Assembly (NCBI GenBank): GCA_014191195.1
Contig: BJGZ01000018.1
Coordinates: 1 to 42,216 of the forward strand
DNA: 42,216 bases
DNA from: Chlorobiota bacterium
Lineage (GTDB): Bacteria; Bacteroidota; Ignavibacteria; Kapaibacteriales; UBA961
Direction of reading: 5' to 3'
The notes under the pieces are model-generated. The model was not told where the DNA came from, did not search any database, and saw nothing but the letters and a program-made list of their open reading frames with translations. Position numbers and translations under genes: made by a program. Shown here piece after piece: positions 1-42,216 of the stretch; the first letter of the stretch is position 1, and the number at the start of each line of letters is the position of its first letter.

Positions 1-2
1 AG

Positions 3-125
3 TATTTTTACGAATGTGAAAAATGCAAACAAGTTCTTAAACCAAAACAAGGCGACTGCTGTGTATATTGCAGTTATGGAAGTGTTGTTTGTCCACCAAT
101 TCAGCAAGACAAAAAATGTTGCTAA
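3..125 (+). CDS. C-terminal fragment of a Cys-rich (zinc-ribbon-like) protein, 5' end outside window
   Basis: An open frame enters from the left edge and stops at TAA (123-125), giving 40 residues. It contains CEKC near its start, then GDCCVYCSYG and CPPIQ, and ends KKCC: eight or more cysteines in 40 residues, arranged in CxxC/CC pairs. This looks like a metal-binding tail. I recall GDCC-CSYG-CPPIQ tails at the C-terminus of small Bacteroidota proteins, some of them cation-transport related, but cannot confirm this from the window, and the body of the gene is missing. The opposite-strand frame over 37-228 is judged to be a shadow. The reading frame is fairly sure; the function is not. Confidence 0.6.
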   Translation, partial: YFYECEKCKQVLKPKQGDCCVYCSYGSVVCPPIQQDKKCC

Positions 126-391
126 CGCACTGAAAAAGAATAAGCCCAGCCGGGTTTGGCAAAAGTGCCGGTTCAGTGGTTTGTAATGACAGTTTTCCGT
201 AAATTGAAGTGTGTATTTCGTATCTCATTTATGGTGATAATCGCCAACAATACAAAGCCCGAAAACTGTTGTAAACAATCATAAAAGAACAATATTCTAA
301 TAGTATACAGTCAACTCTGAACTATCATCCTAAAAATCAACTTTACATATCAATAATAAAACATTCAATAAAGAATTAAATAAAAGGTAAC
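126..391. other. Intergenic stretch with a GC-richer segment and a 9-bp inverted repeat
   Basis: No supported gene. Roughly 140-270 is richer in G+C than the rest of the window. The 9-mer ACAGTTTTC at 189-197 recurs inverted (GAAAACTGT) at 261-269, with a 63-base spacer. Its character suggests a dispersed intergenic repeat or the edge of an acquired segment, but one copy cannot prove this. The last 60 bases are AT-rich leader of the next gene, which has an AAAGG ribosome-binding site 5 bases before its ATG. Confidence 0.35.
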
Positions 392-1180
392 ATGACAAAA
401 TCAATTCTCTTCTCACTCGCTTTGATGTTGGTAATTACGATTTCCAAAGCACAAACTCCGATGCAATTTAGTGGTGTTGATTGTAACGGTGCATCCGTAG
501 ATATGTTTGCGGATTTAGATGCTGGCAAAGCGGTAATCTTGTTTTTCTATATGCCAAGTTGCGGAAGTTGTCCACCATCTGCCAAGAAAATTCAGGCAAT
601 GACAAACAACATCAATGCATTGCGCCCAGGTATGGTGAAAGGTTATGCTTTTCCATTTCAAAATTCAACCACTTGTACCTATTCAGCAGGTTGGGTTTCT
701 TCAAATAACTTAGGAACGCTTTATCAACCAATGGATAGTGGTGCAGCCCATGTTGCAAACTATGGTGGTTTTGGTATGCCAACAATTGTTTTGTTGGGTG
801 GTTCAGGTGCAAATAAACGAGTAATGTTTTCAACGTTAAGTTTCAGCACAAGCGACACAACAGCGATGAGAGACAGCATACTTGCTTTACTTAGCAGTAC
901 AGGCATTGCAGATGTACCAAGTGCAATAAATGCTTTTTCTATATACCCAAATCCAGCAAGTGATATTGTTTATATCAATGTAGATTTGAAAGAACCTTCA
1001 CACTTGATTATTGATGTAACAGACATTTCTGGAAAACAGATTGCAATTATTTCTACTGAAAAGCACAGTGGAATTGTTACCAAACAATTCAGTACAGCCG
1101 AATTGCCAAGCGGTAATCATTTTGTTCGCTTGCAAGTGAATGGAAAAACCGTAACACAAAAACTTACTGTACAACACTAA
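392..1180 (+). CDS. Secreted thioredoxin-like protein with T9SS type A sorting domain
   Basis: A 262-residue exported protein. Residues 1-20 are a signal peptide ending SKA-Q. The next ~150 residues look like a thioredoxin/AhpC-type fold: a strand reading VILFFYMPSC leads to a CGSC motif (CxxC redox site, near residue 58), followed by a helix, and GFGMPTIVLLGG resembles the cis-Pro loop of thioredoxins. From about residue 180 comes a T9SS C-terminal domain (FSIYPNPASD, ending in a short beta-rich tail), so the protein is probably exported to the periplasm and then across the outer membrane. AAAGG lies 5 bases before the ATG. It probably acts as a cell-surface or extracellular disulfide/redox protein; the substrate is unknown. 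Its DNA appears somewhat less AT-rich than that of the following genes. Confidence 0.8.
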   Translation: MTKSILFSLALMLVITISKAQTPMQFSGVDCNGASVDMFADLDAGKAVILFFYMPSCGSCPPSAKKIQAMTNNINALRPGMVKGYAFPFQNSTTCTYSAGWVSSNNLGTLYQPMDSGAAHVANYGGFGMPTIVLLGGSGANKRVMFSTLSFSTSDTTAMRDSILALLSSTGIADVPSAINAFSIYPNPASDIVYINVDLKEPSHLIIDVTDISGKQIAIISTEKHSGIVTKQFSTAELPSGNHFVRLQVNGKTVTQKLTVQH

Positions 1181-1210
1181 ACAGGACAACACTAACATCA
1201 TTTCTTTCTT

Positions 1211-1229
1211 CCCTCTTTTTTGAAGAGGG
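1211..1229. repeat. GAGGG stem-loop, REP-like or weak terminator
   Basis: A 7-bp perfect stem (CCCTCTT / AAGAGGG) with a 5-base loop, followed by TTTGAGGG. It lies 30 bases after the stop of the thioredoxin-like gene. No T-run follows on either strand, so it is not a canonical rho-independent terminator. The GAGGG-TTTGAGGG pattern resembles repetitive extragenic palindromes (REP). Confidence 0.35.
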
Positions 1230-1264
1230 TTTGAGGGCAAGGCTTTATATCATTTAATTTTTTA

Positions 1265-1310
1265 TTATGTGTTTGTGCAAACACATAAAGCGCTTGTAAT
1301 ATTGCAATAT
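1265..1310. repeat. Cluster of three palindromes
   Basis: 1265-1288 has 11-bp arms (TTATGTGTTTG / CAAACACATAA) around a 2-base centre. Overlapping it by one base is AAGCGCTT (1288-1295), followed by the perfect 12-bp palindrome ATATTGCAATAT (1299-1310). Possible protein-binding operators, a cruciform, or the end of a lost mobile element. Confidence 0.5.
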
Positions 1311-1503
1311 ATAAAGGTTATAAAGGCAGTATATTACATTCTGGGACAGTACTAGATAGTGGTTCTACGATAATTACTAAATATTCCTTCTTATGACTAT
1401 CCCAAAATTCGATGGTTGAAACCCTTAAAACAATGACTTTTATCAGTATCTACAATTAGTTTCACAAAAAAAATAGTGTGTGTATGATATACCATAAACA
1501 AAG

Positions 1504-1511
1504 TATTTTTG
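1504..1511 (+). promoter_or_regulatory. Candidate -7 box (TATTTTTG) for the PorV/PorQ-like gene
   Basis: Matches the Bacteroidota -7 consensus TAnnTTTG and lies 32 bases before the ATG. No clear TTTG at the -33 position, so this is a moderate candidate only. Confidence 0.35.
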
Positions 1512-1543
1512 CCATATAATATACTTTCCCACTTATACATAAT

Positions 1544-2587
1544 ATGTACTCTACACGTATCCAGAAATTCTATAGAGTTCTATTGATTAGCTTATTTTTA
1601 ATAAGTGTTCATAGTGTTCATGCGCAGATATTTCCTTCATTTGGTGGTGAAAGGGCGGGGGTTTCTCTTGGTTCTATGCTTAAAATTGGGTCCGGTGCAA
1701 GAGCTGCTGGTATGTCAGAAACTGTAGTATCGGTAGTCGATGATGCGTCTGCAGTTTACTGGAATCCAGCTGCAATAACCCAAAATATATCACATCATGC
1801 TCAGTTTACTCAAACCAATTGGTTTGGTGGATTAACTCATCAAAGTGCAAATTGTATTTATAAAATCAATGATGCATCCACAATTGGAATTGGTATTAAT
1901 AATCTGTCTGCAGGATCTATTGCAGTTACAACCGAATATCGTCCATTGGGTACAGGTGAATTTATCGACTTTAGAACTTTGTCATTCGGGATTAGTTATG
2001 CCCAGCAATTCACAGAGCAATTTAGCGCGGGAATTACTGTAAAGTATTTAGATGAACGATTTGGTGTCATTGGATTACAAGGTGTTCTTTTTGATGCTGG
2101 AACATTCTATAAAACAGGTTTAGGTACTTCTCGATTTGCAGTAGCTATCAGTAATTTTGGGTCTAAATTAACTCCAAATGGAACTGTAAGAAATGCCGGT
2201 GGGCCCCCAAATTTTAATGGACAAAATATACAGTCTTTTCAATCTTTCGATCCTCCTATCAATTTTAGAATCGGTTTTGCTTTAGAGCCTATTATAGATA
2301 GTATGCAAGCGTGGACACTTTCTGTTCAATTAAATCACCCAAGTGATAATGCAGAAAATTATAGTTTGGGAAGTGAATATTCAGTGATGTTTAGCGAGGC
2401 TTTTCCTGCTAAAATGATAGCAAGGTGTGGATATAAAATTGGTTCTGATCAAGAAAGATATTCATTTGGTGCTGGTGTATATATTCCTATTAGTGGACAA
2501 GACTTTCTATTACAATTAGATTACTCTTATAGTGACTTTATTGCCTGGGGAGGCATTCAAAGATTTACAGCTGGTATCAGATTTTAA
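1544..2587 (+). CDS. PorV/PorQ-family outer-membrane beta-barrel protein
   Basis: A 347-residue protein with a signal peptide (residues 1-28, ending VHAQ). The mature start contains GSMLKIGSGARAAGMSETVVSV and then ASAVYWNPAAI, the hallmark N-terminal region of the PorV/PorQ family (related to the UPF0164 and FadL-like barrels). The rest alternates beta strands and ends in a short aromatic-terminated strand (TAGIRF), as outer-membrane barrels do. In the T9SS, PorV shuttles cargo and PorQ sits at the attachment complex; many paralogues have no assigned role. Given the T9SS cargo proteins elsewhere in this window, a T9SS-related role is plausible, but the exact paralogue cannot be told. It is convergent with the helicase gene, 19 bases apart. 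Confidence 0.8.
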   Translation: MYSTRIQKFYRVLLISLFLISVHSVHAQIFPSFGGERAGVSLGSMLKIGSGARAAGMSETVVSVVDDASAVYWNPAAITQNISHHAQFTQTNWFGGLTHQSANCIYKINDASTIGIGINNLSAGSIAVTTEYRPLGTGEFIDFRTLSFGISYAQQFTEQFSAGITVKYLDERFGVIGLQGVLFDAGTFYKTGLGTSRFAVAISNFGSKLTPNGTVRNAGGPPNFNGQNIQSFQSFDPPINFRIGFALEPIIDSMQAWTLSVQLNHPSDNAENYSLGSEYSVMFSEAFPAKMIARCGYKIGSDQERYSFGAGVYIPISGQDFLLQLDYSYSDFIAWGGIQRFTAGIRF

Positions 2588-2606
2588 TTCTATCATTTTT
2601 CATTCA

Positions 2607-5600
2607 TTATATATAGAGTTCACGAACCACATTAATATCTTCAATTAATTCTTGATATATTTTCTGTATATCTTGTTTATTTCTTGTAATTGTTCTACTC
2701 CATATCTCGTCTTCTGCACCTAGTTTTGCCATTCTAGTAAATAATAATCGTGCTCTAAATATTTCTTGATGTGGGTATAATAAAGAGCACATATAAAGAT
2801 ATATTTCCATTTGTTTTGTATAATAATCGCTTAATAAATCCATGTCACTATCAAGTGTGCATTTATTAGTTTTCCAATCCCAAATTTCCATATCACCTTT
2901 ATCATTTTCTATAAGAACATCAAAAATTGTGATGAGAAAATCATTCAAAAATGGAATAGTTAATGTGTGTTCAAACTTTGCTTTTTGTATGTGTAAAGTA
3001 TTATTTCTCAATAACTTAGTTTGTACTACAGCGATACATTCATTTTTTAATCGTTCTAGAATAAGCGAATCATTATACATATACTCTTTATGTAACACTG
3101 ACTGTGCAATGTGAAGAAATTGTGTGTGCTCTACTTCTCCATCTGCATTCATCCACTCATTTATATGTTCCATCATATTGTGGATTAAAATCCCTGCTTT
3201 AGCTCCATGTATTTCATCGTGATATTCATCAAATAAAGAAGAAAAAGATGATTCATTTCTTTGCGGAAATCCATACACATATTGTCTGATATACTCTGAA
3301 GGCTTATTTTTTGCAGTTATAATTTGTGTTGCAGAATACACTTCATTATTAAATTCTGTCTTCACTCGATTAAATAATAATTCACCATATTCAGCATGTT
3401 TAGTTTCTACAATTATTTCTTTATGTATGTTTTCAATAATACATTCTAAAGAAATTGGAATATGAATCGCTGCCTCTTCTTGAACAGAATTATTATATAC
3501 AATGATATTTTCTTGAATATGTGAGGATATATTATGTTCAGACATAATATTATCGAGCAAGAAAGGGCATCCCTCTGTAATCAAAGATAAAAGACTATGT
3601 GCTGCAATCTTACCATCATGGCTTATTGTACCAGAAAACAGTAAGTGATCTTTTGCTCTTGTGAAAGCCACATATAATAAGCGTTTTTTTTCTGCTATTT
3701 CTTTATTCCGATTTTCTTCTTTTACAATAGTTTCCATTATAGAATCAGAAAACTCATTTGCACCTACTGATTTAAATATTTTTAAAATATTATTTGTTAA
3801 TCCTAATTCGGAAGATAAATGAACATGATGAGCTTTTGAAGTATTGAATCCAGCATTTGTATCATATATCAAAACAATTGGAAATTCCAATCCTTTAGCA
3901 CTATGAATTGTCATACATTGCACTGCATTTTCTTGATGAGGAATAAAAGCAGCTTCTTCTTTATCATCTTGCGATAATAGTTCTAGTTCTTCAGAAAAAT
4001 CATAGAGTCCTTTGAATCCTTTATTCTCGAAAGTTCTGGCTAATTCTATGAGTTTTTCAGCATTCGCTTTCATCTGCACAGAATTATCCATATAAGAAAT
4101 TGTTTGAAGCCAAGCACTTTCTTCTATCATTGTTCTTATAAGGATAGGCAGAGATAATCTAGAAGACAAAGAGATTATTCTTTGTAAAATTGTGGATGCT
4201 CTTTGTATAAATATATAGTGAGAATGTTCTTTTTGTATATTCTCGGCTAAAAGAAGAAATGATTCCCATAAGGAATTACTTTTATACTGTTTAGCTTCTA
4301 AAAGAATACTATCTTTAATACTAAAGAATGGTGATACTAATAAAGCTGCGCATGCAATATCATTAGCAGGAGAATGAAGAAATGAGATATAAGAACGAAA
4401 ATCTGTTATTTCTGGTGAAGTATAAAAGCCAAATCCGCCATTGACAAAATATGGGATATCTTCTGCTTTAAAAGCGGCAATTAAAGCGTTTAATTTAGTT
4501 CTTCGTGAAAAAAGTATAGCAATATCACTCCATATTGCTTGTCTTTGAATATGTTTCTCCGATTGATTGCCATATTCATCTTTTTCAATTGTTATATCCC
4601 AAACCAATAAAGATTTATCAAGGACAATTTGTTTTACTTTTTTTGCTACTAATTCTGCTTCTATTGGGTCATTGCTTATTTCACCTTTTGGCGGCGCTTG
4701 TGTAATGATAGCAGTAATAGACCCAATATCTTTTTTTTCTATTAATTCCTGAATACCTCTTCCGGCAATCATAGGTTCAAAGCCAACTTCATACCCATTA
4801 GCCTTTTGTGGCATGATAGCCTTACATATCACATTGACGAATCCAACTATAGCTGGCATCAAACGGAATGTTACATGCAATTGCAATAAACCCATTTTCT
4901 CCTGTTCGGTGCTGAAGTCTATAGAAGGAAAAGAATCGATTTTACCCGCTCTAAGATTCGCTGTCTTGATATCTTCTACTGCTTCCTCAAATACACGAAC
5001 ATCAGCAGATCTAAAACCATATATACTTTGTTTTGAATCCCCAACAATGTAAAAATTTACATGATGTGTATCATTAGGATTTGGTTGTAAAGCTGTAACA
5101 ATACTTTTTGCCAATGAGTATTGATGATAATTAGTATCCTGAAATTCATCAATCATTAGAAAGTTTAAAGTACGTCTTACTTTTTTAGCTACAGTTTCTT
5201 GTTGCAGAACCTGTAAAGCCAAAGTTTGTAAATCATCCTTTTCTAAAATGCTGTCCTTTTTTTTGATTTCATGGAATAATCTTGCTGCTTTAATCCCAAT
5301 TTCACTGATAAAACGAGAATCTTCAATTGCATTAATTTCTGCTAAAGGAAAACCACAGGCTAAAGATTCTTTAATAATTGTAATAGTAGAAAAAAAGTCG
5401 GGATAAGAAATCATAAAAGAAATATATGCTTCTATACATTCTTGTGAGAATAACTTGTATAGTTTTTTACTAATCTGATGTTCTTTTGTCAGATATTTTT
5501 GACTTATATTTTCAATTGTTTTGATAATAGAATCAAAAATGAGAATATCTTGATGAGAGAATACTGTTTGCTTATATAAACCATCTATGGAGTGCAGAGC

Positions 5601-6314
5601 ATTATTGATACTATCTTCATGATTATCAGGAAATATTCTTAGAATCTCGAATAAAGAATAGAAAGGCTTTGAAAGTGGTTGTATGATTTTATTGCAAGCT
5701 ATATCCAATAATTCTTTAGCTGGTTTATATTGTAATTGTTCCAGACTATTAACGGTTTCTATAGGAAAAGAAAGAAATGCATTAATTTCATAAAGTAGTT
5801 TAGATTTTGTGTAGATATCAAAAAGTTTGTGGATTCTTGGTTTTAGATCTGGATCTTGTAGATAATCTTCAATTGTTTTTTCTGCACATGAAATACGCAA
5901 TGCAATTCCTTCACCTTTAGAAAGTTCTGAAAAATTAGGAGGTATTTCTGCTTCAATAGGATAATCTCTTATGATAGCAGAACAAAAACTATGAATAGTA
6001 GAAATCCTTGCAGCGGGTAATTTTTGTCTAATAGAATCCCATTTTGAAATAAGTAATGGGTCGGGATAATCAGAATTCATGATATCATCTAATTTTTTTT
6101 CTACGGTTTCTACTATACGTTTATGCATTTCAGCCGCAGCTTTTCTGGTAAAAGTAATAGCAACAATAGATTTAATATCAATCCCCGGATTTTGATCTAA
6201 GATTTCGATAAACCTTTGGACAAGCACTCTTGTTTTTCCGCTTCCGGCACCTGCAGAAACAGACATATGTCTATCGAAAGACATCCCAATAATTTGTTCC
6301 CTTGTAGCACTCAT
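2607..6314 (-). CDS. addA: AddA-type UvrD-family helicase with C-terminal PD-(D/E)xK nuclease
   Basis: A 1235-residue superfamily 1A DNA helicase-nuclease for double-strand-break processing and recombination. Seen: an N-terminal Q-motif-like TREQ (residues 4-7), Walker A SAGAGSGKT (20-28), Walker B IDEFQDT near residue 390, then GDSKQSIYGFR, a TIHSAKGLEFP motif V, and motif VI LLYVAFTRAKD near residue 883. At the C-terminus FDVLIEND...IWDWKTNK (around residue 1148) is a RecB-type nuclease active site (D...D-x-K). Length and two-module build fit AddA. AddA normally pairs with AddB, usually encoded next door; no addB is found here. RecB is the alternative, but the sequence looks more AddA-like. 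The ATG at 6312-6314 places the Q-motif close to the start, as is usual. Confidence 0.85.
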   Translation of the reverse strand: MSATREQIIGMSFDRHMSVSAGAGSGKTRVLVQRFIEILDQNPGIDIKSIVAITFTRKAAAEMHKRIVETVEKKLDDIMNSDYPDPLLISKWDSIRQKLPAARISTIHSFCSAIIRDYPIEAEIPPNFSELSKGEGIALRISCAEKTIEDYLQDPDLKPRIHKLFDIYTKSKLLYEINAFLSFPIETVNSLEQLQYKPAKELLDIACNKIIQPLSKPFYSLFEILRIFPDNHEDSINNALHSIDGLYKQTVFSHQDILIFDSIIKTIENISQKYLTKEHQISKKLYKLFSQECIEAYISFMISYPDFFSTITIIKESLACGFPLAEINAIEDSRFISEIGIKAARLFHEIKKKDSILEKDDLQTLALQVLQQETVAKKVRRTLNFLMIDEFQDTNYHQYSLAKSIVTALQPNPNDTHHVNFYIVGDSKQSIYGFRSADVRVFEEAVEDIKTANLRAGKIDSFPSIDFSTEQEKMGLLQLHVTFRLMPAIVGFVNVICKAIMPQKANGYEVGFEPMIAGRGIQELIEKKDIGSITAIITQAPPKGEISNDPIEAELVAKKVKQIVLDKSLLVWDITIEKDEYGNQSEKHIQRQAIWSDIAILFSRRTKLNALIAAFKAEDIPYFVNGGFGFYTSPEITDFRSYISFLHSPANDIACAALLVSPFFSIKDSILLEAKQYKSNSLWESFLLLAENIQKEHSHYIFIQRASTILQRIISLSSRLSLPILIRTMIEESAWLQTISYMDNSVQMKANAEKLIELARTFENKGFKGLYDFSEELELLSQDDKEEAAFIPHQENAVQCMTIHSAKGLEFPIVLIYDTNAGFNTSKAHHVHLSSELGLTNNILKIFKSVGANEFSDSIMETIVKEENRNKEIAEKKRLLYVAFTRAKDHLLFSGTISHDGKIAAHSLLSLITEGCPFLLDNIMSEHNISSHIQENIIVYNNSVQEEAAIHIPISLECIIENIHKEIIVETKHAEYGELLFNRVKTEFNNEVYSATQIITAKNKPSEYIRQYVYGFPQRNESSFSSLFDEYHDEIHGAKAGILIHNMMEHINEWMNADGEVEHTQFLHIAQSVLHKEYMYNDSLILERLKNECIAVVQTKLLRNNTLHIQKAKFEHTLTIPFLNDFLITIFDVLIENDKGDMEIWDWKTNKCTLDSDMDLLSDYYTKQMEIYLYMCSLLYPHQEIFRARLLFTRMAKLGAEDEIWSRTITRNKQDIQKIYQELIEDINVVRELYI

Positions 6315-6369
6315 ATTATCACCGGTGGTATAAGCAAAGTAATGATAGCAAAATACAGTGTATTCCTAT

Positions 6370-6405
6370 AAAAAGAAAGCCCGTTGTAAGAGAACAACGG
6401 GCTTT
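6370..6405 (-). terminator. Rho-independent terminator of the FKBP gene
   Basis: A perfect 12-bp stem (6376-6387 with 6394-6405, GC-rich core CCCGTTG) and a 6-base loop. On the minus strand it is followed by TTTC-TTTTTA. It lies 22 bases beyond the FKBP stop codon. Confidence 0.9.
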
Positions 6406-6426
6406 ATATGTTTTAGAAAATCTATA

Positions 6427-7137
6427 TTATTTGATTTCTAATAATTCCACTTCGAAGATTAATGTTTCATTAGGCCCAATAGCATTACCTGCACCACGAT
6501 CTGCATAAGCAAGATTTGCAGGAATATAAAATTTATACTTAGCACCTTTATTCATTAATTGTAATCCTTCTGTCCAACCAGGAATAACTCCATTTAAAGG
6601 GAATTCAACTGGTTCGCCACGATCTACAGAACTATCAAAAGTAGTTCCATCTAGTAATTTTCCAGTATAGTGTACTTTAACTGTAGCGCTTGCTGTTGGT
6701 TTTGGGCCTGTACCTTCTTTAATAACAGAATATTGCAAACCACTAGCAGTAGTAGTAACACCTTTTGCACTTTTATTTTCAGCAAGGAATTTTTCGCCTT
6801 TTACTTTATTTCCTTCGCCTTTTTTCTGTGATTCTGCTTGAGTTTTGGCCATCATTTCTTGTTGATATTGGCCTAGAACTTCACCCATTTCTCTTTCAGT
6901 TAATGTTGTTTTAGCACCAGTATAGGCATCTTTTAAACCTAATAATAAGATTTCTGGAGTTATATCGGCTTTTTGATCTTTAAGATTTTTTCCGATACTT
7001 GCACCAATACTGTAGCTGATTTTGTCTTTTTGGCTTTTGGGGTCCATTGTGGCTCCTGGTGGTTCTGGTTGTTGTGAGCATGCTTGAATTGAAAACAGTC
7101 CAAAACATGCAACAGCTGTAATTGCTGTACGAATCAT
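6427..7137 (-). CDS. FKBP-type peptidyl-prolyl isomerase, lipoprotein (FkpA/Mip-like)
   Basis: Catalyses cis-trans isomerisation of peptidyl-prolines, assisting folding of exported proteins. With the ATG at 7135-7137 the protein has 236 residues and begins with a lipoprotein signal (MIRTAITAVACFGLF, then SIQAC with the acylated Cys at residue 20). AAGGA stands 7 bases before this ATG; an in-frame start 12 codons upstream lacks these features. Residues ~35-120 (SYSIGASIGKNLK..., charged helices) form the FKBP-N dimerisation domain. The last ~105 residues are the FKBP domain (VKVHYTGKLLDGTTFDSS, GWTEGLQLM, IPANLAYADRGAG, LIFEVELLEI), with the usual active-site aromatics. It is monocistronic with its own terminator. 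Confidence 0.92.
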   Translation of the reverse strand: MIRTAITAVACFGLFSIQACSQQPEPPGATMDPKSQKDKISYSIGASIGKNLKDQKADITPEILLLGLKDAYTGAKTTLTEREMGEVLGQYQQEMMAKTQAESQKKGEGNKVKGEKFLAENKSAKGVTTTASGLQYSVIKEGTGPKPTASATVKVHYTGKLLDGTTFDSSVDRGEPVEFPLNGVIPGWTEGLQLMNKGAKYKFYIPANLAYADRGAGNAIGPNETLIFEVELLEIK

Positions 7138-7179
7138 GTAGATATCCTTAAAAATTAGAATTAGTAAAAACAACTAATA

Positions 7180-7187
7180 CAAAAATA
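7180..7187 (-). promoter_or_regulatory. Candidate -7 box for the FKBP gene
   Basis: The minus strand reads TATTTTTG (TAnnTTTG consensus), 42 bases before the chosen ATG. No clear TTTG in the -33 position. Confidence 0.35.
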
Positions 7188-7250
7188 GTAAATATGTGCT
7201 AATAGATCTTTTAGCTAAAAAAATTCTATTAATAATGTTATCAAATTAAT

Positions 7251-7976
7251 TTATTGATCGCGAGTATTTTTCCAAATTTGTTCCCAATTGTCTAAAGGAG
7301 ATAAAAAATAGATATCTCCATGCGTTGAATACCCTGGAATAGGAGTTAATAAAGATCTTCCTTCTTTTCTTAGATGAATGAACATATCAAAATCTCTTGG
7401 ACATTTCCCCATCTGCGTCCATTTTCGAAGTATAGCTTCATCTTTTTTGATTGTCTTTACTCTGCAGGCAAATGTCATTGTTGTACTATTTGTTAATTTC
7501 CAATGAGAAGATTTTGTTATATAAACCTTTGTAACTTCCCCTCCATCTTTATCTACATAAGGATTTCCACCTTCATCAGCGATTACATATTTATCTGGGT
7601 GATCGTATAAACTGCAATAATCAGCACCCATTTCAATAACTTCTTCTATCAAAACATCCGAATGTATTTTATGGATATAATCATTTTCTAAAAAATAAAT
7701 AATTGTATCATCTGGAAATGTAAGTGCTTTATCCAAAGCTAGATTGAAAGTTCCTGCCCCATGGCCAACTGACACTTTTTCTATTGAATCAGGATTAATA
7801 TACTTCGTAATCATTGTATAGGTGTCTTGGCTAACATTATCGGCAATGATATAAAAGGTGGCATTCTTAAATATATGTACAGCATTCTGTAAACAGTTTT
7901 CATTATTGATATATGTGGGTTTTTCTTTTTTATATCCAGAATCAGAAATTCTATATATAATAACTGTATCAGCCAT
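7251..7976 (-). CDS. Glycosyltransferase-like protein of unknown substrate
   Basis: A soluble 241-residue protein without signal peptide or membrane segments. The N-terminal half reads like a GT-A Rossmann fold: beta strands TVIIYRIS and TFYIIAD, a helix-rich segment, then IIYFLENDYIH, where END could act as the metal-binding DxD equivalent. The C-terminal half has HWKLTNSTTMTFACRV, a CPRDFDMFIHLRKEGRSLL segment and a terminal GYSTHGDIYFLSPLDNW. Similar hypothetical proteins annotated as glycosyltransferases are known to me only in outline. It stands alone, with 74 bases to the FKBP gene's upstream side and 137 to the efflux operon. The function is inferred from fold pattern only. Confidence 0.5.
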   Translation of the reverse strand: MADTVIIYRISDSGYKKEKPTYINNENCLQNAVHIFKNATFYIIADNVSQDTYTMITKYINPDSIEKVSVGHGAGTFNLALDKALTFPDDTIIYFLENDYIHKIHSDVLIEEVIEMGADYCSLYDHPDKYVIADEGGNPYVDKDGGEVTKVYITKSSHWKLTNSTTMTFACRVKTIKKDEAILRKWTQMGKCPRDFDMFIHLRKEGRSLLTPIPGYSTHGDIYFLSPLDNWEQIWKNTRDQ

Positions 7977-8113
7977 TATTAATTATCCGTATAAAATTAT
8001 TCACTTCAAAGTAATTCAAAACTAATCATTCAAGAGGATTAAATATATGTAAGAACAAATTTGACACGGGTTCATCTAAACAGTAAAAATTTATACTTAA
8101 TCTGTAAATAATG

Positions 8114-9238
8114 TTATTCTTGTGATTTTTTGCTTTGTAATAATAAAGAATAAGCTCCATTTATGACGATTGACTTTTTTTGTAGATCTTCTATATTGAG
8201 TATTTGAACATAGCCTTTATCTTTCATGCCAGTTTGTATTTCTTTTATAGTATATGAATCGTTTTGTTCTTTTAGAAAGATATATTGTTTTCCTTCAAAA
8301 CTAACGATTGCCTCTTCTGGCAAACACAAAACATTAGAATGATTTACCGAAATATCGGCATTCATATACATGCCTGGAATAAGCACTTGATCATATTGGT
8401 CGAAATGACAATGTACTTCTGCGGTTCCATCGGTTGATATGTCTTTACTGATCAATAATATTTCGCAAGGATATTTTTTATCCGGATTGCTATTTGTATA
8501 CACGATTAGATTTTGTCCAATAGAGAGTTTTACAATATCTTTTTCAAATACATGAAGATTTACATGTATATCTTTTGGATTTACTAATTCAAATAGAACA
8601 TCAGATGGATTGACATATTTGCCAATATTCACAAAAACTTTGCTAACAAAACCATTAAATGGTGCATATATTTTTACTCTTCTTGATAATGATTGTTCGG
8701 TTAAAGTTTTGGCATTAATATGTAATAATTCCAGTTTTTCGGCTAAAGATCTTAGTATTACTTTTAAAGATTGAAATTCTGCTTTTGCTTTTTCGAATAC
8801 TTTATCACTTCCTGCTTTACTTTCATTTAAATCTCTTTGTCTTACAAAATCTGCTTCTGCTTGTTCTAATCGTACTTTAGTGGTTAAATAATCTTCTTGT
8901 AGCTGAATATATTGTTGATCTTCTAATACTGCAATGACTTGTCCCTTTTTTACATGCATTCCAGGCAATAAATCCGAAGAAACAAGAAATCCACCCATAG
9001 GAATACTTACTGAAATCAAGTTTTGCGGTGGAACATCAATTTTACCATGTACCTTAATTATTTCTGATATATCCTTTTGAATTAAAGCACCAATGCTAAT
9101 AGTAGAATTCTTTTTTTGTGCATCGGTTAGTGTGATAGACTGAATATGTGTTTCTTGCTCTTTTTGTTGTGTGTCGGATGAAGTATGTCCGCATCCAATT
9201 AGCAATAAAAACATAAATAGAAATATAGAATAGTTCAT
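8114..9238 (-). CDS. czcB: RND efflux periplasmic adaptor lipoprotein (CzcB/CusB family)
   Basis: The membrane-fusion subunit linking the inner-membrane RND pump to the outer-membrane channel. It has 374 residues. The lipobox LLIGC puts the acylated Cys at residue 16. Then come a split barrel-sandwich (PPQNLISVSIPMGG, LLPGMHVKKGQVIAVLE; second half VKIYAPFNGFVSKVFVNIGKY), a coiled-coil hairpin at about residues 115-180 (QLQEDYLTTKVRLEQAEADFVRQRD and on), and a beta-barrel with PGMYMNADISV. No His-rich N-terminal metal-binding extension is seen. The start codon overlaps the end of the upstream TolC-like gene by 4 bases (ATGA), so the two are translationally coupled. Confidence 0.88.
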   Translation of the reverse strand: MNYSIFLFMFLLLIGCGHTSSDTQQKEQETHIQSITLTDAQKKNSTISIGALIQKDISEIIKVHGKIDVPPQNLISVSIPMGGFLVSSDLLPGMHVKKGQVIAVLEDQQYIQLQEDYLTTKVRLEQAEADFVRQRDLNESKAGSDKVFEKAKAEFQSLKVILRSLAEKLELLHINAKTLTEQSLSRRVKIYAPFNGFVSKVFVNIGKYVNPSDVLFELVNPKDIHVNLHVFEKDIVKLSIGQNLIVYTNSNPDKKYPCEILLISKDISTDGTAEVHCHFDQYDQVLIPGMYMNADISVNHSNVLCLPEEAIVSFEGKQYIFLKEQNDSYTIKEIQTGMKDKGYVQILNIEDLQKKSIVINGAYSLLLQSKKSQE

Positions 9239-10458
9239 TGTGCCAATATATATTGAATATGAGAAACTATGGAATGTAATTCATTCAACATATCTAGATA
9301 ATTATTTTGTATTGTAATTGCTTCATTTTGTAATGTTACCCATTGTAAAAAATCTATTTCACCGGTTGAATACTGTTTTTCCGCAGCATGAGATATTTCT
9401 AGAATCAAAGGCAATTGATGTTTTTGTATAAATTCTAGAGATATACTGTCGGTTTTATATGTAGCAAATGAAGATTGTACATCATTATATAGTTTTTCTT
9501 GTTCAGATAATAATTGATGTTCTGTTAATTTTATGTGGGCTTCAGATGCTTCAATAATCGATGATTGTGCGCCAAAAATATGCGGTATTCCTATTCCTAT
9601 AGAAAAAGCATTAAATCTTTGAGATGTTGAATAGGATATATTATCTGTGCCAATTCCTTGAATACTTTGATTAGAAAGGCCAATAGATAATTCAGGTAAA
9701 AACTTTGCTTTTTCTAAAGATAAACTTGTGTGTGCTTTTTGAATTTTCGACTGATATAGCTGCAATAAAGGGTGATTTTGCAATTCAGCTGTATCTTTAA
9801 ATATTGCAGGGAAATCATATAATGATTCTTGTTCTGGAGTATAAATAGCTTGTGTATGGAGTAATAATTGAAACCGAAGTACATTTAATTCAATGTCATT
9901 CTGGATTGCAAGTAATTGCAGGGTTATCTTTCCTCTTTCAGCTTCAGCAGAATTTTTTTCTATGATATTAGACTCACCTTTTTGGAATCTCAAGTTTGCT
10001 TTATGAGAAAACACACTATTAATACTATCTGAATACTGTAATAAGCGTTCTTTTTCTTTAAGAATAAGAATATGATAATACATTTCAGTAACAACTTTTT
10101 TAATCTGTTTTTTTGTTAGAGCTATTCCTATAATTGCTTCATCCCATTCATCTTTTAATAAGTTTTTTTGATGAGTATATACTGTAGGAAATTGTATTGT
10201 TTGTGAAATACTCAATTTAGTATCATTATAATCACTATTGATTTGTCCGGCTTCAAAAGTAAATCCTGCTTGAGGCAAAGTAAGCGACCCACCTTTCAAT
10301 CGCTGATAATAATCTTTAAGCAATTCTTGATTCTTTATTTCCATATTATGTGCCAAAGCCGAATCAATAGCACTTTTTAAAGATATATATTCAGTAGCAT
10401 GCAGATATAATGGCGCCATCAAGCACAATAATAGATTAAGAATGTATTGTTTCATCAT
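9235..10458 (-). CDS. czcC: TolC-family outer-membrane efflux channel (CzcC/CusC-like)
   Basis: The 407-residue outer-membrane factor of the tripartite metal pump. The signal peptide covers residues 1-21 (ending YLHA-T). The body has two long helical repeats typical of TolC/OEP (SLKSAIDSALAHNMEIKNQ at the N-terminus; HPLLQLYQSKIQKAHTSLSLEKAKFLPELSIGLS in the second half). The end, FLQWVTLQNEAITIQNNYLDMLNELH, is the common closing helix of metal-efflux CzcC proteins. It overlaps the pump gene by 4 bases upstream and the adaptor gene by 4 downstream. Confidence 0.88.
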   Translation of the reverse strand: MMKQYILNLLLCLMAPLYLHATEYISLKSAIDSALAHNMEIKNQELLKDYYQRLKGGSLTLPQAGFTFEAGQINSDYNDTKLSISQTIQFPTVYTHQKNLLKDEWDEAIIGIALTKKQIKKVVTEMYYHILILKEKERLLQYSDSINSVFSHKANLRFQKGESNIIEKNSAEAERGKITLQLLAIQNDIELNVLRFQLLLHTQAIYTPEQESLYDFPAIFKDTAELQNHPLLQLYQSKIQKAHTSLSLEKAKFLPELSIGLSNQSIQGIGTDNISYSTSQRFNAFSIGIGIPHIFGAQSSIIEASEAHIKLTEHQLLSEQEKLYNDVQSSFATYKTDSISLEFIQKHQLPLILEISHAAEKQYSTGEIDFLQWVTLQNEAITIQNNYLDMLNELHSIVSHIQYILAQ

Positions 10459-13400
10459 TTTATAATTCTCCTGATATAAGCCTGAAATACAGATAATTCA
10501 TTCTGAAGGATATTTTTCTGTTCGAATAAAATGTAGAGAATAGGTAATATGAATAGTGTAAGGAATGTTGCAATTAATAATCCACCGATAACAACAGTAG
10601 CTAATGGTCTTTGTACTTCAGCACCAGAACCATTACTTAATGCCATTGGAAGAAAACCCAAAGATGCAACTAGCGCTGTCATTAGTACAGGCCTTAATCG
10701 TACTTTAGTACCCATAATTACAATCCTATATAGATTTTTCATACCTGAAGATTTTAGACGATTAAACTCTGCAATCAGAACAATTCCATTAAGTACAGCA
10801 ACGCCAAACAATGCAATAAAACCTATGCCTGCACTAATACTAAAAGGTAATCCCCTTAATGCTAGAAATAGAATACCTCCAATAGCTGATAAAGGTATAG
10901 CAGAATAGATAAGAATGCTCAACTTTATAGAATTAAAAGCAATATATAATAAAAGTAAAATTAGAAACAGAGCTACCGGAACGGCAATAAAAAGTCTTTT
11001 CTTTGCTTCATTTAAATTTTCGAATGAACCACCATATGTGATATAGTAACCAGATGTAAAATATATGTTTTTGTTTACTTTTTCTTGAACATCTTGCACT
11101 ATACTTTGAACATCTCTTCCTCGGACATTGAATCCGACGATAATTCTGCGTTTAGTGTCTTCTCTTTGTATTTGATTTGGACCATCAATTTCTTTTACTG
11201 TAGCTAATTGATATAATGGTATTTGATTTCCATTTTGTAATGGTATTAATAATTGTTGAATATCTTCTACAGAATGTCTTTTTTCAGATTGAAGTCTTAT
11301 TACCAAGTCAAATCGTTTTTCGCCTTCATATACCAAACCTGCTGCTTTACCTGCAAATGCTGTATGTACTACTCTGTTAATTTCTTCAATAGAAATATTA
11401 TACTGGGCCAGAATTGGTCTATTATATTCTATAACTACTTGCGGCATTCCATTTACAGGCTCAATAAAGATATCTTGTGCACCTTGAATGGCACCAACAA
11501 TAGAACCAATTTTTGCTGCATAATATGCTAAAGTATCTAGATTTTCCCCAAATATTTTTAATACTATGTCTTGTCTTGCACCTGTCATTAATTCATTAAA
11601 ACGCATTTGCACTGGAAATTGAAAACTAGTTTGAATACCTGGAATTTCTTGCATTGCAGCATTCATTTTTTCTGCTAGTTCTGGAAATGTTGACGCAGAA
11701 GTCCATTGATCTTTATCTTTCAGAATGATCATTACATCTGCAGCTTCCAATGGCATTGGATCGCTTGGAATGTCCCCTGTCCCAATTTTAGTAACTACTT
11801 TTTCTACTTCAGGAAAACGATTTTTTAAGATATGGGCTGCTTTTTGCGTTATATCTATAGATGTTTGCAAGCTACTACCAGTTAATACTCTGGTTTCCAC
11901 GGCAAAATCACCTTCTTCTAATGCGGGTATAAATTCTCCACCTAATAAACCTAAAACCACTAAAGAGATAAAAAAGAGAACAATAACAGCAGACACAAGA
12001 ATTCTAGGAATTTTTAATGCTTTACTTAAATAGAATTGATAGAACCGCTCTAACTTAAATAGCAATCTTTCTGATAGATTTGGTTGATGAAGTATCTTTT
12101 TACTAATGATGATAGAACTCATCATTGGTATATATGTTAAAGAAAGAATAAAGGCTCCAACTAAAGCAAAAGCAACAGTTTGTGCCATTGGTTTAAACAT
12201 CTTGCCTTCTATTCCCTGTAAAGTAAATATTGGAAGATATACTATCAGAATAATGATTTGTCCAAAAACAGCACTATTCATCATTTTCCCTGCAGATAAT
12301 CCTACTTGATCATCCATTTCTTTCTGTGTGATGTGCTGAATGGCAGAGAACTTTTTATTATGGCTTAATTGATGCATAACTGCTTCTACTATAATTACTG
12401 CTCCATCGACAATTAATCCAAAATCTAATGCCCCCAAACTCATAAGATTACCGCTAACACCAAAGATATTCATCATGATAATGGCAAATAACATTGCCAA
12501 TGGAATAACAGATGCAACTAATAAACCAGCACGTATATTTCCTAAAAAAAGTACCAGAATAAAGATGACAATTAAAGCGCCTTCGATGAGGTTTTTAGTG
12601 ACAGTACCGATTGCATTATTTACCATTTTGGTTCTATCTAAAAATGGCTCAATAATTACGCCTTCGGGCAAAGTAGTTTGAATATGGGCAATTCTTTCTT
12701 TTATATTTTTAATTACTTCACTACTATTCCCTCCTTTTAACATCATTACAACGGCCCCTGAAACCTCTCCTTGATCATTATAACACATTGCTCCATAACG
12801 AATTGCATGTCCAATAGAAATATCTGCAATATCTCTGATTAAAATTGGTATTCCTTGATTTGTATGTTTAATTGGAATATTAGCAATATCTTCTATTGTT
12901 CCAATCAGGCCTTCGCTTCGAATAAAAAGTACAGTTGGCCCTTTTTCGATATAAGCACCTCCTGTATTTTGATTATTCTGTTCTAAGGCAGTAAAGACAT
13001 CATGTATAGTGAGATTTACAGCTTGCAATTTTTGTGGATTAATTGAAACTTCATATTGCTTTAATTTCCCCCCAAAACTACTTACATCTGCAACACCTTT
13101 TACGCCAAGGAGTTGTCTGCGAACAGACCAATCCTGAATAGTTCTTAATGCTATTGCATCATACTTATGCTCATATCCTGGTTTTGGCTTAACAACATAT
13201 TGATATATTTCTCCTAATCCTGTTGATATTGGTCCAAGTTCTGGAATTCCAATGGATGTAGGTATAATAGATTGAATGTTTTGCAAGCGTTCAGCTACTT
13301 GTTGTCTGGCCCAATACACATCTGTTTCATCATTAAATACTATGGTTACTAAAGAGAGTCCAAATCTAGAAAAGCTTCTGATCTCTGTCATACCACTAAT

Positions 13401-13625
13401 ATTACTAGTAGCTTGTTCTATGGGAAAAGTTATCAGACGTTCAATATCAGTTGCTCCTAAAGATGGCGCAACTGTTATAATTTGAACTTGATTATTTGTT
13501 ATATCGGGAACGGCATCGATTGGTAATTGTGTGGTTTGATATAAACCATATACAATTAATCCAATTGTGAATAAAGCGATAATAAGTTTATTCTTTATTG
13601 AAAACCCAATTATTGAATTGAGCAT
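10455..13625 (-). CDS. czcA: Heavy-metal RND efflux pump (CzcA/CusA family)
   Basis: A 1056-residue proton-driven inner-membrane pump with twelve membrane segments and two large periplasmic loops. Family marks: PIDAVPDITNNQVQI and FPIEQATSNISGM near the N-terminus, VVIEYNRPILAQYNI in the second loop, and near residue 403 (TM4) the proton-relay segment DFGLIVDGAVIIVE. This DFG-VDGAV form is the one described for divalent-cation (Co/Zn/Cd/Ni) HME pumps; copper/silver CusA pumps read differently there, so I favour divalent metals, without proof. AAGGA sits 7 bases before the ATG. First of three genes overlapping by 4 bases; the small exported protein gene lies 83 bases upstream. Confidence 0.92.
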   Translation of the reverse strand: MLNSIIGFSIKNKLIIALFTIGLIVYGLYQTTQLPIDAVPDITNNQVQIITVAPSLGATDIERLITFPIEQATSNISGMTEIRSFSRFGLSLVTIVFNDETDVYWARQQVAERLQNIQSIIPTSIGIPELGPISTGLGEIYQYVVKPKPGYEHKYDAIALRTIQDWSVRRQLLGVKGVADVSSFGGKLKQYEVSINPQKLQAVNLTIHDVFTALEQNNQNTGGAYIEKGPTVLFIRSEGLIGTIEDIANIPIKHTNQGIPILIRDIADISIGHAIRYGAMCYNDQGEVSGAVVMMLKGGNSSEVIKNIKERIAHIQTTLPEGVIIEPFLDRTKMVNNAIGTVTKNLIEGALIVIFILVLFLGNIRAGLLVASVIPLAMLFAIIMMNIFGVSGNLMSLGALDFGLIVDGAVIIVEAVMHQLSHNKKFSAIQHITQKEMDDQVGLSAGKMMNSAVFGQIIILIVYLPIFTLQGIEGKMFKPMAQTVAFALVGAFILSLTYIPMMSSIIISKKILHQPNLSERLLFKLERFYQFYLSKALKIPRILVSAVIVLFFISLVVLGLLGGEFIPALEEGDFAVETRVLTGSSLQTSIDITQKAAHILKNRFPEVEKVVTKIGTGDIPSDPMPLEAADVMIILKDKDQWTSASTFPELAEKMNAAMQEIPGIQTSFQFPVQMRFNELMTGARQDIVLKIFGENLDTLAYYAAKIGSIVGAIQGAQDIFIEPVNGMPQVVIEYNRPILAQYNISIEEINRVVHTAFAGKAAGLVYEGEKRFDLVIRLQSEKRHSVEDIQQLLIPLQNGNQIPLYQLATVKEIDGPNQIQREDTKRRIIVGFNVRGRDVQSIVQDVQEKVNKNIYFTSGYYITYGGSFENLNEAKKRLFIAVPVALFLILLLLYIAFNSIKLSILIYSAIPLSAIGGILFLALRGLPFSISAGIGFIALFGVAVLNGIVLIAEFNRLKSSGMKNLYRIVIMGTKVRLRPVLMTALVASLGFLPMALSNGSGAEVQRPLATVVIGGLLIATFLTLFILPILYILFEQKNILQNELSVFQAYIRRIIK

Positions 13626-13708
13626 ATTATATTCCTTCTGTAAAAACCAATATGAATACTATGTTATTGAACACATGAATGTTCTAATACAGTGTAATGA
13701 ACTATGAT

Positions 13709-14095
13709 TTAAACAGAAGATTTTGGAGGTTGCCAAATTGAAGGTAAATCTGCAGAATATGCAGTACTTTGTTTCATTCTTAATATTAATAAAGAATGTT
13801 CTTTGGTGGGTATAAATAGGGATTGATTGATATCTGAATGCGGGATTGAAAGCATTATGTGATAACAATTATCATGAGATTTAAAAGGTAATTTCATATC
13901 CTTTTCTATATCTGCATCATGATCATCATCGGTGGAATAATGCATATTAAAGAATGCTGAAAATGATAATTCATTATTTGTATTATGATGTTCGGTATAA
14001 TGAATGAACAACTGAGGTATCTTACATAATTGATACATCTCGGTAGAAAACACCATGAATATCATAAAAAGCACTATTGAAATTATTTTTTTCAT
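13709..14095 (-). CDS. Small exported protein heading the metal-efflux operon
   Basis: A 128-residue protein with a signal peptide or N-terminal membrane segment (MKKIISIVLFMIFMVFST). The mature part carries an acidic, His-containing run (DDDHDAD near residue 57), the segment KLPFKSHDNC, and a C-terminal IWQPPKS. Proteins with this pattern (H/D-rich stretch, PFKSHDNC, ending SIWQPPK) are, as I recall, commonly encoded directly upstream of czcCBA-type operons in Bacteroidota, but they have no assigned function. Its position suggests a periplasmic metal-binding or sensing role (inference). Confidence 0.75.
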   Translation of the reverse strand: MKKIISIVLFMIFMVFSTEMYQLCKIPQLFIHYTEHHNTNNELSFSAFFNMHYSTDDDHDADIEKDMKLPFKSHDNCYHIMLSIPHSDINQSLFIPTKEHSLLILRMKQSTAYSADLPSIWQPPKSSV

Positions 14096-14125
14096 CTGTG
14101 CAAATGTAATGATTTTCTGATTAGA

Positions 14126-14371
14126 TCATCTATCATTCATTCCAAATCCTAAGCCTAGGCAAGCCGCGCACATAGCTAATTGAATGACTGGTATTGACTT
14201 TTGTAACATTGTCCTTTGTGGTCATGGTATATCGTTAGAAATAGGATCAAAAGCTAAACCAATCCCAAAACTTGCTGCTGCTTGAAGATACTCTTTGGAT
14301 ATAACTAATTGATATAATCCAAGAATGAGAAAGCATACATTGAGTATTCGATTGATTAATAATGAATTCAT
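14126..14371 (-). pseudogene. Small two-helix membrane protein interrupted by in-frame TGA
   Basis: An 82-codon frame that starts at ATG (14369-14371), encodes 49 residues (hydrophobic helix VCFLILGLYQLV, then KEYLQAAASFGIGLAFDP), meets TGA at 14222-14224, then continues in the same frame for 31 residues (LQKSIPVIQLAMCAACLGLGFG, NDR) to a second TGA at 14126-14128. The two halves together resemble a family of ~80-residue Bacteroidota membrane proteins in which a Trp-containing loop joins two helices, so the TGA may be a mutated TGG. The gene begins just upstream of the efflux operon, on its strand. It is either a recently broken gene, a sequencing error, or a truncated product. Confidence 0.6.
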
Positions 14372-14487
14372 TGTACTCTTCAATTATGATATAAACTTTT
14401 CTTAACAAGTTTTCACGTATAATTTTATGTAATTTATAAGTGTATTCTAATCAGAAATTATTACACAGTTATCAATGTTCCCTTTTT

Positions 14488-15225
14488 ATGAAAATCCGCA
14501 CTTTATTTATATCAGATATTCACTTGGGAACTAGTAAATCTCAACCTGATAAATTATTAGAAGTATTAAAGAATTATGAATTTGACAGATTAATCATTGT
14601 TGGTGATTTTATTGATCTTACTGCGATGAAAAGAAAGATTTACTGGAATCAAGATCATTCTACGGTGATTCAAAAAATACTAAGGCTTTCTAGGAAAAAT
14701 GTGCAAGTAGATTATATATTGGGTAATCATGATTATTATTTAAGGAGTCTATTGCAAGATGGAACAATCAGCATAGGTAATATTAATGTATGTGATTGTC
14801 TATATTATGAAACATTATTGGGTGAGAATATATATATATGTCATGGCGATCAATTTGATGGATTTATTAGAATTCATCCATTTTTATATATTCTTGGTGA
14901 TATAGCTTATGAATTAAGTTATAAGATTAATACTGTGTATAATGCAATCAGAAATCTTCTTGGTTTTCAATATTGGTCACTTTCAAAATACTTGAAAACG
15001 AAAGTTAAAAATGCAGTTTCATTTATTAATGATTTTAAGTTTTTATCATTAAAAACAATAAGAGAAAAGCAATGTGATGCAATTATGATTGGACATATTC
15101 ATCATCCATCGATAGAGCACATAGAGGAGAAAAAGTATTATAATACAGGAGATTTTTGTGAAACGTGCTCTTTTTTATATGAAGATGAAAAAGGAATTAT
15201 TCATCTCATTATGATGGATCCTTAA
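14488..15225 (+). CDS. Calcineurin-like metallophosphoesterase (LpxH-like UDP-2,3-diacylglucosamine diphosphatase family)
   Basis: A 245-residue binuclear-metal phosphoesterase. All family motifs are present: D10-x-H12 (ISDIHLG), GD40 (IIVGDFIDL), GNH81D (YILGNHDYY), CHGDQFDG and GHIHHPS near the C-terminus, which coordinate two metal ions. Its closest recognised pattern is the UDP-2,3-diacylglucosamine hydrolase group of lipid A synthesis, but other lipid or nucleotide phosphoesterases are possible. I start at the ATG at 14488, directly before the first beta strand; an upstream in-frame GTG (14440) would add 16 residues with no family likeness. It is convergent with the next gene, 4 bases apart. 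Confidence 0.8.
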   Translation: MKIRTLFISDIHLGTSKSQPDKLLEVLKNYEFDRLIIVGDFIDLTAMKRKIYWNQDHSTVIQKILRLSRKNVQVDYILGNHDYYLRSLLQDGTISIGNINVCDCLYYETLLGENIYICHGDQFDGFIRIHPFLYILGDIAYELSYKINTVYNAIRNLLGFQYWSLSKYLKTKVKNAVSFINDFKFLSLKTIREKQCDAIMIGHIHHPSIEHIEEKKYYNTGDFCETCSFLYEDEKGIIHLIMMDP

Positions 15226-15229
15226 TATT

Positions 15230-16393
15230 TTATACGCTTTTTTGTAGCATTGTATACGACCTACCTTTCCATGTAGTTCCTTTTTTTCGCATGAACCAAA
15301 TCGCAGAATTTATTGATAATACTATGAATGAAGCTGCAGTTAATGGTTGTAAAAACATATGATACCAAGGATTACCAAAAAAACGAGCAATGCTTAATCG
15401 TAGTAATAGTATACAACCAATCTGAAATGTAATCACAGATATAAAAAACACATGTGAAGTTGATATATAATAGGGCAATAAGAAAAAAGGGAGAATATAT
15501 GTAAAGAATAAATGAGAGATAAACACCAATAGCATCCCTGTATCAAAACGAAGTGTGGCAAAAGAATTTTTAGAAAAACCTTCAAATACTTCTTTGCGAT
15601 TTTTATACATTCTGCAAGAAATAAGATTTCCAGCTGAAATCATTCCCAGTTTTCCATTATGTTGTTTAGTTATTATTCCTAAATCTATGTCTTCTGCAAT
15701 ACTATTAAATACGGCTTGATGTCCACCAATTGCATGATAAAAAGAAGTTTTAAATAATAGGGCTTGTCCATTTGCAGCCGTAAAAATCGAATGTTTTGTC
15801 TTATATAATAAGTCATTTGGCATATAAGACATATACAATAAGTGAATAAATGGAACAGTAACTTGTTCCCAAAAATGAACAACCGATTGTTTAGGAATAA
15901 TACTTAAAACATCATAGGATTGTTCAATAGCATGCTGAATTGTTGCATCTAAGCTTAGTGGATGATGCTTGGTATCTGCATCTGTAAATAATAAATAATC
16001 ACCTTTTGCCTTTTTTGCTAATTGAAAGCAGGCATAAGGTTTGCCAACCCAATTATTTGGTAAAACAGTACCCTTTATGATTGTAAGTTTATGAGGATAT
16101 ATACTTTGTAAGTCATGTAAAATCTGTCCAGTTGCATCTGTAGAATTATCATCTAATACTATGATTTCAATATGAGGATATTCTATTTGGCATAAAGACT
16201 CTATACATTCTTTTATACAACTTTCTTCATTTCTGGCTGGTACCAATATACTTATTAAAGGTTTTAGATAAGATGGAAGTGGAGATGTACTTAATACTTT
16301 GAATTTGAAGTGATTTCTAAATGTATTTAACAGTAAAGCAATAAGAGAAATTGTAATAATGATATGATAGATAATTTCTATACTTTGATACAT
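15230..16393 (-). CDS. Membrane-bound GT2 glycosyltransferase (CruC/CrtQ-like)
   Basis: A 387-residue family 2 glycosyltransferase. One N-terminal membrane helix (IIYHIIITISLIALLL) precedes the GT-A domain: SILVPARNEESCIKECIESL, EIIVLDDNSTDATG, NNWVGKPYACFQLAKKAKGDYLLFTDADT (the TDAD metal site) and a C-terminal IAEDIDLG catalytic region. Three or four hydrophobic segments follow. NWVGKPYA...DYLLFTDAD is typical of the group that includes chlorobactene glucosyltransferase CruC and diaponeurosporenoate glycosyltransferase CrtQ, so a carotenoid or hydrophobic acceptor is possible but not shown. No other carotenoid genes are near. The ATG at 16391-16393 is preferred to a TTG 12 codons upstream. 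Confidence 0.78.
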   Translation of the reverse strand: MYQSIEIIYHIIITISLIALLLNTFRNHFKFKVLSTSPLPSYLKPLISILVPARNEESCIKECIESLCQIEYPHIEIIVLDDNSTDATGQILHDLQSIYPHKLTIIKGTVLPNNWVGKPYACFQLAKKAKGDYLLFTDADTKHHPLSLDATIQHAIEQSYDVLSIIPKQSVVHFWEQVTVPFIHLLYMSYMPNDLLYKTKHSIFTAANGQALLFKTSFYHAIGGHQAVFNSIAEDIDLGIITKQHNGKLGMISAGNLISCRMYKNRKEVFEGFSKNSFATLRFDTGMLLVFISHLFFTYILPFFLLPYYISTSHVFFISVITFQIGCILLLRLSIARFFGNPWYHMFLQPLTAASFIVLSINSAIWFMRKKGTTWKGRSYTMLQKSV

Positions 16394-16555
16394 ATTCCAC
16401 TCATAAATAAGGATAAAAAACCCTTGCAAATAAAGGTATATGAAGTATTAATTCTACATTAACATCACATGATATGATTGTATTATGAATTCATAAACTG
16501 ATATGGTTTTAAAGTATAAATATTTTCATTTCTTCAAAGTATCATAACACTTAAC

Positions 16556-16563
16556 TATTTTTG
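16556..16563 (+). promoter_or_regulatory. Candidate -7 box (TATTTTTG) for the LEA14-like gene
   Basis: TAnnTTTG match 31 bases before the chosen ATG; no convincing -33 element. Confidence 0.3.
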
Positions 16564-16594
16564 TTTATTGACTATTATTTATCAGAAAAAAATT

Positions 16595-17215
16595 ATGAAA
16601 TACCGTTATGTATTGCTTATTAGTATCATTAGTATATCCCTTTTCTTTTTTCAGGGATGTTCTACTGTTCAGGGAATTATGTCTTTACAGCAATTAACAT
16701 ATTCAATAGAATCAATAGAATCTGTTTATTTAGGTGGCGTAAGTGTAGGTGGTAAAAAAGTAATAAATGATTTTTCTGTGAAAGAAACGTTGACATTAGC
16801 TTTAATGGTATCAACCAAAAAAATGCCATTACGTATGACGGTGAATATTGCTGTAAAGAATCCGAATAAAGGAATGGGTGATGCCAATGGATATAATGGA
16901 TCAGCAACATTAAAAAGTATGGATTGGCGCTTATTGATAGATGATATACCAACGATAAATGGAAATCTTTCAAAAGCATTTGAGATACCTGGTAATGGAC
17001 AAACTACAATAGTCCCAGTAGAAATGAGTATAGAGCTTTATGAATATTTAGAACAGAAAGGGTATGAAGGAATGGCTAATCTTGCACTTGCTATTTCTGG
17101 TTTAGGCGGTGGTGGAGCACGTTTAAAAATTGATGCATTACCAACAGTATCAACTTTTATTGGTGATATACAGTATCCAAATAGAATAACTATAATAGAT
17201 AAAGAATTTAGATAA
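16595..17215 (+). CDS. LEA14-like (WHy-domain) lipoprotein
   Basis: A 206-residue protein. Starting at the ATG at 16595, the N-terminus is a lipoprotein signal (MKYRYVLLISIISISLFFFQGC, Cys at residue 22). A TTG start 9 codons upstream would only add a poor extension. The body is beta-rich with LRMTVNIAVKNPNKG, the common core of the LEA14/WHy family, then a second strand set with MDWRLLIDD and TTIVPVEMSIELYEYL. Bacterial members are periplasmic lipoproteins of unclear, possibly stress-related function. It is convergent with the Sua5 gene, separated by a single base. Confidence 0.75.
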   Translation: MKYRYVLLISIISISLFFFQGCSTVQGIMSLQQLTYSIESIESVYLGGVSVGGKKVINDFSVKETLTLALMVSTKKMPLRMTVNIAVKNPNKGMGDANGYNGSATLKSMDWRLLIDDIPTINGNLSKAFEIPGNGQTTIVPVEMSIELYEYLEQKGYEGMANLALAISGLGGGGARLKIDALPTVSTFIGDIQYPNRITIIDKEFR

Positions 17216-17216
17216 A

Positions 17217-18164
17217 TTATGTGCTGGAAGCTTTTTCAACTCTATTGGCTAATCCAGGACTTTTGATGCGATCAGCATGAGGAAATAATATGATAATATC
17301 AGAAATATTTCCTGCATCAGCTGAACGGAGAACATCATAAAATGTAGATTCTTTTAAAGGAATAAGTTCAGAAAATTGTGTGGTGATATGGGTAGATAAT
17401 TTTAAAGATTGGGGAAATCTATCTAATAAATGTAAAAACTCTTCTGATGAAGAAGTCAAGTGTATCGTAGCTTTAGGCGCATAATGTCTGTATTTTATAC
17501 CAGGTGACAGTGGATTGTTTAGTGAAACTTCATTATTAACTATCTGTATTCCAGTTTTTTCAGCTATCATTTCTGCAGTAATAATACCAGGACGTAAAAT
17601 TGTCGGTATTGGATCTACCAATAATACAGTGGATTCTATTCCAATTTCACAAGAACCACCTTCAAGAATACCATCAATTTTTCCATCTAAATCTTGTAAT
17701 ACATGTATAGCTTTTGTTGGCGAAGGCTTGCCAGAAATATTTGCAGAGGGTGCACAAACAGGACCAGACTTTTTTAATAATGCTAATGCAATTGGGTGAT
17801 TTGGCATTCTGATACCAATTGTATCTAAATTGGCTGTTGCCTGTTTGGGAATAGAATTTATAACAGGTAATATTAAGGTTAAAGGCCCAGGAAAGAAAGC
17901 TTCTGCAAGTTTTCTGGCATTATCAGAAAAATGAGAAACTATAAGATCTATATCCTCTAAACTGCCAATATGTGCAATAAGCGGATTATCAGCGGGACGT
18001 CCCTTAGCTAAAAAAATGGACTTCAATGCTTGCGAATTAAAAATATCAGCACCTAAACCATACACTGTTTCAGTGGGGAAAGCAATAAGCTTCCCCTGTT
18101 TTAACATCAATGCAGCTGTATTGATATCTTCTTCTTTATTACCATCTAAAGTCATTGTATCCAT
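17217..18164 (-). CDS. L-threonylcarbamoyladenylate synthase (Sua5/YwlC/TsaC family)
   Basis: Makes threonylcarbamoyl-AMP from threonine, bicarbonate and ATP for t6A37 modification of ANN-decoding tRNAs. It has 315 residues. The YrdC domain (about residues 12-200) shows the family pattern KLIAFPTETVYGLGADI, AKGRPADNPLIAHI, FFPGPLTLIL, IGIRMPNHPIALALL, PVCAPSANISGKPSPT and GIESTVLL. The C-terminal ~110 residues, introduced by LSPGIKYRHYAPKA, are the Sua5 domain, so this is the long Sua5/YwlC form rather than short TsaC. The start lies 5 bases after the stop of the S10 peptidase gene, suggesting co-transcription. Confidence 0.93.
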   Translation of the reverse strand: MDTMTLDGNKEEDINTAALMLKQGKLIAFPTETVYGLGADIFNSQALKSIFLAKGRPADNPLIAHIGSLEDIDLIVSHFSDNARKLAEAFFPGPLTLILPVINSIPKQATANLDTIGIRMPNHPIALALLKKSGPVCAPSANISGKPSPTKAIHVLQDLDGKIDGILEGGSCEIGIESTVLLVDPIPTILRPGIITAEMIAEKTGIQIVNNEVSLNNPLSPGIKYRHYAPKATIHLTSSSEEFLHLLDRFPQSLKLSTHITTQFSELIPLKESTFYDVLRSADAGNISDIIILFPHADRIKSPGLANRVEKASST

Positions 18165-18169
18165 CAGTC

Positions 18170-19690
18170 TTATTTTTCTAATACAGATGAATAATAATTT
18201 CTGATATCTTGAGTAAAAGTAACAAGAGATTCTTTTTCTATGTACATCATATGACCAGATTTATAGTATTTCATACTAATATTATTTTTTAATGAGGGTT
18301 CTAGATGTAAGTGATTGATAGTATACTCTGATGCAAAAAATGGAGTAGCTAAATCATACCAACCATTTGCTATAAATACTTTTAGAAAATGGTTTTTGCT
18401 CATTGCACTTCTTAAAGATTCTCCAACATTAGGGAAACCTTTTTCTGCACTTCCCCAATTCCATGGTTGTACACGGCCTGTTAAAATCTCATATGGAAGG
18501 TCACTTTCAAAGCCTAAGTCTGACCTCATATAATGATGTTGAACTGCGGTGAAAGGTCCGAAAATGACTCCATTATAGCTTGGATCATATTCAAAACTAT
18601 CTCCGGCTGCATCAATATCAATACCTGTAAATCTGCTGTCTAAACGCCCTACAGTTTTTCTATCTGTTCTTAACAATTCTTTAGTAAATCTAAAAATATC
18701 AATACGATTATTACACGATCTAATAAATTGTTTAGTAAGCCCAGTAAATCTACTTAATGTGATTGCAATAGCATCATGAGTAGATTCATCTACAGCATCA
18801 CCTTTTACTAAATATGTAAAGTATTCACCCAAAGCCCAATTTCTAATTTCTTGTAGCGTTTTTTCTTGATTAACCTGAAGATCTGCTGCTAACTTATTAT
18901 AATACATAGCGGTTGCAGCATAGGTAGGAAGAAATAAAACATTTGGCAATTCATTTGATGTAGAAAACCGTAAAGTTTGAAAATCTAGAACCATAGAAAT
19001 CAATACAATTCCATTTACATACATTCCATGTCTATCAGCAAGATGATTTGCTAATCCAGCAGCACGTGTAGTTCCATAGCTTTCTCCGGCCAAAAATTTA
19101 GGAGAAACCCAGCGTTTATTTTGTGTAGTATATAGTCTAATAAAATTGCCTACAGAAGCAATATCTTCATCAATACCGTGAAATTGTTCCTTTTTTTCAT
19201 CTTTAGCCGGACGGCTATATCCTGTTCCAACTGGATCGATAAATACTAAATCAGTAAATTCCAGCCATGTAAATTCATTGTCCACCATTGTTCCTGGGGG
19301 CTTTAAGGCATCTCCTTTATCAGACAAAACAACTCTTTTTGGTCCTAAGGCTCCCATATGTAACCACACAGATGACGAACCGGGCCCTCCATTAAATGCA
19401 TATGTTATTGGCCTTTGTTCCAATGAACTATTGTCTTTTGTATATGCAGTATAGAACATAGTAGCTTTTAGATTTCCTTCTTCGTCTGCTATTTTCATAT
19501 ATCCAGTTGTGGCTGTATAAGAAATAACTTTACCATGAATAGTTACTGATCCTTTTGTAATTATTGGAGGAGCAATTGGCAAAGATTCATTTTTTGCATG
19601 TTGTTTATCATCTGCTATTGCAGCTACTGTTTCACTCATAGTTAATAATCCTAAAAGACAAAAGAAAAGAATATTAATCGACACTTTCAT
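18170..19690 (-). CDS. Peptidase S10, serine carboxypeptidase-like, exported
   Basis: A 506-residue exported alpha/beta-hydrolase. The signal peptide spans about residues 1-24. Family marks: NGGPGSSSVW (oxyanion hole region, ~100-109), DLVFIDPVGTGYS, the nucleophile elbow GES204YG, the Asp region NGWYDLATPF and the His region YKSGHMMYIE. All three triad residues are present. S10 enzymes remove C-terminal residues from peptides at acid pH; bacterial members are poorly studied. I use the ATG at 19688-19690; a TTG four codons upstream is less likely. The Sua5 gene follows after 5 bases. Confidence 0.9.
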   Translation of the reverse strand: MKVSINILFFCLLGLLTMSETVAAIADDKQHAKNESLPIAPPIITKGSVTIHGKVISYTATTGYMKIADEEGNLKATMFYTAYTKDNSSLEQRPITYAFNGGPGSSSVWLHMGALGPKRVVLSDKGDALKPPGTMVDNEFTWLEFTDLVFIDPVGTGYSRPAKDEKKEQFHGIDEDIASVGNFIRLYTTQNKRWVSPKFLAGESYGTTRAAGLANHLADRHGMYVNGIVLISMVLDFQTLRFSTSNELPNVLFLPTYAATAMYYNKLAADLQVNQEKTLQEIRNWALGEYFTYLVKGDAVDESTHDAIAITLSRFTGLTKQFIRSCNNRIDIFRFTKELLRTDRKTVGRLDSRFTGIDIDAAGDSFEYDPSYNGVIFGPFTAVQHHYMRSDLGFESDLPYEILTGRVQPWNWGSAEKGFPNVGESLRSAMSKNHFLKVFIANGWYDLATPFFASEYTINHLHLEPSLKNNISMKYYKSGHMMYIEKESLVTFTQDIRNYYSSVLEK

Positions 19691-19760
19691 ATAATAATCC
19701 AAAGAGAATAAGTATGTACAATCATTAAATGTAAAATCTATATAGGAACTGATAATACTA

Positions 19761-20540
19761 TTATAATTCTTTATGCACCAAAGTAGTGCTGGCCTGAGCT
19801 GTTGGTAAAATTAAAATATCTGCAATAGTTATATGTTGTGGCCTTGTGGCACAAAATACAACTGTATCGGCTATATCTTCTCCTGTTAAGGGTATAAATC
19901 CATTATATACAGATGATGCTTTTTGAGCATCCCCATGAAATCGTACGAGTGAGAATTCTGTTTCTACCATTCCGGGGTCTATATTCACAACTCGTATTCC
20001 TGTTCCATTCATATCAATTCTTGTAGCAGTTGTAATAGTTCTGGCTGCAGCCTTAGTTGCACAATATACATTTCCACCAGGATAAACTTCTCGTCCAGCA
20101 ATAGAAGCTATATTAATAATCATTCCTGTTTTTCTTTCTGCCATTTTGGGTGCAATACATCTGGTAACATATAATAGACCTTTGATATTAGTATCTATCA
20201 TTTCGTCCCAATTTTGCAAAATTCCATCTTGAATTTTTTCAAGACCTCGGCTTAAACCAGCATTATTTATTAATACATCAATATCTTTCCAATCATCAGG
20301 TAATGATTCAAACAGTAATGATACTTCGTTTTGATGTCTTACATCACATTGCTGTGTTAAAATGTCAGTATCAGGATACACCAACAGAATTGCATTTTTT
20401 ACTTCATTCAATTTTTCAATTCTGCGTGCAATTAATAATAATTTTGCGCCTTGTTCAGCAAATTTAAAGGCACATGCTGCACCTATACCACTGGAGGCTC
20501 CAGTGATACAAATCACAGTGTTTTTTAAAATAGTATTCAT
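19761..20540 (-). CDS. ydfG: NADP-dependent 3-hydroxy acid dehydrogenase, YdfG-like SDR
   Basis: A classical short-chain dehydrogenase/reductase of 259 residues. Seen: TGASSGIG (13-20) nucleotide-binding motif, R39-R40 consistent with NADP preference, NNAG (92-95), and catalytic S146, Y159, K163 (IASIAG ... YCATK). The stretches LPDDWKDIDVLINNAGL, WDEMIDTNIKGLLYVTR, EFSLVRFHGDAQKA and LPTAQAS closely follow E. coli YdfG, which oxidises L-allo-threonine, serine and 3-hydroxypropionate-type acids. The substrate here is inferred from that likeness. 70 bases separate it from the S10 gene. Confidence 0.85.
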   Translation of the reverse strand: MNTILKNTVICITGASSGIGAACAFKFAEQGAKLLLIARRIEKLNEVKNAILLVYPDTDILTQQCDVRHQNEVSLLFESLPDDWKDIDVLINNAGLSRGLEKIQDGILQNWDEMIDTNIKGLLYVTRCIAPKMAERKTGMIINIASIAGREVYPGGNVYCATKAAARTITTATRIDMNGTGIRVVNIDPGMVETEFSLVRFHGDAQKASSVYNGFIPLTGEDIADTVVFCATRPQHITIADILILPTAQASTTLVHKEL

Positions 20541-20558
20541 GTTTTAATGATTTAGTGA

Positions 20559-21053
20559 TTATGTATTGGCTAATATTTGTAAAGCAGATTCATCCATTCT
20601 ATAGGGAAACCACTCTTTCATATGAACAGCGCCAAGATTATCATAAAATATTTGTGCAGAAGTATTCCAATCTAAAACAACCCATTCCATACGTCCACAT
20701 CGTGAATTCAGGGCTTTTTTCGCAAGAAATTTCATAATAAAAGCACCAATGCCTTTAGATCGAAACTCAGGTTGAACATAAATGTCTTCCAGATATAAGC
20801 TTGGTTTAGCTAAAAAAGAAGAATATGAATAGTATATAATTGTATATCCAATAGTTTTCTTTTCTGAATAAATAAGGTATGCTTCAATTCTAGAATTGTT
20901 TTCAGTACAATCTATAAAAAGTCTTTGTTTGGCTTCAAAACTAGGTTTAGAGAGATGTTCAAAATCTGCTAATTCTTCAATTAAAGAAAAAAATGCATCA
21001 AAATTATCCTTTGAAACAGCACATATTTGGGGTATATCTATCATGTATTGCAC
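20559..21053 (-). CDS. GNAT N-acetyltransferase, SSAT-like (diamine/thialysine type)
   Basis: A 164-residue single-domain acetyl-CoA-dependent N-acetyltransferase. The core SLYLEDIYVQPEFRSKGIGAFIM carries the acetyl-CoA loop (R/Q-x-x-G-x-G/A form: RSKGIG), and LEDIYV-PE-R matches spermidine/spermine and thialysine acetyltransferases. MEWVVLDWNTSAQIFYDNLGA is the usual C-terminal strand-helix with the catalytic-region Tyr. The acceptor is probably a small primary amine (inference). A second in-frame ATG at codon 4 is an alternative start. 18 bases upstream of the YdfG-like gene, same strand. Confidence 0.82.
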   Translation of the reverse strand: MQYMIDIPQICAVSKDNFDAFFSLIEELADFEHLSKPSFEAKQRLFIDCTENNSRIEAYLIYSEKKTIGYTIIYYSYSSFLAKPSLYLEDIYVQPEFRSKGIGAFIMKFLAKKALNSRCGRMEWVVLDWNTSAQIFYDNLGAVHMKEWFPYRMDESALQILANT

Positions 21054-21080
21054 TTAACTATGTGAAATTCATAAAATATT

Positions 21081-21112
21081 TTTGCTCAATATAAGCAAAT
21101 CGCTTATTTTTG
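21081..21112 (+). promoter_or_regulatory. Promoter of tRNA-Asn (TTTG - 20 nt - TATTTTTG)
   Basis: A -33 TTTG at 21081-21084 and a -7 TATTTTTG at 21105-21112, 20 bases apart, fit the Bacteroidota sigma-70 consensus very well and place the transcription start just before the tRNA at 21126. The TTTG is itself the end of another TATTTTTG (21077-21084). Confidence 0.75.
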
Positions 21113-21125
21113 CGTTCCATTCAGT

Positions 21126-21202
21126 TCCGACTTAGCTCAGCTGGTTAGAGCATCTGACTGTTAATCAGAGGGTCCGCGGTTCAAGTCCGCGAGTCGGAGC
21201 CA
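21126..21202 (+). tRNA. tRNA-Asn (GTT)
   Basis: Complete cloverleaf: acceptor TCCGACT pairing with AGTCGGA (21192-21198), D-arm GCTC...GAGC, anticodon arm TCTGA-CTGTTAA-TCAGA with anticodon GTT, T-arm CGCGG-TTCAAGT-CCGCG, discriminator G, and an encoded CCA (21200-21202). Confidence 0.97.
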
Positions 21203-21204
21203 TT

Positions 21205-21237
21205 AAAGCCATCACGAATTTCGAGATGGCTTTTTTT
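21205..21237 (+). terminator. Rho-independent terminator after tRNA-Asn
   Basis: AAAGCCATC (21205-21213) pairs with GATGGCTTT (21225-21233); a short inner stem (CGA/TCG) is possible in the loop; seven T follow the GC part. It lies directly after the CCA end. Confidence 0.88.
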
Positions 21238-21251
21238 ATTGTAAGGAATAT

Positions 21252-21650
21252 ATGAATCAACAATTAATACAAATAAGTGTATTAGTAAGGGATTATGATG
21301 AAGCAATTGTGTTTTATACACAAAAGCTTGGCTTTGTACTTTTAGAAGACACTGCTTTGAGTGAAACGAAAAGATGGGTGAGAATACAACCTGATGGAAA
21401 TCAAGGTGGATGTTCGATTCTATTGGCTAAAGCTGTAAATGCCGAACAAATATTGGCAATAGGCAATCAAACAGGTGGAAGAGTCTTTCTATTTTTACAT
21501 ACGGATAATATAGACAGAGATTATATCAATTATAAAAGCAAAGGGATAGAGTTTATTGGTGAACCAAGAAGTGAAAACTATGGAAAGGTAGTAGTATTTA
21601 GGGATATATATGGGAATCTTTGGGATTTAATAGAACCTATTAAGGAATAG
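21252..21650 (+). CDS. VOC-superfamily (glyoxalase/bleomycin-resistance-like) protein
   Basis: A 132-residue protein with the vicinal-oxygen-chelate pattern: ISVLVRDYDEAIVFYTQKLGFVLLED at the start, and VVVFRDIYGNLWDLIEP at the end, where the terminal Glu is a typical metal ligand. Two beta-alpha-beta-beta-beta units fit the length. Possible roles run from glyoxalase-type isomerase to antibiotic-binding protein or dioxygenase; nothing here selects one. The 3' end overlaps the convergent next gene by 11 bases. Confidence 0.85.
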   Translation: MNQQLIQISVLVRDYDEAIVFYTQKLGFVLLEDTALSETKRWVRIQPDGNQGGCSILLAKAVNAEQILAIGNQTGGRVFLFLHTDNIDRDYINYKSKGIEFIGEPRSENYGKVVVFRDIYGNLWDLIEPIKE

Positions 21651-22215
21651 TAGTTTTTTTACTTTGATTGTAGTTTTCTGGGCTCATTGTAGAAAATATA
21701 ATTGTATCAGTTCCTGATTTTACATATTCTGGAATAGCCCCATTATAGCGGAAATACCGATTATCTGCTATAATATTTGGTCCAAAACTACAAGCAGTCA
21801 TTCCCTCGACAGTTTTAACTACTATATGTTTCTTGGTAAAATCAAAAGACAGCTTACAAGAACCTGTCTCACCTGGTAGTTTATAATTATATATACCTTT
21901 ATTATTCTTAATCAATAATCTTCCATACAGTGTTCCTACATTATAAGAGGGAAAACCAGAAGATATATCAAAATAGAATAAGACAGTGGAATCAGTTTCA
22001 GGGTAAATATATAAGCTTCCAGATGGTCCTAATTCTTGGGCACCGCCTGTAATTGGAGAAATTGTTGGATCATGATGTTCTTCTACAGTAAATCCATAGC
22101 TATATGTTCCTGCTATTCTTGCTGAACGCCTTTTAGCTGGGTCATTGGGTGTTTCAGCATAGCTTATTCTAATAAAAACAAAAGCCAAACAGAATACTAA
22201 TAATCGAAACTTCAT
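21640..22215 (-). CDS. Exported hypothetical protein
   Basis: A 191-residue protein with a clear signal peptide (residues 1-20, ending SYAE). The mature protein is beta-strand-rich, starting with ARIAGTYSYGFTVEEHH, and has two Cys (in GSCKLSFDF and MTACSFG) that could form a disulfide bond. The middle, GETGSCKLSFDFTKKHIVVKT, looks like a small beta-barrel, reminiscent of MliC-type lysozyme inhibitors, but no diagnostic motif is present. Not recognised; probably periplasmic. Confidence 0.7.
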   Translation of the reverse strand: MKFRLLVFCLAFVFIRISYAETPNDPAKRRSARIAGTYSYGFTVEEHHDPTISPITGGAQELGPSGSLYIYPETDSTVLFYFDISSGFPSYNVGTLYGRLLIKNNKGIYNYKLPGETGSCKLSFDFTKKHIVVKTVEGMTACSFGPNIIADNRYFRYNGAIPEYVKSGTDTIIFSTMSPENYNQSKKTTIP

Positions 22216-22368
22216 ATATTCCTAAAGAAAATAATGCTAATTCAATGTATGCTAACATAGATTGTGCCAAACAGATAATTATTAATTAAAATCAATCTTT
22301 ATTCTTTCATTTTTATTATTCATATTCTTATTTTACGCTTATATTAGTGAAGAATTTTAGGACATACG

Positions 22369-23331
22369 ATGAGTGAACAATTTATACCTCGTTTATTTCT
22401 CCCTGACTATACTCAGGGAAATGTTGAACAAAAAAAACAGTTTTCGCAGCAATTAGGTAAGGCTTTTAATGAAACCGGCTTTATCACAATAGCTAATCAT
22501 GGAATTGATCATAAGTTGATTGATGATTTATATTCTGAAATACATAGTTTTTTTGCCTTAGATGAACATTTGAAAAAGAAATATGAAATTCCAGGGATAT
22601 TTGGCCAAAGAGGTTATACAAGTAAAGAAAAAGAAAAAGCCAAAAATGCTAATACCCCAGATTTAAAAGAATTTTGGCAATGTGGTCAAATAGTTACTGA
22701 TGGCGACCCAGTAAAAGATATATATCCAGAAAATATTTTAATTACAGAATCTCTATCCTTTAATAATGTAATGATAGATATTTATGCCCAATTAGAACAT
22801 ATGGGCAGACAATTATTAATGGCTATTGCTGAATATTTATCATTGCCCATAAACTACTTTGAGGAATATGTGCATAATGGCAATTCTATTTTAAGGGCAT
22901 TACATTATTTTCCGATAGAAAATCCAGATGCATTACCAGAAGATGCGGTGCGTTCAAGTGCGCATGAAGATATCAATTTGATTACATTATTGATTGGAGC
23001 TAGCGCAGATGGATTACAAGTATTAAAAAGAGATGGAACGTGGTTTGCTGTCCAAGCGCAAGGTGAAGATATAGTGGTAAATGTAGGAGATATGTTACAA
23101 ACATTAACAAATAATGTTTTACAGTCTACAACTCATCGGGTTGTAAATCCACCTAGAGAATTAATGGGTACTTCACGATTTTCAGTTCCATTCTTTTTGC
23201 ATCCAAAATCATCTATGAGTTTAGCATGTTTAGATTCTTGCATAAGTAGTGAAAATCCTAAAGCATATCAGGATATTACAGCTGGAGAATATTTAGATCA
23301 ACGTCTTAGAGAAATTGGATTAAAAATGTAA
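22369..23331 (+). CDS. 2-oxoglutarate/Fe(II)-dependent oxygenase, isopenicillin N synthase-like
   Basis: A 320-residue cytosolic non-heme iron oxygenase. The N-terminal DIOX_N-like part (ARG-free here: GKAFNETGFITIANHGIDHKL, residues 30-50) precedes the jelly-roll. Iron ligands H199-x-D201 (SAHEDINLITLLIG) and H256 (TTHRVVNPP) and the co-substrate-binding R270-x-S272 (TSRFSVPFF) are all present. The Arg-x-Ser motif argues for a 2-oxoglutarate user rather than a true penicillin-type synthase lacking it. The substrate is unknown. A strong terminator follows. Confidence 0.88.
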   Translation: MSEQFIPRLFLPDYTQGNVEQKKQFSQQLGKAFNETGFITIANHGIDHKLIDDLYSEIHSFFALDEHLKKKYEIPGIFGQRGYTSKEKEKAKNANTPDLKEFWQCGQIVTDGDPVKDIYPENILITESLSFNNVMIDIYAQLEHMGRQLLMAIAEYLSLPINYFEEYVHNGNSILRALHYFPIENPDALPEDAVRSSAHEDINLITLLIGASADGLQVLKRDGTWFAVQAQGEDIVVNVGDMLQTLTNNVLQSTTHRVVNPPRELMGTSRFSVPFFLHPKSSMSLACLDSCISSENPKAYQDITAGEYLDQRLREIGLKM

Positions 23332-23360
23332 TTCTAGCCAATGTTTAGTGAAGTTATAGT

Positions 23361-23412
23361 AAGTGAGCCCCCAATGATTTATCATTAGATAATGTTAAGG
23401 GCTCACTTTTTT
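23361..23412 (+). terminator. Rho-independent terminator after the 2OG oxygenase
   Basis: AAGTGAGCCC (23361-23370) pairs with GGGCTCACTT (23399-23408); the loop holds a second small hairpin (AATGAT/ATCATT); six T end it. Confidence 0.85.
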
Positions 23413-23622
23413 GTTATAAGTAACTGTAATAGAATCATTAGATTTTACTCTTTTAGCTAATCTAGAAGATAATGCACATGATAATTGAATGTAGATACAG
23501 TTACCTAAATAGCCCATTGAATGGAATGGTAATAAAAAGACAAAAAGTAATAGATAGCTATTTGCGGAGATACATTTTATTGATTAATTTATTGCATATG
23601 GATTATAGAATTAACATGTATT
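23413..23622. other. 210-base gap before the permease; no gene supported
   Basis: AT-rich. A minus-strand frame open from 23583 to its stop at 23395 has a hydrophobic stretch but no start codon at its head. No clear promoter consensus was found for the permease. Confidence 0.4.
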
Positions 23623-24909
23623 ATGAAAACAACCAATAAGCTAAGATTTTTTGATATCACAATGATGGTGATAAGCCTAGTTATTGGAATGGGTATTTTT
23701 CGTGCACCCGCAACAGTAGCTTTAAGGGCAGGCAATGAAACCTTATTTTATGCCGCTTGGATTTTGGGTGGCATTATTGCAATGTGTGGAGCTCTTGGTT
23801 TTGCTGCAATTGGACGCAGAATGCCTGTTTCAGGAGCATATTATAGAATATTTGCTCAGGCATATCATCCTTCTATTGCATTTGCAATTAATATTTTAAT
23901 ACTTGTTTCTAATGCCGCTTCTTCTGCAGGTGTTGCAATTATTGGTGCAGAATATATCAGTGCATATTTTCCAGGTATACATACTTCTATATTAGCATCA
24001 ATGATGATTATCGCTTTATTTGGGGTTAATCTATTAGGATTAAGAACAAGTGCTAATGTCCAAAATATTCTAATTGGAATAAAGGTGATAATGCTTTTCT
24101 GTGTTATTTCTGCAATTGGAATAGTTCCAGAAATGCAAAGCACAGCACCTTTGATACATAATCAAGGTTTGATGGAATCTTTTGGTTTGGCTTTAATTGC
24201 TGTCTCTTTTACATATGGTGGATATCAGCAGACGATTAATTTTGGTGGAGATATTGTAGATAAAGGAAATACATTACCAAAAGCAATTATACTTGGTGTT
24301 ATCATTATTATTTCTCTCTATCTATGTGCTAATGCTGCTTATGTTCATGTGATAGGTTTTTCGCAATTAGCTCAGGCAAAATCGATAGCAGCTATTGTAG
24401 TTCAATCACTCTTTGGAAATGCTGGCTCTTTACTATTAAGTGCAGTATTGGTAATATCTGTTTTTGGATATATAAATGTATCGATGTTATCTAATCCAAG
24501 GGTATTGCAAGCCATGAGTGAAGATGGTGTATTACCCAAAACTTGGGCTAAAAGTAAAGCAGAAAAAGGTGTCCATGTTTTTGCTTTAATTATATTCACA
24601 CTATTAAGTATTATTTGTGTTTTTGCAGGAAAATCTTTTGAAACGATACTTAACTATACGATATTTTTAGATAGCATTGGATTAGCTGTAGGAATATCTA
24701 CTTTATATCGTTTAAAAGGAGAAAAAATCTCTCCATTAATTCATGCTGCTACCGGATTCTTCATTTTGTCTTGTCTTTATACAAGCTGTAATATTTTTAT
24801 TTTTGATACACAAGCTGGTGTATATGGATCTGCATTATTTGCAGCAATTTTTATTTGTGGTTGGTTTATCACAAAGAAATCTCAAGTAGTTACACATCAT
24901 AATGTATAA
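23623..24909 (+). CDS. APC-superfamily amino acid permease
   Basis: A 428-residue integral inner-membrane transporter with about twelve hydrophobic segments. TM1 has the unwound-helix motif IGMGIFRAP (APC consensus GxGIF), followed by ALRAGN; TM6 reads SFTYGGYQQTINFGGDI, and EDGVLPKTWAK lies in the cytosolic loop, as in LAT/serine-threonine exchanger-type (LATs, YkfD-like) permeases. Probably imports or exchanges neutral amino acids; the substrate cannot be assigned. Its last 13 bases overlap a convergent small ORF. Confidence 0.88.
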   Translation: MKTTNKLRFFDITMMVISLVIGMGIFRAPATVALRAGNETLFYAAWILGGIIAMCGALGFAAIGRRMPVSGAYYRIFAQAYHPSIAFAINILILVSNAASSAGVAIIGAEYISAYFPGIHTSILASMMIIALFGVNLLGLRTSANVQNILIGIKVIMLFCVISAIGIVPEMQSTAPLIHNQGLMESFGLALIAVSFTYGGYQQTINFGGDIVDKGNTLPKAIILGVIIIISLYLCANAAYVHVIGFSQLAQAKSIAAIVVQSLFGNAGSLLLSAVLVISVFGYINVSMLSNPRVLQAMSEDGVLPKTWAKSKAEKGVHVFALIIFTLLSIICVFAGKSFETILNYTIFLDSIGLAVGISTLYRLKGEKISPLIHAATGFFILSCLYTSCNIFIFDTQAGVYGSALFAAIFICGWFITKKSQVVTHHNV

Positions 24910-25118
24910 AATACCTGCACTCCTGTTTTTGCCTCACCTGCAAAGTGATACAGAAATTCTGCTGAATATTGATAGCTAACACTAATATGAGGAAATTCTG
25001 GCAATCCTAATCCCATTGAGAGTTTCCATATATCTTGCCCATCACAATACTTTATACTTGAAAATACAGCGGTTAAAAAAGAAATATTCTTTGAATTAAT
25101 TTTATAATGAACAGACAT
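24897..25118 (-). CDS. Small ORF resembling the end of an outer-membrane beta-barrel
   Basis: A 73-residue frame without signal peptide. It alternates polar and hydrophobic residues (FPHISVSYQYSAEFLYHF, then TGVQVFYTL), ends in a barrel-like aromatic/hydrophobic strand, and sits 15 bases after the gamma-glutamyltransferase stop on the same strand. It may be a remnant of an outer-membrane protein or a genuine short product. The end overlaps the permease gene by 13 bases. Confidence 0.4.
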   Translation of the reverse strand: MSVHYKINSKNISFLTAVFSSIKYCDGQDIWKLSMGLGLPEFPHISVSYQYSAEFLYHFAGEAKTGVQVFYTL

Positions 25119-25133
25119 AAAATATAAAACGTA

Positions 25134-26855
25134 TTATTCACCCGAAGCAGAATCATCGCCACGATTATCACCAATTCCTTCAATAGATGCATCTGGAGCT
25201 ATATAAATTGCATCGATGCGCCCAAATGCTGATCTCTGTTTTAGAGTATAACCAAATTGTTCTAATTCTTTTTTTGTAGCAGTATCAAAACAATCTGCTT
25301 CATGATAAAGAATATCTGGCAACCATTGATGATGAAATCTTGGACTATATATGGCTTGCTGTAAAGACATATTAAAATCTATCATATTAATAAGCAATTG
25401 ATACATAGATGTAGTAATTGTTGCTCCACCTGGTGTACCAGCAATTAAAAATAAAGAGTCATTTTTCTGAACAATTAATGGTGTCATAGAGCTTAACATT
25501 CTTTTTCCAGGCTGAATAGCATTTGCTTCTGCACCAATTAATCCGAACATATTTGGTGTTCCTGGTTTTACACTGAAATCGTCCATTTCATTATTTAAAA
25601 CAAAACCTGCCCCTTTTACAATTACTCTAGATCCATAATTTCCATTTAAAGTAGTAGTAACAGATACTGCTTGTCCATATGAATCTACAATTGAATAATG
25701 TGTTGTTTCTTCTGAAGTATATTGTAATGTTCCTTCTTTCATCTGCTTGGAAGGTATCGTTTTAGTTGGATTAAAAGTAGATATTCTGTGTTTTGCATAT
25801 TTTTTTGCTGTTAATCCATATATAGGAACATGATAATAATCTGCATCTCCGCAATAGACAGCTCTATCGGCATAAGCTCTTTTTTCGGTTTCTGCCAGCC
25901 AATGAATAGATGCTGTAGTATGAAATCCCAATGAATGAAGATTAATTGTTTCACTCATATTCATCATTTCATTTAGTATCATACCTCCTGCTGAAGAAGG
26001 GGGCATTGTATAAACAGTAAATGAATCTCTATAAGTAAATTCGATAGGTTGATGCCAAATGGGTTTATATTGTGATAAGTCTTTATGAGTAATGATACCA
26101 CCACCAGATTTCATTTCTTTTACTATTAAATCCGCAATTGCTCCTTTATAAAAACCATCTTTACCATATTTTTGGATAATTCTAAGAGTTTTAGCTAAAT
26201 CCTTTTGGACAATTTTATCTCCAGCTTTCCAAGGAATATCTTGATAAAAAACTGTCTGATGATTATTCAAACGTTTGAAGTCTAATCTATTATTATTTAA
26301 TTCTTCCGCTTCTTTTTCAGTAAGTAAAAATCCATTTTCTGCATATGAAATAGCAGATTGTAAAAGAGTTTTCCATGGTAATGTACCATTCGCTTTATGT
26401 GCATCGTATACGCCTGCAACCGAACCTGGAATACCACTTGCTAGATGTCCATCCTTGCTTACACTATCATTAATATGTCCATTTTGTTGAATATACATAT
26501 TCCTACTAGCTAGTTCTGGTGCTGTTTCACGAAAGTCTAATGCTTGAATATTATAATGATTTCTTCTGTATATCAGATAACCTCCGCCCCCAATATTCCC
26601 TGCTCTTTGATATACAACTGCAAGAACAAAATGGACAGCTACCATTGCATCTATGGCATTACCTCCCTTTTTTAGTATTATCAGTCCTGCTTCTGATGCA
26701 AGCGGATGTGCAGTTACAACCATGTGCTTTTTGCCCTTAACCTGCTTATTGATTGTATATGGCTGTGCATTTACTTCACAAGAAAACATGACAATAAAGA
26801 GCATAAAAAGATATATGTGTTTTCTCATATTGATATGTATCATATGGTATTTCAT
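25134..26855 (-). CDS. ggt: Gamma-glutamyltransferase
   Basis: A periplasmic N-terminal-nucleophile enzyme that cleaves glutathione and other gamma-glutamyl compounds. It has 573 residues with a signal peptide (ending EVNA-Q, residue 30). Seen: VVTAHPLASEAGLIILKKGGNAIDAMVA, the glutamate-binding ALDFRE (R109), and the autoprocessing site EETTHYS, in which T384 becomes the new N-terminus of the small subunit, followed by VSVTTTLNGNYGS. GTPGGATI near the C-terminus is the conserved Gly-rich loop. ATG codons at 26855 and 26828 are both possible starts; the later one gives a more compact signal peptide. Third from the end of the packed minus-strand run. Confidence 0.95.
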   Translation of the reverse strand: MKYHMIHINMRKHIYLFMLFIVMFSCEVNAQPYTINKQVKGKKHMVVTAHPLASEAGLIILKKGGNAIDAMVAVHFVLAVVYQRAGNIGGGGYLIYRRNHYNIQALDFRETAPELASRNMYIQQNGHINDSVSKDGHLASGIPGSVAGVYDAHKANGTLPWKTLLQSAISYAENGFLLTEKEAEELNNNRLDFKRLNNHQTVFYQDIPWKAGDKIVQKDLAKTLRIIQKYGKDGFYKGAIADLIVKEMKSGGGIITHKDLSQYKPIWHQPIEFTYRDSFTVYTMPPSSAGGMILNEMMNMSETINLHSLGFHTTASIHWLAETEKRAYADRAVYCGDADYYHVPIYGLTAKKYAKHRISTFNPTKTIPSKQMKEGTLQYTSEETTHYSIVDSYGQAVSVTTTLNGNYGSRVIVKGAGFVLNNEMDDFSVKPGTPNMFGLIGAEANAIQPGKRMLSSMTPLIVQKNDSLFLIAGTPGGATITTSMYQLLINMIDFNMSLQQAIYSPRFHHQWLPDILYHEADCFDTATKKELEQFGYTLKQRSAFGRIDAIYIAPDASIEGIGDNRGDDSASGE

Positions 26856-26869
26856 CTTTTTATAGATAC

Positions 26870-27490
26870 TTATTGTGTATATCCTAATGATTGTAAGCCA
26901 TTGACAATATCTGCTTTACTTTTAAATTTTGATTTATGTATTCTCCCAATTTCCCATATGCAATCACATCCACCATTGACATTGCTACTAATATCATTCA
27001 AGAATAAAAGCTTTTTGGGTAGCTTATGTGTATAATCATAAATAGATGTAGAATATAGTTTGCCATGCACACTAGGATTATTGATATCCCAAGTAGTGAG
27101 AATTATCAGTTCTTTTTCTTTGTCATTATCAGCATTAGCAAAAAATATATGTTCGATTTTTGGAGGACTTTCCTCTTCAATTAACGTATCAATAATTGAT
27201 ACTGTATAGTTTTTTTTATAAGAATCAGATACATATAATGTGGCAATTACCCTTGTATATGCTGTTTGTTGTGGATCATCGCTCAATGGGAGAAGATATG
27301 TTTCCGAAAGAAAAGCAATAAGCACAGAAGTATTATTCCACGCTGTTTCAATCACTTTATCATATACTATAGATGAAGAGGGCTTAATTCTAACAATAAA
27401 AGATTCAGCAGATTCGCCCTTGTATCTGCTTATTTTTTGGGCATTTACATTAATGATACAAATGAATAAAAAGAGGAATAATCTGAACAT
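26870..27490 (-). CDS. Exported hypothetical protein
   Basis: A 206-residue protein with a signal peptide (MFRLFLFLFICIINVNAQ). The mature part has ESFIVRIKPSS, a segment FFANADNDKEKELIILTTWDI that resembles calcium-binding-like repeats in other exported proteins, and a late Cys-rich NGGCDCIWEIG. Not recognised. 14 bases upstream of ggt and 29 downstream of the sulfatase, same strand, so probably part of the operon. Confidence 0.7.
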   Translation of the reverse strand: MFRLFLFLFICIINVNAQKISRYKGESAESFIVRIKPSSSIVYDKVIETAWNNTSVLIAFLSETYLLPLSDDPQQTAYTRVIATLYVSDSYKKNYTVSIIDTLIEEESPPKIEHIFFANADNDKEKELIILTTWDINNPSVHGKLYSTSIYDYTHKLPKKLLFLNDISSNVNGGCDCIWEIGRIHKSKFKSKADIVNGLQSLGYTQ

Positions 27491-27519
27491 AAATATTACT
27501 CTAAAAAAGTAAATGCTTA

Positions 27520-29124
27520 TTATTTATGTATCAATATCGCTTTTTTGAATTGTAAATCATCATGTATAAGTGAAATTGTTTTAAGCCCAGCAGCAACATT
27601 ATTCATATCAACTTGAATTGAATATTGATGAGGAAGTATTTCTACAGATTGCTCTAATTTTCCATTAGCGGAATATATATGTACAGTAGCTTGCTTTTGT
27701 AATGGCTTATGAAACTGAATAGTTAATAAGGATGATTGGCTATCAAAATAGGAGGTAAAATATTCATCAGTATCAGAATTTTGTACAGACAAAGCAGTGC
27801 AAAATGCACCAGTTCCAACTAATTTCGACATTTCTCCGCATAGATATTCATAATTAGTTTTATCATTTCCAGATAAGTTTGCTTGTAGTAAATCAATGTC
27901 TTCTTCGGGGTCTTTTAATAGATTAACAAATTTTTGAGTTCCATTATCATAGTCCATTAATTTATACTCTTTATTTCTCATAGTTTTTCCATCACCAGCA
28001 ACTGGAGTTAGCTTAAATACCTCAGAAAAAACCCAATCTCTAATAATAGAATCTTGATTATAAATTATTGGTAATAAGCTTTTGGAATCTACGGGTTTAG
28101 ATTGCAGAATATTCTGTTTCCAATTAGAAAAACCCATAAGCTCTATGATTGTAGCAAATAAATCATGAGTATTAACTAATGCATTAGAATATCTACCAGG
28201 ATTTTTGACAGATGGTCCAGAAATAATAAAAGGAACAGAAATACCTTCTTGGCTTATACTACCTTTTGCACCACCTTTCACTTGTGAAACTTTCATATCG
28301 CTACCATTATCGCCAATAAATATAATATCTGTGCTGTCCATTATATTTTGTGCTTCTAGGGTATCAAAAAGTCTTCCGATTTCTTTGTCTAATGCCTCTG
28401 ACATTGCTTTAAAATATGGGACAACACTTGTAGCAGTATCAGAAGGAATTCCTTTTAATTCTGTATAAGAATGAAGATTACTTGGTGGTAAATGGAAAGG
28501 AGAATGTGGAGCATTATAAGCTAGCCATAAAAAGAATGGTTTATTTTGTGGAACAGATTTAACCCAATCGATAGCATTATTAGTTAATTCTGTAGTTGCA
28601 TATGTATTACATACTGCAGACTTACCATCTTTAATTTTATTCCAAGAATAAAAACTAGGAAGTTGTCCAGCAAAATTACCTTCATAATGGTCATATCCTA
28701 AAGTTAAAGGTAAAATATAATTGGTTTGAGGCATTGTGGTATGAAGATGCCATTTACCAATATTAGCTTTTGCTATGCCATTAGGTTTAAAGATATTTAG
28801 CATACGTGGAATTGTCATTTCTGCTGTATCTAATACTCTAGAGCCTTGGCCACCAACTGCATCACCTACACCAGTTCTAAAGCTATATCTGCCTGTTAAA
28901 ATGCCTGCCCTAGTTGGAGAACATAATGGATTAGACCATGCTTTATTGAATACTATTCCCTTTGCTAAAAGACGTCTGATATTGGGTAATTTGACTGTAT
29001 CTCGGTGATTTTCAATAAACCCACAGTATTCGCTGCTTAAATCATCTGCAATGATCAATACAACATTTCTTTGAGCGATGATACAGGTATAAGAACACAA
29101 TAAACACAGTAGAAATAGTTTCAT
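27520..29124 (-). CDS. Secreted sulfatase (arylsulfatase family S1)
   Basis: Hydrolyses sulfate esters; 534 residues. The signal peptide ends about residue 17. The N-terminal metal-binding NVVLIIADDLSS (D27, D28) and the active-site sequence C68-SPTR within LCSPTRAGILTGRYS (Cys to be converted to formylglycine by an anaerobic- or FGE-type maturase) are clear. GDNGSD near residue 273 supplies further metal ligands, and the usual sulfatase C-terminal subdomain follows. The last ~75 residues (ATVHIYSANGKLEQS ... AILIHK) look like a T9SS sorting domain, though the PNP motif is absent. 17 bases after the YHYH gene. Confidence 0.9.
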   Translation of the reverse strand: MKLFLLCLLCSYTCIIAQRNVVLIIADDLSSEYCGFIENHRDTVKLPNIRRLLAKGIVFNKAWSNPLCSPTRAGILTGRYSFRTGVGDAVGGQGSRVLDTAEMTIPRMLNIFKPNGIAKANIGKWHLHTTMPQTNYILPLTLGYDHYEGNFAGQLPSFYSWNKIKDGKSAVCNTYATTELTNNAIDWVKSVPQNKPFFLWLAYNAPHSPFHLPPSNLHSYTELKGIPSDTATSVVPYFKAMSEALDKEIGRLFDTLEAQNIMDSTDIIFIGDNGSDMKVSQVKGGAKGSISQEGISVPFIISGPSVKNPGRYSNALVNTHDLFATIIELMGFSNWKQNILQSKPVDSKSLLPIIYNQDSIIRDWVFSEVFKLTPVAGDGKTMRNKEYKLMDYDNGTQKFVNLLKDPEEDIDLLQANLSGNDKTNYEYLCGEMSKLVGTGAFCTALSVQNSDTDEYFTSYFDSQSSLLTIQFHKPLQKQATVHIYSANGKLEQSVEILPHQYSIQVDMNNVAAGLKTISLIHDDLQFKKAILIHK

Positions 29125-29141
29125 ATAATAGTTTTTTTATG

Positions 29142-30494
29142 TTAATGAATGATATGAATAGATTGTGTAAAGCTAGATTTTCCTTTTCCAATAGTAAGGA
29201 TATAAGTTCCTGAATAGATCATAGATATATCTGCATAAGCAATAGAACTTCCTTGTTTTAAGGTTGATTCATGCACTATAATTCCTTTCATATCAGTCAG
29301 GATTATTGGTAAAGATTCGGTAATGAGTTGTCCAGCTTGTATAATTAACAAATCATATGTAGGATTTGGGAAAACATTCATAGCAAGGGAATATTGATCA
29401 TTGATATCTGTAGCAGAAGTATACACTGTAGTGGGTTCACTTATTGATTGCACTTTTTGTGTATTTCTTATTCCATAAAAGTTTGGGCCAACCGCATAAG
29501 GATAAGCAGAATTCCAGTTTTCATCTACTGTACAGAAATAAGCATAAGTACCATTAGGATATTCGGGTGTTTTGCAGAATCTTCCATTATATTCATCTAC
29601 ATAATCAGATTCATTAGGATGGCTAATAAATTCATAGTCTTCACGAAAATAACCCAGAGGATAAGTAGCATTAACTGGCGGACCATCTATTACATCTTTA
29701 CCATCTGCATAATGAGTTCTTTCTGTTATGGCTCTTAATTGAAAGCTAGACTTCATTCTGACAATATCACCGGTACCATCTGTATTTTTAAAAGCATAGG
29801 CACCATAGATTGGAAATCCATCATAAGCAAAGCCTAATAATGGAGAATGTGCTGCGGGATTTATAGCATATAATCCATCTGCATCGTATAGATTACACAC
29901 ATCATAGATATTTTTTCTATCTAATTTAAATGTTGATGGATTTTGATGATGATGATAATTCCCCATGGCAGGATGTCCTTTTGCACAATCAAAACCAATA
30001 CGTTCTGCAACTACTGCATCTCTATTCCATATTCTATCACCCATTCCTTGTAATGGACCACCACGCAGCCTACCTTCAGCATTATTCCATGAAACTGCAT
30101 CACCGTAGTTAAAAAGTGCAACTCCATTAATAAAAATCCCAATATTTCCTCCATTTGTAGCTGAAGGTGCACCAGTATTTTTTTGAGGAATTAAGGGAAA
30201 TTTAAAAATGCCATTTTGGCTTTGCGCTACCGATGGATTACCATCTTGAAATGGGCCTGTTGGATAGGCAGGAATTCCATTTGTAGAAATATAAACAGAT
30301 GAGTTCGAAAACTGAACTTTCTGAACATTTGCAAGAATATTATTACTAATTGCAGTAGAATTACCTTTCATATAATACATACCCATCTGAGTAGTATTTT
30401 GCAACCAATTACTTATAATAGGATTTGTTTGTGCCTGAATTGTAATAGAACTCATTAGCACCATACTGAACATAATGATACATTTCATTTTCAA
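29142..30494 (-). CDS. Secreted YHYH-domain protein with T9SS sorting domain
   Basis: A 450-residue secreted protein. Signal peptide 1-21. Residues ~24-355 form a YHYH domain (Pfam YHYH family, function unknown), with the name motif here as HPAMGNYHHHQNP (residues 174-186) and nearby conserved DGFPIYGAY, WNRDAVVAERIGFDCAKG and THYADG. Clustered His suggests a metal site (inference). Residues ~370-450 are a T9SS type A domain (VFPNPTYDLLIIQAG, ending SIHIIH). It is a close paralogue of the upstream gene, and is separated from it by a single base and from the sulfatase by 17. Confidence 0.88.
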   Translation of the reverse strand: MKMKCIIMFSMVLMSSITIQAQTNPIISNWLQNTTQMGMYYMKGNSTAISNNILANVQKVQFSNSSVYISTNGIPAYPTGPFQDGNPSVAQSQNGIFKFPLIPQKNTGAPSATNGGNIGIFINGVALFNYGDAVSWNNAEGRLRGGPLQGMGDRIWNRDAVVAERIGFDCAKGHPAMGNYHHHQNPSTFKLDRKNIYDVCNLYDADGLYAINPAAHSPLLGFAYDGFPIYGAYAFKNTDGTGDIVRMKSSFQLRAITERTHYADGKDVIDGPPVNATYPLGYFREDYEFISHPNESDYVDEYNGRFCKTPEYPNGTYAYFCTVDENWNSAYPYAVGPNFYGIRNTQKVQSISEPTTVYTSATDINDQYSLAMNVFPNPTYDLLIIQAGQLITESLPIILTDMKGIIVHESTLKQGSSIAYADISMIYSGTYILTIGKGKSSFTQSIHIIH

Positions 30495-30495
30495 T

Positions 30496-32943
30496 CTATT
30501 CCATGTCTTTTTGAATAATTATTTTTTTTGTTTGAACAGTATTCTCATTAATCATTTTTATAAAATATGTTCCTGAATATAATGTTTGAACATCTATAAA
30601 AGCGATTGTGCTGCCTTGTAATACTTTTGTTTTGGAAACAATATTTCCTTTAATATCATAAAGTTCTATCTGTATGTCTTTGTTTACTAATCCAATTGCT
30701 TGAATTATCAAAAGTTCATTAGCAGGATTTGGAAAAACAGTTGCAAATATTTCGTCGCTTGATTCTTCTTCAATCGAAGAAATAATCATGGTATCTGCTT
30801 GTATAACACATACTTTAGTATCATTAACACCTTTTCCAGAAACAGTTACATAAGCATTTCTACTTTTACTTTCTTGATTCATTTCTGCATTTAATATGAT
30901 GATATCATTCCCATTACCAGTATTCTTGTTTACTGTTAACCATGAATCACTAGTTTGTACAGCCCAAGTAGTATTTGCAGATATTCCAAATCCTTTAGAA
31001 TTAGATGCTGCAGCTGGTAAATAAATTGTATCGACAGAGACAGTTAATGTTGAAAGTACAGTATCCTTTTGAATGATTGTAATGGGATAATCTGGCAAAC
31101 CTAACGATGATATTATTACTTTTCCAGAACGCACTTTTTTACTGTTATTTACTGCAGCTTGAACGAAGATCTCACCATTATTTGAGCCTTTATTACTATT
31201 AATACTTAACCAAGATTGGTTTACTTTTGCATACCAATCAACATTAGATGTAATAGTAATTTTACCAGTACTGTTATCTGAAGCAAATAAGTACACAGTA
31301 TCTGGAGAAGCCTTTATGCTTGGTTTAATGATTACAGTATCTGATTGATTTATAGTTACTACCTTTTGGGCTAATAGTCCGCATTCAACAGTAATTTTAG
31401 CAGTTCTAGGAGCATTTCCTTTATTTTCTTCTGCTGTCAATTTGATAGTTCCATTGCCATTCCCTTGCACAGGATTTACAATCAGCCAAGGTTGATCGCT
31501 AGAAGCTGTCCACTGAGCATCACTTTGAACATTGAAAGACACATAATCATTAAAAGCAGCAGGTAAAGAAATCAAAGAGAGAGATACATTTAATAGTACA
31601 GAAGTATCTTTTTGGGTAATAGTAATAAGTTGATCGGCTAAACCTGTAGAACTCACTTTTACAGAAGCATTTCTTGGGGTTTTAGACATATTTTCTGAAG
31701 CAATCACAGTTATAGTTGCATTTCCATTACCGCTTGTTTTGTTAAGGGTTAACCAAGTTTGATTGCTAGAAATTGTCCAATTGACATTAGAACTAATAGA
31801 AAACGATATATAATTAGATGCTGCAGATGGTAATGAAAGAGTATTTGGGCTTACACTTAATGTATTTGCCGAGGGAGTATACACTGTTGTAGGTTCTGTT
31901 ACAGATACAACTTTAGCAGCTGATTTTACACCATAAAAGGTTGGTCCAACAACATATGGATAGGCTGAATTCCAATTGTCATCAACGGTACTGAAATATG
32001 CATATATACCATTTGGATATTCTGGTGTAACACAAAATCTTCCATTATGGCTATCTAAAAAATCAGATTCTGTATGAGAAATATATTCATAATCTTCTCT
32101 AAAATATCCAAGAGGATAAGTGGTTGATACTGGTGGACCATCTATTACATTTGTACCGTCTGCATAATGTGTTCTTTCGGTAATTGTTCTTAATTGATAA
32201 CTGGATTTTATTCTTACTATTCCGCCCGTTCCATCGGTATTTTTATAACCATATGCTCCATAAATAGGAAAACCATCATAAGCATATCCAATTAAAGGAG
32301 AGTGAATGGCTGGATTAATTGAATATAAACCATCTGCATCGTATAAAGAACATATTGAAGAGATAACTTTCTTATCTAATTTAAATGCTGATGGATTTTG
32401 ATGATGATGATAATTTCCCATGGCAGGATGCCCTTTTGCACAATCAAAACCAAGTCGTTCTGCAACTACAGCATCCCTATTCCATACATTATCTCCCATA
32501 CCGCCAAGAGGGCCACCCTGCAATTTATTCATAGAGAATTTCCATGAAACACCATCTCTATAATCAAAGAGTGCAACTCCATTTATAAAAAGTCCAATAT
32601 TACCTCCTGTTGTTGCTGTTGGAGTACCCATATTTTGTTGAGGATTTAATGGAAATTTAAAAATTGCATTCTGATTTTGTGCTTGAGATGGATTTCCATC
32701 TAAAAAAGGTCCTGTAGGATAGCTTGGTATTCCTTTTGTTGAAATATATACTGAATTAGCAGAATATTGAACTACTTGTACATTGGCAGTAATATTATTG
32801 GAAATTGCAGTAGAATTTCCATTCATATAATATGATCCCAAAGTGGTGGTATTCTGCAGCCAATTTCGAATTATCGGATTTGTTTGTGCAAACAAATCAA
32901 AAGTGAAACACAGGAATATAAATAAGTATAAAAGTCTTTTCAT
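30496..32943 (-). CDS. Secreted YHYH-domain protein with four BACON repeats and T9SS domain
   Basis: An 815-residue secreted protein. Signal peptide 1-20. Residues 21-355 are a YHYH domain strongly similar to the downstream paralogue, with the HPAMGNYHHHQNP motif at 172-184. Four BACON-type beta repeats follow (about 361-446, 447-535, 538-627, 632-717), each with a strand pair, a W-x-x-x/W-L core and a closing ITITQKD-like strand; BACON domains usually bind carbohydrate or act as spacers. Residues ~733-815 are a T9SS C-terminal domain (VFPNPANELLIIQ). Located between the di-heme cytochrome gene (17 bases) and the second YHYH gene (1 base). Confidence 0.88.
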   Translation of the reverse strand: MKRLLYLFIFLCFTFDLFAQTNPIIRNWLQNTTTLGSYYMNGNSTAISNNITANVQVVQYSANSVYISTKGIPSYPTGPFLDGNPSQAQNQNAIFKFPLNPQQNMGTPTATTGGNIGLFINGVALFDYRDGVSWKFSMNKLQGGPLGGMGDNVWNRDAVVAERLGFDCAKGHPAMGNYHHHQNPSAFKLDKKVISSICSLYDADGLYSINPAIHSPLIGYAYDGFPIYGAYGYKNTDGTGGIVRIKSSYQLRTITERTHYADGTNVIDGPPVSTTYPLGYFREDYEYISHTESDFLDSHNGRFCVTPEYPNGIYAYFSTVDDNWNSAYPYVVGPTFYGVKSAAKVVSVTEPTTVYTPSANTLSVSPNTLSLPSAASNYISFSISSNVNWTISSNQTWLTLNKTSGNGNATITVIASENMSKTPRNASVKVSSTGLADQLITITQKDTSVLLNVSLSLISLPAAFNDYVSFNVQSDAQWTASSDQPWLIVNPVQGNGNGTIKLTAEENKGNAPRTAKITVECGLLAQKVVTINQSDTVIIKPSIKASPDTVYLFASDNSTGKITITSNVDWYAKVNQSWLSINSNKGSNNGEIFVQAAVNNSKKVRSGKVIISSLGLPDYPITIIQKDTVLSTLTVSVDTIYLPAAASNSKGFGISANTTWAVQTSDSWLTVNKNTGNGNDIIILNAEMNQESKSRNAYVTVSGKGVNDTKVCVIQADTMIISSIEEESSDEIFATVFPNPANELLIIQAIGLVNKDIQIELYDIKGNIVSKTKVLQGSTIAFIDVQTLYSGTYFIKMINENTVQTKKIIIQKDME
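30793..31863 (-). repeat. Four tandem BACON-domain repeats within the long YHYH gene
   Basis: About 86-90 codons per repeat, with shared pattern S-x-x-x-L-PAA, NWxx-WL-, GNG, RxAxVxVS, and a final TI-QKD/ QSD. Diverged at the amino-acid level, so old rather than recent copies. Confidence 0.8.
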
Positions 32944-32960
32944 ATAAATACTTTATGAAT

Positions 32961-33962
32961 TTATTTTAAATAAGAAAATTGTTTATTAAATACAAAAGAT
33001 GAATCGTTTAATGTAAATAAAAATGACATTAATTCAACTTTTTGCTCGGAACTTAATTGAAGTGGTTTTTTTAATTCTTTTGGAAGATGTAATGAATAAT
33101 TAATACCAGAAGTATAATGTTGAATTACCTTTGATAGTGTTTTAAATCTACCATCGTGCATATAGGGAAATGAATATCTCAAATTTCTTAAAGTTGGAAT
33201 TTTAAAATACCCAGAATCTGCACTTTGCAAAGAAATTGATACTCTTCCATAATCAAGTAATGTACTATCTAAAGGCAAACCATTGTTTGAAAAAGAATAA
33301 GAGCTAAATAATGGTTCTGTATGACACGCATTACAGTTCTGCAAAAAGACTTCATATCCTTTTTTTTCTTTTTCTGTAAATAATACTAAACCTTTTTTTA
33401 CACTATCATATTTTGAATTTGAAGAGATAAATATTAATTCAAATTGTGATAAAGCTTTTAATACATGCTCGGTTTTTATTGAGCTATCGTTAAAAGCAGA
33501 AAAGAAATAGTGTCTATAATTACTATTATTCCTTAACCTTGAAATAACATTTTCTAATGAATTATCCATTTCATTTGGATGAGTTATAGGCGCTAATGCT
33601 TGCATATCTAAATGATTAATAGCACCATCCCACATAAATAGTTCTTGCCAAGCAAGATTCATTAATGCAGGAGCATTTCTTTTTCCTATTCTGTCATAAA
33701 TTCCATGGCTTAAATCATGATCAACATGGGCAAATGCATTGTATTGTGAATGACATGAAGCGCAAGAAATAGAACTATCTGCTGATAAAATTGGATCGTA
33801 AAACAATCTTCTACCCAATTGTATTGTTTCTTTTTTTAATGGATTATGAGAAAAATTATAAACAGGTTTTGGAAAATAATTTGGATAAGTAAATTCACTA
33901 GATTCAAAAGAAATCAACAGAATGGCAAAGCCGAAAGCACAAAAAAGAAATATATATTTCAT
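32961..33962 (-). CDS. Di-heme cytochrome c peroxidase/MauG family protein (MbnH-like)
   Basis: A 333-residue periplasmic protein with an N-terminal signal or anchor (MKYIFLFCAFGFAILLIS). Two heme-c sites: CASCH (C67, C70, H71) and CNACH (C210, C213, H214). Typical family segments: LGRRLFYDPILSADSSISCASCH, RNAPALMNLAWQELFMWDGA and a late PTLRNLRYSFPYMHDGRFKTL. Its start overlaps the MbnP-like stop by 4 bases, so the pair is translationally coupled. In methanotrophs MbnH modifies a Trp of MbnP to kynurenine; by context this one is a candidate MbnH, but a plain H2O2-reducing peroxidase cannot be excluded. Confidence 0.9.
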   Translation of the reverse strand: MKYIFLFCAFGFAILLISFESSEFTYPNYFPKPVYNFSHNPLKKETIQLGRRLFYDPILSADSSISCASCHSQYNAFAHVDHDLSHGIYDRIGKRNAPALMNLAWQELFMWDGAINHLDMQALAPITHPNEMDNSLENVISRLRNNSNYRHYFFSAFNDSSIKTEHVLKALSQFELIFISSNSKYDSVKKGLVLFTEKEKKGYEVFLQNCNACHTEPLFSSYSFSNNGLPLDSTLLDYGRVSISLQSADSGYFKIPTLRNLRYSFPYMHDGRFKTLSKVIQHYTSGINYSLHLPKELKKPLQLSSEQKVELMSFLFTLNDSSFVFNKQFSYLK

Positions 33963-34651
33963 TGTAGGATTGTAAACATTGTAGACATACTTTCTGACAT
34001 TTCTTTTGCTTTTTTTCCGGGCGACATGATCTGATATTCATTACTTAATTGCACTTTTTCTAATGCTTTTTGTACATGCATTTGAATCTCAATACTTTGA
34101 GATCTTTTAAATGCACATGATATGTTTTGTGCTGTTTGATAAGGTGCTTGATATCCACCAATATGAAATTGAAATAGATTGTTGCGTCCTGGACACTTAG
34201 GAGTAATTCCTTCAATTTTCATATTAATATATCCGCTATTCCATGCCCAATACATGCCATTCAATGGGTCTAGATCACCATCCATAATTCCGTTTATATT
34301 CGTTACACTATCTGTACCAAGAAGAAAAGAGATAGAGTCCGCATAAAAAGATGATGGAATTGGAAATGACAAAGCAGTTGTGTTGGCATTTTCTATATCT
34401 ATCAGTTGATATCTATTAAAATGTAGAACAGTATCTTTTGAATATAATGTGAATTTTCCCAAATAAAACTTGCATTCTTTAAAAGTTACTTGTTCTCCTT
34501 GCAATGAATCTATAACCGGATGATCAATTTGTATTATTTGTCCATAATACATGGGCTTTATGTTGACAGTAAATGCTTGAGAATATAATGCTTTTGTATA
34601 AAAAAGAAATAGTACAAAAGGCAGTAAATATGTAATAAAATTACAAGGCAT
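33959..34651 (-). CDS. MbnP-like periplasmic copper-binding protein
   Basis: A 230-residue protein with a signal peptide (residues 1-25, ending LYSQ). The MbnP family core is present: a beta-rich N-terminus, GDLDPLNGMYWAWNSGYIN (W135 and W137), and FQFHIGGYQAPY (H163). MbnP from methanotrophs binds copper with help of a kynurenine made from a Trp by the partner di-heme enzyme; W135 and W137 are the obvious candidates here. First gene of a packed minus-strand run, its ATG 26 bases after the upstream gene's terminator region. Confidence 0.82.
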   Translation of the reverse strand: MPCNFITYLLPFVLFLFYTKALYSQAFTVNIKPMYYGQIIQIDHPVIDSLQGEQVTFKECKFYLGKFTLYSKDTVLHFNRYQLIDIENANTTALSFPIPSSFYADSISFLLGTDSVTNINGIMDGDLDPLNGMYWAWNSGYINMKIEGITPKCPGRNNLFQFHIGGYQAPYQTAQNISCAFKRSQSIEIQMHVQKALEKVQLSNEYQIMSPGKKAKEMSESMSTMFTILQ

Positions 34652-34671
34652 AAGAATAACATATAAAAAAC

Positions 34672-34703
34672 AAAAAAAAAGAGGAAATGAATATTTCCTC
34701 TTT
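34672..34703 (-). terminator. Rho-independent terminator after the LamG/Ig protein gene
   Basis: 11-bp stem (34678-34688 with 34693-34703) and 4-base loop; on the minus strand it runs into nine T. It lies 19 bases after the LamG gene stop and only ~27 bases before the MbnP-like ATG. Confidence 0.85.
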
Positions 34704-34722
34704 CAATAACATATGTGATGAT

Positions 34723-37383
34723 TTAATGTTTCATCAATTTAAAAGGCTTTTGATTATCAATATGGATAAAATACATTGAAGATTGTAAATGATCTATATT
34801 GATTTCAGACGATTCATTGATAGTTCCTTTTAATACCATAGTTCCAAGTAAATCTGTGATATAAAAATCAGTTTTTTGCCCAGAATTTGGTACTATAAAA
34901 AATATCTTATCATGTGCTGGATTTGGATATACTGTAATTGCATCTTCAGAAACTGAATGAACAATACCAGAAACAGATTTTATAAAAAGAGTAACTGATT
35001 GAGAAGTATCAATACAATTATTGGATGAGGTTATGCAGCGAAACTTTTGATTATTATTTGTATTGCTAACATAACGTATGAGTAAAGTGTCTTTATTAGC
35101 GCCTGAATATTGTCCGGCATTTGTAATATTCAAGAAACCAACTCCAAAATCTGTTTGCCATCTATAATTTGCCATTGGGTCATTATGTTTTACAGCGAAA
35201 AAGGCATCTTCTCCTGCATTTACAGAAATATCGAAAGGATCGTTTTCTATACTTCCGCACACAGTTAATGTAGCAATATTAGAAGTATCGGTGCAATCAT
35301 TGCTTTTAACTAAACATCTAAAGGATTGATTATTATTTGAAATAGTGATATTATTAATCGAAAGTACACTATCATTTGTACCAGAGTATTGTCCTAAGTC
35401 ACTAATTTTTTGGAAACCTTGTCCTAAATCAGATTGCCATTGATAAAATGCTTGTGGATCGCTATTTCCGACACTTAATTGAGATGTTTTTCCAAAAGGA
35501 GCAAAAGTACTTTTTGGTTGTTTTATTATACTACCGCATACGGATAATGTTGCTGGAAGCGAAGTATCTGAACATATTGATGAATTAGCAATGCAGCGAA
35601 ACTTATATCCATTATCTGACCATGTAACTGCATTGATCTTAATAATATTTGTTTTTGAACCGCTAACTCTACTATCATCATTTAATGTATTCCAACCTGC
35701 ACCAATATTAATTTGCCAAGCAAAGATTGCAGAAGGGTCATTGTGAACAATGGCAAACTGAGCATTATCGCCAATTTTGACATTTTGCGTGAAATTTTGA
35801 TTTAAGATACTGCCACAAACTTTCAATAAAGCCTTTTGCGTAGTATCAATACAAGAAGCAGATTTTATGATACAGCGGAATTCATAAAAGTTATTTGTGA
35901 AAGATAGATTAGCTACTTTAAGAGATTTAGTTGTTGAACCTGAATACTGGAGAGTATCCTTTATATTTTTAAAACCAGTTCCATTATTTATTTGCCATTG
36001 ATACTCTGCTAAAGGATCTGTATGATTAGCCGTGAATGTAGCTGATGCGCCTTTTGCAGCATTTACATTTTCTGGACTGGATATTAAAGCCCCACAAATA
36101 AATATATTAACAGGCACGATAGTATCTGAACATACACCAGATTTAACATAGCATCTATACGTATGAGTAATTCCGCCTAAATCTTTATTCAATATGGTAA
36201 TTTTAGATGTTTTAGTACCAGAATAAATCCCAGAATCTGCTATAGAAACAAAAGAAGATCCAATCTTTTTTTGCCATTGATATTGAGCAAGCGTATCGGT
36301 ATGCCCAATAACAAAACGAATTGTATCTTTTCCTAATGCTTCAACACTTGTCGGAACTTGAAAAATCTTGCCGCATACAGTCATTGTTAATGCAGAAGTT
36401 GTATCACTACAAATTCCAGATTTTACAATGCAACGAAATGTATAATTGCTAAACACAATTTTACATGTATTGATATGTAAAGTATCAGCTTTAACACCAG
36501 TAAAATTGGGTAAAGTATCTGAAATATTATTGAATCCACTTCCAATATTTACTTGCCATTGAAAACTAGCATTTCCATCTTTTGAATACACCCAAAATTT
36601 GTCGGGTGCATTAATATCAGGGAAAATATTACCAGACTGTTTAAACACTAATCCATCACCACCGGAGTACGGTGCATCTTCAACAATCGTAGCATTACCT
36701 TCTAGTTTTAAGTGATTATTATTGCCACTGATATCAAGAACAATACTATCTGCACTCACGGCATTAAACGTATATAATACTTTGGTATCAGCATCTGATT
36801 CTAAGTTTTGTGGAGGCGTAAAATCTTGTGTATATCGTATGGTTCTAGAAACTCTAAAATCATCTATATGAGCATTTAAAAACCAAGATTTATTTGGATC
36901 TACAAGATCAAAAGCAGCACCAATTCTGGCGCTATTATCTACATAATTCCAATCTGGAGTACCTTGATTTGTTGTTCCAATAAGTAAACCATTTCTGTAG
37001 ATTTTTAATTTTGCAGTTTGTCCATTCCCTGTAATAGCATAATGTTCCCATGTTCCTTGTCTGATTCCAGCAGAATCTGTACCATAAGTGTTCGTATTTT
37101 TATATACCATCCTAACACCAGAACATGGATATACTCCCATATATGTGCCATTTCCATATTGACTCCATATCGCAGGATATCTGGTAGGATTATTACCTAA
37201 TTTAATATAGAATTCAATGGTAAAAGTAGATTGATTTGGTATCGTATCAAAAAATGAACTAGAAATTTTTCCATAATCATCAGTTCCATCTAAATACAAA
37301 GAACCATTACATAATGTTTTTTGAGCATATGATTGCGCATAAAAAACAGTTATCATAAATAGTAAGAAAAATAGTTTTTTCAT
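34723..37383 (-). CDS. Large secreted LamG/Ig-repeat adhesin-like protein with T9SS domain
   Basis: An 886-residue protein. Signal peptide from the ATG at 37381-37383 (MKKLFFLLFMITVFYAQ...). A LamG/concanavalin-like domain follows (about residues 25-235: SLYLDGTDDYGKIS, FTIEFYIKLG, WEHYAITGNG, HIDDFRVSRTIRYT, LYTFNA). Then six tandem Ig-like modules (about residues 250-800), each with a YQWQ-type strand, a YxFRCxVKS strand containing Cys, and a following C-x-DT with Val/Thr strands to the next (I/V)CG, i.e. a regular Cys pair per module. A T9SS domain (VYPNPAHDKIFF) ends it. Probably a surface adhesin or binding protein. An ATG 13 codons upstream is less likely to be the start. Confidence 0.85.
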   Translation of the reverse strand: MKKLFFLLFMITVFYAQSYAQKTLCNGSLYLDGTDDYGKISSSFFDTIPNQSTFTIEFYIKLGNNPTRYPAIWSQYGNGTYMGVYPCSGVRMVYKNTNTYGTDSAGIRQGTWEHYAITGNGQTAKLKIYRNGLLIGTTNQGTPDWNYVDNSARIGAAFDLVDPNKSWFLNAHIDDFRVSRTIRYTQDFTPPQNLESDADTKVLYTFNAVSADSIVLDISGNNNHLKLEGNATIVEDAPYSGGDGLVFKQSGNIFPDINAPDKFWVYSKDGNASFQWQVNIGSGFNNISDTLPNFTGVKADTLHINTCKIVFSNYTFRCIVKSGICSDTTSALTMTVCGKIFQVPTSVEALGKDTIRFVIGHTDTLAQYQWQKKIGSSFVSIADSGIYSGTKTSKITILNKDLGGITHTYRCYVKSGVCSDTIVPVNIFICGALISSPENVNAAKGASATFTANHTDPLAEYQWQINNGTGFKNIKDTLQYSGSTTKSLKVANLSFTNNFYEFRCIIKSASCIDTTQKALLKVCGSILNQNFTQNVKIGDNAQFAIVHNDPSAIFAWQINIGAGWNTLNDDSRVSGSKTNIIKINAVTWSDNGYKFRCIANSSICSDTSLPATLSVCGSIIKQPKSTFAPFGKTSQLSVGNSDPQAFYQWQSDLGQGFQKISDLGQYSGTNDSVLSINNITISNNNQSFRCLVKSNDCTDTSNIATLTVCGSIENDPFDISVNAGEDAFFAVKHNDPMANYRWQTDFGVGFLNITNAGQYSGANKDTLLIRYVSNTNNNQKFRCITSSNNCIDTSQSVTLFIKSVSGIVHSVSEDAITVYPNPAHDKIFFIVPNSGQKTDFYITDLLGTMVLKGTINESSEINIDHLQSSMYFIHIDNQKPFKLMKH

Positions 37384-37419
37384 GATATGTCCAAGGATGT
37401 GATTAGCTATATAACAAAT

Positions 37420-37427
37420 CAAATTTA
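37420..37427 (-). promoter_or_regulatory. Candidate -7 box for the LamG/Ig gene
   Basis: The minus strand reads TAAATTTG (TAnnTTTG consensus), 36 bases before the chosen ATG, in the intergenic space shared with the divergent pnt operon. No exact TTTG at -33. Confidence 0.3.
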
Positions 37428-37575
37428 CACAAATACCTTCAACAATTATGCCGATTATAACAGATATTGTAACAATTATTTAAGGATAATATATTGCAAA
37501 CTTATAAATCTAACAGTACTGTGAATGTAATAAGAATTGATTATTTTGGTAACTGAGTCTACAAAGGATATACTT

Positions 37576-38682
37576 ATGATTATTGGTGTTTTAAAAGAAC
37601 CAGATTTTGAAACGAGAGTATCGCTATTACCAGAAGCAATTCAGCAACTTGTGAAAAAAAACATAGTTGTATATATAGAGCAAGGTGCTGGTGAAAAATC
37701 GTATGCATCAGATGATGATTATCAATATAATGGTGCTAAGATTGCGAGCAAAAAAGATATTATTAATTCTGCAGATATTATATTTTGTATTCATCCCGAA
37801 TCTACAACAGATATTCAGAATAAAATTCTGATTGGAAATTATCAGCCCTTGATAAAAACAGAATTTCCTGAACAGTGGTCCACCGCACTTAATACTGTTT
37901 TTTCACTTGATATGCTTCCAAGAACAACTCGTGCACAAAGCATGGACATTCTAAGTTCTCAGGCAAATATCGCAGGATATAAAGCTGTTTTAATTGCATC
38001 GGCAATGTATGCACGTTATTTTCCGATGTTCATGACAGCTGCCGGAAGTATTGCACCTGCAAAAGTACTGATATTGGGTGCTGGTGTAGCAGGTTTACAG
38101 GCTATTGCAACTGCAAAGCGTTTAGGGGCAGTAATAACAGTATTTGATACACGCCCAGCAGTAAAAGAAGAAGTTATGAGTTTGGGTGCTAAATTTATTG
38201 AAGTAGAAGGTGCTGCAGATGCAAGTAATGCAGGAGGTTATGCAGTAGAACAAACTGAAGAGTTTAAGCAAAAACAAATAGCAAGAATAGCAGAATCTGT
38301 GCAAAAAGCCGATATAATCATTACAACTGCTCAAATCCCCGGAAAAAAAGCTCCAATTTTGATTACAGAGCAGATGATTTCTACAATGAGAAAAGGTAGT
38401 ATTATCATGGACTTAGCCTCTGCAACAGGCGGAAATACTCCTTATACCAAAAACAATGAAACTGTGTATCTTAACGGTGTTTCAATTATTGGTAATTCAA
38501 ATCTAGCTGCAACAATGCCATCAGATGCAAGTAAATTATATGGAAAAAATGTCTTGAATTTCTTGCAATTAATTATGAATGCAGATATGAATATTCATCT
38601 GAATTTTGATGATGATTTAGTAAAAGGTTGTTGCATAAATCATGCTGGTGCAATAGTTCATGAGCGTTTACTTAATATTTAA
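37576..38682 (+). CDS. pntAA: NAD(P) transhydrogenase subunit alpha part 1 (NAD-binding domain I)
   Basis: A 368-residue soluble domain I of proton-translocating transhydrogenase, which binds NAD(H). Seen: IGVLKEPDFETRVSLLPEAI at the start, the RAQSMDILSSQANIAGYKAV segment (RQD-loop region), GAGVAGLQAIATAKRLGA (Rossmann glycine motif) with VFDTRPAVKEEVMSLGAKF, and the PGKKAPILITEQMI mobile-loop region. The ATG at 37576 has AAAGGA 7 bases upstream; a TTG 13 codons further up has no support. First gene of a three-gene pnt operon (next gene 25 bases downstream). Confidence 0.95.
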   Translation: MIIGVLKEPDFETRVSLLPEAIQQLVKKNIVVYIEQGAGEKSYASDDDYQYNGAKIASKKDIINSADIIFCIHPESTTDIQNKILIGNYQPLIKTEFPEQWSTALNTVFSLDMLPRTTRAQSMDILSSQANIAGYKAVLIASAMYARYFPMFMTAAGSIAPAKVLILGAGVAGLQAIATAKRLGAVITVFDTRPAVKEEVMSLGAKFIEVEGAADASNAGGYAVEQTEEFKQKQIARIAESVQKADIIITTAQIPGKKAPILITEQMISTMRKGSIIMDLASATGGNTPYTKNNETVYLNGVSIIGNSNLAATMPSDASKLYGKNVLNFLQLIMNADMNIHLNFDDDLVKGCCINHAGAIVHERLLNI

Positions 38683-38707
38683 CATCATATACTTATAAGA
38701 TATTATT

Positions 38708-39016
38708 ATGGAATTTATACAACAATTTATAACTGATAATCAGCAAATGATATATATCGTTATTCTGATGATTTTTGTTGGTATAGAGGTTATAGGAAGA
38801 GTACCAAGTGTATTGCATACACCTTTGATGAGTGGTGCAAATGCAATACATGGCGTTGTAATTATTGGTGCTATTATCGTTATGGGTAAAGCAGATTCTT
38901 CTGATTATATCGCATTAATATTGGGATTTCTTGCAGTTATCCTAGGAACTTTAAATGTAGTTGGTGGTTTTGTTGTTACCGATAGAATGCTGGAAATGTT
39001 TAACAAGAAAAAGTAG
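38708..39016 (+). CDS. pntAB: NAD(P) transhydrogenase subunit alpha part 2 (membrane domain)
   Basis: A 102-residue membrane protein forming the alpha-side half of the proton channel. Three or four hydrophobic helices are seen, with the family signature VGIEVIGRVPSVLHTPLMSGANAIHGVV and GFLAVILGTLNVVGGFVVTDRML. In E. coli this segment is fused to domain I; here, as in many bacteria, it is a separate gene. The pntB start codon lies 7 bases after its stop. Confidence 0.95.
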   Translation: MEFIQQFITDNQQMIYIVILMIFVGIEVIGRVPSVLHTPLMSGANAIHGVVIIGAIIVMGKADSSDYIALILGFLAVILGTLNVVGGFVVTDRMLEMFNKKK

Positions 39017-39023
39017 TCATCTT

Positions 39024-40448
39024 ATGGAATATAGTTTACTGACAATATGTTATTTGATAGCCTCGATTACATTTATTCTTGGCTTAAAAATGCTAAGCAA
39101 TCCGGCAAGTGCTCGCAAAGGAAATCAAATAGCGGCGATTGGTATGGCAATTGCCATTTTTGGAACCATTTTCCTTTATGAAGGTAAGGATATAAAACTT
39201 GGTAATTATCTCTGGATTTTTGGTGGTATTGCAATTGGTACAATTATAGGAGCATTTGCAGCTAAAAAAGTCAAAATGACAGATATGCCGCAAATGGTAA
39301 GCTTATTTAATGGTATGGGTGGTGCTTGCGCTGCGATTATTTCTATTGTAGAGTTTAATCATTTGATGCATGATCATTCAATAGGTAACTCCTTTTTAAG
39401 TGATATCAATGGAACTAATCTATTAATAATAATGGCTGGGTTAATTATTGGGTCTGTAAGCTTTACCGGAAGTATGATTGCTTGGGCAAAATTGGATGGT
39501 CGTTTACATGATTATTCTTTTAAAGGGCAACATCTAGTCAATATATTTTTGCTGCTTGCTGCAATTGGATTATCAACATTTGTTCTATTGTCACGTCCAG
39601 AACAGACAATCCTATTCTTCTATATCATACTCGGTTTATCTGTTATGTATGGAATTCTATTTGTAATGCCCATTGGTGGCGCAGATATGCCAGTAGTGAT
39701 TTCATTGTTAAATTCTTTTACAGGTGTAGCTGCTGCCTGTGGCGGATTTTTATATGATAATAAAGCAATGATGACTGGTGGAATATTGGTAGGTGCTGCA
39801 GGAACTTTGCTTACAATGTTAATGTGTAAAGCAATGAATCGTTCCTTAACAAATGTATTGATTGGTTCATTTGGAGGCAATGCTGCGTCTGCTGCTGCTT
39901 CGGGTGGCTCTCAAGGACAATACAAACAGATTTCTTTAAGTGATACTGCTGTGTTAATGTCATATTCTTCTAAAGTAGTAATTGTTCCAGGTTATGGCCT
40001 AGCTGTTGCCCAAGCACAACATGCATGCCATGAATTAGAAAAATTACTTACCGAAAAAGGTGTTCAAGTAACATATGCTATTCATCCTGTTGCTGGACGT
40101 ATGCCAGGCCATATGAATGTTTTGCTTGCAGAAGCAGATGTTTCATATGAAAAATTAAAAGAAATGGAAGAAGTAAATGATGAGTTTCCTTATGTTGATG
40201 CGGTTCTAGTTTTAGGTGCAAATGATGTTGTAAATCCAGCTGCTAAAACAGACCCAACTTCTCCAATTTATGGAATGCCTATTTTAGATGTTGAATTAGC
40301 AAAGCATGTAATAGTGAATAAAAGAAGTATGAAACCAGGATATGCCGGAATAGAAAATGATTTATTCTTCCGTCCAAAAACCTCAATGCTATTTGGTGAT
40401 TCAAAAAAAGTGATTCAAGATCTTATAGCTGAAATTAAAAATTTATAA
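39024..40448 (+). CDS. pntB: NAD(P) transhydrogenase subunit beta
   Basis: A 474-residue beta subunit: about nine membrane helices (residues ~1-270) followed by the cytosolic NADP(H)-binding domain III. Domain III motifs: GYGLAVAQAQHACHELE, HPVAGRMPGHMNVLLAEA, GANDVVNPAA, SPIYGMPILDV and NKRSMKPGYAGIENDLFF. The enzyme couples proton entry to hydride transfer from NADH to NADP+. The ATG at 39024 was chosen, 7 bases after the pntAB stop; in-frame extension upstream would run back into pntAB. A terminator follows. Confidence 0.96.
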   Translation: MEYSLLTICYLIASITFILGLKMLSNPASARKGNQIAAIGMAIAIFGTIFLYEGKDIKLGNYLWIFGGIAIGTIIGAFAAKKVKMTDMPQMVSLFNGMGGACAAIISIVEFNHLMHDHSIGNSFLSDINGTNLLIIMAGLIIGSVSFTGSMIAWAKLDGRLHDYSFKGQHLVNIFLLLAAIGLSTFVLLSRPEQTILFFYIILGLSVMYGILFVMPIGGADMPVVISLLNSFTGVAAACGGFLYDNKAMMTGGILVGAAGTLLTMLMCKAMNRSLTNVLIGSFGGNAASAAASGGSQGQYKQISLSDTAVLMSYSSKVVIVPGYGLAVAQAQHACHELEKLLTEKGVQVTYAIHPVAGRMPGHMNVLLAEADVSYEKLKEMEEVNDEFPYVDAVLVLGANDVVNPAAKTDPTSPIYGMPILDVELAKHVIVNKRSMKPGYAGIENDLFFRPKTSMLFGDSKKVIQDLIAEIKNL

Positions 40449-40469
40449 TTGAGATATTTATCGTTTATT

Positions 40470-40499
40470 AAAAAAGGGACATATTGCTGTCCCTTTTTT
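40470..40499 (+). terminator. Rho-independent terminator of the pnt operon
   Basis: AAAAAAGGGACA (40470-40481) pairs with TGTCCCTTTTTT (40488-40499), loop of 6; the A-tract/T-tract symmetry would allow it to work in either direction. Confidence 0.9.
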
Positions 40500-40528
40500 A
40501 TTTTAGTTGATTATTTTTAGGAAATGTG

Positions 40529-40915
40529 ATGAAAACATATCAAGATCATGGTTTAGCACTTTTAAGAATAAGTTTTTCTGCATTAATGATGGTTCATGGC
40601 TGGGGAAAGTTAATGAAGTTAACAGCAGGAGGAGAAATAAAGTTTTTTAGTTTTATGGGCTTAAGTCCAGAAATAAGCTTATTCCTTACTATTATTGGTG
40701 AATTAATAGCACCAGCACTTATTTTGATCGGATTTCAAACCCGTTTATCGGCTATTCCCGCTTTTTTTACGATGGCAATTGCATCTTTGGTAGTTCATGC
40801 TTCAGATCCATTAGCTGAAAAAGAACTTGCTTTGCTATATATGTTTGCTTTTTTAATCATTATGCTATGTGGTCCTGGATCTTTTAGTTTGGATAAAAAA
40901 CTAAACAAAGAATAA
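40529..40915 (+). CDS. DoxX-family membrane protein
   Basis: A 128-residue membrane protein with four hydrophobic helices. Family features: GLALLRISFSALMMVHGWGKLM at the start, FFSFMGLSPEISLFLTIIGELIAPALILIGFQTRLSAIP in the middle and a C-terminal SFSLDKKL. DoxX-like proteins are related to the small subunit of thiosulfate:quinone oxidoreductase and to oxidoreductase partners of redox stress; the precise role is unknown. AGGAAA ends 4 bases before the ATG at 40529; GTG at 40526 would add one Met. Confidence 0.85.
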   Translation: MKTYQDHGLALLRISFSALMMVHGWGKLMKLTAGGEIKFFSFMGLSPEISLFLTIIGELIAPALILIGFQTRLSAIPAFFTMAIASLVVHASDPLAEKELALLYMFAFLIIMLCGPGSFSLDKKLNKE

Positions 40916-40921
40916 GTATTT

Positions 40922-42216
40922 ATGATGCAAATGCTCAGACATAATTCATATGTTCGATTTATATTGATTTTGATGTGTACCATAGCAAGTACTGCTTTGG
41001 TATGGAATAATAATATGCATTCTATCTTTGGGGTAGATGATGCCAATATCTATTTTGTCTATATGAAGAATATTGCACAAGGATATGGCTTTGTCTATTC
41101 AATTGGCGGTGAACATGTAGAAGGATTTACTTCATTATCGTGGACTTTATTGGGATCGCTTTTTTTTAAGATATCAGAATACCCCGAATTACTTCTTATT
41201 ATTTTAAATATTCTTATTATTTCCTTTACTCTCTTCCAGCTTACCAGATTCACTGATTCATTATTCTCTTCCTCGTCCTTTTCTATTCAATCAATAGTCT
41301 TATTATGCTGTGTCTATTTGATACCTGGCTTTATAGAATGGACAATTTTATCTATCATGGAAACTGGTTTATGGACTAGTTTGATTACTCTGCTAATTCT
41401 ACACATAGTTTCTATTATCAATAAAGAAAGTACAATTAAAGAACAATATGTTTTTTCTTTATTACTTGGTTTATTAGTAATCACCAGACCAGAAGCCATG
41501 CTATGGAGTACGTTTTTTTTAATTTCTAGATATGTACTTTTATATCAGAAAACTTCATCATTAGGAATTAGTTTTAATAAAAGTATTATACCTTTAAGTG
41601 TATTTATATGTACAATAATAGGCTTAATACTTTGGCGTTTAAGCTATTTTGGATATCCATTACCCAATACATATTATGCAAAAGTATCTTCTGATATCCT
41701 GTCAAACCTTAAGCATGGAATTGGATATTTATATAGATTTTTAAGTGCAAATCCACTATGTCTTTTATCTACTCTGGCAATAAGTAAAATACTATGGGAT
41801 ATAATATTTAAAAAACACATTAATAATCATTATAGTCCAGTTTTATATATTCTTATCAGTACTATCATTATCAGTTTTGCTATACCCTTATTTTCAGGTG
41901 GAGATCACTTCGCATATTTCCGTTTTATGCAAACCACATTGCCAATATTTTATATTGTATTAATGATAATACTTAATTTTTATGGCTTAACTATTTCAAA
42001 ACATTTTGCCATTATATTGTGTTTTTTTGCAATTATTTCTTCTGGATTAATAGATGCCTTGGCGGGAAAATCAGCCTTAAAACATGAATGGAATATAGCA
42101 ATCGAAGGTAGATCATTAGGAGGAAAATTATCTGACTTCTTTGTTAATGAATCTACTTTACCTTCTCAAGGAGTATTAGTTGCAGGAGGTACTGCTTATA
42201 GTTATAAAGGTAAAAC
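40922..42216 (+). CDS. GT-C-type membrane glycosyltransferase, 3' end outside window
   Basis: An open frame of 431 codons that runs off the right edge, starting six bases after the DoxX stop codon. It has many hydrophobic helices. Near the N-terminus: GVDDANIYFVYMKNIAQGYGFVYS, then GGEHVEGFTSLSWTLL, the lipid-linked-sugar GT-C loop with the catalytic Asp-Asp pair. Later RLSYFGYPLPNTYYAKV matches the same family (AftB- and mannosyltransferase-like proteins). Its likely job is to transfer a sugar from a polyprenyl-phosphate donor to a cell-envelope acceptor; the acceptor cannot be told. Probably co-transcribed with the DoxX gene. Confidence 0.85.
   Translation, partial: MMQMLRHNSYVRFILILMCTIASTALVWNNNMHSIFGVDDANIYFVYMKNIAQGYGFVYSIGGEHVEGFTSLSWTLLGSLFFKISEYPELLLIILNILIISFTLFQLTRFTDSLFSSSSFSIQSIVLLCCVYLIPGFIEWTILSIMETGLWTSLITLLILHIVSIINKESTIKEQYVFSLLLGLLVITRPEAMLWSTFFLISRYVLLYQKTSSLGISFNKSIIPLSVFICTIIGLILWRLSYFGYPLPNTYYAKVSSDILSNLKHGIGYLYRFLSANPLCLLSTLAISKILWDIIFKKHINNHYSPVLYILISTIIISFAIPLFSGGDHFAYFRFMQTTLPIFYIVLMIILNFYGLTISKHFAIILCFFAIISSGLIDALAGKSALKHEWNIAIEGRSLGGKLSDFFVNESTLPSQGVLVAGGTAYSYKGK

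Follow-up and report, generated by a model that had tools for sequence, protein, structure and literature searches.

A recurrent gene unit of MbnP, an MbnH-like di-heme protein and YHYH proteins in Bacteroidota, with a probable role in metal homeostasis

Results

Organization of the gene run

The window analysed here, a stretch of 42,216 nucleotides from a freshwater Bacteroidota genome (G000), contains seven intact minus-strand genes arranged in one run with intergenic gaps of at most 29 bases (Table 1). The first-pass annotation had described a packed run of eight genes; the close spacing and seven of the genes are upheld, and the eighth is a decayed remnant with no family match, which on DNA alignment to a 172-aa open reading frame of the sister genome G304 (L169:6063-6581) displays two large deletions. 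All seven intact genes are under purifying selection, with dN/dS values of 0.12-0.31 relative to G304. A terminator-like hairpin (z -2.9) parts the upstream LamG gene from the run that begins with MbnP, and a LamG gene likewise precedes MbnP in another genome (G301). An Rfam search gave no match, and the operon's strand showed no promoter pattern of the Bacteroidota type.

Table 1. Features of the gene run and its upstream flank in the window
Feature	Position	Strand	Description
LamG-domain protein	34723-37422	-	T9SS sorting domain; upstream of hairpin; Pfam Laminin_G_3, Por_Secre_tail
Terminator-like hairpin	34677-34704	-	12 pairs, T-tract; between LamG gene and MbnP
MbnP-family protein	33959-34651	-	230 aa; Sec-type signal; W135-A-W137 motif; M133, H163; Pfam MbnP PF20243
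MbnH/MauG-like di-heme protein	32961-33962	-	333 aa; 4-base overlap with MbnP; Pfam CCP_MauG
YHYH protein 1	30496-32943	-	815 aa; gap 17; YHYH domain, 4 BACON repeats, T9SS type A sorting domain
YHYH protein 2	29142-30494	-	450 aa; gap 1; TTG start (ATG at 30488); YHYH domain, T9SS sorting domain
Type I sulfatase	27520-29124	-	534 aa; gap 17; CSPTR signature; Pfam Sulfatase
Exported 206-aa protein	26870-27490	-	gap 29; without Pfam or NCBIfam match; lineage-specific
Gamma-glutamyltransferase (Ggt)	25134-26855	-	gap 14; Pfam G_glu_transpept, TIGR00066
73-codon open reading frame	24897-25118	-	remnant of a 172-codon gene, whole in G304; no family

The MbnP and di-heme protein pair

The first gene product matches Pfam MbnP at 124.7 bits (cut-off 27, E 5e-36) and scores 34.6 bits against the 140-bit equivalog cut-off of NCBIfam TIGR04052, and we therefore assign it to the MbnP family by Pfam and not as a TIGR04052 equivalog. 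The tryptophans W135 and W137 lie where the first-pass annotation had placed them and, together with M133 and H163, are invariant in an alignment of 37 members in which M209 is nearly invariant. A search of the MbnP profile against the PDB returned no solved relative at E 1, so that no template was available for mapping copper ligands.

The overlapping second gene, whose four shared bases agree with the earlier description, encodes a protein with two CxxCH heme motifs (C67-H71 and C210-H214) and a CCP_MauG match of 175 bits (above cut-off, E 2e-51). The closest PDB match is MbnH (6e1c, E 1e-36), and the profile comparisons also place MbnH (TIGR04039, 188 bits against a cut-off of 363) ahead of MauG (TIGR03791, 168 against 444), both scores falling below cut-off. 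As the TIGR04039 cut-off is not reached, we use the name MbnH-like for this protein, and the earlier assignment of the two genes as an MbnP/MbnH-like pair is borne out by the top solved relative and by the invariant WxW and histidine of the MbnP proteins. A bacterial di-heme peroxidase matches nearly as well (1iqc, E 1e-33), as would be expected if the protein were an ordinary cytochrome c peroxidase that removes H2O2 and the run were a loose set of secreted proteins. We regard that explanation as highly improbable, since Tyr283 occupies the position of MauG Tyr294 where peroxidases have a methionine ligand, the pattern of two hemes and a tyrosine is kept among the di-heme proteins of the cassette (the tyrosine in almost all), the pairing with MbnP is strict, and the linkage described below is far above chance.

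Recurrence of the linkage

The MbnP protein, the MauG/MbnH-type di-heme enzyme and the YHYH protein form a recurrent unit whose grouping is far beyond chance. Within the order sample, MbnP lies within 5 kb and on the same strand of a full-length YHYH gene in 21 of 34 genomes, against a chance value of about 0.1 that ignores shared ancestry; the phylum sample gives 7 of 22 genomes against 0.04 expected, again ignoring shared ancestry, with MbnP absent near YHYH in the other 15. A finding that YHYH and MbnP/MauG genes rarely adjoin in relatives had been named as one that would refute the first-pass proposal; by these counts they are habitual neighbours, and the proposal is not refuted on this point. 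The best 80 YHYH loci include MauG-like genes in 59 cases and MbnP in 54, and gene order is also conserved: MauG occupies position -1 in 51 of these loci, and MbnP occupies -2 in 45. All 53 MbnP-MauG pairs are separated by 10 bases or fewer, and partners of YHYH are almost never on the opposite strand.

The YHYH proteins and the adjacent sulfatase

Both YHYH proteins exceed the Pfam YHYH (PF14240) cut-off of 25 bits by a wide margin (194 bits for protein 1 and 184 bits for protein 2), and the four BACON repeats of protein 1 are likewise called by Pfam. The earlier description of these proteins as T9SS-secreted is confirmed by sorting domains on both, with Por_Secre_tail above the Pfam cut-off and TIGR04183 at 47.7 and 29.9 bits for proteins 1 and 2, respectively (cut-off 23). 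These domains are predicted to place the YHYH proteins outside the cell. An alignment of 81 YHYH sequences identified residues H152, H159, H161, D147, D203, D264 and D278 as invariant, as is Y158 of the Y-H-x-H motif to which H159 and H161 belong. The core of YHYH protein 2 was modelled at pLDDT 89.7, superseding an earlier AlphaFold model from 21 sequences (pLDDT 58.7), and the modelled core had no match in a PDB fold search or in a second look with VIA. The idea that YHYH might be a target of the di-heme oxidase is weakened, as the invariant His, Asp and Trp residues are identical whether or not a YHYH protein has a MauG neighbour; a search for a cassette-specific aromatic residue that could make YHYH a MauG substrate found none.

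To our knowledge, neither a function nor a solved fold has been described for the YHYH domain. Our literature search found no paper that ties YHYH to copper or MbnP, and a remark on the gene neighbourhood may exist in the 2019 MbnH or 2021 MbnP papers. A jumbo-phage study predicts a zinc site formed by a His triad and an Asp, together with hydrolase activity, for YHYH (PMC7824862), and the domain is carried by phage and giant-virus proteins. These observations suggest an alternative in which the YHYH proteins are surface hydrolases dependent on zinc or another metal that, in concert with the sulfatase, act on polymers or organic esters, and the role of MbnP, MbnH and multicopper oxidase is confined to supplying or protecting metals for this extracellular scavenging set. 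The sulfatase (Pfam Sulfatase, 156 bits, above cut-off) is consistent with this alternative in that a sulfatase-type protein occurs in 13 of the best 80 YHYH loci; its homologues, mostly 43-63% identical, adjoin YHYH in many loci including those of other genera; and metallophosphatases and a fusion of multicopper oxidase with sulfatase (locus L145) are also found close to YHYH. However, the commonest partners of YHYH are MbnP, the MbnH-like protein, a metal sensor and an ECF sigma factor and not degradative enzymes, and neither structural search related the YHYH fold to a known hydrolase. We consider the hydrolase explanation credible and somewhat unlikely.

Regulatory and metal-associated neighbours

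Genes for metal sensing are frequent at YHYH loci, with a CnrX-like sensor in 33 and an ECF sigma factor in 31 of the best 80; Pfam Metal_resist was called in 13 of 29 scanned members of the CnrX-like set. Many relatives carry an ECF sigma factor, a small anti-sigma-like protein and a Metal_resist-family (CnrX/Spy-like) sensor in a row, an arrangement like that of CnrYXH-type systems. The window operon differs from CnrYXH in that these regulators are missing beside it, and a search conducted without a positive control found no sensor of this type in its genome. Multicopper oxidase genes occur in 12 of the best 80 loci, and the only multicopper oxidase detected in the window's own genome is 2.8 kb from a third YHYH gene. 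Genes of the HupE/UreJ type adjoin YHYH in this genome and on a Deinococcus plasmid; among plasmid records, none had a relative of the L051 MbnP.

The metals sensed by CnrX relatives include nickel, cobalt and zinc, and HupE belongs to a nickel permease family, so the metal handled may not be copper. These two gene types would suit a system for nickel, cobalt or another metal that operates through a CnrX-type sensor and a HupE/UreJ-type permease. Against this possibility, MbnP and the multicopper oxidases are copper families and the WxW and histidine of MbnP are invariant, and we judge a dedicated non-copper system to be quite improbable.

Discussion

On balance, we favour the explanation that this operon is one lineage's form of a metal-homeostasis cassette widespread in Bacteroidota, with copper the most likely metal, in which the MbnH-like enzyme builds the MbnP site and the YHYH proteins are exported metalloproteins. 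In such a system, the periplasmic di-heme enzyme would oxidize W135 of MbnP to kynurenine, and the modified MbnP would hold Cu(I) near H163 and a methionine. The YHYH proteins, as putative metalloproteins with an invariant His triad and Asp residues, would fold in the periplasm and exit through the T9SS to the cell surface; there, alongside the sulfatase and (in relatives) a T9SS-exported multicopper oxidase, they may act on metal or on reactions that depend on it. Because the ECF sigma, anti-sigma-like and CnrX/Spy-like periplasmic sensor genes precede the cassette in many relatives, a periplasmic metal signal probably switches it. Direct evidence covers the anatomy of the genes, their motifs, the recurrence of the linkage, the sorting domains and purifying selection, from which the choice of copper, kynurenine formation, metal binding by YHYH and any transfer of metal between MbnP and exported proteins are inferred. 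The functions of MbnP and the di-heme protein may have shifted, since both fall below the NCBIfam equivalog cut-offs. A bolder proposal, which we regard as speculative and unlikely, is that the YHYH proteins form a new family of copper proteins exported by the T9SS, with the kynurenine copper protein MbnP as a periplasmic chaperone that, under a CnrX/ECF metal switch, would supply copper to T9SS cargo (YHYH, and the multicopper oxidase of relatives) ahead of its passage across the outer membrane.

The pair resembles MbnP/MbnH of the methanobactin operon in Methylosinus trichosporium OB3b, in that a WxW MbnP is coupled with an overlapping gene for a di-heme MauG-like protein with the Tyr, and differs from it in falling below both the TIGR04052 and TIGR04039 cut-offs. 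Methanobactin operons also differ in gene content: the partner in the window is a T9SS-exported YHYH protein, the relatives of the window have an ECF sigma factor and CnrX-like sensor, and a Pfam scan of ten proteins of the region found none of mbnA, mbnB or mbnC. MbnP/MbnH pairs are known far beyond methanobactin producers (PMC3621798). Analogous systems are CorA/CorB of Methylomicrobium album and MopE/SACCP of Methylococcus capsulatus, in which a secreted or surface Cu(I) protein with a Trp-derived kynurenine is co-transcribed with a di-heme peroxidase-like gene and repressed by copper (PMC3912023). The MbnP profile has no detectable similarity to CorA or MopE at the same PDB threshold, and the kynurenine protein is surface-directed in those systems whereas in the window it is the YHYH proteins that are so directed. 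Jumbo phage, cyanophage and Mimiviridae YHYH proteins have the same domain and His/Asp set; these viral forms are virion-borne, predicted zinc hydrolases, in contrast to the T9SS cargo in a metal cassette encountered here.

We know of no client or purpose for MbnP/MbnH pairs outside methanotrophs. The recurrent MbnP-MbnH-YHYH unit, often with a metal sensor at its head and a secreted multicopper oxidase, provides a shared testable hypothesis for both families. It gives the YHYH family a first testable link to metal handling, probably of copper, and shifts it from the phage zinc hydrolase that was the sole published guess found. If correct, this would mean that post-translationally built copper sites serve the Bacteroidota cell surface.

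Genes at the tail of the run

The first-pass annotation had also drawn the tail of the operon into the system as possible processing enzymes. The link to the system is upheld for the sulfatase, given its recurrence beside YHYH in other genera, and abandoned for Ggt and the 206-aa protein, which are outside the conserved unit. Pfam did not call a T9SS sorting domain on the window sulfatase, though one is called on a relative in L106. A copper-dependent formylglycine-generating enzyme (FGE) was considered as a reason for the sulfatase link and set aside: an FGE-sulfatase protein was undetected in the window's own genome, yet is present in G192, G382 and G384, which have a YHYH-linked sulfatase as well, and there is thus no consistent FGE rule. 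No radical-SAM maturase was detected in the window's own genome. Ggt matches its family above cut-off in both Pfam (517 bits) and TIGR00066, and among the other YHYH loci examined it occurs only at that of G304. Both it and the 206-aa protein are ruled out as system parts by their confinement to the window's genome and this nearest relative; among 14 genomes of the family, the 206-aa protein occurs in these two only, with a dN/dS of 0.19.

Gene organization

Between positions 34651 and 25134, seven intact genes are read from the minus strand. One neighbouring pair overlaps by 4 bases and the remaining junctions have gaps of 17, 1, 17, 29 and 14 bases; all seven genes are under purifying selection (dN/dS 0.12-0.31 between the window and the sister genome G304). 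The first-pass annotation had described an eight-gene run; the tight spacing stands, but the count does not, as the ORF at 24897-25118 was rejected as an intact eighth gene because alignment with the 172-codon ORF in the same place in G304 revealed two large deletions. A strong terminator-like hairpin (34704-34677) lies between the run and the upstream LamG/T9SS gene, and MbnP starts ~16-25 bases beyond its end, leaving scant space for a separate promoter. This hairpin could be a leaky terminator separating the LamG gene from the putative operon.

Genes of the run, with Pfam assignments
Gene	Coordinates	Strand	Pfam content
1		minus	MbnP
2		minus	CCP_MauG
3		minus	YHYH, four BACON repeats, T9SS sorting tail
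4		minus	YHYH, T9SS tail
5	27520-29124	minus	Sulfatase
6 (206-aa protein)		minus	no match
7 (Ggt)		minus	G_glu_transpept

YHYH linkage across genomes

YHYH is the habitual partner of the MbnP/MbnH pair. Full-length YHYH was found in 22 of 296 genomes of a phylum sample, and seven of these, representing five genera and five families, encode MbnP within 5 kb on the same strand (expected 0.04). Among 123 genomes of the order, the same holds for 21 of 34 YHYH genomes (expected 0.1), and linkage is still present in ten when counted by genera; the P values take no account of shared descent. At the 80 best YHYH loci from a scan of species genomes, a set biased to window-like YHYH, we found genes for MauG-like proteins (59), MbnP (54), CnrX-like proteins (33), ECF sigma factors (31), sulfatase-type proteins (13) and multicopper oxidases (12). 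A recurrent order is ECF sigma, anti-sigma-like, CnrX-like, MbnP, MauG and YHYH; partners usually sit no more than five genes away and hardly ever on the opposite strand. On the YHYH tree the label for MauG upstream switches 19 times and that for MauG downstream four times, counts inflated by contig ends. The linkage thus seems to have been repeatedly gained, lost or rearranged, which speaks for function over mere inheritance.

The MbnP/MbnH-like pair

The di-heme protein has heme motifs CASCH at 67 and CNACH at 210. Among solved structures it matches MbnH best (6e1c, E 1e-36), with di-heme peroxidases (1e-33) and MauG behind. Its Tyr283 pairs with the equivalent Tyr in the MbnH alignment and, judged from where the MauG match ends (284 versus 295), falls at MauG Tyr294, where peroxidases have Met. 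The window MbnP retains W135-A-W137, and M133, W135, W137 and H163 are invariant among 37 members. The earlier interpretation of MbnP, MbnH and YHYH was right in outline. MbnP scores above the Pfam cut-off and far under the NCBIfam equivalog cut-off, and the di-heme protein is also under its own NCBIfam cut-off, which sets the two apart as a distinct MbnP/MbnH branch. In M. trichosporium, MbnH reportedly converts the first Trp of WxW into kynurenine, and copper binding is said to depend on that change. The same chemistry is described for CorA and MopE with di-heme partners (PMC3912023), and the MbnP/MbnH pair is widely distributed (PMC3621798).

A second MbnP/MauG-like pair, lacking YHYH, is located on contig C2 of the window's genome (L063:9503-11386). 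Each protein of this second pair begins with a lipoprotein-like signal (LASC, LTSC), and the locations of the two pairs in the envelope may therefore differ.

Metal association and proposed mechanism

Multicopper oxidases adjoining YHYH bear T9SS tails, and the sister genus (G192, L045) has genes for YHYH, multicopper oxidase, redoxin and sulfatase packed tightly into a single run. The window's genome has a second locus of the same theme: its only detected multicopper oxidase (C16:40564) and a third YHYH gene lie 2.8 kb apart, and their run also includes redoxin, HupE/UreJ_2 and Lcl_C genes. The C16 segment L064:7075-13991 encodes, in full, the T9SS multicopper oxidase, redoxin, a 399-aa protein, divergent YHYH, HupE/UreJ_2 and Lcl_C (DUF1566-type). 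The same YHYH-HupE/UreJ pairing occurs on a Deinococcus sp. KNUC1210 plasmid (L189:6794-8870), where HupE/UreJ begins four bases downstream of a distant YHYH gene. Of 29 CnrX-like proteins, 13 match Pfam Metal_resist, and CnrX-like proteins show a weak resemblance to Spy. The multicopper oxidase, CnrX-like and HupE/UreJ neighbours thus lend good support to a metal theme for the cassette; the metal is most likely copper, with nickel or cobalt less probable. A natural multicopper oxidase-sulfatase fusion of 1212 aa with one T9SS tail (L145:977-4615) also adjoins YHYH and a CnrX-like gene.

Alongside the observed pairing, motifs, sorting signals, linkage and selection, we propose that the periplasmic di-heme enzyme would oxidise W135 of MbnP, which would then hold Cu(I). 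YHYH, and the multicopper oxidase in relatives, would fold and acquire metal in the periplasm before reaching the surface via T9SS. In the boldest step, suggested by linkage alone, MbnP would load T9SS cargo directly.

Sulfatase and Ggt

YHYH-adjacent sulfatases in several genera are mostly 43-63% identical to the window sulfatase, and the sulfatase-YHYH link is accordingly real. Among the genomes compared, only the window's and G304 have Ggt and the 206-aa protein in the run, and in the sister species (G216) the sulfatase gene directly abuts a convergent permease gene; the suggestion that Ggt acts on thiol-containing ligands gains no support from this comparison. The CSPTR signature of the window sulfatase is intact. 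Searches of the window's complete-looking genome detected no FGE (PF03781) and no radical-SAM maturase (TIGR03942); GldK-type T9SS proteins, expected to share the FGE fold, were also missed there, so the FGE search may overlook divergent members. Three YHYH-linked sulfatases (L089:595-2172, L106:6334-7908, L113:207-1781) carry CSSTR, deviating from the known maturation consensus CxPxR. In G216, YHYH and sulfatase flank a 320-aa protein whose match to a Cys-loop receptor ligand-binding domain is weak (L043:12226-13188).

The YHYH protein

The case for placing YHYH in metal biology is good. Residues H152, H159, H161, D147, D203, D264, D278, W134 and Y158 are invariant with or without a nearby MauG-like gene, so the presumed metal site is independent of the oxidase. 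We know of no experiment on the proposal that YHYH is a Zn hydrolase. That proposal was made in a jumbo-phage study from a conserved His triad and Asp (PMC7824862). An AlphaFold model with 81 sequences (pLDDT 89.7, pTM 0.90) had no match among solved structures (best Foldseek E 0.95; no chain at Z of at least 2), and among viral models its only clear matches were cyanophage and giant-virus proteins that bear YHYH. In one 730-aa protein (L052:8343-10535), YHYH follows an apparent metallo-beta-lactamase-like region (HHLDH).
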